Of a DNA stretch of 64,000 nucleotides, positions 1-64,000 are shown in pieces. The notes beneath the pieces were generated by a model. The model made no database searches, was not told the DNA's origin, and saw only the letters and a list, made by a program, of their open reading frames with translations. A program made the position numbers and the translations under genes. The stretch is from Glycomyces artemisiae (GTDB lineage Bacteria > Actinomycetota > Actinomycetes > Mycobacteriales > Micromonosporaceae), in NCBI RefSeq assembly GCF_003002955.1, contig NZ_PVTJ01000001.1, positions 434,001-498,000 on the forward strand. The letters run 5' to 3'. Numbering within the stretch: position 1 is the first letter of the stretch; the number at the start of each line of letters is the position of its first letter.

Positions 1-429
1 ATCGACCCGTCGAACCTGCTGCTCATGATCGCGCTGCTGTTCGCGCTCGCCACCGACTACGAGGTGTTCCTGCTGTCGCGGGTGCGCGAGGAGTGGGACC
101 GCGGGGCCGACAACCGGACCGCCGTCCTGCGCGGCATGCAGTCGACGGGCTCGATCATCACCGCCGCGGCGGCGATCCTCATCGTCGTGGTCGGCGCGTT
201 CGCGTTCAGCGGCATCACGTTCATGAAGATGATCGGCCTCGGCATGGCCGTGGCGATCCTGCTGGACGCCACCGTGGTCCGGATGCTCCTCGTCCCCGCG
301 ACGATGCGCCTGCTGGGCCGCGCCAACTGGTGGGTCCCCGGCCCGCTGGGGCGCCTGTACGCCAAGTACGGCATCAAGGAGTCCGACGAGGCCCCCGCGG
401 CCGAGGAGCGCACGCCCGTCAAGGTCTGA
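1..429 (+). CDS. MMPL/RND-family transporter, C-terminal fragment
   Basis: This is the 3' end of a gene whose start lies before the window; the frame is open from base 1. The 142 visible residues hold about three membrane helices and the motif DYEVFLLSR, typical of the last membrane bundle of MMPL (MmpL/RND superfamily) transporters. These are proton-driven exporters of lipids or drugs in the cytoplasmic membrane. The C-terminus is short, charged and probably cytoplasmic. A strong hairpin (461-490) follows, so this gene ends its transcript and is separate from the sugar transporter operon downstream. Family assignment is good; the substrate cannot be inferred. Confidence 0.85.
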   Translation: MDPSNLLLMIALLFALATDYEVFLLSRVREEWDRGADNRTAVLRGMQSTGSIITAAAAILIVVVGAFAFSGITFMKMIGLGMAVAILLDATVVRMLLVPATMRLLGRANWWVPGPLGRLYAKYGIKESDEAPAAEERTPVKV

Positions 430-460
430 GCGCCGACCGAATCTGCACACCGGGAACCAG

Positions 461-490
461 GGGCCCGTCCGGAGCGATCCGGGCGGGCCC
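461..490 (+). terminator. GC-rich hairpin after the MMPL gene
   Basis: A 13-bp stem (461-473 with 478-490, one G-T wobble) closes on a GCGA loop of the stable GNRA class. It sits 32 bases after the stop codon. The tail is not a U tract, as is usual for hairpin terminators in high-GC actinobacteria. Confidence 0.65.
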
Positions 491-586
491 GTTCCGTTGC
501 GGGAGTGGCGCGTTCCCGGCGCGTCCCGGTATGCGGCCCGACCAGGGCGCCCGTCCGAACAATATCCAAGAATTTAAGTTGAGCCA

Positions 587-615
587 TTGACTTTAGGCAA
601 GCGGTTGCATAGATT
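587..615 (+). promoter_or_regulatory. Promoter of the sugar ABC importer operon
   Basis: TTGACT (587-592) and TAGATT (610-615) are separated by exactly 17 bases, which fits a housekeeping sigma-70 type promoter. The start codon of the first permease is at 661, after a GAAAGG ribosome-binding site at 643-648. The spacer contains a LacI-type operator half-palindrome pair. Confidence 0.7.
597..608 (+). promoter_or_regulatory. LacI-family operator between -35 and -10
   Basis: GCAAGCGGTTGC has the form GCAAnCGnTTGC, with palindromic outer arms around a central CG as in LacI/GalR-family operators. It lies wholly between the -35 and -10 boxes, so a bound repressor would block RNA polymerase. No LacI gene is in the window. 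Confidence 0.6.
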
Positions 616-660
616 GATGTGATCTAGGAGCCAACCCCCTCCGAAAGGTCCCAATACCCT

Positions 661-1650
661 ATGACCGACAACGATGTCGCTGTGGTGCGCCCGAAGCAGC
701 GCAGCTCGGGCCCACCGCCCGAGACCGCCGCGCCCGCGCCGCCCCCGGCCCCGAACAAGGGCCGCGGGACGATCCGCACGCGCGAACGCTGGGCCGCCCT
801 GAGCTTCATGTCCCCGTGGATCATCGGCCTGCTCGCCATCACCATCGGGCCCATGGTCGCCTCGTTCTACCTCTCGTTCACCGACTACAGCCTCGGCTAC
901 GGCGAATGGGTCGGCGGCGAGAACTACGCCCGGATGCTCGACGACCCGCGGCTCGCCAACGCCGTCAAGGTCACCGCGGTCTACACGTTCGTGTCGGTGC
1001 CGCTCCAGCTCGCCGCCGCGCTCCTGCTCGCGATCGTCCTCGACCGGGGCCTGCGCGGGATGAGCTTCTACCGCTCGGTGTTCTACCTGCCCTCGCTGCT
1101 CGGCGGTTCGGTGGCGATCGCCATCATGTGGCGCCAGATCTTCGGCACCGAGGGCCTGGTCAACCAGCTGCTGGCGATGTTCGGCATCCAGGGCGAGGGC
1201 TGGGTCTCCCACCCCGACTACGCCCTCGGCACCCTGATCATCCTGCACGTGTGGACGTTCGGCTCGCCGATGATCATCTTCCTCGCGGGACTGCGCCAGA
1301 TCCCCACCATGTACTACGAGGCGGCCAAAGTGGACGGCGCCGGACCGGTGCGCCGCTTCTTCAGCGTGACGATCCCGCTCCTGACGCCCATCATCTTCTT
1401 CAACCTGGTGCTCCAGATCATCAACTCGTTCCAGTCCTTCACGCAGGCGTTCATCATCTCCAGCGGCAAGGGCGGCCCGGCGGACTCCACGATGTTCCTG
1501 ACGCTGTACCTCTACGACCAGGGCTTCACCCAGTTCGACATGGGCTACGCCTCCGCGATCGCCTGGCTCCTGCTCGCGATCATCGCGATCTTCACCGCGC
1601 TCAACTTCCTGATGTCGAAATTCTGGGTGTTCTATGGCGACAACGACTGA
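661..1650 (+). CDS. Carbohydrate ABC transporter permease (MalF/UgpA type)
   Basis: This 329-residue inner-membrane permease is one half of the membrane channel of a CUT1-family sugar importer. After a Pro/Ala-rich cytoplasmic tail of about 40 residues it has six membrane helices. The EAA loop that docks the ATPase is seen as YEAAKVDGAGPVRRFF around residues 221-236. It overlaps the second permease gene by 17 bases, which implies coupled translation. The ATPase gene is absent from the operon; such importers often share one MsiK-type ATPase encoded elsewhere (known for Streptomyces, inferred here). The sugar is unknown, although a LacI-type operator suggests substrate induction. Confidence 0.9.
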   Translation: MTDNDVAVVRPKQRSSGPPPETAAPAPPPAPNKGRGTIRTRERWAALSFMSPWIIGLLAITIGPMVASFYLSFTDYSLGYGEWVGGENYARMLDDPRLANAVKVTAVYTFVSVPLQLAAALLLAIVLDRGLRGMSFYRSVFYLPSLLGGSVAIAIMWRQIFGTEGLVNQLLAMFGIQGEGWVSHPDYALGTLIILHVWTFGSPMIIFLAGLRQIPTMYYEAAKVDGAGPVRRFFSVTIPLLTPIIFFNLVLQIINSFQSFTQAFIISSGKGGPADSTMFLTLYLYDQGFTQFDMGYASAIAWLLLAIIAIFTALNFLMSKFWVFYGDND

Positions 1651-2527
1651 GACGACGACGCTCCCCGCCGCCCCGGCCCGCCGCCGTGAGCGCGGCGCCG
1701 CGACCGGCCTGCGCCGCTTCGTCTTCCACCTGCTCCTGACCGTCGCCGCGATGGTCATGATCTACCCGCTGCTGTGGATGCTCTCCGCCAGCTTCAAGCC
1801 CATCGACGAGATCTTCACCGACCCCGGCCTGATCCCCTCGACCTGGGAGTGGTCCAACTACTCCGAGGGCTGGAACGCCCTGCCGCACCCGTTCGAGAAG
1901 TACATCTGGAACTCGATGGTCATCGTGGCCGGCTCCATCGTCGGGAACCTGGTGTCCTGCTCGATGGCCGCCTACGCCTTCGCGCGGCTGCGGTTCCCGT
2001 TGCGCGGCATGATGTTCGCCATCATGCTCGGGACCATCATGCTGCCGATCCACGTGGTGATCATCCCGCAGTACATCCTGTTCAACAACCTCGGCTGGGT
2101 CGACACGTTCTGGCCGCTCATCGTCCCCAAACTCCTCGCCACCGACGCGTTCTTCGTGTTCCTCATGGTCCAGTTCATCCGCGGCCTGCCGCGCGAACTC
2201 GACGAGGCCGCCTCGATCGACGGCTGCGGCTACTGGGGCACCTACCTGCGGATCATCATGCCGCTGTGCATGCCCGCGCTCGCGACGACCGCCATCTTCA
2301 CGTTCATCTGGACGTGGAACGACTTCTACTCGCAGCTGATCTACCTGCGCGACGTGGACCTCCAGACCGTGCCCCTGGCGCTGCGCCTGTTCATGGACTC
2401 CACGGGCACCACCAACTGGGGCGCCCTGTTCGCGATGTCGATCGTCGCACTGGGCCCGATCTTCGGGTTCTTCCTCGCCGGCCAGCGGTACCTCGTCCGG
2501 GGCATCGCCACAACCGGCATCAAGTAA
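1634..2527 (+). CDS. Carbohydrate ABC transporter permease (MalG/UgpE type)
   Basis: This 297-residue protein is the second membrane half of the sugar importer. It has six helices and an EAA loop visible as DEAASIDGCGYWGTYLR. The ATG at 1634 lies inside the end of the upstream permease gene, so the two subunits are probably translated in a fixed ratio. The binding-protein gene follows after 44 bases. Membership of the CUT1 class is inferred from the two different permeases and the large binding protein. Confidence 0.9.
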   Translation: MATTTETTTLPAAPARRRERGAATGLRRFVFHLLLTVAAMVMIYPLLWMLSASFKPIDEIFTDPGLIPSTWEWSNYSEGWNALPHPFEKYIWNSMVIVAGSIVGNLVSCSMAAYAFARLRFPLRGMMFAIMLGTIMLPIHVVIIPQYILFNNLGWVDTFWPLIVPKLLATDAFFVFLMVQFIRGLPRELDEAASIDGCGYWGTYLRIIMPLCMPALATTAIFTFIWTWNDFYSQLIYLRDVDLQTVPLALRLFMDSTGTTNWGALFAMSIVALGPIFGFFLAGQRYLVRGIATTGIK

Positions 2528-2571
2528 CATCCGGCATACATTCCCTCACACAGTCCTGAAAGGACCGAAGC

Positions 2572-3879
2572 ATGCGCAAACCCAACCCCTCGGGCGTCTC
2601 GCGGAGGACGCTCGCCAAGGCCGGGATCTTCGGCGCTGCGGCCGCACCCCTCCTCGCGGCCTGCGGCAACGGCGGCGGCGGCGCCGACGAAGGCGACGGC
2701 GAGCTGGACTTCTGGTGGTGGGGCTCCGACCCCCGCCACGAGTACACCCAGCAGATCATCGACGCCTTCCTCGCCAAGAACGAGGGCGTCACGATCAAGC
2801 CCAGCCCCAACGAGTTCGACGCCTACTGGGACGCCCTGAACGTCTCCGTCTCGGGCAACAACGCCCCCGACGTGCTCCAGCAGGACGACCGCTACCTGCG
2901 CGACTACGCGGACAAGAACGCCCTCCTGGCCCTCGAAGAGCTCGACATCGACCTGTCGAACATCGAGGACGCCACCCTCAAGACCGGGCAGTTCGACGGC
3001 AAGACCTACGGCATCCCCACCGGCGTCAACGCGTTCGCGCTCCTGGTCAACCCGGCGCTGGTCGAGGCCGCGGGCGTCGCCATGCCCGACGACACCGCCT
3101 GGAGCTGGGAGGACTTCCTCGCCTGGACCGCCGACCTCTCGTCCAAGGGCGACGCGATCGGCAGCTCCGGCCTGTCGCTGAGCAACGAGTCGCTGTTCAA
3201 CGTGTTCGCCCGCCAGAAGGGCGAGAGCCTCTACACCGACGACGGCACGCTCGGCTTCACCGAGGCCACCATGAACGAGTGGTGGCAGATGGTCCTCGAC
3301 CTCCAGGCGGCCGGGGGCATCCCCGAGTCCTCGAAGATCGTCGAATACGCGGCCGCGGGCCAGGACCAGTCGCCGCTGGCGACCGGCACCGGCGTCTCGG
3401 AGTTCTACTGGACCAACCAGATCGGCGCGATCCAGACCGTCCTCGGCTCCGACCTCGTCCTGCTGCGCCCGCCGGGGGAGTTCACCGGCAGCCAGCCCGG
3501 CCTGTTCCTGAAGTCGGCCATGTTCTGGTCCGCCGCGCGCACCACCTCCGACCAGGCGGCGGCGGGCAAGCTCATCGACTTCCTGCTCAACAGCGACGAG
3601 TCCCTGGACCTCATGCTCGGCGACCGCGGCCTGCCGGCCAACATCGCCCAGCGCGAGCGGATCCTCCCGCAGCTCCCGCCGGACCAGAAGCTCGGCGCGG
3701 ACTTCATCGCGGCGATCACCCCGGACCTCGCCGAGGGGCCCGCGGTCCCGCCGGTCGGCTCCGGCGCCGCCGCGGACATCATGCGCGGCGTCTACGAGGG
3801 CCTGCTGTTCGGCAGCGCCACGGTCGAGGAGTCGACCGCGTCGTTCATCGAGCAGGTCAACACCGCCATCGGCGCTTAA
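2572..3879 (+). CDS. Extracellular sugar-binding lipoprotein of ABC importer
   Basis: This 435-residue solute-binding protein captures the sugar outside the cell and hands it to the two permeases. The N-terminus carries SRRTLAKAGIF followed by a short hydrophobic stretch and the lipobox LAAC with Cys31. This points to export by the Tat pathway and lipid anchoring. The mature part is Trp/Asp-rich, as in family 1 binding proteins (SBP_bac_1). A GAAAGGA ribosome-binding site precedes the ATG. It closes the operon, with a perfect hairpin terminator at 3903-3929. The substrate cannot be read from sequence alone. Confidence 0.9.
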   Translation: MRKPNPSGVSRRTLAKAGIFGAAAAPLLAACGNGGGGADEGDGELDFWWWGSDPRHEYTQQIIDAFLAKNEGVTIKPSPNEFDAYWDALNVSVSGNNAPDVLQQDDRYLRDYADKNALLALEELDIDLSNIEDATLKTGQFDGKTYGIPTGVNAFALLVNPALVEAAGVAMPDDTAWSWEDFLAWTADLSSKGDAIGSSGLSLSNESLFNVFARQKGESLYTDDGTLGFTEATMNEWWQMVLDLQAAGGIPESSKIVEYAAAGQDQSPLATGTGVSEFYWTNQIGAIQTVLGSDLVLLRPPGEFTGSQPGLFLKSAMFWSAARTTSDQAAAGKLIDFLLNSDESLDLMLGDRGLPANIAQRERILPQLPPDQKLGADFIAAITPDLAEGPAVPPVGSGAAADIMRGVYEGLLFGSATVEESTASFIEQVNTAIGA

Positions 3880-3902
3880 GCGCCTCTAGCACCGCACGAC
3901 GC

Positions 3903-3929
3903 GAGGGGACGGGCCGCGCCCGTCCCCTC
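3903..3929 (+). terminator. Hairpin terminator after sugar importer operon
   Basis: A perfect 12-bp stem (3903-3914 with 3918-3929) closes on a 3-base loop. It lies between the end of the importer operon and the promoter of purU. Confidence 0.75.
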
Positions 3930-3945
3930 CCGCATGCCGCACGGG

Positions 3946-3951
3946 TATCAT
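3946..3951 (+). promoter_or_regulatory. -10 element of purU, leaderless type
   Basis: TATCAT ends 7 bases before the purU ATG and no Shine-Dalgarno is present. Transcription would therefore start at or next to the initiation codon. Confidence 0.55.
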
Positions 3952-3958
3952 TGGACCG

Positions 3959-4804
3959 ATGACCAGCCAGTTCGTGCTCACACTCTCGTGCCCCGACCGC
4001 CTCGGCATCGTGTACGCCGTCTCCGGGTTCCTCACCCGCCGCGACGCGAACATCGAGGACTCCCAGCAGTTCTCCGAGCACGGATCAGGCCGCTTCTTCA
4101 TGCGCGTGGAGTTCAGGACCGAGCACGAGCGGGACGAGCTGGCCGTGGAATTCGCCGAGATCGCCCGCGAGTTCGACATGGACTGGCAGCTCACCGACCG
4201 GGCCGTCAAGCCCCGCGTCCTCATCATGGCCTCCAAGCAGGGCCACTGCCTGAACGACCTGCTCTACCGCTTCCGCATCGGCGCCCTCCACGGCGAGGCC
4301 GCCGCGGTCGTCTCCAACCACCCCGACTGGGCCGACCTCGCCGCGTCCTCCGGCGTCCCCTTCCACCACCTGCCCGTCGGCCCCGGCGGCAAAGCGGCCC
4401 AGGAGCAGGAGATCCTCGACCTCATCGAGGCCGAGCGGATCGACGTCGTGGTCCTGGCCCGCTACATGCAGATCCTCTCGCCCGAGTTCTGCGCGAAGCT
4501 CCCCGGCCGCATCCTCAACATCCACCACTCGTTCCTGCCGAGCTTCAAGGGCGCCCGCCCCTACCACCAGGCCCACGCCCGCGGCGTCAAGCTCATCGGC
4601 GCGACCTGCCACTACGTCACCTCCGACCTCGACGAGGGCCCCATCATCGACCAGGAGGTCGCCCGCGTCGACCACGCGATGACCCCCGAGGACTTCGTCT
4701 CCGCCGGGCGCGACCTCGAATCGACCTGCCTCGCCCGCGGCCTCGCCGCCCACCTCGATCAGAGGATTCTGCTCAACGGCCACTCCACGGTCGTTTTCCG
4801 CTAG
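3959..4804 (+). CDS. purU: Formyltetrahydrofolate deformylase
   Basis: This 281-residue enzyme hydrolyses 10-formyl-tetrahydrofolate to tetrahydrofolate and formate, which balances one-carbon units and can supply formate for purine synthesis. An N-terminal ACT domain (about residues 1-80, sensing Met/Gly in E. coli) is followed by a formyl-transferase fold. The catalytic region [19 protein letters not shown] and the downstream DEGPI, holding the conserved Asp, are clear. Length matches the family. The start at 3959 is supported by the -10 hexamer just upstream and by the immediate start of the ACT domain. A separate promoter for dxr follows the stop after 2 bases, so the two genes are not obligatorily linked. 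Confidence 0.93.
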
Positions 4805-4806
4805 CG

Positions 4807-4812
4807 GATAAT
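4807..4812 (+). promoter_or_regulatory. -10 element of dxr, leaderless type
   Basis: GATAAT ends 6 bases before the GTG start of dxr at 4819. There is no ribosome-binding site between the purU stop and this start. Confidence 0.6.
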
Positions 4813-4818
4813 GGCCGC

Positions 4819-6036
4819 GTGACAGCCGCGAATGTAGAGCAGCGCGAGATCGTGCTCCTGGGGTCCACCGGCTCCATCGGCACCCAGGCCATCGACATCG
4901 TCCGCGCCAATCCCGACCGCTTCCGCGTGACCGCGATCGGCGCGGGCGGGTCCAACCCCGCGCTCCTCGCCGAGCAGGCCGTCGAACTCGGCGTCGAGGC
5001 CGTCGCCGTCGCCGACGCGACCGCCCTCGAAGCGGTCCAGCTGCGCCTGTTCGCCGCCGCGAAGGAGCGCTCCTGGGATACAGGGGGCTTCAAGATGCCG
5101 AAGCTCATCGCCGGACCGAACGCCATGACCGAGATCGCCGCCTGGCAGGCCCACACGGTCCTCAACGGCATCAACGGCTCCATCGGCCTCGCCCCGACCC
5201 TCGCCGCTCTCGAAGCGGGACGCCAAGTGGCCCTTGCCAACAAGGAGTCCCTCGTCGCCGGGGGCCCCCTCGTCGCCGCGGCCGCCGCCCCCGGCCAGCT
5301 CGTGCCCGTCGACTCCGAGCACTCCGCGCTCGCCCAGTGCCTGCGCTCCGGGACTCCCGAACGCGTCGCCAAGCTCGTGCTCACCGCCTCCGGCGGGCCC
5401 TTCCGAGGCCGCACCCGCGACGAGCTCGCCGACGTCACCGTCGAGCAGGCCCTCGCCCACCCCACGTGGGCCATGGGCCCGGTCGTCACCATCAACTCCG
5501 CGACCATGGTCAACAAGGCCCTCGAAGTCATCGAGGCGCACGAGCTGTTCGGCATCGGCTACGACGACATCGACGTGGTCGTCCACCCCCAGTCGGTGAT
5601 CCACTCCATGGTCGAGTTCACCGACGGCTCCACCATCGCCCAGGCCTCCCCGCCGGACATGCGCCTGCCCATCGGCCACGCCCTCGCCTGGCCCGACCGC
5701 CTCCCCGGCGCCGCCCGGCCCGTCGACTGGACGCAGGACGCCGACTGGCACTTCGAGCCCCTCGACGCGACCGCGTTCCCCGCCGTCGCCCTCGCCAAGG
5801 ACGCCGGCCGCGCGGGCGGCCTGAGCCCCGCGGTCTACAACGCCGCCAACGAAGAAGCCGTCGCGGCGTTCCGCGACGGGCGCCTCCCGTTCCTCGGCAT
5901 CGTCGACACGATCGCGCGGGTCCTCGACGCCGCCCCCGAGTTCGGCAAGCCCGCGAGTGTCGCCGACGTCCTCGAAGCGGAGAACTGGGCGAGGTCGAGC
6001 GCCCGACGGCTAGTCTTGGACGCGTCCGAGCGTTAG
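4819..6036 (+). CDS. dxr: 1-deoxy-D-xylulose 5-phosphate reductoisomerase
   Basis: DXR converts DXP to 2-C-methyl-D-erythritol 4-phosphate with NADPH, the committed step of the MEP isoprenoid pathway. The 405-residue product shows the NADPH-binding LGSTGSIG at residues 14-21, NKESLV, the substrate loop SEHSA and the family C-terminal helical domain. I chose the GTG at 4819 because it fits family length and follows a -10 hexamer; the reading frame stays open upstream but antisense to nothing meaningful. ispG of the same pathway lies two genes on, with the Rip1-type protease between them, the order also known in Mycobacterium. The stop overlaps the strong ribosome-binding site of the next gene. 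Confidence 0.95.
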
Positions 6037-6047
6037 AAGGAGCTGCA

Positions 6048-7319
6048 TTGGCCGCCTATATCACCGGGATCGCCCTGTTCGCGCTGGCGATCCTCATCTC
6101 CGTGAGCCTCCACGAGTTCGGGCACATGCTCACCGCGAAGGCGTTCGGCATGAAGGTGACCCGCTACTTCGTGGGCTTCGGGCCGACCCTGTGGTCCTTC
6201 CGCAAGGGCGAGACGGAGTACGGCGTCAAGGGCGTCCCGCTCGGCGGCTTCGTCAAGATCGTCGGCATGACCCCCCTCGAAGAGGAGGAGGAAGACCTCG
6301 ACGAGAAGGACCAGAAGCGGGTCTTCTGGCGCAAGCCGCTGTGGCAGCGCACGATCGTGCTCGCCGCGGGCTCGGTCACCCACTTCATCCTCGGTTTCGT
6401 CGTCCTGTGGATCCTGGTCGCCTTCGTCGGGATCGGTGTCAACCCCGCGTACGCCGCGGCCCAGAGTGAATCGGAGAAGAACGTCGCGGTCGCGGTCGCC
6501 CCGTGCGTCGTCACCTCGGACCCTGACTCGGGCACCGCCGGGGACTGCGCCGAGGGCCAGATCGAGGGCCCCGCGTACACCGCGGGGATCGAGGACGGCG
6601 ACGAGATCGTGAACGTCGGCGGGACCGCCGTTGACAATTGGGACTCGCTCATCGCCACCGTCTCCGACCTGAAGCCGGGCGAGGCCGTCGCAGTCACGGT
6701 CGACCACGAGGGCACGGAGAAGACCGTCGAGGTCACCCCGTACGCCGCCGAGGCCGAGAACGAGGACGGCACCGTCGAGACCGTTGCGCGCCTTGGCGTC
6801 ATCGTCTACGTCGACCCCGCCATCCCGTACACCGCCGAGGGCGCGGGCCCGATCGCCGGGATCGGCGAGACCGTCTCCTACACCGGCGACATGTTCCGCG
6901 AGACGTTCGTCGCGCTCGGCCAGCTGCCCTCGAAGATCCCGCCGCTGTGGGACGCGATCATGGGGGAGGAGCGCTCCGAGGACACGCCCGTGAGCGTCGT
7001 GGGCGCCTCCCGCCTGGGCGGCGAGATGGTCCAGTACGACCAGTGGGCGATGTTCTTCATGCTGCTGGTGGTCCTGAACTACTTCATCGGCGTGTTCAAC
7101 CTGCTGCCGCTGCTGCCGATGGACGGCGGACACATCGCCATCGCCTGGTACGAGAAGTTCCGGTCGTGGGTGGCCGCCAAGCGGGGCAGGCCCGACCCGG
7201 GCCGAGTGGACTACTTGAAGCTGATGCCGCTGACCTACGCTGTGATCGTCCTCCTGGGCGGCTTCATGCTGCTCACCATCACCGCCGACATCGTCAACCC
7301 GATCACTATCTTCAACTGA
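6048..7319 (+). CDS. Site-2 intramembrane zinc metalloprotease (RseP/Rip1)
   Basis: This membrane protease cleaves anti-sigma factors and other membrane proteins within the bilayer. The zinc motif HEFGH is at residues 22-26 in the first helix. A PDZ region follows around residues 165-235, and the second metal motif [12 protein letters not shown] lies near the C-terminus. The 423-residue length is normal. I chose the TTG at 6048 because GAAGGAG ends 5 bases before it and the first helix follows at once. The loop after the first helix is rich in Glu/Asp ([11 protein letters not shown]). The dxr-protease-ispG gene order suggests co-transcription with isoprenoid genes, not a shared reaction. Confidence 0.93.
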
Positions 7320-7347
7320 CCAGCGAATCTGGGTGGAGACTAGCTCT

Positions 7348-8529
7348 ATGACCGCAGTGAACCTCGGTATCCCCACCAAGCGCCACGATCACGAGATCGA
7401 GCCCCTGGCGCCCCGCCGGACGACCCGCCAGCTCAACGTCGGCGGCGTGCTCGTCGGCGGCGGCGCCCCGATCAGCGTCCAGTCGATGACCACGACCCGG
7501 ACCTCCGACATCGGCCCGACGCTCCAGCAGATCGCGGAGCTGACCGCCGCGGGCTGCCAGATCGTGCGGGTCGCGTGCCCGACGCAGGACGACGCCGACG
7601 CGCTCAAGGTCATCGCGAAGCAGTCGCAGATCCCGGTGATCGCCGACATCCACTTCCAGCCGAAGTACGTGTTCGCCGCGATCGACGCGGGCTGCGCGGC
7701 CGTGCGCGTCAACCCGGGGAACATCAAGCAGTTCGACGACAAGGTCGGCGAGATCGCCAAGGCCGCCAAGGACGCCGGGACGCCGATCCGCATCGGCGTC
7801 AACGCCGGTTCGCTCGACAAGCGCCTCCTCCAGAAGTACGGGAAGGCCACGCCGGAGGCCCTCGTCGAGTCGGCGCTGTGGGAGGCGTCGCTGTTCGAGG
7901 AGCACGACTTCCGCGACATCAAGATCTCGGTCAAGCACAACGACCCGGTCGTCATGGTCAAGGCCTACCGCCTGCTCTCCGAGCAGTGCGAGTACCCGCT
8001 GCACCTGGGCGTCACCGAGGCCGGGCCCGCGTTCCAGGGGACGATCAAGTCCGCCGCGGCGTTCGGCGCGCTCCTGTCGGAGGGCATCGGCGACACCATC
8101 CGCGTCTCGCTCTCGGCCCCGCCGGTCGAGGAGGTCAAGGTCGGCAACCAGATCCTGGAGTCCCTGGGCCTGCGCGAGCGCGGCCTGGAGATCGTCTCGT
8201 GCCCCTCGTGCGGGCGCGCGCAGGTCGACGTGTACACCCTCGCCGAGCAGGTCACGGCCGGGCTCGAAGGGCTGCCGGTCCCGCTGCGCGTGGCCGTCAT
8301 GGGCTGCGTCGTGAACGGCCCCGGCGAGGCCCGCGAGGCCGACCTGGGCGTCGCGAGCGGCAACGGCAAGGGCCAGATCTTCGTCAAGGGCGAGGTCATC
8401 CGCACCGTGCCCGAGTCGCAGATCGTGGAGGTGCTCATCGAGGAGGCCGTGCGCCTCGCCGAGGAGATGGGCGCCGACCTCCCCGACGAACTGAAGGAGC
8501 TCGCGGGACCGGTCGTCAAGGTCCACTGA
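7348..8529 (+). CDS. ispG: 4-hydroxy-3-methylbut-2-enyl-diphosphate synthase
   Basis: IspG (GcpE) reduces MEcPP to HMBPP, the next-to-last step of the MEP pathway, with a [4Fe-4S] cluster. The 393-residue protein has an N-terminal TIM-barrel region and the C-terminal cluster domain. Its cysteines appear in CPSCGRAQ and in [10 protein letters not shown], which also holds the conserved Asn-Gly-Pro-Gly loop. The ATG at 7348 follows GGTGGAG with a 9-base gap; a GTG at 7333 is possible but lacks a ribosome-binding site. It completes a dxr-protease-ispG run on the same strand. Confidence 0.95.
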
Positions 8530-8729
8530 GTGTCGGATGGCCGACTCCCGACATCGGGACGGTTCCCTACGCTGGAGTACAGCGGCAGTTCACGCCGGGT
8601 GCGAACCGGACATCCCGCTCATCGTGTGCAGAATTCCACATTGGTGACTCGGGGGATTCCGCCTGCCCGCCCCGGGGCGCCACGCATAATGACTGTCGTG
8701 CATGCACCCGTGGAAGGGGAGCCATCGAC

Positions 8730-9266
8730 ATGGGCAAGATCGAGCGCCAGATATCCGAGGGCGTCACCAAGTACTACTGGTACCCCGGCGAGAAGGTCGA
8801 CTGGATCCGGGGCGTCCTGACGCTCCTCGGCGGCGGGCTGCTGTTCGCGCTGATCTACGTCGTCACGAAGAACACGCTCCTCGCCGCGGTCGTGGCGGGC
8901 ACGGCGGTCCAGGCGGTCGTCGGCGCCTACCTCGGCCGCCGCGACGCCGCGGGGCTCTCGGAGTTCCACGACCCGGCGACCGAGCGGCGCGAGGCCGTCA
9001 TCGACGGCACCCGCGCGGCCTGGCGCGGCACCCTCCAGGGCCTGCTGTGCGCGGGCTCGGCGATGCTGGTGCTCAACATGCCGCACACCGGGTTCCTCGC
9101 CGACTGGGTGCTCCCGTTCGTGCCCTCGATCATCGGCGCCCTCGCGCACTCCGGCGGGATGCTGTGGGAGCGGCTCGCGCAGGAGGTCACGGCCCCCGAG
9201 GCGGCCGCTGCCGCGGCGGCGGACGCCGACGCCGAGGCGCCCACGAAGGAGCTCGAAGCGGCCTAG
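8730..9266 (+). CDS. Small integral membrane protein of unknown function
   Basis: I do not recognise this 178-residue protein. The N-terminus is amphipathic (GVTKYYWYPGEKVDW) and is followed by two close hydrophobic stretches (about residues 30-70) and two more after residue 110. The C-terminus is Ala/Asp/Glu-rich. GGAAGGGGA ends 9 bases before the ATG. It stands between ispG and map, 200 bases after ispG, and ends in a strong hairpin terminator. An inner-membrane location is the only firm inference. Confidence 0.75.
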   Translation: MGKIERQISEGVTKYYWYPGEKVDWIRGVLTLLGGGLLFALIYVVTKNTLLAAVVAGTAVQAVVGAYLGRRDAAGLSEFHDPATERREAVIDGTRAAWRGTLQGLLCAGSAMLVLNMPHTGFLADWVLPFVPSIIGALAHSGGMLWERLAQEVTAPEAAAAAAADADAEAPTKELEAA

Positions 9267-9279
9267 CCGCTTCGTCCGA

Positions 9280-9314
9280 AAGGCCCGCGCCCCTGACGGG
9301 GGGACGCGGGCCTT
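9280..9314 (+). terminator. Hairpin terminator after small membrane protein
   Basis: A perfect 10-bp stem (9280-9289 with 9305-9314) closes a 15-base loop that can pair further internally (CCCC with GGGG). It starts 14 bases after the stop codon. Confidence 0.75.
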
Positions 9315-9641
9315 CGGCGTTCGCGGGGAGTGGTGAGCCGACGCAGGGCGACTGCACGCCGCCTGGGTTGGACAGGCGGGGCGCTCGACCGCGGGAGGTG
9401 TCGTACACCGCCGCCCCGGTCGGAACCGGACGGCGGAACTACCGCGGGAGCAGCGCCCCGCGTCGGCTCGGTAGGAGAGAGTCCTCGCGGGGTCCGGCCT
9501 GCTCAAGGAGCGGACCGGTGCCCTCAGGATGCCCATTCGGGACTCGAAACGCAAGAGGTTTTCTCGTCGCGAACCGCACTTTTCCGCGTCGTCTCCGTAA
9601 CGGTGCAACAGCCGCCCCGCAGGTCCCGCGCCCCACGCGGC
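9315..9641 (+). other. Unexplained 330-base intergenic region upstream of map
   Basis: No convincing gene is present; short ORFs here lack a ribosome-binding site and family signature. It contains a strong hairpin at 9491-9516 (GGTCC/GGACC outer stem, GCTC/GAGC inner stem, 5-base bulge). Nearby are AGGAGAG and CTCAGG segments that loosely recall glycine-riboswitch signatures. map itself appears to have its own leaderless promoter at the end of this region, so any RNA here would be separate. Confidence 0.4.
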
Positions 9642-9647
9642 TAGCAT
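9642..9647 (+). promoter_or_regulatory. -10 element of map, leaderless type
   Basis: TAGCAT ends 6 bases before the map ATG at 9654 and no ribosome-binding site is visible. Confidence 0.55.
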
Positions 9648-9653
9648 GTGCCG

Positions 9654-10550
9654 ATGAGTTCCCGTCCCGCCCTGCGCCCCGGAAAGCAGAGTCCCCGCCG
9701 GAGCGTCCCCGAGTCGATCAGCCGCCCCGAGTACGTCGGGAAGCCCGGCCCGGCGCCGTTCACCGGCACCGAGGTGAAGGACGCCGAGACGATCGCGAAG
9801 ATGCGCGTCGCGGGCCGCATCGCCGCCGACGCGCTCGTGGAGGCCGGGAAGGCCGCCGTCCCGGGCGCCACCACCGACCGGATCGACGCCGTCGTCCACG
9901 AGTACCTGTGCGACCTGGGCGCCTACCCCTCGACGCTCGGCTACCGCGGCTTCACCAAGTCCTGCTGCACCTCGCTCAACGAGGTCATCTGCCACGGCAT
10001 CCCCGACTCCACCGTGATCCGCGACGGCGACATCGTCAACGTCGACATCACCGCCTTCATCGGCGGCGTCCACGGCGACTGCAACGCCACGTTCCTCGCC
10101 GGGGACGTCTCCCAGGAGGCCCGCGACCTCGTCGAGCGCACCTGGAAGGCCACCTGGCGCGGCATCAGGGCCGTCAAGCCCGGCCGCCAGCTCAACGTCG
10201 TCGGCAAGGTCATCGAGGCGTACGCCTCCCGCTTCGGGTACGGCGTGGTCCGCCAGTTCACCGGCCACGGCATCGGCACCGCGTTCCACTCCGGCCTCTA
10301 CGTGCCCCACTACGACAACCCCGGGCTCACCGTCGAGATCGAGACCGGCATGACCTTCACCATCGAGCCGATGATCAACCTCGGCACCGCCGACCACGAC
10401 ATGTGGGACGACGGCTGGACCGCCGTCACCAAGGACCGCAAGTGGTCCGCCCAGTTCGAGCACACCCTCCTGGTCACCGGCGACGGCTACGAGATCCTCA
10501 CCCTCCCCACCGAGGGCGCCCCCGCCGGGACCCCCGCGGGACAGGCGTAG
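9654..10550 (+). CDS. map: Methionine aminopeptidase, type I
   Basis: This enzyme removes the initiator methionine from new proteins. The 298-residue product has a roughly 40-residue N-terminal extension with [17 protein letters not shown], as in the longer actinobacterial type Ic enzymes, before the pita-bread catalytic fold. Metal ligands are seen in [32 protein letters not shown] and the final EHTLLVT. I prefer the ATG at 9654 over the GTG two codons earlier because of the -10 spacing. The dxr-rip-ispG-map order is known from mycobacteria. It converges on the FtsX-like permease gene 52 bases away. Confidence 0.94.
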
Positions 10551-10602
10551 CGGAGGGCCCGGCCGTGACATCGCGACCGGGCCCCTCACTTCCCTTGCAC
10601 TC

Positions 10603-13401
10603 CTAGGTGATCCGGCGCTCGCTCGGCAGCGTCGCCTTCGTGAACAGCAGCGCCCCCGCGGCGGCGGCCAGCGGCACCGCCAGCAGCATGATCGCGAAGC
10701 TCGTCCACGGCAGCTCCCAGCCGTACAGCGTCTCGAACGGGTAGTTCCACTGGAGCGGCCGGTTCAGGGCCTCGCGGATCACCGCGTACCCGATCACGCC
10801 CGCCACCGTGCCCAGCCCCGCGCCGAACAGCGCGATCACCACCGTCTGCCACATGGCGAACCGCTTGCGCAGCCCCGGCGCCGCGCCGACCGCGCCGAGC
10901 GTCGCCATGTCCTTGCGCTGCTCCGCGATGATCAGGCCCGTCGACACCGCCGTCGCGCCCAGCGCGACCAGCGCGCACAGGCCCGTCACGGCGATCGTGA
11001 AGTAGAACATGAAGTCGTCCGTGTAGTCGACGTAGTTGAAGCTCGCGAACACCTGGCCGTCGGCCAGCTCCTGGCTGAAGTCCTGCATGAGGGCCTCGGC
11101 CGCGGCCTGGTCGACCTCGCCGCCCTCCACCAGGTACTCGTGGCCCCACACGCCCGACTCCAGGCCCATGAGCTCGGCCGCGGCCGGGCCCAGGAAGAGC
11201 CGGTTGTAGCCCAGCTCGCCCTTCTCGACGTACATCGCGGGCACCTGGATCTCGGAGGTCTCCTGGTCCTCTTCGAGCTCCACGCCGGTCTCGTCGTAGT
11301 ACGAGAGGGTCTTCTCCAGGGTCACCATCCCGTCGTCGGTGATCGACAGGCGGTCGGCCACCAGGACCCCGCCGTCTTCGAGCACCGCGACCGCCCGGTC
11401 CAGCTCCTCGCCTTCGAGCCCGGTGTAGGTCGCCACGATGTGCGGGTCCGTCGAGCCCACCACGCTGTCGAGGCTGCCCCACAGGTCGTTGGGCGTCTCG
11501 TCGCAGTTCGGGTCCTCCCGCGCGGCCTCCACGGCCGCCCGGTCCAGCTCCTGGGTGGAGGTGTCCGCGGTCCAGTACGAGCAGACGTTCTCCTCGGGCC
11601 TGACCATGTTCCAGTGGCACTCGGTGGACCGCTCGTCGTCAGGGTCGACGGGCAGGCCGCAGTTCATCGGCGTCGAGTACGTGTCCACCGGCACCAGGTC
11701 CACGGGCCCGAGCTCCCCTTCCAGGATCGGCTCGGCCTCCGCTTCCGCGGCCTCCCAGTCGACCTTGCTCGCGTCCTGCTCCTCGCTGAAGTCGTACAGC
11801 GTCAGGGTCATGGAGTCCTGCGGGAGCAGGTTCTCCTGGGTCTCCAACTGCCGCACCGAGTCCGCGGTCACGATCATCGAGAACGCCATGCCCGCCGCGA
11901 CCACGCCGAGCACCGCCGCGATGGCCGGGGCCGCGGAGCCGCGGTTGCGCCCCGCCTCCCGCAGCGCCATCCGCGGCGCCAGCGGCAGCCACTTCCCGAG
12001 CTTCGACGCCCATGACAGCAGCGCCGGAGTGCACGCGACGAGGCCCAGCTGCGCCAGCACGATCGCGCCCGCCATCAGCGGCATGATCCAGAGGTAGACG
12101 CCGGCGATGCCCGCCGCGATGCCCGCGGCCAAGACCGCGAGCCCGCCGAACAGCCACTTCTTCGAGCCCTTGCGGCGGCCCGCCCGCCCCGTCAGCGCCT
12201 CCACGACGTTGACGCGGGACGCGCTGATCGCCGCGGCGAGCGCCGACAGCAGCCCCGTGGCGAGCGCGACGCCCACCAGCGCGGCCTGGATCGCCGGGAG
12301 CACCCGCAGCCCCGCGCTGCGGTGCCCGACGAACTGCTCCAGCAGCGGCATCCCGGCCCAGACCGCGGCCACGCCGAGCGCGATGGCCGCGACCGCCGCG
12401 AGCACCCCGAAGAGCACGCCCCCGGCGAGCACGACGGTGCGGATCTGCGCCGGGGTCGCCCCGTTCGCGCTCATGAGCGCGAACTCGCGGGTGCGCCGCC
12501 GCGCGCTGATCGCGAACGCGGGCCCGGCCAGGAGCACGACCTCCATGACGACGATGACCACGATGAGCCCGTAGATCGCCAGCTCCGACTCCTCCATCGC
12601 GACCTCCATGGTCGCGTAGTCGCCGGTGGCCGGGGTGTCCAGGAGCGACTGGGACCAGACCGTCATCCCCAGCTCGTTCAGCGCGAGCGCGTCGTCCATC
12701 GTGAGCGGTTCGGGGGTGTCGACCAGCCAGCCGCTGGCCTGGGGCGCGAACATCCCGCCGATCGCGAAGCGCCCGTTGAGGTCCGACGGGAACTCGACGA
12801 TGCCGCTCACCTCGTGGTCGCCCGTGCCGGCGCCCTCCTCGACCGTCAGGTCGTCCCCGACCCCCAGGCCGAGGTACTCGGCGGCGGCGGTGCTGAGGAC
12901 GACCTCGCCGCGGCCCGGCGCCGACCCCTCGCGGTACACGAGCCCGGCGTCCTCGTAGGTCCCGTCGCCGAGGTTGTATCCGAAGGTGTAGATCTGCCCG
13001 AACCCGTCGGGGGTCGCCACGGTCGCGGACTCGCCCGAGCCGGCGGACACCGAGTACGGCGCGATCCAGGAACCGACCGGCAGCGACGCCAGGATCTCCT
13101 GGTCGGTGACCGCGCGGCCCGGGTCCTCCCAGTCCATCTCGAACGCGGGCCAGGTGCTGTTCCAGCTCTGCTGCTCCAGCGGCACCCCGGGGGTGGCGAA
13201 CTCGATGTACGCCTCGTTCTCGCCGAGGACCTGCGCGGCGGTCTCCGCGTCGTCGAGGTCCGCGGTGTCGTACGCGCTGGCGGCGAGGGCGGCGCCGAGC
13301 AGGGGCAGGCCCAGGAGGGCGATCGACAGGGCCGACCGTCCCTTGTATCGCCACGCCTCGCGGCGGGCGATGCGGAAGGCGAGTCGCTGGCTCGCGAACA
13401 T
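10603..13401 (-). CDS. FtsX-like (MacB-type) ABC transporter permease
   Basis: This 932-residue membrane protein is the permease of an ABC system with the ATPase encoded just upstream. A helix follows a short basic N-terminus, then come a large extracellular segment, a block of helices with an FtsX domain (around REFALMSANGATPAQIR), a second large outer segment, and a C-terminal FtsX domain (EQRKDMATLGAVGAAPGLRK). Such systems export substrates or transduce envelope stress rather than form a classical channel. The ATG at 13401 shares one base with the TGA of the ATPase gene, so translation is coupled. A PadR regulator heads the operon. The substrate is unknown; peptide or antibiotic extrusion is a family-based guess. 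Confidence 0.88.
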   Translation of the reverse strand: MFASQRLAFRIARREAWRYKGRSALSIALLGLPLLGAALAASAYDTADLDDAETAAQVLGENEAYIEFATPGVPLEQQSWNSTWPAFEMDWEDPGRAVTDQEILASLPVGSWIAPYSVSAGSGESATVATPDGFGQIYTFGYNLGDGTYEDAGLVYREGSAPGRGEVVLSTAAAEYLGLGVGDDLTVEEGAGTGDHEVSGIVEFPSDLNGRFAIGGMFAPQASGWLVDTPEPLTMDDALALNELGMTVWSQSLLDTPATGDYATMEVAMEESELAIYGLIVVIVVMEVVLLAGPAFAISARRRTREFALMSANGATPAQIRTVVLAGGVLFGVLAAVAAIALGVAAVWAGMPLLEQFVGHRSAGLRVLPAIQAALVGVALATGLLSALAAAISASRVNVVEALTGRAGRRKGSKKWLFGGLAVLAAGIAAGIAGVYLWIMPLMAGAIVLAQLGLVACTPALLSWASKLGKWLPLAPRMALREAGRNRGSAAPAIAAVLGVVAAGMAFSMIVTADSVRQLETQENLLPQDSMTLTLYDFSEEQDASKVDWEAAEAEAEPILEGELGPVDLVPVDTYSTPMNCGLPVDPDDERSTECHWNMVRPEENVCSYWTADTSTQELDRAAVEAAREDPNCDETPNDLWGSLDSVVGSTDPHIVATYTGLEGEELDRAVAVLEDGGVLVADRLSITDDGMVTLEKTLSYYDETGVELEEDQETSEIQVPAMYVEKGELGYNRLFLGPAAAELMGLESGVWGHEYLVEGGEVDQAAAEALMQDFSQELADGQVFASFNYVDYTDDFMFYFTIAVTGLCALVALGATAVSTGLIIAEQRKDMATLGAVGAAPGLRKRFAMWQTVVIALFGAGLGTVAGVIGYAVIREALNRPLQWNYPFETLYGWELPWTSFAIMLLAVPLAAAAGALLFTKATLPSERRIT

Positions 13402-14120
13402 CACTGGGCCCCTTCGAGGAGGGTCTCGGCGTCCGCGAGCGGCGCGGAGGAGTCGACGACGCGGCCGTCGCGCAGGAACACGACGCGGTCGGCCCACCCG
13501 GCGTGCCGGGCGTCGTGGGTGACCAGGAGCCCGGCGGCGCCCTCGTCGCAGCGGCGGCGCAGGAGCTTGAGGACCTCCTCGCCGGTGACGGAGTCGAGCG
13601 CGCCGGTGGGCTCGTCGGCGAGGACGAGGCGCCGGTCGCCGATGAGGGCGCGGGCGATGGCGACGCGCTGCGCCTGGCCGCCCGAGAGCTCGTCGGGGAA
13701 CCGGTCGCCCTGCTTGGCGTCGAGGCCGACCTCTTCGAGCGCGGCGTGCGCGAGCGTGCGGGCCCTGCCCGCGGACATGCCGTCGAGTTCGAGCGGCAGG
13801 GCCGCGTTCTCGGCGGCGGTGAGGCTGGGGACCAGGTTGTAGTCCTGGAACACGTAGCCGACGCTGCGGCGGCGCAGCGCGGCGAGCTTCTTCTTGTTCA
13901 GGGTCGCGAGGACGGTGCCCTCGACGAGGACCGCGCCGGAGGTGGGCGCGTCCAGGCCCCCGGCGAGGTTGAGGAGGGTGGACTTGCCCGAGCCGGAGGG
14001 GCCCATGATGGCGACGAGCTCGCCGGCCTCGATGGCGAGGTCGGTGTCGACGAGGGCGTTGACGGCGTTCTCGCCGTCGCCGTGGACGCGGGTGACCCGC
14101 TGGAGTTGCAGAACGGACAT
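13401..14120 (-). CDS. ABC transporter ATP-binding protein (LolD/MacB type)
   Basis: This 239-residue ATPase drives the adjacent FtsX-like permease. Walker A is GPSGSGKST, the signature is LSGGQAQRVAIAR and Walker B is LVLADEPTGALD, the last being typical of the MacB/LolD subfamily. The ATG at 14120 begins MSVLQLQRV at the normal family start; the open frame upstream is an artefact. It lies 8 bases after the PadR stop and overlaps the permease start by one base, giving a three-gene operon. Confidence 0.92.
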   Translation of the reverse strand: MSVLQLQRVTRVHGDGENAVNALVDTDLAIEAGELVAIMGPSGSGKSTLLNLAGGLDAPTSGAVLVEGTVLATLNKKKLAALRRRSVGYVFQDYNLVPSLTAAENAALPLELDGMSAGRARTLAHAALEEVGLDAKQGDRFPDELSGGQAQRVAIARALIGDRRLVLADEPTGALDSVTGEEVLKLLRRRCDEGAAGLLVTHDARHAGWADRVVFLRDGRVVDSSAPLADAETLLEGAQ

Positions 14121-14128
14121 GGGGTGGG

Positions 14129-14710
14129 TCACCGCTTCTCTTGGAGGGCTTGGGTCTCGGTCTCGTCGGCGTGCTGGGGGAAGGGGCGGGGCTCGGGCCG
14201 GACGGTGCGGGCCACGACGGCCTCGGTGTGGTCGAGCCACCTGATCTCGGCCTCGGCGCGGAAGATCATCGACTCCAGGACCAGGCGCCACGCCAGCTCG
14301 GGCTGCTCCTCGGCGGCCTTGAGCCGGGTGTACTCCTGAAGGAGGCGGAGAGTGGCCGTCCGCTGCCGCTGGATGACGTCGGCGACGTCGACGCCGGGCG
14401 TGGTGACGGCCAGGGCGAGCTTGATCGTGAGCTCGTCGCGGGGCCGGTCGGCGGCCTGCACGGGGGAGGCGAACCACCCCGCGAGGTGGCGGCGCCCGGA
14501 GGCGGTGATCCGGTAGGGGCGCTGGCCGGAGTCGTTCTCGGGCAGGGCCTCGACGAGCTGGTCGCGTTCGAGCCGGTTGAGGGTGGTGTAGACCTGGCCG
14601 ATGTTGAGCGGCCAGGTGTTGCCGGTGGCGCTCTCGAACGCGGAGCGGAGCTGGTAGCCGTAGGCCGGTCCGCGTTCGAGCAGCGCCAGGAGGCTGTGCT
14701 TGACACTCAT
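14129..14710 (-). CDS. PadR-family transcriptional regulator
   Basis: This 193-residue protein has an N-terminal winged helix (KHSLLALLERGPAYGYQL and DQLVEALPENDSGQRPYRIT) and a C-terminal helical dimerisation arm, so it is a PadR of the longer subfamily. PadR proteins repress efflux or detoxification genes and release DNA on ligand binding. It heads the operon with the ABC ATPase and permease and so probably controls drug or peptide export and itself. A perfect 8-bp palindrome lies 26 bases upstream of its start (14736-14752). I chose the ATG at 14710 since the winged helix starts there. Confidence 0.88.
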   Translation of the reverse strand: MSVKHSLLALLERGPAYGYQLRSAFESATGNTWPLNIGQVYTTLNRLERDQLVEALPENDSGQRPYRITASGRRHLAGWFASPVQAADRPRDELTIKLALAVTTPGVDVADVIQRQRTATLRLLQEYTRLKAAEEQPELAWRLVLESMIFRAEAEIRWLDHTEAVVARTVRPEPRPFPQHADETETQALQEKR

Positions 14711-14735
14711 GTGCAACCTCGCATCGCTGGGGACA

Positions 14736-14768
14736 CTCTTCACCGTGAAGAGATACTCAGTAGGGTAT
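14736..14768 (-). promoter_or_regulatory. Palindromic operator region upstream of padR operon
   Basis: CTCTTCAC-C-GTGAAGAG (14736-14752) is a perfect 8-bp inverted repeat around one base. Next to it, ATAC (14753-14756) and GTAT (14765-14768) form a second spaced dyad. Autoregulating PadR proteins bind such sites near their own promoters, so this is the likely operator. Confidence 0.55.
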
Positions 14769-14829
14769 AGCGGGTATGCAAATGATGGATACGCGGTATG
14801 GCTTCTGTGTGTCGCCCCAGGTCAGCGGG

Positions 14830-15243
14830 TTACTCGGGCCGTCCGGGCCACGGGTCGGCGACGGGCTGGCCGACGGCGAGCCGCCACCGCGCGAGTGCGA
14901 CGGCCGCGGCCGAGTACATGTCGAGGCACAACTGCCGCTCGTCCGGGTCGGTCGCGGCGAGGCCGGCCCGCCAGGTGGCGGCGACGCTCTCCTCCACGGT
15001 GGTCAGCAGGTCCTGCGCGGCGGCCGCGTCGCCGATGACGCCGACGTCGTAGGCCGACTCGGGCGGAGGCGCGTCGGCGCCCGCGGCCGCGTAGTGGTCC
15101 AGCAGCACGTCGCGCCGGGACCGGTGCTCCGATTCGAGGGCCTCGGCCTGCGAGCGCGGGTCGCCGTCGAGGTGCACGGCGGCGGCCCCGTAGGCGTAGA
15201 TCGCGGCGTACTCGGCGGCGAGGCCGGTGTCGATCGCGGTCAC
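14830..15243 (-). CDS. DUF4439 ferritin-like domain protein
   Basis: The 137-residue product is an all-helical protein of the actinobacterial DUF4439 type, a ferritin-like fold of unknown function. Features include EYAAIYAYGAAAVHL, spaced acidic and His residues, and a C-terminal LALARWRLAVG-like helix. The GTG at 15243 overlaps the TGA of the lipoprotein gene upstream by four bases, so the two are translationally coupled and probably act together at the membrane. It has no signal peptide of its own. Confidence 0.7.
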   Translation of the reverse strand: MTAIDTGLAAEYAAIYAYGAAAVHLDGDPRSQAEALESEHRSRRDVLLDHYAAAGADAPPPESAYDVGVIGDAAAAQDLLTTVEESVAATWRAGLAATDPDERQLCLDMYSAAAVALARWRLAVGQPVADPWPGRPE

Positions 15244-15635
15244 GCGATCACCGCCGCGTGGGCCGCGCGGGAGGCGGCGATCTCGCCGAAGAGCACGGCG
15301 TAGTCGGACTCGGTCGTCATGCACGCCTCGGCGGCCTCGGCGCTCCCGGCGGTCTCGGCGTCGGCGAGCGCGGCCGCGTCGGCGGGCGCCGCGGTCTCGT
15401 CCTCGGCGATCGCGTTCGGGCGCAGCAGCCGCTCCAGCGTCGCCGCGTGGGTGCGGTGGTCCTCGGCGATCTCGTTGTATCCCAGGGCTTCTGCTCCTTG
15501 CGCGAGGGCGCGCGCGGTGCGGAGCGCGGCGGTGAGGTCGGCGTCTGCGGTGGTGATCTGGCCGGTCTGACCGGTGCAGCCCGCGGCCGTGAGGACGGCC
15601 GCGCCTATCAGGAGTCCGCGTCGGGTCGTGAACAC
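15240..15635 (-). CDS. Predicted small lipoprotein
   Basis: The product is about 131 residues. TTRRGLLIGAAVLTAAGC combines a twin arginine, a hydrophobic stretch and a lipobox Cys near residue 20, indicating a lipid-anchored outer-leaflet protein possibly exported by Tat. The rest is Ala/Glu-rich and helical with a His/Glu pattern similar to the DUF4439 partner. The GTG at 15635 is the best start because it leaves a normal signal peptide; the ribosome-binding site is weak, so the start is uncertain. It is divergent from rimP, the usual arrangement near rimP-nusA in actinobacteria. Confidence 0.65.
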   Translation of the reverse strand: MFTTRRGLLIGAAVLTAAGCTGQTGQITTADADLTAALRTARALAQGAEALGYNEIAEDHRTHAATLERLLRPNAIAEDETAAPADAAALADAETAGSAEAAEACMTTESDYAVLFGEIAASRAAHAAVIA

Positions 15636-15717
15636 ACACCCAGTTTCCCAGGCTGCCTTTCCATTCTGACTCCGGGCGGTTAATCTCGGCGAAATAGGCG
15701 ATAGGAGAGGAGTGCGC

Positions 15718-16179
15718 ATGGGATCCGAGCAGCGTGCCGAAGTGGAGTCGATCCTGTCCCCGGCGGTGTCCGCCGCGGGCTACGACCTGGAGGGGCTGAC
15801 GGTGACGAAGGCCGGGCGGCGCCTGCTCGTCAGGGTCCTTGTGGACAAGGACGGCGGAATCAGTCTGGACGATGTGGCCGTTGTCTCGAAAGCGTGCTCG
15901 AAGGCCCTGGACGAGGCCGACTCCACGGGAGGACCCTTCGCGGACACCGCATATACCCTGGAAGTGTCGTCGCCGGGGGTCGACCGTCCGCTGACCGAGC
16001 CCCGGCACTGGCGGCGTAATATTGGGCGCTTGGTAGCCGTGAACATCGGGGAGGAGCCCGTGAAAGGGCGGATCGCGGATGCCAGCGAGCGGGGGATTGA
16101 ACTAGAGGCCGACGGCGTGCGCCGCTCGGCCACCTATGCCGAGCTGGGGCCCGGCAAGGTGCAGATCGAGCTGCGATGA
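15718..16179 (+). CDS. rimP: Ribosome maturation factor RimP
   Basis: RimP helps assemble the 30S subunit. The 153-residue protein has the two-domain pattern of the family: an N-terminal alpha/beta part with LVRVLVDKDGGISLDDVAVVSK and a C-terminal SH3-like barrel after SSPGVDRPL. I chose the ATG at 15718 because GGAGAGGAG ends 5 bases before it; the GTG at 15712 lies inside that ribosome-binding site. It leads the rimP-nusA-ylxR-infB cluster, the conserved bacterial order. Confidence 0.93.
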   Translation: MGSEQRAEVESILSPAVSAAGYDLEGLTVTKAGRRLLVRVLVDKDGGISLDDVAVVSKACSKALDEADSTGGPFADTAYTLEVSSPGVDRPLTEPRHWRRNIGRLVAVNIGEEPVKGRIADASERGIELEADGVRRSATYAELGPGKVQIELR

Positions 16180-16256
16180 GCGTCCGAAGGCGACGCCACC
16201 GGCTCGCACGCCTTGAACGGCCGCGGTGAGGACAACTCAAGACTTAAGGAGAACGG

Positions 16257-17291
16257 GTGCATATCGACCTGGCCGCGCTGCGGTCGCTGGAACGCGAGCG
16301 CGACATCCCTTTCGAGACAATCCTCGGCGCTATCGAATCGGCGCTGCTGACCGCCTACAAGCACACCCCCGGGGCCGATGAGCGCGCACGAGTCGTGGTC
16401 AACCGCGACAGCGGAATCGCGAATGTCTTGGTGCCAGTGTTGAACGAGGAGGACGAGCTCGTCTCCGAGCGCGACGACACTCCCGAGGGCTTCGGCCGCA
16501 TCGCCGCCCAGACGGCGAAGCAGGTCATCCTCCAGCGGCTGCGCGAGGCGGCCGACGAGGTCAACTACGGGGAGTACTCCGGCAAGGAGGGCGACATCGT
16601 CACCGGTGTCGTCCAGGCCCACGGGGAGCGCAACGAGCGCGGCATCGTCACCGTGGACCTCGGCAAGATCGAGGCGACGCTCCCGTTGAACGAGCAGGTG
16701 CCCGGCGAGTCCTACGAGCACGGGAAGCGCATCCGCGCCATCGTGATCCAGGTGAACCGGACGGCCCGCGGACCCCAGATCACCCTCTCCCGCACGCACC
16801 CGGCCCTGGTCAAGAAGCTGTTCGCGTTCGAGGTCCCCGAGATCGACGAGGGCGCGGTGGAGATCCCGGCGATCGCACGTGAGGCCGGTCACCGCTCCAA
16901 GATCGCGGTGCGCGCCACAACGAAGGACGTCAACGCGAAGGGCGCGTGCATCGGCCCCATGGGCTCGCGGGTGCGCGCGGTCATGAGCGAACTGGGCGGC
17001 GAGAAGATCGACATCGTCGACTGGAGCGCCGACCCGGCGCAGTTCGTCGCGAACGCGCTCTCCCCGGCGAAGACCCTGTCGGTGCGGGTGGTGGACGAGT
17101 CCACGCGGTCCACTGAGGTGATCGTGCCCGACTATCAGCTTTCGCTGGCGATCGGCCGCGAAGGGCAGAACGCGCGCCTTGCGGCCAGGCTCACCGGTTG
17201 GCGGATCGACATCAAGTCGGACGCGCACGTGTCCGGCGGCACGAAGGAGGAGACCGGCCCGGCCGGTGGCGGCCGCCGCTCCGGGAGGTAG
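16257..17291 (+). CDS. nusA: Transcription termination/antitermination factor NusA
   Basis: NusA binds RNA polymerase and modulates pausing, termination and antitermination. The 344-residue form is the short actinobacterial type: an N-terminal polymerase-binding domain, an S1 domain ([18 protein letters not shown]), and two KH domains ([18 protein letters not shown] and [19 protein letters not shown]), without the extra acidic repeats of E. coli. GTG at 16257 follows AAGGAGA with a 5-base gap. The 3' end overlaps the inferred ylxR start. Confidence 0.95.
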
Positions 17292-17628
17292 ACTTATTAA
17301 CGGATCGCAACGTGACGCAGCGGTAGTCCGCACCTGTGTGGGATGCCGCAGACGTGCTTCCGCTTCCGAGCTGCTGCGCGTCGTCGTCCGACGCTCTGAG
17401 GGTTCCCAGAACCGCCTGGTTCCGGACCCGCAGCGCCGCCTCAGCGGCCGCGGAGCCCATGTGCACCACTCTTCGAACTGCCTTGACCAGGCAGTTCGTA
17501 AGCGTGCGTTCGCCAGGGCCCTCAGGATTGAAGGAACGGTGGACGTCGCCGCGGTGCGAGCCCTTGTCGAGTCGGAGTCGGCCGAGAGGCCGGCTCCCGC
17601 ACACGAAAAGCAGGTAGAGACCGAATGA
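17266..17628 (+). CDS. ylxR: YlxR family (DUF448) RNA-binding protein
   Basis: YlxR is a small nucleic-acid-binding protein encoded between nusA and infB in many bacteria; reports link it to RNase P and transcription control. The conserved blocks [19 protein letters not shown] and GRGAHVH are present, with a C-terminal KRAFARALR helix. There is no ATG or GTG in frame between the nusA stop and the domain. The best start is the GTG at 17266, inside nusA, 13 bases after AAGGAGGAG. That gives 120 residues and a 26-base overlap. An ATT at 17296 is a less likely alternative. Confidence 0.8.
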
Positions 17629-17723
17629 AGACCACGCGATGAAGTTCTCCCGATGAACTGGTTGTCAGTGGAAGGCTGAGGTCGGCGGGCGCTGCCCGTA
17701 CGGCCTCGAATGTGAGGAGTGCA

Positions 17724-20636
<2,913 letters not shown>

Positions 20637-22073
20637 GTGCGGCTGCTCCAGACCGATGCCGCGGCGCGGCTCGGCGAGGCCCTTCGGGGCTTCCGCCGGG
20701 CCGCGCTCGCAGCGCGTTTCACCCCGGAAGCCCTGGCCGCCGCCGACCGCGGCGACTACCGGGCCCTTCTCGACCAGTGCGGGGACGACCCGCTCGGCGT
20801 CTTCACCCGCCTGTTCGTCGCCGGTATCACGGTCGACGCCGAGGCGGCCTCGAACGCCCTGGCGCCCTTGACGCTCGGCGAGGCGGTCCGCTGCGGCATG
20901 CTGATCCCCGGCGGCTACGACGTCATCGCCGACTGGGGCGCCCAGTTCGAAGGCGACCGGCTCCTGTTCTCCGACCAGCGCCCCAACACCACAGGCGGGC
21001 GCGGCCCCGATCACGTGCTCGGCGTCGGCGGCGCCTCGAAGCTCCTCCTCGACCTGACGCTCCGCGACCCCGTCGCGAGCGCCCTCGACCTCGGCACCGG
21101 CTGCGGCGTCCAGGCGCTCGCCCTGACCGACCACGCCGCTGCCGTGGCCGCCACCGACCTGAGCGATCGCGCCCTCGCGTTCGCGGCCCTGAACGCGGCC
21201 GTGAACGGCGCGGACCTTGAACTCCTGCAAGGCGACCTGCTCGCGCCCGTCGCGGGCCGCACGTTCGATCTCGTGGTCGCGAACCCGCCGTTCGTGATCG
21301 CCACGCCCGGCTCCGGCTGGACCTACCGCGACGGCGGCCGCGAGGCCGACGGCATCGCCGCCGAACTCGCCGCGGCCTCCGTCGACCTCCTGAACCCCGG
21401 CGGGACCATGCAGTTCCTCGCGAACTGGCTGCACCGCAAGGGCGAGGACTGGACCGAGCGCGTCGCGGGCTGGTTCCCCGACGAGGGCGCACTCGTGTGG
21501 GCGGTCGAACGCGAGGCGCTCGACCCGCTCGACTACGTGCGGACCTGGCAGCGCGACTCCGGTGAGTCCCACGACGCCGAGCAGGCCGCGGCCTGGCTCG
21601 ACTGGTTCGAGGCCAATGAGGTCGAGGCCGTCGGCTTCGGCTTCATCGCCGTGCGGAAGGCCAACGGCCCCAGCCGGATCGTCTGCGAGGAGGCCCGCCA
21701 CGCGGTCCAGGCCCCGTGGAGCGACCGGATCGCCGACCGGTTCGCGGTCCTGGAGAGCGCGATCGAGCCCGAGGCGCTGTGGGAGTCGCGGCTGCGCGTC
21801 GCCGACGGCGTCGTCCTCCAGCAGACCGCCGCGGTCGGCGAGGAGGGCTGGGACGTCGACCGGCAGTGGCTCCAGCAGGCCGAGGGCATGCGGTACGCCG
21901 AGGAGGTCGACCCGCTCGTGGTCGCATTTCTAGGCGCGTGCAACGGTGAAGCCGAAGTGCGCCTTCAGGTCCAGCTCCTCGCCGAGACGTACGGGGCGGA
22001 GCCGGCGCTGCTGTACGCCCAGCTCTACCCCGTGATCCGCCGGCTCGTCGAGCGCGGTTTCCTCCAGCTCTAA
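20637..22073 (+). CDS. SAM-dependent methyltransferase (PrmC/RsmC-like fold)
   Basis: This 478-residue protein has a roughly 130-residue N-terminal domain of unknown role. A class I methyltransferase domain follows, with the SAM-binding [14 protein letters not shown] and the catalytic NPPF motif near residue 216, as in N6-adenine and Gln methyltransferases. The C-terminal part is unassigned. GTG at 20637 starts immediately after the infB stop, so it is probably co-transcribed with infB. The target is unknown; rRNA or a translation factor would fit the context. Its stop overlaps that of the convergent response regulator by four bases. Confidence 0.85.
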
Positions 22074-22717
22074 GAACGCAGGTACGCCAGGACCGCCTTC
22101 ACCCTGCGGTGGTGGTCGCCGTCCTCGCTGCTGAGCGCCAGCTTCGTGAAGATGTTCCTGATGTGCTTCTCGACCGCGCCGTCGGAGATGAAGAGCTTCT
22201 TGCCGATCGCCTTGTTCGAGTGGCCCTCGGCCATGAGGCCCAGGACCTCCTTCTCGCGCGGCGTCAGCGTCGCGACCGGGTCGTTCTTGCGGCGCCTGAC
22301 CATGAGCTGCGAGACCACCTCCGGGTCGAACACGGTGCCGCCCGCGGCGACCCGCTTCAGGGAGTCCATGAAGTCCTCGATGTCGATGACCCGCTCCTTG
22401 AGCAGGTACCCGACCGCGCCGCGCGCGTCCGCCAGGAGGTCGTCCGCATAGGACACCTCGACGTACTGGCTGAGGATGAGCACGGGCGCGCCCGGGGCGA
22501 TCTCCCGGGCGCGCGTGGCGGCTCTGAGGCCCTCGTCGGTGAACGACGGGGGCATGCGGACGTCGACGACCGACACGTCCGGCTTGTGCTCGGCGACGGC
22601 CTCCACGAGCGCGTCGCCGTCGCCCACTTCGGCGACGACCTCGCACCCGAACTCCTCCAGGAGCTTCACCAGCCCGGAACGGATGAGCACGGCGTCATCG
22701 GCGACCACTACACGCAC
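22070..22717 (-). CDS. LuxR/NarL-family response regulator
   Basis: This 215-residue regulator pairs with the histidine kinase encoded upstream. A receiver domain (VRVVVADDAVLIRSGL with acidic pocket, phospho-acceptor in VSVVDVRMP) precedes a C-terminal LuxR helix-turn-helix (TPREKEVLGLMAEGHSNKAIGKKLF). GTG at 22717 lies inside the kinase gene 5 bases after GGAGGT, so the two are coupled. The target genes are unknown. The DUF6069 membrane protein gene just upstream of the kinase is one candidate. Confidence 0.93.
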   Translation of the reverse strand: MRVVVADDAVLIRSGLVKLLEEFGCEVVAEVGDGDALVEAVAEHKPDVSVVDVRMPPSFTDEGLRAATRAREIAPGAPVLILSQYVEVSYADDLLADARGAVGYLLKERVIDIEDFMDSLKRVAAGGTVFDPEVVSQLMVRRRKNDPVATLTPREKEVLGLMAEGHSNKAIGKKLFISDGAVEKHIRNIFTKLALSSEDGDHHRRVKAVLAYLRS

Positions 22718-23970
22718 GGAACCTCCACGACGATCACGGTGGGACCGCCGTCGGGGGAGTCGATGGTCCACTGCCCCTCGACGGCCTTGACCCGGTCGGT
22801 GAGGCCCGAGAGCCCGTGCCCCTTCGAGACGTGCGCGCCCCCGACGCCGTTGTCGCCGACCGAGAGCACCAGCCTATCGCCCCAGTCCTCGACCGACACG
22901 GTCGCTTTGGTCGCGCGGGAGTGCTTGGCCACGTTCGTGAGGCACTCGGCGGTCACGAAGTACACGGTGCTCTCCACCGCCGCCTTGTACCGGCCGTTGA
23001 GGTCCGTCTCCAGCTCCACCGGCACGAGCGAGCGCGCCGCGAGGGCCGCGAGCGCCGCCTCCAGGCCCCGGTCGGTGAGGATCGGCGGCGCGATGCCGCG
23101 CGAGAGCGACCGCAGCTCGTCGATGGTCTCCCTGGTCTGGGCGATCGCGGCCTCCAGGGTCTCCTGGGCCGCTTCGGGGTTCGTGGCGAGCTGGCGCTTG
23201 ACGCGGGCGAGCTCCATGCCCAGGCCCACCAGGCGCTGCTGCGGGCCGTCGTGGATGTCCCGCTCGATGCGCCGCAGCGCGTCCGCCTCCGCTGAGGTCG
23301 CGGCGGCCCGGGACTCCTCCAGCTGGTCGATCCGCTCGTGCAGGCCGCTGATCGAGGTGAGCATGCCGCGGCCGATCGAGGCCTGGGCGAAAGCCAGGCC
23401 GCGGATGACCGGGACGATCGTCAGGAGCATCACCGCGGCGGCGATCCAGCACACGGCCGTCATCGCCAGGTACGAGTCGCCCCAGCCGAGCCACTCGGTG
23501 GCGTATTCGAGGCCCTGCTCCGACTCGCCGGTGGCCGCGATGATGATCCAGCCCCACGCGGGCCACGTCAGGGTCGCGAGCGTCACCGCCCACCAGACGA
23601 TCGCGATCGCGAACCCGGCGATGGCCACGGGCAGGACCGTCACGGCCCACAGGATGTTCAGCCACGACTGGCCGTCGGTGAGCGCGGTCAGGAACCGCCG
23701 CAGCGCCGACGCGTCCTCGGGCGCGCGCTTGTAGCGCGGCTTCGGGAGCTCCCGGCGCAGCACCGCGGGGAGCATCGAGCGGCCCGCGGCGGCCATGCCG
23801 CGCATCGCGAACATCGTGGCAGCGGCGATGGGCACGCCGATCCAGATGACCGCGGTGCCGACCCCGAGGAGGGTGCCGACCACGCCGATGATGAACGAGG
23901 GCAGGGCGATGAAGAACATCGACAGGAGGTATCCGGTGTCGGTGCCGAGCTGCCGGAGGGTTGTACGCAT
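22708..23970 (-). CDS. NarL-type sensor histidine kinase
   Basis: This 420-residue membrane kinase phosphorylates the response regulator downstream. It has an N-terminal sensor region with four to five helices and no large outside domain, then a HisKA_3 dimerisation domain with the phospho-acceptor in ERDIHDGPQQRLV. The C-terminal ATPase domain has VGDNGVGG and KGHGLSGL. Such LiaS/DesK-like kinases usually sense membrane or cell-wall state (family inference). The coding region ends 10 bases inside the regulator gene. Confidence 0.92.
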   Translation of the reverse strand: MRTTLRQLGTDTGYLLSMFFIALPSFIIGVVGTLLGVGTAVIWIGVPIAAATMFAMRGMAAAGRSMLPAVLRRELPKPRYKRAPEDASALRRFLTALTDGQSWLNILWAVTVLPVAIAGFAIAIVWWAVTLATLTWPAWGWIIIAATGESEQGLEYATEWLGWGDSYLAMTAVCWIAAAVMLLTIVPVIRGLAFAQASIGRGMLTSISGLHERIDQLEESRAAATSAEADALRRIERDIHDGPQQRLVGLGMELARVKRQLATNPEAAQETLEAAIAQTRETIDELRSLSRGIAPPILTDRGLEAALAALAARSLVPVELETDLNGRYKAAVESTVYFVTAECLTNVAKHSRATKATVSVEDWGDRLVLSVGDNGVGGAHVSKGHGLSGLTDRVKAVEGQWTIDSPDGGPTVIVVEVPCV

Positions 23971-24046
23971 GCGTCAACAGTAGAAAAGCGGGCCGCCCGG
24001 TACGACCCGGCGGTCCCGCTTGTTCAAGGTAGGGCCTGCCCTACCC

Positions 24047-24577
24047 TCACAGCATGCCGTCGCCCTGCGTGCGGCCCGCGCGGGTCGCGATCGCCGCGAC
24101 CGAGTTGAGCAGGCTCATGATGCACAGGCCGATGACCAGGTTGATCGCCGCCGTCGCGATCTGCGATTCCAGCTCCGCCGAGGCCGTGAACGGGATGAGC
24201 ACGCCCACCGCGATCACCAGCAGCATGATCCAGTTGAAGAACGCCATCGGCCGCGGCATCAGGAGCAGCAGCAGGTGCACGGCCGCGGTCGCCAGGATCG
24301 CGATCCCGAACGCCCCGAACGCGTAGGTGGTGGTCGTCGCGTCGCCGTACGTCCCCGCGTCGTCGGGCGACAGGATGTGGATGCCCAGCACCCCGCGCAC
24401 CAGCAGGATGCCCACGAGCGCGACGAGCGCGGCCACGACCGCCGTCCCGAAGCCGCCCGCCCACAGCTTCCCGGCGTCCACGCTCGGCCGGTCCCCCTGC
24501 TGCGGCTGGACCGGCGGGTACGGCCGCGTGGGCTGATCCTGGTAGTTCCGGTCCCAGCCGCTCTGCGGTGACGCCAT
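24047..24577 (-). CDS. DUF6069-like four-helix membrane protein
   Basis: This 176-residue protein has a Pro/Gln/Arg-rich cytoplasmic N-terminus (about 45 residues) and four membrane helices, matching what I recall of the DUF6069 family. The function is unknown. The ATG at 24577 follows GAGGAGGAG with a 4-base gap. It lies 76 bases upstream of the histidine kinase on the same strand and may be part of that stress-sensing unit or its target. The family name is less sure than the topology. Confidence 0.7.
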   Translation of the reverse strand: MASPQSGWDRNYQDQPTRPYPPVQPQQGDRPSVDAGKLWAGGFGTAVVAALVALVGILLVRGVLGIHILSPDDAGTYGDATTTTYAFGAFGIAILATAAVHLLLLLMPRPMAFFNWIMLLVIAVGVLIPFTASAELESQIATAAINLVIGLCIMSLLNSVAAIATRAGRTQGDGML

Positions 24578-24690
24578 GGCTCCTCCTCGGTCCGCTTCCG
24601 GCCTCATCGTGGCAGGTACCCGTGACGGACGTCGCGAAACCGGTGATTTCCGGCAGCTGAAAAGATCTTGGGGATGTCAGAGGCGACGCG

Positions 24691-24696
24691 TAATCT
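24691..24696 (+). promoter_or_regulatory. -10 element of the DUF503 gene, leaderless type
   Basis: TAATCT ends 6 bases before the GTG start at 24703, with no ribosome-binding site. Confidence 0.55.
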
Positions 24697-24702
24697 AGAG
24701 CG

Positions 24703-24999
24703 GTGTTCACCGGATGCGTTGAATTCGACCTCCTCCTGCCCCAGGACTCCCGCTCGCTGAAGGCCAAGCGCTCCTACGTGCGCCCGATCGTCGCCTCCCT
24801 GCGGAAGTACGAGGTCGCAGTGGCGGAGGTCCGCGACCAGGAGGTCCACGGCCGCACTACGATCGGCGTCGCCGCCGTCGCGGGGGACCACCGCCACGTC
24901 GCGGAGCTCCTCGACGCCTGCGAGCACCACGTCGCGGGCCGCCCCGAAGTGGAGCTCCTCAGCGCCAGGCGGCGCCTCTTCGGTCCCGAGGACGAATGA
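24703..24999 (+). CDS. DUF503 family protein (YlxP-like)
   Basis: The 98-residue protein matches the DUF503/YlxP family: FTGCVEFDLLLPQDSRSLKAK is the conserved start. It is encoded between infB and rbfA in most Firmicutes and actinobacteria, and its exact role in ribosome biogenesis is unsettled. Here it is split from infB by four inserted genes but still precedes rbfA. GTG start is set by the leaderless promoter. A 10-bp hairpin lies between it and rbfA. Confidence 0.85.
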   Translation: MFTGCVEFDLLLPQDSRSLKAKRSYVRPIVASLRKYEVAVAEVRDQEVHGRTTIGVAAVAGDHRHVAELLDACEHHVAGRPEVELLSARRRLFGPEDE

Positions 25000-25020
25000 G
25001 CGGCACAGGCGAGTGAGTAT

Positions 25021-25044
25021 CCGCGCCCCGACGACGGGGCGCGG
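25021..25044 (+). other. Perfect hairpin between DUF503 gene and rbfA
   Basis: A 10-bp perfect stem (25021-25030 with 25035-25044) closes on ACGA. It lacks a U tract, and it could be an attenuator or an RNA-processing site within the operon. Confidence 0.5.
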
Positions 25045-25100
25045 TCGACGAAGGCGCATCCGATCCGAGGTGCGCGCAGCAGTGGAAGGCAGGAACAGCG

Positions 25101-25550
25101 ATGGCAGACGCAGCGAAGCGGGCCCAGGTGTCCAAGCGGGTCATGGAGCTGACCGCGCAGGCGGTCCGCAAACTCAAGGACCCCCGGGTCGGCATGGTCA
25201 CCATCACCGACGCGCGCATCACCTCCGACCTGCGCGAGGCCACGGTCTTCTACACCGTCCTCGGCGACGAGGACCAGGTCAAGGCCTCCGCGGCGGGCCT
25301 GGAGCGCGCCACCGGGCACCTGCGCACCACCGTCGGCCGGGCCCTGGGGATGCGCCACACGCCGTCCCTCCAGTTCATCGCCGACACCGTCCCCGACCAG
25401 GCCAACCGCATCGAGGAGCTCCTCGCGAAGGCCGCCGCGGCCGACGCGGAGGTCCACAAGATCGCCGAAGGCGCCGCCTACGCGGGCGACGCCAACCCCT
25501 ATATCGAGAAGGACGAGCCGGAGGACGAGGCCGAAGAGCCCGGCCGGTGA
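25101..25550 (+). CDS. rbfA: Ribosome-binding factor A
   Basis: RbfA is a KH-fold factor for late 30S maturation and cold adaptation. The 149-residue product shows RVMELTAQAVRKLKDPRVG, the family helix, followed by MVTITDARITSDLREATVFYTVLGD and FIADTVPDQANRIEELL. The C-terminal tail is acidic. Its last bases GTGA start the MATE transporter gene. In mycobacteria a DHH-family phosphodiesterase gene stands between rbfA and the MATE gene; here it is missing. Confidence 0.93.
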   Translation: MADAAKRAQVSKRVMELTAQAVRKLKDPRVGMVTITDARITSDLREATVFYTVLGDEDQVKASAAGLERATGHLRTTVGRALGMRHTPSLQFIADTVPDQANRIEELLAKAAAADAEVHKIAEGAAYAGDANPYIEKDEPEDEAEEPGR

Positions 25551-26884
25551 CCGCCCCCACCCCCGCCGACCCGGCCGCGGCCCCGCCGCGGCCGGCCTCC
25601 TACCGGACGATCGCCTCCCTCGCGATCCCGGCCCTCGTCGTCCTCGCCGCCGAACCGATCTACCTCCTCATCGACACCGCCGTGGTCGGCCACCTCGGCG
25701 CCGTCCCGCTCGCCGGGCTCGCGCTCGGCGGCGTCATCATGGGCCTCGCGCCGCTCATCGGCGCCGTCCTCGCCTACGGCACCACCGCCCGCGCGGCCCG
25801 CCGCTACGGCGCCGACGACCGCCCCGGCGCCGTCGCCGAAGGCGTCCAGGGGACCTGGATCGCGCTGGCCGCGGGCCTGCTCATGATCGCCGCGATCGAG
25901 GTCTTCGCGGGCCCGCTCGCGCGCCTCATGGGCGACGACCCGGCCGTGGAGGCCGCCGCGGCCGAATGGCTGCGCGTCGCGATCCTCGGCGCCCCGTTCC
26001 TCCTCGTCGCCGGGGCCGGGCAGGGCTGGATGCGCGCCGTCCAGGACACCCGCCGCCCCATGTGGTTCGTGACGGTCTCGTTCCTCCTCTCGGCCGCGCT
26101 CGCCCCGGTCCTCGTCTACCCGGTCGGGCTCGGCCTCGTCGGCTCGGCGTGGGCGAACGCCGTCGCGCAGGCCATCTCCGGCACGCTGTTCCTCCTCGCG
26201 CTGCGCCGCGAAGGGGTGAGCCTGCGCGTCGACTGGCCGCTGATGACCAAGCAGCTCACCGCGAACGGCGACCTCATCATCCGCGGCGCCGCGTTCCAGG
26301 TGAGCTCCTTCTCGGCCGCGGCCGTGGCCGCCCGCGTCGGCACCGCCGCGCTCGGCGCGCACCAGATCGGCATGCAGCTGTGGTTCTTCGCGGCGCTCGC
26401 CCTCGACGCGGTCGCCATCGCCGCCCAGGCCCTCATCGGCGCCGACCTCGGCGCGGGCCGCCCCGAGACCGCGCGGGCCTCCGCGAAGCGCATCACGATC
26501 GTCGGCGTCGGCTACGGCACGCTGTTCCTCGTGGTGATCCTCGTGCTCGTCCCGGTCCTGCCGGGCCTGTTCACTTCCGATGCGGCCGTTCGGGACCAGC
26601 TCGGGAGCGTGTGGCCGTGGCTGGTGCTCCTGCTGCCCGTGGCAGGCGTCGTGTTCGCGCTCGACGGGGTCCTCATCGGCGCGGGGGACCTGCGGTTCCT
26701 GCGGAACATGACGGTGGCCTCGATCGCGAGCGGCCTGCCGTTCATGTGGCTCACGCCGGTGTTCGACTGGGGCCTCGCGGGCATCTGGGGCGGCATCGCC
26801 GTCTACATGCTCGTGCGGCTCGGACTCATCCTGTGGCGCTTGCGATCCGGTGACTGGGCCGTCACCGGCGCTGAGCGGGCCTGA
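25547..26884 (+). CDS. MATE-family efflux transporter (DinF type)
   Basis: This 445-residue inner-membrane antiporter has twelve helices arranged as two repeats. MATE signatures are PIYLLIDTAVVGHLG near the start and QALIGADLGAGRPETA in the second half. DinF-type members export cationic drugs, bile salts or oxidised compounds. The GTG at 25547 overlaps the rbfA stop by four bases (GTGA), implying coupling to a ribosome assembly gene, an arrangement also known from other actinobacteria. Confidence 0.9.
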   Translation: MTAPTPADPAAAPPRPASYRTIASLAIPALVVLAAEPIYLLIDTAVVGHLGAVPLAGLALGGVIMGLAPLIGAVLAYGTTARAARRYGADDRPGAVAEGVQGTWIALAAGLLMIAAIEVFAGPLARLMGDDPAVEAAAAEWLRVAILGAPFLLVAGAGQGWMRAVQDTRRPMWFVTVSFLLSAALAPVLVYPVGLGLVGSAWANAVAQAISGTLFLLALRREGVSLRVDWPLMTKQLTANGDLIIRGAAFQVSSFSAAAVAARVGTAALGAHQIGMQLWFFAALALDAVAIAAQALIGADLGAGRPETARASAKRITIVGVGYGTLFLVVILVLVPVLPGLFTSDAAVRDQLGSVWPWLVLLLPVAGVVFALDGVLIGAGDLRFLRNMTVASIASGLPFMWLTPVFDWGLAGIWGGIAVYMLVRLGLILWRLRSGDWAVTGAERA

Positions 26885-26895
26885 CAAAACCTGTC

Positions 26896-26906
26896 TCACA
26901 ATGTGA
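26896..26906. promoter_or_regulatory. Short palindrome upstream of the 37-residue ORF
   Basis: TCACA-A-TGTGA is a perfect 5-bp inverted repeat, 44 bases before the small ORF. It has the look of an operator but no regulator can be assigned. Confidence 0.35.
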
Positions 26907-26950
26907 ATTCGACGTAGTGAGGCGCCTGAACCTCCGTTAAGGTTTCCAGG

Positions 26951-27064
26951 ATGAAGACCGACTCATCACCTCGTCGCAGGCGCCGCGTCCGTCCCAATAA
27001 TTGGGATGAAGAGAAGGCGGAGGCGCTGCGCGCCCTCCAGGAATCGCTCGACCGCCACCAGTAG
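26951..27064 (+). CDS. Possible 37-residue charged small protein
   Basis: The ATG at 26951 opens a 38-codon frame ending in TAG at 27062-27064. The product begins with a basic Arg cluster (PRRRRRVRPNN) and continues as an amphipathic acidic helix (WDEEKAEALRALQESLDRHQ). The codons use G/C strongly at third positions in the helix half. AAGG lies 9 bases upstream, or TTAAGG there could serve as a -10. It sits in the gap between the MATE gene and truB. A basic-then-helical small protein in a translation cluster may bind RNA or the ribosome, which is only inference. Confidence 0.5.
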   Translation: MKTDSSPRRRRRVRPNNWDEEKAEALRALQESLDRHQ

Positions 27065-27101
27065 CGCACCCCGCGCGGGCGGCCGGTTAGCCTCTACGAC
27101 C

Positions 27102-28013
27102 GTGACCGCAGCGCAGAACGGCCCGCAGCCGGGCCTCATCGTCGTCGACAAGCCCCAGGGCATCACCTCCCACGGGGTCGTGGCCCGCATGCGCCGCATC
27201 TGCGGCACGCGGAAGGTGGGCCACGGCGGCACGCTGGACCCGATGGCCACGGGCGTGCTGATCGTCGCCGTCGGCAAGGCCACGAAGCTGCTGACCTACG
27301 TGTCCGGCCTCGACAAGTCCTATGCTGCGACGATCCGCCTCGGCCGGTCCACGGTGACCGACGACGCCGAAGGCGAGGCCACCGCGACCGCCGATGCCTC
27401 TGCCGTCGCCGATGAGGCGATCCGCGCCGGGCTTGCGGCGATGACCGGCGAGATCGACCAGGTCCCGAGCGCGGTGAGCGCCGTGAAGATCGACGGGCAG
27501 CGCGCGTACAAGCGGGTCCGCGACGGCGAGGCCGTCGAGCTGAAGCCCCGCCGCGTGACGATCGCCGCGATCGAGGTCCTGGCGATCCGCCGCGAAGGCA
27601 GTTTTGTGGACGTCGACGTCGACGTCTCCTGCTCCTCAGGCACCTACATCCGCGCCATCGCGCGCGACCTCGGCGCGGCACTCGACGTCGGCGGCCACCT
27701 GACCGCCCTGCGCCGCACCAGGATCGGCGGCTTCGGCCTCGACACCGCCGCCACCTTGGAGACCCTCGCCGAACGATCCGACGCGGGCGACCCGCTCGGC
27801 ACCCTCACAATGGGCGACGCCGCCGCCCGCCTCATGCCCACCCGCACCGCGACCGATGCGGAGGCGAAGGCCCTCTCCTACGGCAAACCCCTCGCGGCGG
27901 CCGGCATCGAGGGCCGCTACGCCGTCCTCGACGCAGGCGGCGACCTCCTCGCCGTCATGACCGAACACGGCGACACGGCAAAACCCGAGACGGTGTTCGC
28001 GGCAGCGAACTGA
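27102..28013 (+). CDS. truB: tRNA pseudouridine(55) synthase
   Basis: TruB makes pseudouridine 55 in the T-loop of tRNAs. The 303-residue product has the family motifs LIVVDKPQGITSHGVV, KVGHGGTLDPMATGVL (catalytic Asp in GGTLDP) and the C-terminal RNA-binding region. GTG at 27102 matches the family start. TAGCCT (27088-27093) lies 8 bases upstream and no ribosome-binding site is visible, so the transcript may be leaderless. It closes the rimP-truB cluster and converges on the AraC regulator gene. Confidence 0.95.
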   Translation: MTAAQNGPQPGLIVVDKPQGITSHGVVARMRRICGTRKVGHGGTLDPMATGVLIVAVGKATKLLTYVSGLDKSYAATIRLGRSTVTDDAEGEATATADASAVADEAIRAGLAAMTGEIDQVPSAVSAVKIDGQRAYKRVRDGEAVELKPRRVTIAAIEVLAIRREGSFVDVDVDVSCSSGTYIRAIARDLGAALDVGGHLTALRRTRIGGFGLDTAATLETLAERSDAGDPLGTLTMGDAAARLMPTRTATDAEAKALSYGKPLAAAGIEGRYAVLDAGGDLLAVMTEHGDTAKPETVFAAAN

Positions 28014-28117
28014 AGGCGGAGCGCCGCGGCCTCCTAGCCGGACTGTCGGACCCCGCTGGCACCCTTGCAGACCGGGGGCCCAACCCCAGCGGTGTGGCGG
28101 GGCTGTCGGGTGCCCGG

Positions 28118-29023
28118 CTATCGCGGTGCGAGGATCTCGCTTCTGAAGGCGATCGGAGTGGTGCCGGTGCGCTGGGCGAAGAACTTGTTGAAGTTCGTGG
28201 CCGAGGAGAAGCCGAGGCGTTCGCCGATCCGCGCCGCCGGGATCGTGGAGCACGCGAGCATCCGCTTGGCCTCCAAGACGACCCGGCGGTCGATGAACTC
28301 CTTCGCGGGCATGCCAACCGCGGCGATCGTCGCGCGGGACAGCGTCCTGGGGGAGCACGCCAGGGCCTCGGCGTAGTCGTTCAGGGTCCGGGTGTTCGCG
28401 AAGTCGCGTTCGACCGCGTCGCGGAACGACAGGTACACCTCGCCCTGCTCGGTCCCGGGCGAGGCGCTCGGGAGGCTCGCCACGCGCAGCACCAGGACCG
28501 CGAGCAGGTGCCGGAGCACCTGCCGCCGCGTGTCCGGGGCGAGGCGGTCGGCCGAGTGCTCCCATTGGAGCTGCGTGGTCGCCGCGCGCAGCAGCGCGTG
28601 GTCGTCCGCCGCGGGGACGCGGAGCACCGGCGCGTGCGGGTCGTCGGCGCAGACGCCGATCGCGGTGTCGGGGTCGAGGAACCCGGTCGCGAAGCGGATG
28701 ACCGTGCCTTCGGCGCGGTCGAGCGCGCCCCAGCGCTGCACCTGGCCGGGCCGGGCCCAGAGCCACTGTCCGGGCGCGACGGCGTGCTCCCGGAAGTCCA
28801 CCGAATGGCGAAGGGCCCCGGAGGAGAGCGTGACGAGGCAGTGCCGGTCGGGCCGGAACGGCCGCGTGGGCGCCCCGCCCGCGCGCAGGCGCGCGAGGGT
28901 GAGGATCTCGAACGACGGGGCCGGAGCGGTGCCGAACGGTTCGGCGACGAGCGCGGCGGGGCGCTCGTCGGCGCCCTCCCAGAACCGGCCCGTTATGTCA
29001 TCTTGTCGCGTATTCACCAGCAT
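28118..29023 (-). CDS. AraC-family transcriptional regulator
   Basis: This 301-residue protein has an N-terminal cupin-like sensor part of about 190 residues. Two C-terminal AraC helix-turn-helices follow (LNDYAEALACSPRTLSRAT and ARIGERLGFSSATNFNKFF). Such proteins usually activate adjacent genes after binding a small molecule. It is divergent from the mycothiol-nitroreductase-like gene, 115 bases apart, and may control it. I chose the ATG at 29023 because it suits the family length; no clear ribosome-binding site exists, so the start is uncertain. Confidence 0.87.
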   Translation of the reverse strand: MLVNTRQDDITGRFWEGADERPAALVAEPFGTAPAPSFEILTLARLRAGGAPTRPFRPDRHCLVTLSSGALRHSVDFREHAVAPGQWLWARPGQVQRWGALDRAEGTVIRFATGFLDPDTAIGVCADDPHAPVLRVPAADDHALLRAATTQLQWEHSADRLAPDTRRQVLRHLLAVLVLRVASLPSASPGTEQGEVYLSFRDAVERDFANTRTLNDYAEALACSPRTLSRATIAAVGMPAKEFIDRRVVLEAKRMLACSTIPAARIGERLGFSSATNFNKFFAQRTGTTPIAFRSEILAPR

Positions 29024-29113
29024 CAGCGGCAAGTTTATCCTTTTAATCCGGATTGCGCGGTGGGTTCCGATCATGCGACCGAGCCCCTGAGAGCTAGACC
29101 GCCTGGGAACTAG

Positions 29114-29132
29114 TTCAAATTGAAAGTACTCT
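29114..29132 (+). promoter_or_regulatory. Leaderless -10 and adjacent palindrome of the nitroreductase-like gene
   Basis: TACTCT (29127-29132) ends 6 bases before the ATG at 29139. The perfect palindrome TTCAA-A-TTGAA (29114-29124) lies in the spacer upstream of it, where a repressor would block the promoter. Confidence 0.5.
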
Positions 29133-29138
29133 AGTCGC

Positions 29139-29786
29139 ATGACACAACCCAAGACCGTCGACTTCTGGTTCGATCCCGCGTGCCCCTGGGCCTGGATGAC
29201 CTCCCGCTGGATCATCGAGGCGTCGAAGCTGCGCGACCTGGACGTGCGCTGGAACGTCATGAGCCTGTACGTGCTCAACGAGCCCAAGCTCGACGAGCTC
29301 CCCGAGCAGTACCGCGCGTTCATGCCCGGGACACTCCCGGCCGTGCGCGTCGCCACCGCCGTCGCCGAGCAGTACGACAACGAGACCCTCGGCCGCCTCT
29401 ACACCGCCCTCGGGAACCGCATCCACCTCCGCAAGGACAAGGACCCCGAGAGCTACATCCCGTCCGCGCTCGACGCCGTCGGCCTCCCCGCCGACCTCGC
29501 CGCCGCCGCGAAGACCGACGAGTGGGACGAGGCCCTGCGCGCCTCGCACCAGCGCGGCATCGGCCTGGTCGGCACCGACGTCGGCACCCCCGTGGTCGCC
29601 GTCGAGAACGACGAGGGCGTCAAGGTCGGCCTGTTCGGCCCGGTCGTGACCCCGGCCCCGCAGGGCGAGGCCGCCGCGAAGCTGTGGGACGGCGTCTACG
29701 CCGTGACCACCACGCCGGGCTTCTACGAGCTCAAGCGCTCGCGCACCGACGGCCCGAACTTCGACAACCTCGTCGACGACCTCTAG
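29139..29786 (+). CDS. DsbA-family mycothiol-dependent nitroreductase-like protein
   Basis: This 215-residue thioredoxin-fold protein resembles Rv2466c of M. tuberculosis, a mycothiol-dependent reductase that activates nitro prodrugs and responds to oxidative stress. The active-site region is DFWFDPACPWAW near the N-terminus, with a single Cys followed by Pro-Trp, so CPW replaces the two-Cys CxxC of true DsbA, as in Rv2466c (CPWCW there, from memory). The protein is cytoplasmic, with no signal peptide. Mycothiol use is an inference from the family and organism group. A perfect palindromic terminator follows. Confidence 0.85.
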   Translation: MTQPKTVDFWFDPACPWAWMTSRWIIEASKLRDLDVRWNVMSLYVLNEPKLDELPEQYRAFMPGTLPAVRVATAVAEQYDNETLGRLYTALGNRIHLRKDKDPESYIPSALDAVGLPADLAAAAKTDEWDEALRASHQRGIGLVGTDVGTPVVAVENDEGVKVGLFGPVVTPAPQGEAAAKLWDGVYAVTTTPGFYELKRSRTDGPNFDNLVDDL

Positions 29787-29804
29787 CGCCTACGAGCGCA
29801 TACG

Positions 29805-29840
29805 GGAAGGCCCGCAACGCGATCGCGTTGCGGGCCTTCC
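29805..29840. terminator. Perfect 36-bp palindrome, bidirectional terminator
   Basis: The whole segment is self-complementary without a mismatch; a hairpin would have up to 16 paired bases around a GATC centre. It sits between two convergent genes, 18 bases after one stop and 9 bases after the other, so it can serve both. Confidence 0.85.
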
Positions 29841-29849
29841 TCTCTCGTC

Positions 29850-30365
29850 TTAACTGACCTGGGAGAGCCAGGACTGCTCGGCGCCGCCGACGGCCTGCCG
29901 GTACGGCGCGAGCTCCCGCTCCCACTCCAGGCCCAGGAGCTGGTCCAGCCCGGAGCGCAGCGCCTCGGCGCTGGTGGTGGTCGCCAGGAGCGCGCGGATG
30001 CGGTCCTCGGCGATCATGATGTCGCCGCTGGCGCTCATCGCGGCGCGGTAGGCGCCGCGGCCGGGGACGTGCATGATGCGCTCGCCGTCGACGCCCGCGC
30101 TCGGGTCCTCGGTGACCTCGAATCGGAGCATCGGCCACTGCACCAGGGCCTTCGCGAACTCGGCGCCCATGCCGGCGTGGCCGGTCCAGGCGCGCTCGGC
30201 GCGCATGGTGCCCCGCTCGGCGTCCTGCGGGGACCACCCCAGCTTGACCGTTCCCTGCCGCGAGGAGCTGCCGGAGCTCTCCAGGACACGCCCGATCGCC
30301 CACTCGACGTGCGGGCACACGGCCGGCGGGCTGGAGTGGATGTAGATCACGCCGCGTGTCTGCAT
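29850..30365 (-). CDS. DUF3145 family protein
   Basis: The 171-residue protein matches DUF3145, a family confined to actinobacteria with no assigned function. Features include MQTRGVIYIHSSPPAVCPHVEWAIGRVL at the start, followed by alternating strands and helices and the conserved WSPQ and LGLEWERELAPYR. There is no signal peptide or membrane helix. AAGGAGG lies 6 bases before the ATG, a very strong ribosome-binding site, which suggests high expression. Confidence 0.85.
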   Translation of the reverse strand: MQTRGVIYIHSSPPAVCPHVEWAIGRVLESSGSSSRQGTVKLGWSPQDAERGTMRAERAWTGHAGMGAEFAKALVQWPMLRFEVTEDPSAGVDGERIMHVPGRGAYRAAMSASGDIMIAEDRIRALLATTTSAEALRSGLDQLLGLEWERELAPYRQAVGGAEQSWLSQVS

Positions 30366-30627
30366 CGCGCACCTCCTTGGGAATCGGCGTATCTGAGTAC
30401 TGGCTCACTCCTTGTGGTCATTTGGCTACGACTTGAAGCCGCACAACGGGTATCGACCGGGTCGAAGAAGGGATGGACTCGGACCCGGCACGCTATTCCG
30501 CTCTGTTACATACTGACAGCTTCGAAAGCATCGCGCTAGGCTTAAACGGCTCCGGGCACTCACTTTTTCGATCATTCGATGTGTCACACCCGGTGCATGT
30601 GCTAGTCGTCGCAGGACGCACCTGAGC

Positions 30628-30757
30628 TACACTTGCGCATGACCGGCATACTGTCGGTTTTCTTTTGTGGTCCAACCCAGGTTCGTGCCAGTCTTCGGGG
30701 CTGCTCTTCCTGCGCGAGACCGAAGATCCGTCTACACGACATGGTGAGGAGACCGGC
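30628..30757 (+). promoter_or_regulatory. Promoter and leader of the 115-residue unknown gene
   Basis: TACACT at 30628-30633 is a likely -10, which would give a leader of about 115-120 bases before the GTG at 30758. In it TCTTCGG (30692-30698) pairs perfectly with CCGAAGA (30720-30726). Bases 30366-30627 upstream hold no gene that I can support. Confidence 0.45.
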
Positions 30758-31105
30758 GTGGCAGCCAACACTTCCAAGACAGCACGCGCTTCCGTCAAGG
30801 CCGGCCAGGGCAAGGGCGCCGCGGGCCTCAGCGTCCTCGGCGAGTTCAAGTACCTGATCCCGCTCAACGGCGGCAAGCACGTGTACCTGCGCAACCTGAC
30901 CGACGGCAAGACCCTGCACCTCGCCACCGGCTCCGAGGCGTTCACCGAGGCCGTCAAGGCGCTCGCCGCCGCCGGCCACGGCGAGAAGATCAAGGCCGAG
31001 ATCGAGGGCCTCGCGTCCTCGCTCCCCGCGGAGCAGGGCTGGGACACCACCCTGAAGTCGCTCGAAGAGGCCGGCGCCTTCTCCGCCGAGGCCGTCGCCG
31101 CGTAA
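30758..31105 (+). CDS. Unrecognised 115-residue basic/helical protein
   Basis: I do not recognise this protein. The N-terminal 25 residues are basic, Ala/Lys/Gly-rich and probably disordered. A compact region follows with beta-strand character (LGEFKYLIPLNGGKHVYLRNL), then helices to the end. GAGGAGA ends 5 bases before the GTG at 30758. Codon use is extremely biased to C/G-ending codons (AAG, CTC, GAG), like a highly expressed gene. A true U-tract terminator follows, the only one of its kind here. An abundant small cytoplasmic protein, perhaps nucleic-acid binding, is my guess. Confidence 0.75.
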   Translation: MAANTSKTARASVKAGQGKGAAGLSVLGEFKYLIPLNGGKHVYLRNLTDGKTLHLATGSEAFTEAVKALAAAGHGEKIKAEIEGLASSLPAEQGWDTTLKSLEEAGAFSAEAVAA

Positions 31106-31126
31106 GGGTCCGCCCCCGCGACTACC

Positions 31127-31161
31127 GCGCTCCATGCCCTCCGGGCGTGGGGCGCTTTTTT
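31127..31161 (+). terminator. Intrinsic terminator with U tract
   Basis: An imperfect stem (31127-31139 with 31142-31154, GCGC at the base) is followed by six T residues at 31156-31161. This is the only classical rho-independent terminator with a long U tract in the window. Confidence 0.85.
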
Positions 31162-31300
31162 CATGCGCGTACAGACGCATGCCGAAAATGGTCGATCAAA
31201 TGTTCGAGGGCGCTATTCGCGGTCCAATTTCTGCAACTGCGGAATGCGCGCGCGGATTGGCGCGGTTCACCCGATCGGCGGACCCTTATCGGGTATTCGG

Positions 31301-33112
31301 TCAATCGCCGAGATCGGCGGTGCACGCCGGTTCGGACTTCGGCACCTCGTCGACCGCCCACAGTGCGCTCACCAGGAAGCAGTAGTCCTGGTCCGGGCTG
31401 AAGCCGCCGCTGGTGTACGTGGTCTCCAGCGTCCCGTCCTTGTTCAGCGCCTCCGCCTGGTCGTCCCCGACGCGCTGCGCGAACACGATGTACCGCAGGC
31501 TGTCCGTGGCGCCCTCCGGGGCGTTCCACACGAGGGTCACCTCGCCCTCGTTCCACGACTCGATCGCCAGGCCCGTCGGGGCCCCGCCGCCGTCCGTGTC
31601 CGCCTGGTCGAGGTCGTCGCCGTCCTTGTTCGGGACGATCAGCCACAGCCACAGCGTCATGACCAGGCCCAGGACGACGCTGATGGAGAGCCCGAGGATC
31701 ACGTAGCCCTTCAGGCTGCGGTTGTCCTTCTCCTTGCGCTGCACCGGTTTCGGCGCCTTGTACGCCTGGGTCTTGCGCTGCTTCGCGCCGTCGCGGCCGA
31801 TCACCGGCGGTGCGAACACCTGCTGCTCCGGCGGTGCCGACTGCTGAGGAGCGGCCTGCTGCGCGGTCCACGGGGACGGCGGCGGCTGCATGCTCACCGG
31901 CGCCTGCGGCGGCGCCGAGTACGGGGCGATCTGCGGCGCAGGGGAAGCGGGGACCCCCGAGAACGGCTGCGCCGACGCGGGCGCGCCGGAGAACGGCTGG
32001 GCCGAGACCGGCGGCGCGGCAGGGGCGCCGTTGAGCTGCGCGTACCGCGGGTCCACCGCGTGCCCCAATTGGGACCCGAACCCGCCGTTCGTGCCGCCGC
32101 CGGTCATCCCCCCGGCGGTCGAGCCGAGCGTGTTCCCGTACTCCGAGTGCGGCATCGGCGGCTGCTGCACGGGCGCGAACGGGTCGAGCGGCACCCGCGT
32201 GCCCCGCGACGCCACCTCGGGCCGGTACACCGTCTCCTCGTTCGAGACGTCGCCGATCACCGACGGCGCCGCGGCCTTGCCGACCCCGCCGCCGTACATG
32301 CCGCGCTGGAGCTCCTCGGCGAACGCCTCGCACGACGCGGGCCGCCGGGCCGGGTCCCGCGAGAGGCTCCGCACGAGCAGCGTCTCCAGCCACTCGGGGA
32401 CGTCCTCGCGGGGGAGCTTCGGCGGCGGCGCGTCGGAGGTGACCCGCTGGCGGTGCGTGTCCGGGTCGGTGCCGCCCTCGGGGTTCGCGAACGGCGCGAA
32501 CCCGGCGAGGAGGTGCCACATGCTGGAGGCGAGGCTGAACAGGTCGCTCGCGGGCGTCTGGGCCTGCCGCAGCAGGGCCTCGGGGGACGCGTGGAGCGGC
32601 GTGAGCTTGTCGATCGCGGCCGTCGCCGCCAGCGCCGCGGTGCTCCGGGCGATCCCGAAGTCGGCGAGCGCGGGGCCGTACTGGCCGCGGAGGATGTTCT
32701 GCGGCTTCACGTCCCGGTGGAGGATGTCCGCGTGGTGGGCGGCCTGGAGGGCCTGGCCGATCTTGACGCCGACGTCGATGACGTCGGTGACCGGGAGGGG
32801 CCCGTTCGCTTTGAGGATCGCCGAGTACGAGCCGCCTTCGCAGTACTCCATGACGATGAACGGCTGCCCGGCCTCGGTGTGCCCGGTGTCGATGATCGAG
32901 ACGATGTGGGGGTGGTTGGAGACCGCGACGGTCGCTTCGAGTTCCTTCTCGACGGAGTCGGCGGTGGTCATGTCGTCGTCGACGAGGAGGACCTTGACGG
33001 CCACGGTCCGGTCGAGCCGCTCCTGGACGGCGCGGTAGACGAACGCGGTCGACCCGTGCGCGACCATCTCGAAGTCGCGGAATCCGGGGACGGCCGGAGT
33101 GTTGAGGCTCAA
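31301..33112 (-). CDS. Membrane Ser/Thr protein kinase with fibronectin-III-like tail
   Basis: This 603-residue eukaryote-like kinase has Lys40 in TVAVKVLL, catalytic HRDVKPQNIL, DFGIA and the ASPEAL segment in place of the canonical APE. The glycine loop is degenerate (AHGSTAFVY). After the kinase domain (about 1-275) comes a long Pro/Gln/Ala-rich cytoplasmic linker, one membrane helix (GYVILGLSISVVLGLVMT), and an extracellular region resembling a single fibronectin type III domain (WNEGEVTLVWNAPEGATDS). The predicted TTG start at 33112 has only a weak ribosome-binding site. The sensed ligand is unknown. It is encoded just downstream of the trehalose genes on the same strand, 63 bases away. 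Confidence 0.88.
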   Translation of the reverse strand: MSLNTPAVPGFRDFEMVAHGSTAFVYRAVQERLDRTVAVKVLLVDDDMTTADSVEKELEATVAVSNHPHIVSIIDTGHTEAGQPFIVMEYCEGGSYSAILKANGPLPVTDVIDVGVKIGQALQAAHHADILHRDVKPQNILRGQYGPALADFGIARSTAALAATAAIDKLTPLHASPEALLRQAQTPASDLFSLASSMWHLLAGFAPFANPEGGTDPDTHRQRVTSDAPPPKLPREDVPEWLETLLVRSLSRDPARRPASCEAFAEELQRGMYGGGVGKAAAPSVIGDVSNEETVYRPEVASRGTRVPLDPFAPVQQPPMPHSEYGNTLGSTAGGMTGGGTNGGFGSQLGHAVDPRYAQLNGAPAAPPVSAQPFSGAPASAQPFSGVPASPAPQIAPYSAPPQAPVSMQPPPSPWTAQQAAPQQSAPPEQQVFAPPVIGRDGAKQRKTQAYKAPKPVQRKEKDNRSLKGYVILGLSISVVLGLVMTLWLWLIVPNKDGDDLDQADTDGGGAPTGLAIESWNEGEVTLVWNAPEGATDSLRYIVFAQRVGDDQAEALNKDGTLETTYTSGGFSPDQDYCFLVSALWAVDEVPKSEPACTADLGD

Positions 33113-33175
33113 GGCGGGGGCTCTCTGCCGGGGACGTTCGGTCCCGTCCAGATTAGCCCCCGCCCTGAGACTTGC

Positions 33176-35770
33176 TCAGATGCGTCCGCTCGTGCCGTTC
33201 AGCAGGTTCGCCACCCGGATGAGTCCGAGGTGCGAGTACGCCTGCGGGTGGTTGCCCAGGCCGCGCTCGGCGATCGGGTCCCACTGCTCGGGGAGCAGGC
33301 CGGTCGGGCCCGCGCACGCGAGGATCTGCTCGAACAGCTCCTCGGCGTCGGTGCGGCGCCCCACCTGGAGGTACGCCTCGGCGAGCCACGCGGCGCAGAT
33401 GATGAACCCGCCCTCGGTGCCCGGGAGGCCGTCGTCGCGGTGGTAGCGGTACACCGTCGGGCCCGAGCGCAGGCCGGCCTCGATCTTGAGGACGGTCTTC
33501 AGGTAGCGCGGGTCGTCGGGCGGGAGCAGGCCGGAGAGGCCGATCCACAGCGACGCGGCGTCGAGGTCGTCGTGGCCGTACGCGGCCGTGTACGCGCCGA
33601 TCTCGTCGTTCCAGCCCAGTTCGAGCACGTTCTTGGCGATCTGGTCGCGCAGCTCGGGCCAGTCGGGCTTGTACTCCATGCCGAACTGCTCGGCGACCTT
33701 GAGCGCCCGGTCCACCGTCACCCAGCACATGACCTTGGAGTAGACGTGGTGCCGCGGGGCCTGGCGGGCCTCCCAGATGCCGTGGTCGGGCTCGTGCCAG
33801 CGCTTGGCGACGGCCTCGACCATGTTCGCCATGACGCGCTCCTCGAACTCCGAGAGGTGCCCGCGGCGCTGGGCGACGGCCTCGATGAGCATCGCGACGG
33901 GGCCGAACACGTCCAGCTGGACCTGGTTCGACGCGGCGTTGTTGATGCGCACCGGCCGCGCCCCGGCGTACCCGGGGAGCGTGTCGATGATGGCCTCGGG
34001 GCTCGGGGCCTGGCCCTCGATGTCGTAGAGGGGCGCGAGCCGCTCGGGGTGCCCGGCGGTGCGCTCCAGGATGCCGGCGACCCATGTGAAGTACGCCTCG
34101 GCCTCCTGGAGCGAGCCGAGGTCGACGAGCGCGTTCGCGGTCATCGCGGCGTCGCGGATCCAGCAGAACCGGTAGTCCCAGTTGCGGACGCCGCCGAGCT
34201 CCTCGGGGAGCGAGGTGGTGCCCGCGGCGAGGATCGCGCCGGTCGGCTGGTAGCAGAGGGCCTTGAGCGTCAGCGCGGAGCGGCCGACGGTCTCGGGTTC
34301 GACGCGCGGGAGCTTCAGGGAGTCCGACCAGTTGCGCCATCCGGCCTCGGTGGTGCGGCGGCGCACGTGGACGGGCGGGCGCCACTCGGCGAGGTCGTCG
34401 ATGCCCGCGCGCATCTCCAGGACGAGGGAGCCGCCGGCCTGGGCGAGGTCGACGGTGGCGACGGCCAGGGAGTGCTGCCCGTCGTACTCGATGTGCCATT
34501 CGACGCCGGGGGAGCGCAGGCTGATGGGCTCGCGGCCGCCGAGGACCTTGAGGCCCTCGTCGCCGACGGGCTGGAGCTGCACGGGGATCTGCCCGAACTC
34601 CGGCCGGGGCGCGAACGTGATCTTGACGGGGATCTCGCCGGTGATCTCGCGGACGAGGACGGTGGCGTTGAGGTCGCCGCGCCTGCGCGGGGTCGAGTCG
34701 AGCCAGTCGGTGACCGACAGGCCGGACCAGCGGGTCTCGACGCTCATGGTCCCGGCGACGTACCGCTGGCCGAGGGGGATGCCCGCGCTGACGGGCTGGA
34801 CGGTGAAGTGCCCGGCGTGGTCGCCGCCGAGCAGGTCGGCGAAGACCGAGCCGGAGTCGGGCTTGGGGTGGCACATCCAGGTGACGCGGCCCTCGGGGGT
34901 GAGCAGCGCGTGGTTGGCGCCGTCGGCGATCATCGCGTGCCGCTCGATGAGCTGCGCGGACTCGCCCTGGAGCCAGGCCCGGCGGGTGTCGACGAGGCTC
35001 GCGAGGAGCTTCGCGACCGCTTCGGGGTCGTCGAGCCGGTAGGCGGCCCTGGTGGGGCCGGGGCCGATGCGGACGCCGACGTCGGGGCCGTGGAGGTGCG
35101 CGAACGCGTTCTCGTCGGTGACGTCGTCGCCCAGGAACAGCACGGCGGAGGCGCCGAGCTGGTGGCGGAGCTTGTCCAATGCGTCGCCCTTGTGGGTGGC
35201 GACCACCGACAGGTCGATGACCGCCTTGCCCTCGGTGGTCTGCACGCCGTCCCACGTCGAGGGGCCCTCGCGGACGTCGTCGACCGCGCGGCCGGCGTCG
35301 GCCTCGGTGGCCTCGCGCACGTGCAGGGCCGCGCCCGCGGGCTTGGGCTCGACCCGGGCGCCCTTGTAGCGTTCGGCGATCGCGGTGAGCTCGGCGACGA
35401 GCTTGTCGCGCAACCGCTGGTCCTCGCTGGAGAGCGCCCGGGTGAAGCCGATGTCGAACTCGGACCCGTGGGATCCGACCAGGTGCACTTCGGAAGGCAG
35501 GCGGGACAGGGCCGCCAGATCGCGCAGGGCGCGACCCGAGATGACCGCGACCTTGGTCTGCGGCAGGTTCGCGAGCGTCCGCAGGGCCGACACCGATTCG
35601 GGGATCGGTTTGGCCTGCGAGGGGTCGGTCACAATGGGGGCGAGCGTGCCGTCGTAGTCGCACGCGATCAGCAGCTGCGGAACACGGGCGAGCAGGGTGA
35701 GGGCCGAGCGGAGCTCTTCGGAGGAGCCGGGGCTCTCCGGAGCACGGCCCTCTGGGCTAGGTGCGGTCAT
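33176..35770 (-). CDS. Trehalose-6-phosphate phosphatase fused to GH15 trehalase-like domain
   Basis: This 864-residue protein joins two enzymes. Residues about 20-260 are an OtsB-type HAD phosphatase with the DxDGT motif CDYDGTLAPIV (Asp38, Asp40) and LFLGDDVTDENAF; it makes trehalose from trehalose 6-phosphate. Residues about 280-864 are a glycoside hydrolase family 15 domain with WCWIRDAAMTANALVDLG-type motifs, similar to the mycobacterial trehalase Rv2402, which splits trehalose to glucose. The ATG at 35770 is preceded by GGAGAG. otsA lies 66 bases upstream on the same strand, so the operon encodes synthesis, dephosphorylation and possibly breakdown of trehalose. Domain calls are strong; activity of the GH15 part is inferred. 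Confidence 0.9.
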   Translation of the reverse strand: MTAPSPEGRAPESPGSSEELRSALTLLARVPQLLIACDYDGTLAPIVTDPSQAKPIPESVSALRTLANLPQTKVAVISGRALRDLAALSRLPSEVHLVGSHGSEFDIGFTRALSSEDQRLRDKLVAELTAIAERYKGARVEPKPAGAALHVREATEADAGRAVDDVREGPSTWDGVQTTEGKAVIDLSVVATHKGDALDKLRHQLGASAVLFLGDDVTDENAFAHLHGPDVGVRIGPGPTRAAYRLDDPEAVAKLLASLVDTRRAWLQGESAQLIERHAMIADGANHALLTPEGRVTWMCHPKPDSGSVFADLLGGDHAGHFTVQPVSAGIPLGQRYVAGTMSVETRWSGLSVTDWLDSTPRRRGDLNATVLVREITGEIPVKITFAPRPEFGQIPVQLQPVGDEGLKVLGGREPISLRSPGVEWHIEYDGQHSLAVATVDLAQAGGSLVLEMRAGIDDLAEWRPPVHVRRRTTEAGWRNWSDSLKLPRVEPETVGRSALTLKALCYQPTGAILAAGTTSLPEELGGVRNWDYRFCWIRDAAMTANALVDLGSLQEAEAYFTWVAGILERTAGHPERLAPLYDIEGQAPSPEAIIDTLPGYAGARPVRINNAASNQVQLDVFGPVAMLIEAVAQRRGHLSEFEERVMANMVEAVAKRWHEPDHGIWEARQAPRHHVYSKVMCWVTVDRALKVAEQFGMEYKPDWPELRDQIAKNVLELGWNDEIGAYTAAYGHDDLDAASLWIGLSGLLPPDDPRYLKTVLKIEAGLRSGPTVYRYHRDDGLPGTEGGFIICAAWLAEAYLQVGRRTDAEELFEQILACAGPTGLLPEQWDPIAERGLGNHPQAYSHLGLIRVANLLNGTSGRI

Positions 35771-35836
35771 CGTGGCGTATCTCTCCAACACCGTCGTTGC
35801 GGAATATGTGTGCCTACCGGCCCCTGCCTGCCGTTT

Positions 35837-37267
<1,431 letters not shown>

Positions 37268-37445
37268 TTCGTTTTCCTCCTTTCTCCAAGCCTAGCCGGG
37301 AAGGGCCGTCTTTTCCGCGGTGCGGACCAGGGCGGTGGTGACGTACGCGCACCCGCGCCAGGGCCCGTTGGCGGACCCGCCCCGGGGCTTGACATCATTG
37401 GTTCCGGTCAGTTCCGTACAGCTCGTCGCAAAGCGAAGGATCAGC

Positions 37446-39125
<1,680 letters not shown>

Positions 39126-39127
39126 CC

Positions 39128-39529
39128 GTGGCCCGCTTCAAGGTCGACGTGGCGCTGCGCTGGTCGGACATGGACGTGTTCGGCCACGTGAACAACAACA
39201 AGTTCATGGTGCTGCTCGAAGAGGCCCGCGTGGCGATGATGTTCGACAAGGCCGAGGACGCCGGGCTCTCCGGCTTCCGCGAGGGCGTCGTCGTCGCCCG
39301 CCACGAGGTCGACTTCCTGCTGCCCGTGGTCGTGCCCGCCGAGACGCGCGTGGAGCTCTGGGTCGAGCGGATCGGGAACTCCTCGTTCACGTTCGCCTAC
39401 GAGCTCTTCGCGAACGGCAAGCTCGCGCTCAAGGCCAAGACCGTGATGGTCCCGTTCAACACCGAGAGCCAGCGGCCCCGGCGCGTCACCGACGACGAGC
39501 GGGCCTTCCTGGAGCGGTGGACCGAATGA
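39128..39529 (+). CDS. Hotdog-fold acyl-CoA thioesterase
   Basis: This 133-residue protein is of the 4-hydroxybenzoyl-CoA thioesterase type. RWSDMDVFGHVNNNKFMVLLEEAR holds the catalytic Asp and the helix of the hotdog fold. It hydrolyses acyl-CoA or acyl-carrier thioesters; the true substrate is unknown. The GTG at 39128 is 2 bases after the ettA stop and the stop overlaps the next ATG, so these three genes form an operon. A similar gene (Rv2475c) stands near the EttA gene in M. tuberculosis. Confidence 0.9.
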   Translation: MARFKVDVALRWSDMDVFGHVNNNKFMVLLEEARVAMMFDKAEDAGLSGFREGVVVARHEVDFLLPVVVPAETRVELWVERIGNSSFTFAYELFANGKLALKAKTVMVPFNTESQRPRRVTDDERAFLERWTE

Positions 39530-40071
39530 CGACCGGCGACGGCCCCGCCTTCGCCGCCCGCGTCGCCCGGCTCGACCCCGAAGCGCCCGTCCTCGCCCGC
39601 GACGGGCGCCTGTGGGCGACCCTGCCGATCGGCGTCCTCGCCGTGCGCGCCGCCGAGGGCCTCCCCGACGGCGTCTACCGCGCCGCCGACCTCGCTTCCG
39701 GGAACGCCGCTGCGAAACCCGAGGCGTCCTGGCGCGGGCGCCTGCCGCAGCGGCCCTGGGCCGTCGTCGAGACCGTGCCCGCCGCCGACGTCGCCGACAT
39801 CGACCGCAAGGCCGGGGAGGCCCTGCGCGAGCGCCGCGGCAGCGGCGTCGGCGACCGGCGCCTGCGGGACGCGATGCTCGACCACGTCGCCCTCACCGTC
39901 GAGCACGGCGGCGCGCGCTACCCGGTCCAGGTGCGGCTCGTGGCCGCCTTGTGCCGCATGGGGTTCCTCGGCGACGAGCCGGTGAAGGTGCTCCGCTCCG
40001 GCCGCCGTCTCGGCCTGTCCGGCACCTTCGGCGCCGTCTGGGAACGCGACCGCGGTCTGCCCCTCCTCTGA
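39526..40071 (+). CDS. Unrecognised 181-residue protein of the ettA operon
   Basis: I cannot assign a family. The protein is soluble, Arg/Asp-rich, with no signal or membrane helix. The C-terminal part PVQVRLVAALCRMGFLGDEPVKVLRSGRRLGLSGTFG suggests an alpha/beta domain. The ATG at 39526 overlaps the thioesterase TGA (ATGA), so its synthesis is tied to that enzyme. The ettA-thioesterase-unknown order may point to a link between acyl metabolism and translation, but no evidence here shows it. Confidence 0.72.
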   Translation: MTTGDGPAFAARVARLDPEAPVLARDGRLWATLPIGVLAVRAAEGLPDGVYRAADLASGNAAAKPEASWRGRLPQRPWAVVETVPAADVADIDRKAGEALRERRGSGVGDRRLRDAMLDHVALTVEHGGARYPVQVRLVAALCRMGFLGDEPVKVLRSGRRLGLSGTFGAVWERDRGLPLL

Positions 40072-40230
40072 CCCCGCGGGCCTCCGGCCCGCCACCGTTC
40101 AGTGACCCCTGTGCAGTTGACAAGAATCCGACGTCCGGAGGATGGGACGCCGCTTCCGTCTCTGATACATATGAAACCCATGACAGTACCCACCGCGGGC
40201 CTGCGAACAAACGCTCGACGGTTCATACTT

Positions 40231-40281
40231 TCAGTCAGGATTGACTGACGGTTGTGCCAAGTCGCACCGAGTCCCTAGTCT
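40231..40281 (+). promoter_or_regulatory. Operator and promoter upstream of the YbjN gene
   Basis: TCAGTCA-GGAT-TGACTGA (40231-40248) is a perfect 7-bp inverted repeat. TTGTGC (40252-40257) and TAGTCT (40276-40281) follow with an 18-base spacer. The leader before the ATG at 40424 would be about 135 bases. The stretch 40072-40230 shows nothing further that I can support. Confidence 0.55.
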
Positions 40282-40423
40282 GCTCACTGCAACGCGACGT
40301 AACTTGGCTGTGCCCGGCGAAGCACAACCAACCACAACCAATGCTTCAGTCCCGGACGAATGCCAACGAATTACCCAAGAACTGCCAGTGATTCGCATTT
40401 TGGGTGGGAAGGCGGACAACACC

Positions 40424-41194
40424 ATGGCATGGTGGCGCAGCAGAAAACGCGACGCAGAAGACAACCCGGTGACCGAGGCGGTCGCCGAAGCCGACAGCGA
40501 GATCGGCGGCTCGGCCGAGCGCGCCCAGGCCCGCGGCAGCCAGCCGAGCGCGGTGCCGAACCCGCGCGCCGAGCGCGAGCGCGAGGCGGCGGAGTCCCTC
40601 GAAATGGAGCTCGCCGGCCGCGAGCTGCGCCATGAGCTGACGGCGGAGCAGCTCCTCCTCGGCCCCGAGGAAGAGCAGATCTCCGAGGTCGAGCGCTGGC
40701 ACCTCATCAAGCAGGACCTCGCCGAGATCGATCCGGAGTTCATCTCCGACCTGGAGCAGATCGCGGCCGACGCCCGCGACGAGGCCGCCCCGCTCGACGC
40801 CGACCGCATCATCGCGGCCCTGAAGAACCTCGACATCCGCTACCTCGTGGACGAGAACGGCGGCATCGTCGCCCTCTGGGAGCGGCACATCGTGCAGGTC
40901 CGCGCGGAAGGCCCCGACGCCGACATCCTGGTCCTGCGCGCCCGCGCCTACCAGACCGTCCCCCGCGAGTGGGCCGAGCGCGGCTACGCGGCCATGAACG
41001 AGTGGAACCGCACCCGCCGCTTCCTCAAGGCGTACCTCGGCGAACCCACCGAGTCCGGCGCGCTCCCCGTGTTCGGCGAGATCCAGGTCCCCGTCCGCCC
41101 CGGCATCACCACCGCGCTCCTCGAAGAGCTCATCGACTGCGGGACGGCCATCTCCGGCACGTTCGTCGAGTGGCTCGAAGGCGAGCTCCTGTAA
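40424..41194 (+). CDS. YbjN-domain protein
   Basis: The 256-residue protein begins with MAWWRSRKRD and a charged, Glu/Ala-rich region of about 110 residues, likely helical or disordered. The C-terminal 140 residues match the YbjN/DUF1790 fold (RIIAALKNLDIRYLVDENGGIVALW, MNEWNRTRRFLKAYL), which resembles type III secretion chaperones and is linked to stress tolerance in E. coli. I took the ATG at 40424 because GGGAAGG precedes it and the upstream open frame is unlike protein. Its role here is unknown. Confidence 0.8.
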   Translation: MAWWRSRKRDAEDNPVTEAVAEADSEIGGSAERAQARGSQPSAVPNPRAEREREAAESLEMELAGRELRHELTAEQLLLGPEEEQISEVERWHLIKQDLAEIDPEFISDLEQIAADARDEAAPLDADRIIAALKNLDIRYLVDENGGIVALWERHIVQVRAEGPDADILVLRARAYQTVPREWAERGYAAMNEWNRTRRFLKAYLGEPTESGALPVFGEIQVPVRPGITTALLEELIDCGTAISGTFVEWLEGELL

Positions 41195-41211
41195 CTTCCG
41201 GCGAGACCCGG

Positions 41212-41249
41212 ACGCGGGCCGGAGCGCATCGGCGCTCCGGCCCGCGTTT
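41212..41249 (+). terminator. Hairpin terminator after the YbjN gene
   Basis: A perfect 16-bp stem (41212-41227 with 41232-41247) closes on ATCG and ends in TTT. It is 18 bases after the stop. Confidence 0.85.
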
Positions 41250-41415
41250 CGCTCCCCGATTCCCTTTTGTGCAGTCGCTTTTGGTTGGAAATGCCGGATG
41301 AGGCGGGGTTGAACTGGGAAAACTCATCTACCCCACGAGTATCGGGACTGCGCTTTCCAAGCGCCTTCGGTAATCTATAGGTTCCCTTTGCATTCAAATG
41401 AATACAGGAGCACCC

Positions 41416-42102
41416 ATGACCCTCCCGATCCCCGCCGCCGAGCCCCCGGCGAACGAGCCCGCAGCGGAGGCCCCGGCGCCGCCGCCGGAGGCGCCCTACC
41501 CGGCTCCCGCACCCGAAGCCCCGACCCAGGACGCCGCCGCACCCGCCCCCGCCGAACAGCCCGCCCCCGCCCCCGCGCCGTCCCAGCTGCCGCCCGCCAT
41601 GACCCCGCCTCCGGCCGCCGTACCCGCGCAGTACGCGCCGCCGATGCCCACCGGCCCGATCCCGGTCCAGTCCGTCCCGACCGGCCCGATGCTCGTCGCC
41701 CCGCCGCCGCTGCCGCGCAAGCCCTCCAAGGCCGGGACCGTGGTCCTGGTGATCGCGCTCGTCGTGGTCGCCCTCGTCGCCGGGGCCTTCGCGTACGTGT
41801 ACACGCAGGCCTCCGAGGAGTCCGACGCCCGCGCCGCCGAGATCGAGGAGCTCACCGCCGCCCAGGACGAGCTGGAGGCCGAGAACGGCGAGCTCGTGAA
41901 CGACCTCGCCGGGCTCCAGCTCACCGCCGACGACTTCGAGGCCTGCCAGACCGCGTTCGACGCGTACAACAGCTTCGAGTTCGAGGGCGAGATCGACCCC
42001 AACGCCGAGAACTTCGAGGACCTGTTCACCGACGAGTACATCGAGTACCAGAACCAGGCCGCCGAGCTCTACCAGGACGTCATCGTCAAGTGCTCCCCGT
42101 GA
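41416..42102 (+). CDS. Pro/Ala-rich single-pass membrane protein with coiled coil
   Basis: This 228-residue protein has a Pro/Ala-rich cytoplasmic region (about residues 1-105), one membrane helix (TVVLVIALVVVALVAGAFAY), and an extracellular coiled coil rich in Glu and Ala (EEIEELTAAQDELEAENGEL). An acidic domain with two Cys, at the centre and the end, follows. The Cys pair could form a disulfide outside the cell. The ATG at 41416 follows AGGAG by 5 bases; TAATCT (41371-41376) is a likely -10. No family is recognised; a cell-surface or divisome-type scaffold is only a guess. Confidence 0.75.
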   Translation: MTLPIPAAEPPANEPAAEAPAPPPEAPYPAPAPEAPTQDAAAPAPAEQPAPAPAPSQLPPAMTPPPAAVPAQYAPPMPTGPIPVQSVPTGPMLVAPPPLPRKPSKAGTVVLVIALVVVALVAGAFAYVYTQASEESDARAAEIEELTAAQDELEAENGELVNDLAGLQLTADDFEACQTAFDAYNSFEFEGEIDPNAENFEDLFTDEYIEYQNQAAELYQDVIVKCSP

Positions 42103-42115
42103 GCCCTCGAACGGC

Positions 42116-42148
42116 GAAGGGCCCGGACGCGATGCGTCCGGGCCCTTC
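42116..42148. terminator. Bidirectional hairpin terminator with GAT loop
   Basis: A perfect 15-bp stem (42116-42130 with 42134-42148) closes on GAT, between two convergent genes. Confidence 0.85.
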
Positions 42149-42159
42149 CCCTGTCGTGT

Positions 42160-42588
42160 CTATGCGTTGCGCATGAAGTCTGCCGCCCGCTCCATGTACT
42201 CCCACATCACGCGGTCGTACTCCGGCGACAAGGCCACCTCGTCCATCGCGGTGCGCATGCACTTGAGCCACGCGTCCCGCTCGACCTCGCCGATCGTGAA
42301 GGGCGCGTGGCGCATCCGCAGGCGCGGGTGGCCCCGCTCCTCCGAGTACGTGTGGGGCCCGCCCCAGTACTGCTCCAGGAACATCTTCAGGCGGCGCGCG
42401 GCCGGGCGGAGGTCCTCCTCCGGGTACATCGGGCGCATGACCGGGTCCTCGGCGACCTGCGCGTAGAACGCGGTCACCAGGCGGTCGAACGTGTCCTCGC
42501 CGCCCACCGCCTCGTAGAACGACTGCGTGGGCGCGGGCTGTCCTGTCGGCGTGAGGGGCACAACGGCTCGCGGGCTGTCACTAGGCAT
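42160..42588 (-). CDS. glbO: Group II truncated haemoglobin
   Basis: This 142-residue haem protein is of the GlbO class, which binds oxygen and may aid respiration or redox defence. Family motifs are [45 protein letters not shown] and [16 protein letters not shown], holding the distal Tyr/Trp pocket and the proximal His. A 20-residue N-terminal extension is Pro-rich. In M. tuberculosis glbO (Rv2470) sits in the same neighbourhood as ettA, the thioesterase and HNH genes. Confidence 0.93.
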
Positions 42589-42674
42589 CTCCCAATCGTG
42601 CCAACCGCGGGGCCGCCTGGAAAGCCGATCCGGCGCGCGTCACACCGAATGGGCGGCATATCACCTTGTCGGCA

Positions 42675-43772
42675 CTATGCGGGCGCGTTCGGGAGGGTCC
42701 GCGGCACGTAGATCCGGCCCGAGCCGGCCGGGTCGATGATCCCCGCCTCGCGCAGCGCCTCGGTCACGCGCCGCCGCAGCTCGCGCCCGGCCGCCCACTG
42801 CTGGTCGGAGGTGGTGCGCACGCCGAGGCGCACCTTGATCTCGTCGATCGTCATCTCGATCGGGCCCAGGTACTCCGGCTCCTTGAGGATGTGGTCGCTC
42901 CACTCCTCGTCCTCCACGAACCCGGCCGCGACCTCGGTGATGATCTCCCCGGCCCGGTCGATGTCCGCCGTCGGCGGCAGCGGCGTGTCCACCACCACGT
43001 ACGCCCACGACTGGCTGGAGTTGCCGACCCGCAGGATCTGGCCGTTGCGCACGTACCACAGTGTCCCGTCGAGCGACCGCAGCGTGGTGACGCGCAGGCC
43101 CATGTCGACCACGGTGCCCGTGGCGTCGCCGACGTCGACGTTGTCGCCGACGCCGTACTGGTCTTCGAGGAGGATGAAGATGCCCGCCAGGTAGTCCTGC
43201 ACGAGGTTCTGCGCGCCGAAGCCGATCGCGATGCCCGCGATGCCCGCGCTGGCGAGGATCGGCGCGAGGTTCACGTTGAAGGCGCTGAGGACCAGCATGA
43301 ACGCGATCGTGTAGATGACGATGCCCGCGACGTGCTGGAGCACGCCGGTCAAGGTGTCGGCCCGTTTCGCGGACCGGTCGCCGAGCAGCTCCTCCCGCCG
43401 GGAGTTCGAGGAGCCGAGCTTGTCGGCGAGCTCGGCGATCGACTGCGGGCCCTTGATCGTGGTGACCTGCTTGATGATCCGCGCGATCGCGCGGTTCACC
43501 AGCCACCGCAGCGCGAAGGCGGCGATGAGGATCAGCAGCACCTGGCCGATCTTGTCGAGGACCACGCCCGCGTCGACCGAGAACTCCTCGTTCTCGGTGA
43601 GCTTGAACAGCAGCGTGCAGGCGTTGAAGCCCGCCTCGCAGGGTGAGGCCGTCTCGGCCGCCGCAACCGTAACCACAGTCATCCTTCTCCGCTTCCGCCC
43701 CGGCCGCACGGGCACCGGGACCGCACCGTCCGGCGCCACCGGGGGTTCGATCAGACGATATTCGTTCGTCAT
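42675..43772 (-). CDS. Small-conductance mechanosensitive channel (MscS family)
   Basis: This 365-residue channel protects against osmotic downshift. Two helices at the N-terminal half precede the pore helix and beta domain (ILASAGIAGIAIGFGAQNLVQDYLAGIFILLEDQYGVGDNV), then the C-terminal vestibule. The long form starts at the ATG at 43772; the ATG at 43682 is preceded by GGAGAAGG and is an alternative that would shorten the cytoplasmic tail by 30 residues. It lies 86 bases upstream of glbO on the same strand, and a shared transcript is possible. Confidence 0.9.
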   Translation of the reverse strand: MTNEYRLIEPPVAPDGAVPVPVRPGRKRRRMTVVTVAAAETASPCEAGFNACTLLFKLTENEEFSVDAGVVLDKIGQVLLILIAAFALRWLVNRAIARIIKQVTTIKGPQSIAELADKLGSSNSRREELLGDRSAKRADTLTGVLQHVAGIVIYTIAFMLVLSAFNVNLAPILASAGIAGIAIGFGAQNLVQDYLAGIFILLEDQYGVGDNVDVGDATGTVVDMGLRVTTLRSLDGTLWYVRNGQILRVGNSSQSWAYVVVDTPLPPTADIDRAGEIITEVAAGFVEDEEWSDHILKEPEYLGPIEMTIDEIKVRLGVRTTSDQQWAAGRELRRRVTEALREAGIIDPAGSGRIYVPRTLPNAPA

Positions 43773-43854
43773 TCAAGATCCCACGGAACCAGGGTGCAAT
43801 TTTCTGAGATATAGGTCAAACTTGACGGGACCGATGGCTTGGAGGTACGTCACC

Positions 43855-44463
43855 GTGATAGGTCCTCGACATAGGAGCACGCTTGACAGCGATGACCCTT
43901 CCCCAGGGGTGCATCCGAATCTCTTCACGCACGGCGTCGGCCTCGGGTCGGCGCTCGTGCTCAACCAGAGTTACGAGCCGCTGTGCGTGATACCAGTGAA
44001 GCGAGCGGCGGTGCTGCTGCTCACCCGCAAGGCCGAGACCGTCACTCCTGGTGACGGTTTTCTGCGCTCTGAGACCATGCACATCCCCGTCCCCTCGGTG
44101 GTGCGCCTGAACCGCTACGTCGCGATCCCCCGGCAGGTGGGCGCGAGCCCGTCGCGGCGCGGCGTCTTCACGCGCGACGACTGGCGCTGCGTGTACTGCG
44201 GCTCCTCGGCCGAGACCATCGACCACGTGGTGCCGCGCTCGCGCGGCGGCACGCACACGTGGGACAACGTGGTGGCGGCGTGCGCCCCGTGCAACCACCG
44301 CAAGAGCGACAAGACCCTCGCGGAGCTGGGCTGGCGCCTGCCGCGCGTCCCCCGCCCCCCGTCGGGCTGGCAGCTCCGCGGCTTCCGCGGCCAGCGCCGC
44401 CCCGACCCGGCCTGGGAGGCGTGGCTGCCGCGCCACGGGAAGGAGCGCGCCCGCCTCTCATAG
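43855..44463 (+). CDS. HNH endonuclease-fold protein
   Basis: This 202-residue protein has an N-terminal region typical of actinobacterial HNH proteins (ALVLNQSYEPLCVIPVKRAAVLLL). It is followed by the HNH domain with CVYCG, IDHVVPRSRGG and CAPCNHRKSD, in which two CxxC pairs bind a structural zinc and the His residues form the metal site. GTG at 43855 follows GGAGG by 9 bases. It is a chromosomal, widely conserved protein (compare Rv2469c), so not a homing or restriction enzyme as far as context shows. The DNA target is unknown. Confidence 0.85.
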   Translation: MIGPRHRSTLDSDDPSPGVHPNLFTHGVGLGSALVLNQSYEPLCVIPVKRAAVLLLTRKAETVTPGDGFLRSETMHIPVPSVVRLNRYVAIPRQVGASPSRRGVFTRDDWRCVYCGSSAETIDHVVPRSRGGTHTWDNVVAACAPCNHRKSDKTLAELGWRLPRVPRPPSGWQLRGFRGQRRPDPAWEAWLPRHGKERARLS

Positions 44464-44483
44464 CGCTCCCCATCGGACGGGCG

Positions 44484-44521
44484 GGGCCCGCCGGCCAGGT
44501 CTTCGGACCGCCGGCGGGCCC
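44484..44521 (+). terminator. Hairpin terminator with UUCG tetraloop
   Basis: A 12-bp outer stem (44484-44495 with 44510-44521) and an inner GGTC-TTCG-GACC stem-loop, with a two-base bulge (CA), form one long hairpin. UUCG is a very stable tetraloop. Confidence 0.8.
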
Positions 44522-44669
44522 TTCCCGTACCCGATGCCTTTCGCCCCTTCGCGATCGGCCGCGCATGCGACCCGCGGCACCGACTTCCCACCTGCGGCGA
44601 TGTGAGGGGCGCAATTGGATTAGGCTGACCGGGAGGTCACCCTGTCTCTGCAACTAGGGGAGCAACACA

Positions 44670-44933
44670 ATGACATTCCAGGACTGGCTGATTCTGTTCG
44701 GCGCCCCGATCCTGGTCGTGGTCGCGGTCTTCGCCGTGGTCTTCCTGCGCCACCCGCGCCCGCAGTCCCGCTACCGTGCGGGCCAGCCCTACGACTTCAA
44801 GCCGGTTTGGTTCGTCGCCCGCAACGGAGCGGTGCCCGGCGACTCCGGTTCGCATGCGGCCGAGCTCGATGCGGCCGCCCACGGCGAGGCCCTCGCCGGC
44901 GGCCCCAAGGGAGGCTCCCATGGCAAGTGGTAA
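44670..44933 (+). CDS. Small single-helix membrane protein
   Basis: This 87-residue protein has one N-terminal membrane helix (WLILFGAPILVVVAVFAVVFL) and a polar tail with YDFKPVWFVARNG and a His/Gly-rich end. I do not recognise the family. GGGGAG lies 8 bases before the ATG. Its 3' end overlaps the next gene by 14 bases, so the two are translated together and the products may interact. Confidence 0.75.
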   Translation: MTFQDWLILFGAPILVVVAVFAVVFLRHPRPQSRYRAGQPYDFKPVWFVARNGAVPGDSGSHAAELDAAAHGEALAGGPKGGSHGKW

Positions 44934-45366
44934 CCAGGTCGCGGTCGCCGCGAGCGTCGTCGAAGGCGTGGACCGCAGCCCCGAGCTGATGCGCCAGCCG
45001 ATGCTGGAGGGCCCCTTCGACGTGAAGGAGCTGCTCCACATCGACGAGGCGCTGTCGGTGGCCGAGCGCGACGGCGGCGGCCTGCACTACAGCGTGTACG
45101 TCGGCCCGCTGCACGACCCGGTCCGCGGCGCGGCCGAGGAGCTGCACGACCGGCTCGCCGACCCGGACCGCTCCGTGCTGATCGCCGTCTCGCCCGAGCA
45201 GCGGCAGCTGGAGATCGTCACCGGCCGCGTCGCGCAGGAGAAGATCCCGGACCGCTCCGCGGCGCTCGTGGTCTTCTCGATGGAGGCCGCGTTCGGCGCG
45301 GGCCAGCTCGCCGGGGGGATCGTCACCGGCCTGCGGATGCTCGCCGAGACCGCCCAAGGACGTTAA
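44920..45366 (+). CDS. DUF5130-like protein (TPM-related fold)
   Basis: This 148-residue protein matches, from memory, the actinobacterial DUF5130 family related to TPM-domain proteins (HYSVYVGPLHDPVRGAAEELHDRL, VLIAVSPEQRQLEIVTG). The ending GGIVTGLRMLAETA is a long helix, not clearly a membrane span. GGGAGG lies just before the ATG at 44920, inside the upstream gene. The function is unknown; TPM proteins are linked to membrane protein quality control and photosystem repair. Confidence 0.78.
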   Translation: MASGNQVAVAASVVEGVDRSPELMRQPMLEGPFDVKELLHIDEALSVAERDGGGLHYSVYVGPLHDPVRGAAEELHDRLADPDRSVLIAVSPEQRQLEIVTGRVAQEKIPDRSAALVVFSMEAAFGAGQLAGGIVTGLRMLAETAQGR

Positions 45367-45376
45367 AGCACATACG

Positions 45377-45415
45377 GAACGGCGGCCCGGATGCATCGCA
45401 TCCGGGCCGCCGTTC
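45377..45415. terminator. Bidirectional hairpin terminator, 18-bp stem
   Basis: Bases 45377-45394 pair perfectly with 45398-45415 around an ATC loop, between two convergent genes. It is the longest stem among the GAT/ATC-loop hairpins here. Confidence 0.87.
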
Positions 45416-45422
45416 TTCGCGT

Positions 45423-46370
45423 CTACTCCTTGGCGTCCTGCGCGTCGGGCTGCTGGCGCTTGAGGAGCTCGTCGGCGTCGGTGAGTTCGAGCTTGGAGAC
45501 GAACTCGACCCACGAGAGGGTGTCGGCGACGGTCTCGCGGATCGACAGGATCGTCGTGCCGGGGATGCGCATCGTCAGGGTCGCGGGGGTGCCGATCCGC
45601 TGCTGCGCCAGGACCGCTTCGGTCGGCTGGCCGTTGAGGCCGCGCGCGAGCTCGAAGACCGCGGACTCGTTCTCGCGGGCCTGGGGCACCCATTCCATGT
45701 CGCGCTTGAGCATCAGGGCCGCGCCGACGGGCTTGCCGTCGTGCTCGCCGTTGTAGGTGAGGACGATGCGGTTGGCGTCGCCGCGGGCGCTCGCGAGGCT
45801 CCAGGCGGCGTCGGCGACGTCGACGAGCTGGCCTTGGAAGCGGCGCACGGAGGTGCGGACCTGCTTGGCCTGGCGGCGGTCGGCGATGGGCTTGGCGATG
45901 ACGCGGAAGAACACCACGAGGACGACGAGGACGAGCAGGCCGATCCCGGCGGCGGCGAGCTCGTGGAGGCCCGCGTCGACGGTCCAGATGATCGTCATCG
46001 GCACGAGGACGCCGGAGGCGAGGCCCAGGAGCGGCTTGAGCCAGAACGGGCCGGAGCCGCCGGGGAGGCGCAGGGGCGCCATGAGGCCGATGACGGCGGC
46101 GACGACGAGGGCGATGCCGGTGAGCTCGGGCGCGGAGACGCCGTAGCGGTCGAGCCAGCCGATTGCCCACCAGGACAGGAACACCGAGCCGATGGCGACG
46201 GTGGGGATGAGCAGGACCACGGCGAACAGGAGCTGCTGCGGCTGGGGGCGGGTGCGGGAGGCGAGGACGGGCCCGAGGAGCAGGAGCGGCAGGACCACCC
46301 CGAACAACGCGACCAGGGTGGCGCTGAGGACGACCACCGGCAAAAGCGCGGACAAGACTGCTCTCTCCAT
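45423..46370 (-). CDS. Polytopic membrane protein with cytoplasmic C-terminal domain
   Basis: I do not recognise this 315-residue protein. It has about five to six helices in residues 1-165. A soluble domain follows (TSVRRFQGQLVDVADAAWSLA, IVLTYNGEHDGKPVGAALMLKRDMEWVPQ) and an Asp/Glu/Gln-rich tail. The soluble part has alternating strands like a sensor or binding domain. The gene is downstream of pepN on the same strand but after a terminator, so it has its own promoter. The start ATG at 46370 gives an immediate first helix. Confidence 0.75.
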   Translation of the reverse strand: MERAVLSALLPVVVLSATLVALFGVVLPLLLLGPVLASRTRPQPQQLLFAVVLLIPTVAIGSVFLSWWAIGWLDRYGVSAPELTGIALVVAAVIGLMAPLRLPGGSGPFWLKPLLGLASGVLVPMTIIWTVDAGLHELAAAGIGLLVLVVLVVFFRVIAKPIADRRQAKQVRTSVRRFQGQLVDVADAAWSLASARGDANRIVLTYNGEHDGKPVGAALMLKRDMEWVPQARENESAVFELARGLNGQPTEAVLAQQRIGTPATLTMRIPGTTILSIRETVADTLSWVEFVSKLELTDADELLKRQQPDAQDAKE

Positions 46371-46439
46371 TCATCCCCGGGCGGGCGCCGCGGCCGCGCC
46401 GCGACACGGCGAGCTTACCAACGGGCGTGAGAAGCGCTC

Positions 46440-46475
46440 GGGGCTCCGGGACCGCCTGACCGGTCCCGGAGCCCC
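46440..46475 (-). terminator. Hairpin terminator after pepN
   Basis: A perfect 15-bp stem (46440-46454 with 46461-46475) closes on a 6-base loop, 14 bases past the pepN stop. Confidence 0.83.
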
Positions 46476-46489
46476 GTACGGACTTCCTC

Positions 46490-49030
46490 TTACCGCTGCG
46501 CGTCGAGCGCCTGGCCCTTGAGGGCGCGGGCGGTGTCGGCGCGGCCTTCGGCGACGCCGCGGCGGATCGGCGCGGGGCGGTCCTCGGCCAGCCACGCGTC
46601 GAGCACGCCGAGGGTGTCCTCGTCGATCAGGTTCGACGGGAACGCGTACTTCGAGTACTCCACGGCCTGCTGCGCGCCGAGCTTCTCCCACAGCTCCGGC
46701 ACCGCGTCCAGGTACGGGCGCAGGTACGGGCGGACCAGGTCGGCCTGGTCGAGCGGGGCGAACCCGAGCATCGAGGAGCGGCGCACGTAGTTCTCGGTCG
46801 ACGGGTCGGTGATCCGCTCCCAGGCGCGCTGCTTGGCGTCGGCGGTCGGGACGACGGCGCGGGCGATGAACGAGAGGCGCTTGCCGTCCGCGGTCGAGTC
46901 CCGGTCCAGCTCGGCGTCGATGGCGTCCTCGGCGACCGTGCCCGTCGCGACGAGCACGGTCAGCAGCGCCCAGCGCAGGTCCGCGTCCACCGCGAGGCCC
47001 TCGGGCACGTCCGCGCCCTCCAGCCACCCGGCGATGCGGGCGAGGTCGGCCTCGGACCGCGACGCCGACGCGTACGCCTTCGCCCAGGACCGCTGCGGGT
47101 CCGAGCCGGGTGCGGCGGCGTCCATGGCGGCCTTGGCGGCCTGGGCCCACTGCTCGCGCAGGCCCGCGCGGTGCGCGGGGTCGGCGTAGGCGAGCGCCCC
47201 GGCGACCTGGCGCTGCGCGACGGTGACGATGTTGATGTCGTCCTCGGCCGTCAGGCTCTTCACGCCCAGCTCCACGAACTGGGAGGCGCTCAGCTCGGCG
47301 TCGCGGAGCATGTCCCAGGCCGCGGCCCAGATCAGCGCCCTGGCGAGGGAGTCGGGCAGCGCCGAGGTGTGCGCGACCGCGGTCGCCAGCGACCGCTCGT
47401 CAAGGCGCAGCTTCGCGTAGGTGAGGTCGTCGTCGTTGAGCAGCAGCAGGTCCGGCTGCTTCACGCCCGCCAGCTCGGGGACCTCGGTGGCCGCGCCGGT
47501 GACGTCCACTTCGATCCGGTCGCGGCGCACGAGCGCGTCCCCGTCGAGGTCGTACAGGCCGATCGCGATCCGGTGCGTGCGGTGCGTCGGGTGCTCGGCC
47601 GGGACCTCCTGGGCCACAGTGACCTTCGCGTAGTTCCCGTCGCCGTCGACGGTGACGTCGGGGCGCAGGGTCGAGACCCCGGCCGTGCGCAGCCACATGT
47701 CCGCGAAGTCCTTCAGCTCCTTGCCCGAAGCCGCTTCCAGCTCGCCGAGCAGGTCCGCGAACACCGCGTTCGCGAACTGGTGCTTCGCGAAGTACGCCCG
47801 CAGGCCCGCCAGGAACGGGTCGATGCCGACGTAGGCCACGAGCTGCTTGAGGATCGAGGCGCCCTTGGAGTAGGTGATCCCGTCGAAGTTCGCCTGGATC
47901 TCCTCGGTGTCGCCCGCGGCGGTGTACACCGGGTGCGTCGTCGGCTGCTGGTCGGCGCCGTAGCCCCAGTTCTTGCGCGCCGACAGGAACGTCGTCCACG
48001 CCCCGTCGAACCGCGTCGCCTCCACGTTCGCCCAGTGGGAGGCCCACTCCGCGAACGACTCGTTCAGCCACAGGTCGTCCCACCAGCGCATCGTCACCAG
48101 GTCGCCGAACCACATGTGCGCCATCTCGTGCAGGATGACGTTCGCGCGCTGCTCCAGCTCGAAGTCGGTGACCTGCGAGCGGAACAGGAACGAGGCCTCG
48201 GCGATCGTGATGCACCCGAAGTTCTCCATCGCCCCGAAGTTGTACTCCGGCGCGAACACCTGGTCGTACTTCGGCAGCGGGTACCGCACCCCGAAGTTGG
48301 CGTGGAAGTGGTCGAAGCCCTGCCGCGTCACCTCGAAGACCCCCTCGGGGTCCAGGTAGTCCTTCATAGACTGGCGGCAGTACAGGCCCATGTCGATGCC
48401 GTCGTGGACCTCGTGGACCCCGAAGTACGGGCCCGCGCAGATCGCGGTGATGTACGGGCTCATCCGCACCGACGTCTCGAACAGCGTCACCTTCGTCTGG
48501 ATCGCCTCGACCACGGTCTCCGACGCGGCCGGCATGTTCGAGATCACGGTCCAGTGCTGCGGGGTGCGCACCTGGAACGTGAACGACGCCTTCAGGTCCG
48601 GCTGGTCGAAGCACGCGTACACGCGCTGCGCGTCGGCCACCTCGAACTGCGAGTAGAGGTACGTCTCCTTGTCCACCGGGTCGGTCATCCGGTGCAGGCC
48701 CTGCCCGTCCGTGGAGTACGTGCAGATCGCGTTCACGATCAGCTCGTTCTCCGCGGCGAGGCCCGTGATCCGCAGGCCCTCCTTCGGGTCGAACCCGGTG
48801 AGGTCCACCGGCTCCCCGTTCAGGAACGCCTCCTCGATCCGCTCGGCGGCGATCTCGATGAACGTCTCGGCCCCCGGCTCGGTGCACGAGAACACCACGG
48901 CGGTCCGCGAGCCGAAGGTGTCGCCCCGCTCGTGCCCGGTCAGGTCGAGCTCCACGGTGTAGGAGTCGACCGAGAGCAGCGCGGCGCGCCGCTCGGCCTC
49001 GTCTCTGGTGAGAATGTGCGTCGACGGCAC
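46490..49030 (-). CDS. pepN: Aminopeptidase N (M1 zinc metallopeptidase)
   Basis: This 846-residue cytoplasmic peptidase removes N-terminal residues from peptides. The substrate-binding GAMEN motif is at residues 266-270, the zinc motif HEMAH at 301-305, and the third ligand Glu324 lies in NESFAEW. The long C-terminal helical (ERAP1-like) domain is complete. GTG at 49030 follows GGAGG by 4 bases and removes a spurious N-terminal run. Its divergent neighbour is the DUF1015 gene. Rv2467 is the M. tuberculosis counterpart in similar context. Confidence 0.94.
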   Translation of the reverse strand: MPSTHILTRDEAERRAALLSVDSYTVELDLTGHERGDTFGSRTAVVFSCTEPGAETFIEIAAERIEEAFLNGEPVDLTGFDPKEGLRITGLAAENELIVNAICTYSTDGQGLHRMTDPVDKETYLYSQFEVADAQRVYACFDQPDLKASFTFQVRTPQHWTVISNMPAASETVVEAIQTKVTLFETSVRMSPYITAICAGPYFGVHEVHDGIDMGLYCRQSMKDYLDPEGVFEVTRQGFDHFHANFGVRYPLPKYDQVFAPEYNFGAMENFGCITIAEASFLFRSQVTDFELEQRANVILHEMAHMWFGDLVTMRWWDDLWLNESFAEWASHWANVEATRFDGAWTTFLSARKNWGYGADQQPTTHPVYTAAGDTEEIQANFDGITYSKGASILKQLVAYVGIDPFLAGLRAYFAKHQFANAVFADLLGELEAASGKELKDFADMWLRTAGVSTLRPDVTVDGDGNYAKVTVAQEVPAEHPTHRTHRIAIGLYDLDGDALVRRDRIEVDVTGAATEVPELAGVKQPDLLLLNDDDLTYAKLRLDERSLATAVAHTSALPDSLARALIWAAAWDMLRDAELSASQFVELGVKSLTAEDDINIVTVAQRQVAGALAYADPAHRAGLREQWAQAAKAAMDAAAPGSDPQRSWAKAYASASRSEADLARIAGWLEGADVPEGLAVDADLRWALLTVLVATGTVAEDAIDAELDRDSTADGKRLSFIARAVVPTADAKQRAWERITDPSTENYVRRSSMLGFAPLDQADLVRPYLRPYLDAVPELWEKLGAQQAVEYSKYAFPSNLIDEDTLGVLDAWLAEDRPAPIRRGVAEGRADTARALKGQALDAQR

Positions 49031-49122
49031 GATGCCTCCAGCGTCTTGGGTTCGGATATGAAAGAAGTGTGTCACATTCCCGGAGTCCGGTCGGCGGCCA
49101 TGGTGACCGAACCGCGACCGAT

Positions 49123-49128
49123 TACGCT
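49123..49128 (+). promoter_or_regulatory. -10 element of the DUF1015 gene, leaderless type
   Basis: TACGCT ends 6 bases before the GTG at 49135. Confidence 0.55.
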
Positions 49129-49134
49129 TCTGGC

Positions 49135-50346
49135 GTGACTGCTGCACACCCGATCGACCTGGCCTGGCTCTCCACCGGAGGCACGGGCGCGAAGAACTAC
49201 GACGAGTTCCCCGACGAAACCGAGATCACGCGGATCATCGAGGCCAACCCGGCGTCCATGCTGGGCGTCGAGATGCCTGCGCACACGCCCGAGGCCGTGG
49301 CCGCCGGGCTCGACTTCGCGGCCGCGCTGCCCGCGGCCGCCGAGCGCCTCGCCGCGCTCAAGGAGGCCGGCCGGTTCGCCGCGTTCGGCGACGTCGCCGT
49401 GGCCTACCGCATCTCCGGGGGCGACGAGCCCACCGCGTACGGCGTGTTCTGCCTGGTCGACACCGCCGAGATCTCCTCCTCCCCGGAGGAGCCCGGCCGG
49501 GTCATCCGCAACGAGGACGTCTTCATCGAGAAGGTGAAGCAGCGCAACGAGCTCAACCAGCTCCTGCGCCATCTCCTCAGCCCCGTGCTGCTCCTCCAGT
49601 CCTCCAAGGGCGACGAGCTGCACGCCGCGATCGAGGCCGCCATCGCGGACGCGGGCGAGCCCGTGGCCGCCGACACCGACGAGTCCGGCCGCGCCCACGA
49701 GATCTGGGCGATCGGCGGCGAGGCCGGGGAGGCCCTGGCCGCGCTGGCCGGGGACGGCGACCTCATCGTCGCCGACGGGAACCACCGCTCCCTCGCCGCG
49801 CAGGTCGGCGGGCTGGACCGGTTCCTCGCGGTCATCACGACCCCGCAGTCGGTCGTCATCCGCCCCTACCACCGCCTCGTGAAGGGCCTGCCCGGCTCCG
49901 CGGCGCAGCTGGTGGAGCAGATCGGCCAGATCGGCGCGAGCGTCACCGAGGTCGACGGCCCGCCGGAGACGCCCGCGGGCGGCGGCAGCGTCGTGTTCTA
50001 CGGCTCCGGCCGCACCTGGGAGGTCTCCTGGGAGCTGCCCGGCGGCGAGAGCACGGTCGTCGACCGGCTCGACCACACCCGCGTCGAGCAGGAGGTGTTC
50101 AACGCCCTCCTCGGCTGGGAGGCGGGGGACAAGCGCATCACGTACGTCGGCGGCGACTACCCGGCGTCCTGGCTCAAGGAGCAGGTCGACGCGGGCAGGG
50201 CCGACCTGGCGATCCTCATCGCGCCGGTCACCGTCCCCGAGTTCGTGGACGTGAACCTCCAGCGGCTGAAGATGCCGCGCAAGTCCACCTGGTTCGTGCC
50301 CAAGGCCCGCGCGGGCCTGGCCATCGCCGAGCTCCCGAAGGGTTAG
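49135..50346 (+). CDS. DUF1015 (SerK-like) protein
   Basis: This 403-residue protein matches DUF1015. Family signs are KNYDEFPDE near the start, RNEDVFIEKVKQRNEL and the ParB/Srx-like ADGNHRSLAA motif around residue 215. An archaeal DUF1015-related protein, SerK, is a free-serine kinase with this motif, so a small-molecule kinase activity is possible but not shown. The GTG start is set by the leaderless -10. The stop codon forms part of the putative -10 of rpiB. Confidence 0.83.
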   Translation: MTAAHPIDLAWLSTGGTGAKNYDEFPDETEITRIIEANPASMLGVEMPAHTPEAVAAGLDFAAALPAAAERLAALKEAGRFAAFGDVAVAYRISGGDEPTAYGVFCLVDTAEISSSPEEPGRVIRNEDVFIEKVKQRNELNQLLRHLLSPVLLLQSSKGDELHAAIEAAIADAGEPVAADTDESGRAHEIWAIGGEAGEALAALAGDGDLIVADGNHRSLAAQVGGLDRFLAVITTPQSVVIRPYHRLVKGLPGSAAQLVEQIGQIGASVTEVDGPPETPAGGGSVVFYGSGRTWEVSWELPGGESTVVDRLDHTRVEQEVFNALLGWEAGDKRITYVGGDYPASWLKEQVDAGRADLAILIAPVTVPEFVDVNLQRLKMPRKSTWFVPKARAGLAIAELPKG

Positions 50347-50349
50347 GGT
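50344..50349 (+). promoter_or_regulatory. Possible -10 of rpiB, overlapping the upstream stop
   Basis: TAGGGT contains the TAG stop of the upstream gene and ends 8 bases before the rpiB GTG; no ribosome-binding site is seen. Confidence 0.4.
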
Positions 50350-50357
50350 CTGTCAAC

Positions 50358-50825
50358 GTGCGCATCTATCTCGGCTCCGACCACGCGGGCCTCGAACTCA
50401 AGGACCACCTGGTCAAGCACCTGTCCGGCCGCGGCTTCGAGGTCGTCGACGTCGGCCCGCACGCCTACGACCCGGAGGACGACTACCCGCCGTTCTGCCT
50501 GAACGCGGCCGCGCAGGTCGTCGCCGACCCCGGGAGCCTCGGCATCGTCGTGGGCGGCTCCGGCAACGGCGAGCAGATCGCCGCGAACAAGGTCCCCGGC
50601 TGCCGCGCGGCCCTGGCCTGGAGCGTCGAGACCGCGAAGCTCGGCCGCCAGCACAACGACGCGAACGTCGTCGCGATCGGCGGGCGCATGCACTCGCTCG
50701 AAGAGGCCACCGCGTTCGCCGACGCGTTCGTCGACGAGCCCTTCTCGGGCGCCGAGCGCCACCAGCGCCGCATCGACATGCTGACCGCGTGGGAGGCCAC
50801 CCACGAGCTGCCCGAACTCCCATAG
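50358..50825 (+). CDS. rpiB: Ribose-5-phosphate isomerase B
   Basis: RpiB interconverts ribose 5-phosphate and ribulose 5-phosphate in the pentose phosphate pathway. The 155-residue protein begins MRIYLGSDHAGLELKDHL, has GIVVGGSGNGEQIAANK with Gly/Ser in place of the catalytic Cys found in E. coli-type RpiB (GTGIG with Cys), and NDANVVAIGGRM. The actinobacterial enzymes are known to lack that Cys. Length is normal. It follows the DUF1015 gene by 11 bases. Confidence 0.93.
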   Translation: MRIYLGSDHAGLELKDHLVKHLSGRGFEVVDVGPHAYDPEDDYPPFCLNAAAQVVADPGSLGIVVGGSGNGEQIAANKVPGCRAALAWSVETAKLGRQHNDANVVAIGGRMHSLEEATAFADAFVDEPFSGAERHQRRIDMLTAWEATHELPELP

Positions 50826-50843
50826 GGCGCAACCGAACCGAGA

Positions 50844-50875
50844 GCGAAGACCCGGGCCGCGGTCCGGGTCTTCGC
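50844..50875 (+). terminator. Hairpin terminator after rpiB
   Basis: A perfect 12-bp stem (50844-50855 with 50864-50875) closes on an 8-base loop, 18 bases after the stop. Confidence 0.8.
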
Positions 50876-50937
50876 GCGTCCCGGGAAAACCAGGAGCATT
50901 CGGAACATCGCACCTGGAGTTATTGGACGGGTGTCGG

Positions 50938-50943
50938 TATCGT
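50938..50943 (+). promoter_or_regulatory. -10 element of small membrane protein gene, leaderless type
   Basis: TATCGT ends 6 bases before the ATG at 50950. Confidence 0.5.
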
Positions 50944-50949
50944 CAATCC

Positions 50950-51372
50950 ATGTCCAAGGGTCTCCGCGTACTCCTCCAGATCTTCCAGGTGATCGGCCTT
51001 CTCGGCACGCTCCTCTTCCTGGCCTCCTCGCTCGGCTGGTACATCGCCGACTTCGACCTGACCGGCCTCGCCGAGGATTCGGCACCGATCGAACTGTGGG
51101 CCGTCGGCTTCGGCGTCCTCACCATCGCGCTGTCCCCGGCGCTGTGGTCCCTCGCCCGCGCCGGGGCGAACGCGCCCGTCGCCTCCGCCTCCGGGTCTTT
51201 CGACCGCGCCCCGGCTCCGGCCGCCCCGCAGCAGCCGGGCAAGCCCGGCGGCGTGTTCGAGCCCATGAACCCCGCGAGCGGGCCCGCCGCGCCCGCCTCC
51301 TCCTACGGCCAGCCGTCCGCGGGCTTCGGCTCGCAGCCGCAGGGCGAGAGCCCCTGGGGGTCCGGCCGCTGA
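50950..51372 (+). CDS. Two-helix membrane protein with Pro/Ala-rich tail
   Basis: This 140-residue protein has two membrane helices (FQVIGLLGTLLFLASSLGWYI and LWAVGFGVLTIALSPALWSL) joined by an acidic outer loop. Its cytoplasmic tail is Pro/Gly/Ser/Ala-rich with repeated AP and GQPS motifs and is probably disordered. No family is recognised. It stands directly upstream of a membrane Ser/Thr kinase gene, and such tails are frequent kinase substrates, so a functional pair is possible. Confidence 0.7.
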   Translation: MSKGLRVLLQIFQVIGLLGTLLFLASSLGWYIADFDLTGLAEDSAPIELWAVGFGVLTIALSPALWSLARAGANAPVASASGSFDRAPAPAAPQQPGKPGGVFEPMNPASGPAAPASSYGQPSAGFGSQPQGESPWGSGR

Positions 51373-51492
51373 CGCCGGGTCGCCTCCGAAGCGATGCTGA
51401 GATGATGCGAACAACCGGCCCTCCGGGGACCGCGAAGGGTGGATTCCGGGCGTTACGCTATGGGCTCAAGCCTTATCGTGAAGGACCGATCC

Positions 51493-53127
51493 ATGTCGAA
51501 CGCCACCGTTGACCTCGTCTGCGGCCCGGCCGACCCCCTTCCGGGGTCAGAGCAGAGCTACCGGCTCACCGGTCTGCTCGGCTCGGGAGGCCAGGCCGAC
51601 GTGTACCAGGCCGTGCGCGTGTCGGCGGGCATCTCCTCCGCGCCCCTGACGGTGAAGGTCTTCCGCCCGAACCCGCAGGACACCCGCGAGCACCAGTTCC
51701 GGTCCTGGGACAAGGGCGACGCGGTCCTCATGGACCTCCACTCGCGGAACGTCGGCTCGATCTGCCGCCGCATCGACGCGTTCTACGGGCGCGCCCCGCA
51801 CCCCTCGGGCCGCCCGCCGCAGGGCGACCCGATGCCGTTCCAGGTCCTCGAATACCTCCCCGGCCACGACCTGCGCCAGCTCCTGTCGCAGCGCCTCGGC
51901 CGCGTCGACGCCGCGCGCACGCTCCGCTCCGTCGTCGAGGTCATGAACGCGATGCACCACCCGCCGGTCGGCGCGCACCCGGTGCTGCACATGGACCTCA
52001 AGCCCGCCAACGTGATCATCGGCCCCGACGGGTCCGCGAAGGTCATCGACTTCACCGGCGCCCGCTACTACACGCCCGCGCACCTGACGACCATCGCGTA
52101 CACGCGCGAGACCGCCGGACCCGAGGCCCACCAGGGCACCGTCGGCCCGGCCTACGACGTGCACGGCTTCGGGTCGATCGCGTTCTACCTCGTGACCGGC
52201 GCGACCGCGCGCACGGACTCGCCCGGCCACGAGCAGAGCGTCCCGTGGGCGCGGCTGCGCCGCCACCCCGTGCTCGAATCGAACCCGCGGCTGCGCGAGC
52301 TGCTGACCGCGCCGCTCGACGACGACCCGGCGAACCGGCCCCGCACCGAGGAGCTGCCGCGCTGGATCGACGACCTCGCCTCGGTCGTGTCCCGCGCGAA
52401 CCTCCCCGACCTCGGCGTGGACTGGGGCCGCGGGGCTCCGCCCGCCGACGCGACCCGCCGCCTCGGCGCCCCGGGCGCCGACCGGACCCGCCGCATGGAC
52501 GCGCCCGCGGCGATGGGCGTCCCGCCGACCCAGGTCGTCGGCTCCCCGCCGCCCGCCAACGGCACCCGCGTCATGGACGCGGCGGCCCACGGCCCCAAGG
52601 ACCAGCCCGTCGCGGGCCGCGTGCGCGTCCCGGACCAGGGCTCCTACTCGCCGGGCCGGTCCGCCGGGCCCGCCGAGCGGCGCGGCCCGCTGCCGCGGCT
52701 GCGCCTCGCCACCGACCCCGAGGAGCCCAGCGAGCGCGAGCTGGCCAAGCAGGACCGGGCCCCGCTGCTCGGCCCGCCCGGGTCCCTCGCGAAGGGCTTC
52801 GAGCTGTCGGTCATCGGCGGCCTGTTCTCGCTCATCATGTGGCTGCTCAAGACCATCACCACGGGCATGGAGACGCTTCAGACCCAGGTGCTCGGCTACC
52901 TGCTGGTCCTCGCCGTCGCCGTCGGCCTGTTCTTCCTCATCCGCATCTCCGGGGGCATCCTGTGGGGCCGCTGGCTGCGCGCCAAGCGCAAGTCCGCGCG
53001 CCTCGCGCACCTCGCGGCCGGGATCTTCCTGTTCATGGTCGGCATCGACTACCTCGGCGAGCTGAGTTGGAGCTGGCTCGATTTCGACTTCGGCTGGTTC
53101 GACTGGATCACCGGCCTCTTCGGATAG
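51493..53127 (+). CDS. Atypical membrane Ser/Thr protein kinase
   Basis: The 544-residue protein has a kinase-like domain in residues 25-300: glycine loop LLGSGGQADVY, Lys55 in LTVKVFRP, catalytic HMDLKPANVII (166-176) and DFTGAR (186-191). DFG is therefore changed to DFT and HRD to HMD. A Pro/Arg-rich linker with three repeats of an RR-M/L-D/G-A-P type follows, then three to four membrane helices at the C-terminus. The ends are both likely cytoplasmic or membrane-embedded, with no outer sensor. The ATG at 51493 follows AAGGA. It may be active with altered metal binding or serve as a pseudokinase; sequence cannot decide. Confidence 0.82.
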   Translation: MSNATVDLVCGPADPLPGSEQSYRLTGLLGSGGQADVYQAVRVSAGISSAPLTVKVFRPNPQDTREHQFRSWDKGDAVLMDLHSRNVGSICRRIDAFYGRAPHPSGRPPQGDPMPFQVLEYLPGHDLRQLLSQRLGRVDAARTLRSVVEVMNAMHHPPVGAHPVLHMDLKPANVIIGPDGSAKVIDFTGARYYTPAHLTTIAYTRETAGPEAHQGTVGPAYDVHGFGSIAFYLVTGATARTDSPGHEQSVPWARLRRHPVLESNPRLRELLTAPLDDDPANRPRTEELPRWIDDLASVVSRANLPDLGVDWGRGAPPADATRRLGAPGADRTRRMDAPAAMGVPPTQVVGSPPPANGTRVMDAAAHGPKDQPVAGRVRVPDQGSYSPGRSAGPAERRGPLPRLRLATDPEEPSERELAKQDRAPLLGPPGSLAKGFELSVIGGLFSLIMWLLKTITTGMETLQTQVLGYLLVLAVAVGLFFLIRISGGILWGRWLRAKRKSARLAHLAAGIFLFMVGIDYLGELSWSWLDFDFGWFDWITGLFG

Positions 53128-53350
53128 TGATGTTCCGTCCGAATGGCGTTGATTCTTGGGATTTATCGCAGTTCTCATGGAACTTCGAGAATTTCTCCAG
53201 CGCTCCTGAAGCGGTGCGCCCTACCATTTCCGGTAACCGACACCGTCGAATCCTTGCCTTGGTTTTCCAGATTCGACGGTGCAACCAACCCGGACGGACG
53301 ACGCGTCTAGCTGACGACAGATCCTCCTCGGACACCGGAAAGGCATTGAG

Positions 53351-54229
53351 ATGACCGCAGTGACATCGGTCGGTGCCGAAGCGCTGACTCCTGAGCAGCG
53401 CGAAGCCTTCGACCGCGACGGCTACCTCATGATCCGCGGCGCGCTCGACGCCGATGAGATCAAGCGGTGCTCGGACGCCCTCGACAGGGTCTACGAAGTC
53501 GAGCGGGAGGCCGGCAGGCTCAGCCCCGAAGGCGCCATGCACCGCCTCGACGCCGTCACCTCCTGCCCGGAGCTCGCGTTCCTGCTCAACCACCCCCGGA
53601 CCTTCCACTACGTGTGGTCGATCCTCGGCTGGAACTTCCACGTCTACCACTCCCACGTGGACAAGCACCCGCCCATCCAGGGCAAGCGCCCCTTCCGCTT
53701 CGAATGGCACCAGGACGGCGGCCGCCAGAACCGCGAGACCGAGACCGAGCCGCGTCCGCGCCTGTCGGTCAAGCTCGCGTACTTCTTCACCGACCTGTCG
53801 GTCGAGGGCCGCGGGAACACCAAGATCATCCCCGGCTCGCACAAGTGGAACACCATCGACGGCCCGCCGCGCCGCGACATGGAGTGGCCCGACCCCGAAG
53901 GCGCCATCGAAGTCACCGGCAACGCCGGCGACGTCATGTTCTTCGACCGCCGCATCTGGCACGCGCGCAGCGACAACTACTCGGACCTGACGCGCAAAGT
54001 GGCGTTCTTCGGGTTCACGCCGCGGTGGATCCGCGCCCGCGACATCGTCGACCACCTCCCGAACGAGCCGTGGTGGGACGACCTCGACCCGGTCCAGCAG
54101 CAGCTCCTCGGCGGGCACGCGCCGACGGGCGACCACGGCTGGGGCCACTGGCCGAAGGAGACGCCGCTGTACAACTGGCTGGCCGAGCGTGACCTCCTCG
54201 ACCCGTCGTACCCGCCCCTGCGCCCGTAG
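53351..54229 (+). CDS. Phytanoyl-CoA dioxygenase (PhyH) family protein
   Basis: This 292-residue protein is an Fe(II)/2-oxoglutarate oxygenase of the PhyH class. The iron facial triad is visible as His120 and Asp122 (WHQDGG) and His204 (IWHARSDN), and an Arg for 2-oxoglutarate lies near residue 215. PhyH relatives hydroxylate natural-product intermediates, ectoine or lipids. Length and spacing fit small-molecule hydroxylases. GGAAAGG precedes the ATG by 8 bases. Neighbours (a kinase and pyrE) give no substrate hint. It is cytoplasmic. Confidence 0.88.
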   Translation: MTAVTSVGAEALTPEQREAFDRDGYLMIRGALDADEIKRCSDALDRVYEVEREAGRLSPEGAMHRLDAVTSCPELAFLLNHPRTFHYVWSILGWNFHVYHSHVDKHPPIQGKRPFRFEWHQDGGRQNRETETEPRPRLSVKLAYFFTDLSVEGRGNTKIIPGSHKWNTIDGPPRRDMEWPDPEGAIEVTGNAGDVMFFDRRIWHARSDNYSDLTRKVAFFGFTPRWIRARDIVDHLPNEPWWDDLDPVQQQLLGGHAPTGDHGWGHWPKETPLYNWLAERDLLDPSYPPLRP

Positions 54230-54243
54230 CGGTCCCGGCGTGG

Positions 54244-54249
54244 CAGTCT
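54244..54249 (+). promoter_or_regulatory. Weak -10-like element at pyrE
   Basis: CAGTCT ends 6 bases before the pyrE ATG, the spacing seen at other leaderless genes here, but the first base departs from the T usual at this position. Confidence 0.35.
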
Positions 54250-54255
54250 GAACCC

Positions 54256-54789
54256 ATGACCGACACCGACCTCGCCCGCGACATCTTCGACCGCTCGCAC
54301 CTGACCGGCGAGTTCACGCTCCGGTCCGGGGTGGTCGCGAACGAGTACTTCGACAAGTACCTGTTCGAGTCCGACCCGGTCCTGCTGCGGCGCATCGCGG
54401 AGGCCCTCGCCCCCCTGGTGCCCGCGGACGGCGTGGACGCGCTCGCGGGCCTGGAGACCGGCGGCATCCCGATCGCGGTGATGCTGTCGCAGGTCACCGG
54501 GATCCCGGCGCTGTTCGTGCGCAAGGAGGCCAAGACCTACGGCACGTGCCGTCTGGCCGAGGGCGGCGAGGTCGACGGGCGGCGGCTGTTCATCGTGGAG
54601 GACGTCGTCACCTCCGGGGGCGCGGTCCTCGACGCGGTCGAGGAGCTGCGGAACCGCGGCGCGGTCGTCGAGCAGGGCGTGTGCGTCATCGACCGGGAGT
54701 CGGGCGGGCTGAAGAACCTGTCGGACATCGGGATCGAGCTGAAGGCGCTGTTCACGATGACGGAGCTCAAGGCCGCCGGAGCGGAGTAG
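54256..54789 (+). CDS. pyrE: Orotate phosphoribosyltransferase
   Basis: PyrE attaches ribose phosphate from PRPP to orotate to make OMP in pyrimidine synthesis. The 177-residue product shows the PRPP-binding FIVEDVVTSGGAVLDAVE and the loop KEAKTYGT. It stands alone, away from other pyr genes, as is common in actinobacteria. A 16-bp-stem terminator follows. Confidence 0.94.
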   Translation: MTDTDLARDIFDRSHLTGEFTLRSGVVANEYFDKYLFESDPVLLRRIAEALAPLVPADGVDALAGLETGGIPIAVMLSQVTGIPALFVRKEAKTYGTCRLAEGGEVDGRRLFIVEDVVTSGGAVLDAVEELRNRGAVVEQGVCVIDRESGGLKNLSDIGIELKALFTMTELKAAGAE

Positions 54790-54800
54790 GACGCAGAGCG

Positions 54801-54835
54801 GAAGGGGCCGGACGCCGATGGCGTCCGGCCCCTTC
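54801..54835. terminator. Bidirectional hairpin terminator with GAT loop
   Basis: A perfect 16-bp stem (54801-54816 with 54820-54835) closes on GAT between convergent pyrE and kinase genes. Confidence 0.87.
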
Positions 54836-54845
54836 GCCGTCCTTG

Positions 54846-56645
54846 CTACCTGGCCCAGAGCCAGATCTCGGAGCCCTTCGGGTGCTCGCTGCCCGGGTCG
54901 AGGGACTGCTCGAACACCGTGCCGGTGAACCAGATCTGCGCGGTCTTCACGGTGAACCCGAGCGCTTCGAGGGTGTCCTTGGCCTCCTCGACGTCCATGC
55001 CGACGACGTCGGGGACCTCGACCGGCTCGGGCCCGGAGCTGACGACGAGGTCGACCGCGTCGCCCGGCCCGGCGGGCGCGTCGGCGCCGGGGGACTGCTC
55101 GATGACCGACCCCTCCGGGATCGTGTCGCTGTGCCGCTGCGAGACCGCCCCGACCACGAGGCCCTCGGCCTCCAGCGCCGTCGTCGCGTCGGCCTGCGCG
55201 AGGCCGACCACATCCGGGACGTTGAGCGGCGGCATGCCGTCCGAGACGTACACGGTCACCGGCGTCCCGGACTTCACCTCCTCGCCCGCGGGCGGGTCGG
55301 TGCGCGTCACGGCGTCCTTCTCGACTTCGGTGGAGTACTCGTGCTCCACGGTGACCTCGGCGTCGAAGGCCGCGAGCGCCGACCGCGCGTCGTCCTCGCT
55401 CTGCCCGGCCAGGTCCGGCACCGAGTACCGCTCCGGCCCCAGCGACACGACGACGGTGATCGTCGCGCCCTGCCGGATGCGGTCGCCCACTTCGGGGTCC
55501 TGCGAGACCACCCCGCCCGCGGGAACCGACGACGAGTAGCCGTCGACCAGCTCCACTTCGAAGCCCCGCTCCTCGGCGTACGCCTCGACCGACTCCCGGT
55601 CCTGGTCCAGCAGCGACGGCGTCGAGGTGTACCGGCCGATGCCGATCCACCATCCGGCCGCCGCCACCGACACGAGCACGGCCGCGATGAGCCCCAGCGT
55701 GACCAGGGCCTTCCAGTTCCGCTTCGCCTTCGGGTGGTCCACGACCATCGTGGTCTGCACGGCGCGGGTCGGCCGCGGCACCTGCCCGGTCGTGCCCGGC
55801 ACGTGCCGCAGGTCCACGGCCTGGAGCCGCCGCAGGAACGCGCCCGCGTCGACCGGCCGCGACCCGGGCCGCCGCGAGGCGGCCGAGACGACCAGCTCCG
55901 CGAGGCCCTCGGGGACGTCGGGGGTCTTCAGCTGCGGGGACGGCACGTCCTCCTCGACGTGCCTGCGCGCCACCGCGCCCGAGTCGGGCCCGTCGAACGG
56001 GACCTCCCCGGTGAGCAGCTCGTACAGCAGGATCGCCGACGAGTACACGTCGCTCGCGGTCGTCGCGGGCTTCCCGCCGACCAGCTCCGGCGCCACGTAG
56101 GCGGCGGTCGCCACGAGCGGCCCGCCGGTGTCGCGGTCCCCGTGGACGGCCTCGGCCAGCCCGAAGTCCACCACCTTGACGCGGTCGCCGCGGCCGCCGT
56201 TCTTGAGGAGGATGTTCTCGGGCTTGATGTCGCGGTGCACCAGCCCCGCGTCGTGCGCGGCCTGGAGCCCGTCGAGGAGCTGCGAGCACAGCTCCACGGC
56301 CTCGTCGATGCGCAGGCGCCGCCGCCGGTTGAGCAGGTCGCGCAGGGTGGTCCCGGGCACGTACTCCATGACCACGTACGGCAGTCCCTCGTGGACGCCC
56401 TGGTCGAACACGGCCACGACGTTCGGGTGCGAGAGCCGGGCGATCGTGCGCGCCTCGTGCGTGAACGCCTTGAGGTCGAACCCGTGCGAGCGCCCGGCGG
56501 TGATGATCTTCACGGCCACCGTGCGGTCGAGCCGCTCGTCGTGGGACTCGTACACGTCCGCCATGCCGCCCTGGGCGATCAGCCGCTTGAGCCGGTAGCG
56601 CCCGTCGACGAGCGCACCGGTCAGGTCCCCGGTCGTCGTTGTCAA
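54846..56645 (-). CDS. PASTA-domain Ser/Thr protein kinase (PknB-like)
   Basis: This 599-residue kinase senses cell-wall fragments and controls growth and envelope synthesis. Kinase residues: glycine loop IAQGGMADVY, Lys46, HRDIKPEN (137-144), DFG (160-162), APE in YVAPELVG. A membrane helix spans about 313-334. Four PASTA repeats follow (from about 342 to the end), with conserved VPDVVG starts in repeats 3 and 4. The TTG at 56645 is strongly supported by GTAGGAGG 5-6 bases upstream. The gene lies 47 bases after helD on the same strand. This is not in the usual pknA-pknB-rodA-pbpA cluster, so it is probably a second PASTA kinase. Confidence 0.93.
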   Translation of the reverse strand: MTTTTGDLTGALVDGRYRLKRLIAQGGMADVYESHDERLDRTVAVKIITAGRSHGFDLKAFTHEARTIARLSHPNVVAVFDQGVHEGLPYVVMEYVPGTTLRDLLNRRRRLRIDEAVELCSQLLDGLQAAHDAGLVHRDIKPENILLKNGGRGDRVKVVDFGLAEAVHGDRDTGGPLVATAAYVAPELVGGKPATTASDVYSSAILLYELLTGEVPFDGPDSGAVARRHVEEDVPSPQLKTPDVPEGLAELVVSAASRRPGSRPVDAGAFLRRLQAVDLRHVPGTTGQVPRPTRAVQTTMVVDHPKAKRNWKALVTLGLIAAVLVSVAAAGWWIGIGRYTSTPSLLDQDRESVEAYAEERGFEVELVDGYSSSVPAGGVVSQDPEVGDRIRQGATITVVVSLGPERYSVPDLAGQSEDDARSALAAFDAEVTVEHEYSTEVEKDAVTRTDPPAGEEVKSGTPVTVYVSDGMPPLNVPDVVGLAQADATTALEAEGLVVGAVSQRHSDTIPEGSVIEQSPGADAPAGPGDAVDLVVSSGPEPVEVPDVVGMDVEEAKDTLEALGFTVKTAQIWFTGTVFEQSLDPGSEHPKGSEIWLWAR

Positions 56646-56692
56646 CCCGCACCTCCTACACCTGCTGACAGTGTATGAGCTTGCGGCTTCCG

Positions 56693-58909
56693 CTACAGGA
56701 CCTCTGCGCCGGGGAACACCGGTTTGTCCGGTGCCACAACGCCGAGGCGCTTCGTGGCCCGCGTCAGCGCCACGTACAGGTTCCGCAGACCCGTCGCCGC
56801 GATCGCGTCGGGGTCGACGACGATGACGCTGTCGAACTCCAGTCCCTTGGCCTGCTTCACCGTGAGCACCGACGCGTCCGCGATCCCGGCCAGGCCCGCG
56901 GCCCGCTCCGCGGTCGCCACGACCGCGACGCTCCCGTCCCCGACGAGGGCCTTCTCGGCCGCGACCTGCTCCTCCACGACCCGGTCCACGTGGTCCCCGG
57001 CGACCTCCAGCCACGGCTCGTGCCCAGATTCGCGCACCGACCGCGGCCGCGCCGCGTCGACGCCGATCGCTTCGAGCACCCGTACGGCGACGTTCATGAT
57101 CTCCTTCGGCGTGCGGTACGACACCGTCAGCTGCTCGGCCCGCCAGTCGAGGTCCCAGTCCCCGAACACCTCGCCCCAGCTCGTCGGCGCCACCGGTCCC
57201 GCGGCCTGCGCGAGGTCCCCGGCCACCGTGAACGACCGCGTCACGCACCGGCGCATGAGCGCCCGCCACTCCATCGGCGACAGCTCCTGCGCCTCGTCGA
57301 CGATCACGTGCCCGAAGATCCACCGCCGGTCCGCCGCGGCCCGCTCGGCCACGGACACGAACCGCTCGTCGACCTGCCGCTCCCCGAGCCAGAACTCGTC
57401 GATCACATCGGTGGCCTGGAGCAGCTCCGACTCCTCGTCCTCGAAGTCGAACGACGCCGAGCCGGCCGCGATCGTGAGCACGTCCTGCGCGTACGCGATC
57501 TGCTCCGCGCTGGGCCCGCTCTGGCGCTGCGCCCGCTCCACGTCCCCGAGGTGCTCCGCCGCCTCGTCGAGCAGCGCCACGTCGGCCTCGCTCCACCCGC
57601 CCGGCTCGCGGTACAGCAGCGCCCGCGCCTCCTTCTTCAGCACCGCCGCCGCCGACGCGATCCGCTCGCGGGACGCGAACAGGTCCTCCAGCAGCTCCTC
57701 GGCCGTCAGCTCGGGCCACAGCTCCTCGATCTGCCCGCGGATCACCGCGTCAGAGGCGATCTCCACCGCGAACTGCGCCCGGTCCGCGAGCCCCAGCAGG
57801 TTCTCCCCGCCGAGCGGGTCCTCGCCGATGATGTCCGCGTACTGCGTCGCCAGATCCGCGATGACCCGCTTGTGGAACGTCTCCCGCGCCTCGTTGTGCG
57901 CCAGGCCCGTCTCGCGGGCCGCGTCGCGCGCCGACGTGATCTTCTCGGGCCGCAGCCACAGCTCGTGCCCCTCGAAGTCCACCGGCAGCGGCTCGCGCGG
58001 CACGACCTGCCGGTCGGCGACCGCGCTCGCGATCACCCCGGCCATGACGGCCCGGCCCTTCACGGCCGCAACGGCTTCGGTCTCAGGCCGGTCGGCCACG
58101 ATGCCGGGGAACAGCTGCGAGGGCGTGCGCAGCAGCACGTCGGTCTCGGCCAGGCCCGGCAGCACGTCGGAGATGTACCGCAGGAACTGCCTGCCGGGGC
58201 CGATGATGAGCACGCCCTGCCGCTTCAACCGCTCGCGGTGCTCGTACAGCAGGTACGCGGCCCGGTGCAGCGCGACGGCGGTCTTCCCGGTGCCCGGGGC
58301 GCCGTCGACGATCATGACGCCCTCCAGGGGCGCGCGGATGATCCGGTCCTGCTCGGCCTGGATCGTCGCCACGATGTCCTGCATCGCGCCCGTGCGGGCC
58401 GCGTCCAGGGCCGCCAGGAGCGCCCCCTCCGACCCGATCGTCGAATCCGAATCCGCCGCCGCGTCCAGGTCCAGGACCTCGTCGTTCACCGACCTGATCC
58501 GCCGCCCCTTGGTGTGCAGGTGGCGGCGGCGCCGCACGCCGGCTGGGGACGCCGCGGTCGCCAGGTAGAACCGGCGGCCCGCCTCGCTGCGCCAGTCCAC
58601 GAGCAGCTGCTCCCCGCCCTCGGCGTGGATGCCGATGCGCCCCAGGTACATCGGGGCCTCCGCCGCGTCCACGTAGTCGAGCCGCCCGAAGCACAGGCCC
58701 TCCTCGACCGCGTCGAGCAGCGCGATCCGCCGCCGGTACAGCAGCGTCTCGGCGTCGCGCTGCGACCGCTCCTGGTCGTTCTCCACATGGCGGCGCCCGG
58801 CCTCGCCGAGGCGCTCGGCGGCCTCGTCCCTGAGCCGGTCGACCCGGGCGTACAGCCCGTCCAGGCGGGTCTGCTCGGCCTTGACGGCCGGAGTGATGGC
58901 AGCGGACAC
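56693..58909 (-). CDS. helD: HelD-like UvrD/Rep-family helicase
   Basis: This 738-residue protein is of the HelD group, which rescues stalled RNA polymerase and, in some actinobacteria, confers rifamycin tolerance. An N-terminal coiled-coil region (QTRLDGLYARVDRLRDEAAE, rich in Glu/Arg) precedes the split helicase core. The core has Walker A GAPGTGKTAVALHR, DEAQELSPMEWRAL and LTVSYRTPKEI, and the C-terminal motifs LTVKQAKGLEFD and LYVALTRATKRL. The GTG at 58909 follows GAGGAGAGCC; an upstream GTG at 58954 lacks a ribosome-binding site. Assignment to HelD rather than UvrD rests on length and the N-terminal arm. Confidence 0.87.
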   Translation of the reverse strand: MSAAITPAVKAEQTRLDGLYARVDRLRDEAAERLGEAGRRHVENDQERSQRDAETLLYRRRIALLDAVEEGLCFGRLDYVDAAEAPMYLGRIGIHAEGGEQLLVDWRSEAGRRFYLATAASPAGVRRRRHLHTKGRRIRSVNDEVLDLDAAADSDSTIGSEGALLAALDAARTGAMQDIVATIQAEQDRIIRAPLEGVMIVDGAPGTGKTAVALHRAAYLLYEHRERLKRQGVLIIGPGRQFLRYISDVLPGLAETDVLLRTPSQLFPGIVADRPETEAVAAVKGRAVMAGVIASAVADRQVVPREPLPVDFEGHELWLRPEKITSARDAARETGLAHNEARETFHKRVIADLATQYADIIGEDPLGGENLLGLADRAQFAVEIASDAVIRGQIEELWPELTAEELLEDLFASRERIASAAAVLKKEARALLYREPGGWSEADVALLDEAAEHLGDVERAQRQSGPSAEQIAYAQDVLTIAAGSASFDFEDEESELLQATDVIDEFWLGERQVDERFVSVAERAAADRRWIFGHVIVDEAQELSPMEWRALMRRCVTRSFTVAGDLAQAAGPVAPTSWGEVFGDWDLDWRAEQLTVSYRTPKEIMNVAVRVLEAIGVDAARPRSVRESGHEPWLEVAGDHVDRVVEEQVAAEKALVGDGSVAVVATAERAAGLAGIADASVLTVKQAKGLEFDSVIVVDPDAIAATGLRNLYVALTRATKRLGVVAPDKPVFPGAEVL

Positions 58910-59101
58910 GGCTCTCCTCGGAGACGGAGCGGATGTTGTAAGGGGCGCAGACACTGCGCGGGAGCGGCCCCCGCCGATGGACGGCTCGCCGAATGCGCCG
59001 TGCCGATCGCGGTGGAACCGGTCAACCTTAGCCCCGTCCGGGCCGCTCCGTCTCCCTTCCAGGCGCGAAACGAATCTCCATCACGCCCCGGTAACGATCA
59101 T

Positions 59102-59130
59102 TTGACCCGCTCTGCACGCCCCATTAGGGT
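59102..59130 (+). promoter_or_regulatory. Promoter of the NSS transporter operon
   Basis: TTGACC (59102-59107) and TAGGGT (59125-59130) are separated by exactly 17 bases; the first gene starts at 59178. The gap 58910-59101 upstream holds no further feature that I can support. Confidence 0.65.
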
Positions 59131-59177
59131 TGGCCCGAAATGTGCCCGGAACACGAGAGACTGGAGCGAACGAACCC

Positions 59178-60704
59178 ATGGTGAGAGAGAACTGGGGGTC
59201 GAGGGTGGGCTTCATCCTGGCCGCCATCGGCTCGGCGGTCGGGCTCGGCAACATCTGGCGCTTCCCCGGCGTCGCCTACGAGAACGGCGGCGGCGCCTTC
59301 CTCGTGCCCTACCTCGTGGCCCTGACGACCGCGGGCATCCCGCTGCTGGTCATGGAGTTCACGATCGGCCGCCGCTTCAAGGGCTCCGCCCCGGTCGCCT
59401 TCCGCCGCATGAACAAGAACGCCGAGGCCATCGGCTGGTGGCAGGTCGCCGTCTCCATCGTCATCGCCGTCTACTACGCGGCCATCATCGCCTGGGCCGG
59501 CTGGTACGGCTGGTTCTCCGTCTCCCAGCAGTGGGGCGCCGACCCCGGCACCTTCCTCATGGCCGACTTCCTCCAGGCCAGCGACGGCTTCGGCGACTTC
59601 ACCACCTGGCTCCCCGGCATCGGCCTCGCCATGGTCGTCGTCTGGGCCTTCACGCTCCTCGTCATCGGCGCGGGCATCAAGAAGGGCATCGAGACCACCA
59701 GCAAGGTCTTCATCCCCCTCCTGCTGGTCATGTTCGGCGTCCTCGTCGTCCAGGCCCTCACCCTCGACGGCGCCGTCGAGGGCCTCAACGCCTTCTTCAC
59801 GCCCGACTGGGAGAAGGTCCGCGAACCAGGCGTGTGGCTCGCCGCCTACGGCCAGATCTTCTTCTCCCTGTCGATCGGCTTCGGCATCATGGTCACCTAC
59901 GCCTCCTACCTCAAGCGCAAGTCCGACATCACCACTTCGGCGTTCACCGTCGGCTTCGCGAACTCCTCCTTCGAGATCCTCGCGGGCATCGGCGTCTTCG
60001 CCGCCCTCGGGTTCATCGCCTACGAGTCCGGCGTGCCCATCGCCGAGCAGACCCACTCGGGCGTGGGCCTCGCGTTCGTCGCGTTCCCCACGATCATCAA
60101 CACGCTGCCGTACCTCGCGGGCCTCTTCGGCGTCCTGTTCTTCGCCTCCCTCGTGGTCGCCGGATGGACCTCGATGGTGAGCATCGTGCAGGTCCCCGTG
60201 GCCGCCATGGAGGACCGCTTCGGCTGGGGCCGCGTCAAGGCCACCGCCGTCGTCGGCGGCGCGATGGCCGTCGTCTCGCTCCTCCTGCTGCCCACCGCGA
60301 GCGGCCTGATGTTCCTCGACGTCTCCGACTACTACATCAACCAGTTCGGCATCGTCGTCGCCGCGCTCGTGAGCATCGTCGTCACCGTCTGGGTCATGTG
60401 GCGCTGGAAGGAGCTGCGCGACGACGCCAACGCGACCTCGACGTTCAAGGTCGGCCCGATCTGGTTCGTGTGCCTCGGCGTCATCACCCCGGTCATGCTC
60501 GCGGGCATCCTGTTCCTCAGCCTCCGCGACCTCCTGGCCGCCGAGCCCGGCCTGGAGGCCTACAACCAGTACCAGGCGTTCGGCTGGGCCCTCGCGGGAG
60601 GCGCGCTGGCCTTCGGGACCATCATGGCGCTCATCCTGCGCCGCAAGGAGGTCCCGCCGATCGAGACCGAAGAGGAAGCGCACGAAGTGGAGGCGGCCCT
60701 GTGA
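59178..60704 (+). CDS. Sodium-coupled amino acid transporter (NSS family, MetP-like)
   Basis: This 508-residue inner-membrane transporter is of the neurotransmitter:sodium symporter family, with about twelve helices. The first helix holds the sodium- and substrate-site motif GSAVGLGNIWRFPGVAYENGG-type region, as in LeuT. In Corynebacterium glutamicum the related MetP, with the tiny MetS, takes up methionine and alanine. Here a MetS-like ORF overlaps its stop, so methionine/alanine uptake is the best guess. GGAG is 12 bases before the ATG. Confidence 0.9.
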   Translation: MVRENWGSRVGFILAAIGSAVGLGNIWRFPGVAYENGGGAFLVPYLVALTTAGIPLLVMEFTIGRRFKGSAPVAFRRMNKNAEAIGWWQVAVSIVIAVYYAAIIAWAGWYGWFSVSQQWGADPGTFLMADFLQASDGFGDFTTWLPGIGLAMVVVWAFTLLVIGAGIKKGIETTSKVFIPLLLVMFGVLVVQALTLDGAVEGLNAFFTPDWEKVREPGVWLAAYGQIFFSLSIGFGIMVTYASYLKRKSDITTSAFTVGFANSSFEILAGIGVFAALGFIAYESGVPIAEQTHSGVGLAFVAFPTIINTLPYLAGLFGVLFFASLVVAGWTSMVSIVQVPVAAMEDRFGWGRVKATAVVGGAMAVVSLLLLPTASGLMFLDVSDYYINQFGIVVAALVSIVVTVWVMWRWKELRDDANATSTFKVGPIWFVCLGVITPVMLAGILFLSLRDLLAAEPGLEAYNQYQAFGWALAGGALAFGTIMALILRRKEVPPIETEEEAHEVEAAL

Positions 60705-60814
60705 GTGCCACCGCAATCGCCATGATGGTCATCGCGATCGTCGTCATCGGCGGGGGCCTCATCGTCTCCGCCACCGTGCTCATGACGCACCCGGAGGAGT
60801 CCGAAGAGGACTGA
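60701..60814 (+). CDS. MetS-like small subunit of the NSS transporter
   Basis: This 37-residue membrane peptide begins at a GTG that overlaps the transporter's TGA stop by four bases. One helix (IAMMVIAIVVIGGGLIVSA) is followed by VLMTHPEESEED. The layout matches the MetS family: a single helix with the conserved HPE after it. In C. glutamicum MetS is required for MetP activity. The ORF is below common size cut-offs, so it is easily missed. Confidence 0.85.
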   Translation: MSATAIAMMVIAIVVIGGGLIVSATVLMTHPEESEED

Positions 60815-60826
60815 GCACCGATCCAT

Positions 60827-60860
60827 GACGGCCGCGCACGTTCTGTGCGCGGCCGCCGTC
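60827..60860 (+). terminator. Hairpin terminator after the NSS transporter operon
   Basis: A GC-rich stem (60829-60839 with 60845-60855, extended by GAC/GTC with a one-base bulge) closes on GTTCT. Confidence 0.75.
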
Positions 60861-60959
60861 GTTCCGTGCGAATGCGGTGCAATTCCCCGAAAAACCGGAG
60901 AAACCGCGGCCGCTCCCCTTGTGTGCCTTGCCGGGAACTGTTAGGTTACTTTTTAATTC

Positions 60960-60990
60960 ATGTCGTCCCAGCTAGATCGTGTTACGACAT
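60960..60990 (+). promoter_or_regulatory. Inverted repeat upstream of the LPMO gene
   Basis: ATGTCGT (60960-60966) and ACGACAT (60984-60990) are perfect 7-bp arms 17 bases apart, about 42 bases before the start codon. They may be an operator or a leader hairpin. AT-rich bases just before (60940-60959) likely hold the promoter. Confidence 0.45.
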
Positions 60991-61031
60991 TGAAGAGAAT
61001 CGCTGAACCCAACCCCCGATAGGAGACGACG

Positions 61032-61841
61032 ATGCGCAAGTCGCGCAAGATCATCCTGTCCATCGCCGGAGCCGCGACCCTCGCGGTGTCGGCCTCCATG
61101 GCGGCCCTCGCATGGGGCCACGGCTACACCTCCGACCCGCCCTCCCGCTCGGCGCTGTGCGCCAGCGGGGAGGTCACCAACTGCGGGGCCATCTCCTACG
61201 AGCCCCAGAGCGTCGAGGGCCCCAAGGGCTTCCCGGCGGCCGGACCCGCGGACGGCGAGATCTGCTCCGCGGGCCACGACACCTTCGCCGAACTCGACGA
61301 CCCGCGCGGCGGCAACTGGCCCACCACCTCGGTGAGCGCCGGCCCGAAGACCTTCACGTGGACGATGACCGCGCGCCACTCCACCGCCACGTTCGACTAC
61401 TACATCACCAACGCGAACTACGACCCGGCGCAGCCGCTCACCCGCGCGGACCTCGGGCTCACCCCGATCGCGTCGTTCAACATGGGCGGGGCCCAGCCCG
61501 ACCACACCATGACGCAGACCGTGACGCTCCCGTCCCGCACCGGCCAGCACCTGGTCCTCGCGGTCTGGAACATCGCGGACACCGCGAACGCCTTCTACTC
61601 CTGCATCGACGTCGACTTCGGCGGCGGCGGCTCGGGCGACCCGTCCGACCCGCCGACCTCCACCGACCCCGGCACCGGTGAGGGCTGCTCGGCCGCGGCC
61701 TGGGCCGCCGCCTCGGTGTACACCGGCGGCAGCAAGGTGACCCACAACGGCATCGCCTACACCGCCTCCTGGTGGACGCAGGGCGAGGAGCCCGGCACCA
61801 CCGGCGAATGGGGGGTCTGGAAGCAGACCGCCACCTGTTAG
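61032..61841 (+). CDS. Secreted AA10 lytic polysaccharide monooxygenase with CBM5/12
   Basis: This 269-residue enzyme cuts crystalline chitin or cellulose oxidatively with copper. A signal peptide of 29 residues ends ALAWG-HGYTSDPPSR, leaving His30 as the N-terminal copper ligand of the histidine brace. The second His is in TMTARHSTATFDYYIT. The AA10 domain runs to about residue 195. A Gly/Ser/Pro/Thr linker and a C-terminal chitin-binding module follow (AWAAASVYTGGSKVTHNGIAYTASWWTQG). AGGAG precedes the ATG. It shows the organism attacks chitin or similar polymers outside the cell. Substrate choice cannot be read directly, though CBM5/12 favours chitin. Confidence 0.92.
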   Translation: MRKSRKIILSIAGAATLAVSASMAALAWGHGYTSDPPSRSALCASGEVTNCGAISYEPQSVEGPKGFPAAGPADGEICSAGHDTFAELDDPRGGNWPTTSVSAGPKTFTWTMTARHSTATFDYYITNANYDPAQPLTRADLGLTPIASFNMGGAQPDHTMTQTVTLPSRTGQHLVLAVWNIADTANAFYSCIDVDFGGGGSGDPSDPPTSTDPGTGEGCSAAAWAAASVYTGGSKVTHNGIAYTASWWTQGEEPGTTGEWGVWKQTATC

Positions 61842-61860
61842 CCAACCTCCGCACAAGTCC

Positions 61861-61903
61861 GCGGGCCCGGCCGATCCACCCCCCCGGTATCGGCTGGGCC
61901 CGT
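61861..61903 (+). terminator. Hairpin terminator after the LPMO gene
   Basis: An imperfect 14-bp stem with one G-T type mismatch (GCGGGCCCGGCCGAT against ATCGGCTGGGCCCG) closes a C-rich loop, 19 bases after the stop. Confidence 0.6.
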
Positions 61904-61917
61904 GGCGCGCGTCTCCC

Positions 61918-61946
61918 TTGACACGCAGGGGAGGCGCGGATACGGT
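61918..61946 (+). promoter_or_regulatory. Near-consensus promoter of the ABC-F gene
   Basis: TTGACA (61918-61923), 17 bases, then TACGGT (61941-61946): the best sigma-70 promoter in the window. It would start an RNA about 190 bases before the ABC-F ATG. Confidence 0.8.
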
Positions 61947-61952
61947 TGTCCG

Positions 61953-62144
61953 GTCCTTGTTCCCGACGTTAGGCACTCACTTGAAGCTCTAGGTCGTAGA
62001 CATCGCGCCGCCACGTCTCTGCGCACGTGCACGGTGTGTCTTCGATCAAGAGGGTGTCCTATTTCCGGGAACGATCCCTTTCCGCCGTCAGGCGCGATGT
62101 CTCTCATGTGATCCCGTTCGACAACTCACCTGAGAGAGGTCTCC
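61953..62144 (+). promoter_or_regulatory. Long structured leader of the ABC-F gene
   Basis: The roughly 190-base leader can form a 12-bp perfect long-range stem (61998-62009 with 62091-62102). A second, 7-bp stem (62100-62106 with 62131-62137) covers the ribosome-binding site AGAGAGG at 62133-62139. The two compete for 62100-62102. A four-codon ORF (62097-62111) lies across the switch point. ABC-F resistance genes are often controlled by ribosome-mediated attenuation, so this is a candidate. Confidence 0.55.
62097..62111 (+). other. Possible four-codon leader ORF (MSLM)
   Basis: ATG at 62097 reads Met-Ser-Leu-Met and stops at TGA 62109-62111. CAGG lies 5 bases upstream. A ribosome stalled here would cover 62100-62106, the strand that hides the downstream ribosome-binding site. 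Confidence 0.3.
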
Positions 62145-63737
62145 ATGGCCACCACCTATATCAACGTCCAGCAGCTGCGCTTCGCCTGGCCGGACGGCGA
62201 CCGCGTCTTCGACGGCGTCGACGTCGTGTTCTCCGACGGCCGCACCGCCCTCGTCGGCGACAACGGGACCGGCAAGTCCACGCTCATGCGCCTGGTCGCC
62301 GGGCTCCTCAAACCCGAGTCCGGGTCGATCACCGCGTCGGGCCTCATCGAGTACCTGCCGCAGGAACTCCCGCTGCGCCTGGGCGACACCGTCGCCGACC
62401 TGCTCGGCATCGCCGACAAGCGCCGCGCGCTCCTGGCGATCGAGGCGGGCGACGCGGGGGAGGAGCACTTCGCCGCCATCGGCGACGACTGGGACTTCCT
62501 CGACCGCTCGCGGGTCGCGCTCGACGAGCTCGGCCTCGACCACGTCGGCTTCGAGCGCACCGTCGCGACCCTGTCCGGTGGCGAGTCGATGCTCGTGGGC
62601 CTGGCCGGGCGGCTCGTGCGCCGCCCGGACGTGCTCCTGCTCGACGAGCCGTCGAACAACCTCGACGCCTCCGCGCGGCAGCGCCTGTACCAGGCGATCC
62701 GCCGATTCGGCGGCACGCTTGTCGTCGTCAGCCACGACCGGGCGCTCCTGGAGCACGTCGACTCCGTCGCCGAGCTCTACAAGGGACGCATCCGCGTGTT
62801 CGACGGCAACTACAGCGCCTACGAGGCGGTCATCGCCGCCGAGCAGGAGGCCGCGGCCCGCGCCGTGCGCGACGCCAAGCAGGACTTGACGAGGCAGCGC
62901 AAGGAGCTGGTCGCCACCCGCATCCAGAACGACAAGGGCGCATCCGCGTGGAAGCGCGAGCGCGACCGCGGCGGCACGCCGAAGATCCTCCTCAACGGCA
63001 AGAAGAACGCCGGGGAGGTCTCGTCGGCGAAGATCCTGCTCGCCAAGCAGGAGGACGTCGCCGAGGCCCGCGAGCGCCTCGACGCCGCCGAGGAGACCGT
63101 GCGCGACGACGGCGGCATCAGCGTGGACCTGCCGGAGACGCACGTCTCGACGCACCGCGAGATCGCGCTCGTCGAGGGACTCAAGGCCGGTGAGATCTAC
63201 GGCGACGGCGTGGGCCTGCACCTGCGCGGGCCCGAACGCGTCGCCCTCACCGGCGACAACGGCTCCGGCAAGACCACGCTGCTGCGCGCGGTCGCCGCGG
63301 CCGCGCGGGTCCCGCACGGGTTCCTCACGCAGCGCCTGGAACTGCTCGACGAGGACGCCACGGTGCTCGACAACGTGCGCTCCGCCGCGCCCGAGGCCCC
63401 GCAGGCGCTCCTGCGGACCCGCCTGGCGCGCTTCGGGATGCGCGGCGACGCCGTGTTCCAGAAGGTCGGCACGCTCTCGGGCGGCCAGCGGCTGCGCGCA
63501 GCGTTGGCGACGGTGCTGTCCTCGCAGCCCGCGCCGCAGCTGCTGCTGCTCGACGAGCCGACGAACAACCTCGACATGTCCTCGACGCGCCAGCTTCAGC
63601 AGGCGCTCACCGCGTTCCAAGGCGCGCTGGTCGTGGTCAGCCACGACGAGGCGTTCCTGGACGGCATCGGCGTGACCCGCCGGGTCGGCCTGGTGCGCGG
63701 CGAGGGGATCGTCGAGGACGTGCCGGTCGCGGCCTGA
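62145..63737 (+). CDS. ABC-F protein of antibiotic-resistance type
   Basis: The 530-residue protein has two ABC domains and no membrane helix: Walker A GDNGTGKST and GDNGSGKTT, signatures LSGGESMLVGL and LSGGQRLRAAL, Walker B with DEPSNNLD and DEPTNNLD. The linker between them is Lys/Arg/Glu-rich and helical (about residues 225-310), as in ribosome-protection proteins of producers and resistant bacteria (VmlR, OleB, TlrC groups). It differs from EttA in the linker and signature. It probably dislodges a ribosome-targeting antibiotic; which drug class is unknown. GAGAGG lies 5 bases before the ATG. Confidence 0.87.
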   Translation: MATTYINVQQLRFAWPDGDRVFDGVDVVFSDGRTALVGDNGTGKSTLMRLVAGLLKPESGSITASGLIEYLPQELPLRLGDTVADLLGIADKRRALLAIEAGDAGEEHFAAIGDDWDFLDRSRVALDELGLDHVGFERTVATLSGGESMLVGLAGRLVRRPDVLLLDEPSNNLDASARQRLYQAIRRFGGTLVVVSHDRALLEHVDSVAELYKGRIRVFDGNYSAYEAVIAAEQEAAARAVRDAKQDLTRQRKELVATRIQNDKGASAWKRERDRGGTPKILLNGKKNAGEVSSAKILLAKQEDVAEARERLDAAEETVRDDGGISVDLPETHVSTHREIALVEGLKAGEIYGDGVGLHLRGPERVALTGDNGSGKTTLLRAVAAAARVPHGFLTQRLELLDEDATVLDNVRSAAPEAPQALLRTRLARFGMRGDAVFQKVGTLSGGQRLRAALATVLSSQPAPQLLLLDEPTNNLDMSSTRQLQQALTAFQGALVVVSHDEAFLDGIGVTRRVGLVRGEGIVEDVPVAA

Positions 63738-63739
63738 AC

Positions 63740-63773
63740 TCCGGGCCCGTGCCCCTGCGGACACGGGCCCGGA
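63740..63773 (+). terminator. Hairpin terminator after the ABC-F gene
   Basis: A perfect 12-bp stem (63740-63751 with 63762-63773) closes on a 10-base loop immediately after the stop codon. Confidence 0.82.
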
Positions 63774-63833
63774 ATCCCCGTCTCGGGGCGGCTCCGGGCC
63801 GATACTGGTCGGGCCGACCACGAAGGAGCGCCC

Positions 63834-64000
63834 ATGCCGTCCCGCGCCGCCACCGCCTTGACCGCCTTCCTCGCCGCCGCCGCGCTGTCGGGCTGCGGGG
63901 GAGGCGAGGACGTCGCCGACGCCCCGGGCGGCACCTGGACCGCCGCGCTCGAACCGACCGCCGCCTGGGCCGACCTGGACCCGCAGGCGACCGGCACCGC
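63834..64000 (+). CDS. Putative lipoprotein, N-terminal fragment
   Basis: The gene runs off the window; 55 residues are visible. A short hydrophobic signal (ALTAFLAAAALSGC) with lipobox LSGC gives Cys at about residue 20, then a Gly/Asp-rich linker and Trp-containing start of a domain (GGTWTAALEPTAAWADLD). AAGGAG is 5 bases before the ATG. The product is anchored outside the membrane; the function cannot be judged. Confidence 0.75.
   Translation, partial: MPSRAATALTAFLAAAALSGCGGGEDVADAPGGTWTAALEPTAAWADLDPQATGT

Follow-up and report, generated by a model that had tools for sequence, protein, structure and literature searches.

The window analysed here, a 64,000-nt stretch of the Glycomyces artemisiae genome, ends with a forward-strand gene (62145-63737) encoding a 530-residue ATPase of the ABC-F ribosome-protection type, an assignment based on matches to NCBIfam models and solved structures. 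The nearest NCBIfam model is 'ribosomal protection-like ABC-F' (ribo_prot_ABC_F), which scores 317 bits, below its cutoff of 380, and no named-subfamily cutoff is reached among the 25 best NCBIfam models shown; among proteins of solved structure, those most similar to it in sequence are ABC-F proteins, e.g. YheS, PoxtA and a lincosamide-streptogramin A resistance protein. Among the matches listed, the G. albidus and G. sambucus proteins are 91-92% identical to it over the protein, and a search of its own genome at E <= 1e-30 returned one other match, 34% identical, which is taken to be a second ABC-F protein. The ABC-F family is one of the important means by which bacteria are intrinsically resistant to lincosamides, pleuromutilins and streptogramin A, and the way in which its members are kept silent until they are required is under active study.

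About 3 kb upstream of the ABC-F gene lies a reverse-strand gene (56693-58954) for a HelR/HelD-type RNA-polymerase recycling ATPase, which matches NCBIfam NF041258 with 616 bits, below that model's cutoff of 1100; HelR-type proteins are linked to rifamycin tolerance. Between this gene and the ABC-F leader are genes for a sodium-dependent transporter (59130-60704) and a GbpA-like chitin-binding protein (61032-61841).

The promoter and the leader RNA

All features described from here on are on the forward strand. The original prediction placed a near-consensus promoter ahead of the leader (61918-61946), and this description fits one of its two elements: the -35 box is perfect (TTGACA, 61918-61923), while the -10 box, 17 nt further on, is poor (TACGGT, 61941-61946), and a consensus promoter scan of the window did not find the pair. 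The promoter is nevertheless credible because the pattern is present in 21 of 22 Glycomyces leaders. From the -10 spacing, and from the point at which a conserved block begins, transcription would start at 61953 and yield a leader RNA of 192 nt (61953-62144).

Within this leader we identified a candidate upstream open reading frame (uORF) of three codons, TTG AAG CTC TAG (M-K-L-stop; 61981-61992), just downstream of a weak Shine-Dalgarno (SD)-like AGG at 61971-61973. Three stems follow. The 5' arm of stem X (61987-62001) overlaps the end of the uORF and pairs with 62038-62052 in the minimum-free-energy fold of the free leader; an outer extension (61972-61977 with 62053-62058) takes in the ribosome-binding region of the uORF. 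Stem Y is a 12-bp helix whose 5' arm (61998-62009) begins at +18 from the uORF start, its first four nucleotides being shared with X, and whose 3' arm (62091-62102) shares its 3' end with stem Z. The 5' arm of Z (62100-62106) is an anti-Shine-Dalgarno sequence that pairs with 62131-62137, thereby covering the main Shine-Dalgarno GAGAGAGG (62132-62139), and is extended by pairing of 62096-62098 with 62139-62141. A small CACGU/ACGUG hairpin lies at 62012-62029. Thus Y cannot form together with X, nor Z together with Y, Z being the stem that hides the ribosome-binding site; these are mutually exclusive stems of the kind that a stalled ribosome would redirect.

The 12-bp and 7-bp stems had been noted in the original prediction, and both lie exactly where it put them. 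The longer is not a product of chance, as none of 2000 dinucleotide shuffles reached such a length, whereas a stem of at least 7 bp arose in 1330 of the 2000, so that the shorter one taken alone is at chance level; the whole leader folds with a z score of -3.23. Two stems alone do not make a sensor; it is the three-codon uORF and stem X, both missed by the prediction, that would provide one.

The uORF and the stems in related leaders

The relatives compared were the best 80 of 577, a set that leans to close relatives. In every one of the 22 Glycomyces genomes searched the uORF is present at the same position (21 encode MKL and one MIL), and the stems are kept wholly or partly. The SD of the uORF is weak there too (a 3-nt exact match in 15 of 22), the outer extension of X is weaker in the seven distal Glycomyces, and the five pairs of the small hairpin are all kept in 18 of 22. 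Relatives in Stackebrandtia, Nonomuraea, Actinomadura and Streptomyces, with about 50-58% protein identity, have the same layout with other tripeptides, MRI being seen in Actinomadura and Nonomuraea. A three-codon uORF was found in 85 of the 87 leaders examined, a count that includes two uORFs lying 349 and 346 nt upstream (L058 and L103, the former doubtful); the two leaders that gave no candidate are L071 and L105, the latter having TTG CTC TTC TGA with a variant arm. Part of the 85-leader analyses was restricted to 82, leaving out L058, L095 and L103, whose best Y 3' arm does not lie 35-110 nt before the ATG.

Could the leader simply be a stable 5'UTR that lowers or stabilises expression constitutively, with the uORF as a by-product? 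These leaders are GC-rich and would fold stably anyway, and stem X is better than shuffles in only 31 of 85. Against this, the codons of the uORF vary (start TTG, ATG or GTG; stop TAG, TAA or TGA; peptides MKL, MRI or MLV) while its start, length and stop position stay constant, the mutually exclusive stems are kept across relatives, and 71 of 85 leaders place the beginning of stem Y between +17 and +19, counted from the uORF start, a spacing that was partly selected for, as only candidates with a Y-like motif between +15 and +28 were admitted and the helix search itself began at +15. We regard a constitutive leader as very unlikely.

The original prediction looked to covariation of the stems in homologous leaders, and within Glycomyces compensatory changes do occur in X and Y, in small number, with none in Z. 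In the 22 Glycomyces, 87.7% of 318 cells of stem X are paired, with a CG to GC double change in 5 of 22, and 99.2% of 264 cells of stem Y, with a UA to CG double change in 4 of 22. These are the only double-changed pairs, one in each stem, and they are matched in 412 (X) and 279 (Y) of 500 shuffles; moreover, sliding the partner by two columns beats the real covariation score for both Y (0.084 vs 0.074) and Z (0.204 vs 0.148). Arms of stem Y swapped between genera pair at 9.83 of 12 positions, against 10.18 for a leader's own arms. For stem Z, permutations of the partner, which ignore relatedness, put a leader's own partner above the mean swapped one in 15 of 15 near and 4 of 7 distal Glycomyces, 32 of 39 Streptomyces, 6 of 11 Actinomadura and 3 of 9 Nonomuraea.

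The near Glycomyces leaders also share long conserved blocks, as might be seen in a metabolite riboswitch or a protein-binding leader that does not sense ribosomes. These blocks stop at the border of the genus, however, while the uORF and the pairing go beyond it, and Rfam gave no family in the window at the gathering score, nor any for 61900-62200 at E values up to 5; such a leader is extremely improbable. An Rfam scan of 18 related loci gave no leader match either. Its three matches are all to the ASdes sRNA, on the reverse strand of three Streptomyces loci (L087, 6129-6196; L089, 6165-6232; L122, 6109-6176), about 3 kb downstream of the ABC-F start.

Several leaders depart from the common layout. 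Two (L135 and L136) are miniature: ATG CGG ATC TGA (MRI-stop), a short hairpin directly after it and GGAGG all lie no more than about 50 nt from the main start; the X/Y/Z chain is not apparent in them by eye, and they may represent a simplified version or work in a different way. L134, from a different genus of the family, has GTG CTC AGC TGA followed by GGTCGTAGACATCGCGCC about 80 nt before the ABC-F start, and the identical 18 letters are present in the window. Finally, L123 and L127 have uORFs of four and two codons, respectively, rather than three, and the Y arm of L123 is, by eye, about 3 nt further out; this pair is a test case for the spacing idea discussed below.

Folding of the leader around a modelled stalled ribosome

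A ribosome on the uORF start was modelled by masking everything up to +16 from the start codon, an edge chosen because the 30S toeprint on the vmlR uORF falls 16 nt downstream of its start, as given in the available text of that study (PMC9226507). With this mask, the probability of stem Y, P(Y), rose by more than 0.3 in 61 of 82 leaders and was lowered in none. Mean P(Y) peaks with the masked edge at +14 to +16, at 0.87 compared with 0.22 for the free leader; its fall beyond +18 is partly trivial, by construction. The X-to-Y step is therefore well supported by predicted folding energies in most of the leaders examined.

The consequence for the SD was modelled in several ways. The cost of opening it was 6.6 kcal/mol with Y holding the shared arm and 11.0 kcal/mol without, the controls giving 10.2 (loop masked) and 8.3 kcal/mol (arm shuffled); the saving exceeded 3 kcal/mol in 49 of 82 leaders, and in 7 the cost rose. 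When the 3' segment was folded in isolation, the gain in the probability of an open SD exceeded 0.2 in no more than 25 of 82 leaders, and 14 showed a slight loss. Full-length models ending at ATG+4 again raised P(Y) by more than 0.3 in 59 of 82 leaders, and SD opening went up by more than 0.1 in 53 and down by more than 0.1 in 3; for the window leader, P(Y) went from 0 to 0.74 and SD opening from 0.19 to 0.37. When the models ended at ATG+15, mean SD opening moved only from 0.12 to 0.20, with gains above 0.2 in 12 of 85 leaders and losses above 0.2 in 2, and Y did not form in the masked fold of the window leader. In these models, then, SD release depends on the 3' end chosen, and the final step from Y to an open SD may perhaps also depend on kinetics.

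Alternatively, the leader could control transcription, with the uORF and the choice between X and Y setting a terminator against an antiterminator and the SD stem being secondary. The available text on the Streptomyces coelicolor gene are5sc reports a transcriptional fusion that is induced by drugs and a 5'UTR that can adopt terminator and antiterminator forms (PMC12421871), and among the Streptomyces leaders we found that 9 of 39 have a terminator-like hairpin with a T run, compared with a shuffled rate of 5%. Only 1 of 22 Glycomyces leaders has such a hairpin, with the shuffled rate again 5%, and the terminator scan of the window found a hairpin with a T run only at the promoter (61937-61952) and none after the uORF. 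In addition, the outer X 3' arm takes part in several of the Streptomyces hairpins, so that stalling would be expected to favour them, which is the wrong direction; and in stem Z a leader's own partner pairs with the SD region better than random. The Streptomyces hairpins with T runs (e.g. in L104, L107 and L114) lie after the X 3' arm, and several end in a TTTCTC-like run. On balance we consider transcription attenuation unlikely for Glycomyces, and the main output is probably translation rather than transcription termination.

A proposed mechanism and its relation to known leaders

We favour, with a probability of about 0.7, the reading that the leader works as an are5sc-type, ribosome-mediated attenuator, with an X/Y/Z switch that releases the SD. 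With no drug present, ribosomes would clear the three-codon uORF fast and stem X would form, taking the first bases of the Y 5' arm and so blocking Y; the free Y 3' arm would then pair with the main SD region as stem Z, and the ABC-F gene would stay untranslated. If formation of the first peptide bond is blocked by a drug (a lincosamide, pleuromutilin or streptogramin A), a ribosome would be held at the uORF start codon, with its downstream edge at about +16 covering most of the X 5' arm and stopping just short of the Y 5' arm at +18. Stem Y could then form and pull the shared arm away from Z, freeing the Shine-Dalgarno. The anatomy of the leader, its conservation with some compensatory changes, and folding energies favouring the X-to-Y change were computed here. 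Start-codon stalling and drug induction are taken from the literature on the Streptomyces counterpart, by analogy with which Glycomyces would do the same.

That counterpart is are5sc (SCO6720), whose leader, according to the available text, is inducible by ribosome-targeting drugs and carries a TTG-started uORF, are5scL1, encoding MLV, together with an overlapping MRS/LRS uORF (PMC12421871). Among the matches listed, the closest Streptomyces relatives of the window protein have TTG CTC GTC TGA (MLV) in 37 of 41 leaders, and an L2-like uORF, CTG AGG TCC TGA, in 23 of 41; the window has a uORF at the L1 position, but with another peptide (MKL), and the L2-like uORF is not at the corresponding place. 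On the strength of these uORF features, the leader in the window is probably what corresponds to are5sc in Glycomyces. The suggestion that the leader senses a ribosome-targeting antibiotic thus gains from the kept stems, the uORF and an inducible published relative. Of the drugs first proposed for testing, lincosamides and pleuromutilins are likely inducers, to which streptogramin A is added here, as all three stall ribosomes at the start codon; erythromycin did not stall are5scL1 in the results available from that study (PMC12421871). We found no paper joining Glycomyces with ABCF, or Glycomyces with uORF, in the literature searched, and to that extent the leader is, as first claimed, not described for Glycomyces, although are5sc itself is published. 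By its anatomy the leader is real and conserved, a putative drug-sensing attenuator belonging to a type known from Streptomyces; what is new is the Glycomyces case, the clearer chain of three stems that leads to the Shine-Dalgarno, and perhaps a rule of spacing.

Other ABC-F leaders share parts of this plan, as far as the available text of each report extends. The vmlR leader of Bacillus subtilis also has a tripeptide uORF (MIN, of which natural variants such as MDN and MDK still induce) and a part played by translation attenuation, but it differs in its intrinsic terminator, RNA polymerase pausing and unrelated sequence (PMC9226507); the vmlR2 uORF encodes MK[L/Q] (PMC10201436, PMC9226507). 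In cplR of Clostridioides difficile a tripeptide uORF (MR[I/M]; MRI) is likewise combined with a stem hiding the main SD, although there the SD stem doubles as a terminator with a U tract and the phylum is different (PMC10201436). In Streptomyces lincolnensis the actinobacterial ABC-F gene lmrC is controlled by ribosome-mediated attenuation in response to lincosamides, pleuromutilins and streptogramin A, but through a mapped terminator whose formation seems to require uORF2 of that leader, a reverse logic (PMC8546547).

A broader and tentative idea is that the switch is widespread in actinomycetes and its sensor a ruler rather than a peptide: a varied three-codon uORF would park a drug-stalled initiating ribosome with its edge between two competing stem arms, with SD release rather than termination as the output. 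No Rfam match was found in the 19 copies scanned. A caution against a pure ruler is that the identity of the MIN uORF is reported as crucial for efficient vmlR induction, which speaks against peptide independence in that system (PMC10201436, available text). If the proposed mechanism is right, one switch plan serves at least five actinomycete genera despite drifted sequence and leader peptide, and spacing provides a simple rule for which drugs are sensed, namely those that freeze the ribosome at a start codon.

The comparison is closest with are5sc. Both leaders have a TTG-started tripeptide uORF, a stem that takes in the ribosome-binding site of the uORF, and a long 5'UTR (232 nt in are5sc and, by our estimate, about 192 nt in Glycomyces); the Glycomyces leaders differ in encoding MKL (MIL in one species), in their primary sequence and in the rarity of terminator-like hairpins. 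The are5sc leader is described with terminator and antiterminator forms, and its authors, in the available text, favour transcriptional control, while the leaders studied here share SD hiding as the outcome (PMC12421871). Glycomyces, being almost without a visible terminator, makes the question of transcription versus translation in are5sc testable in a relative.
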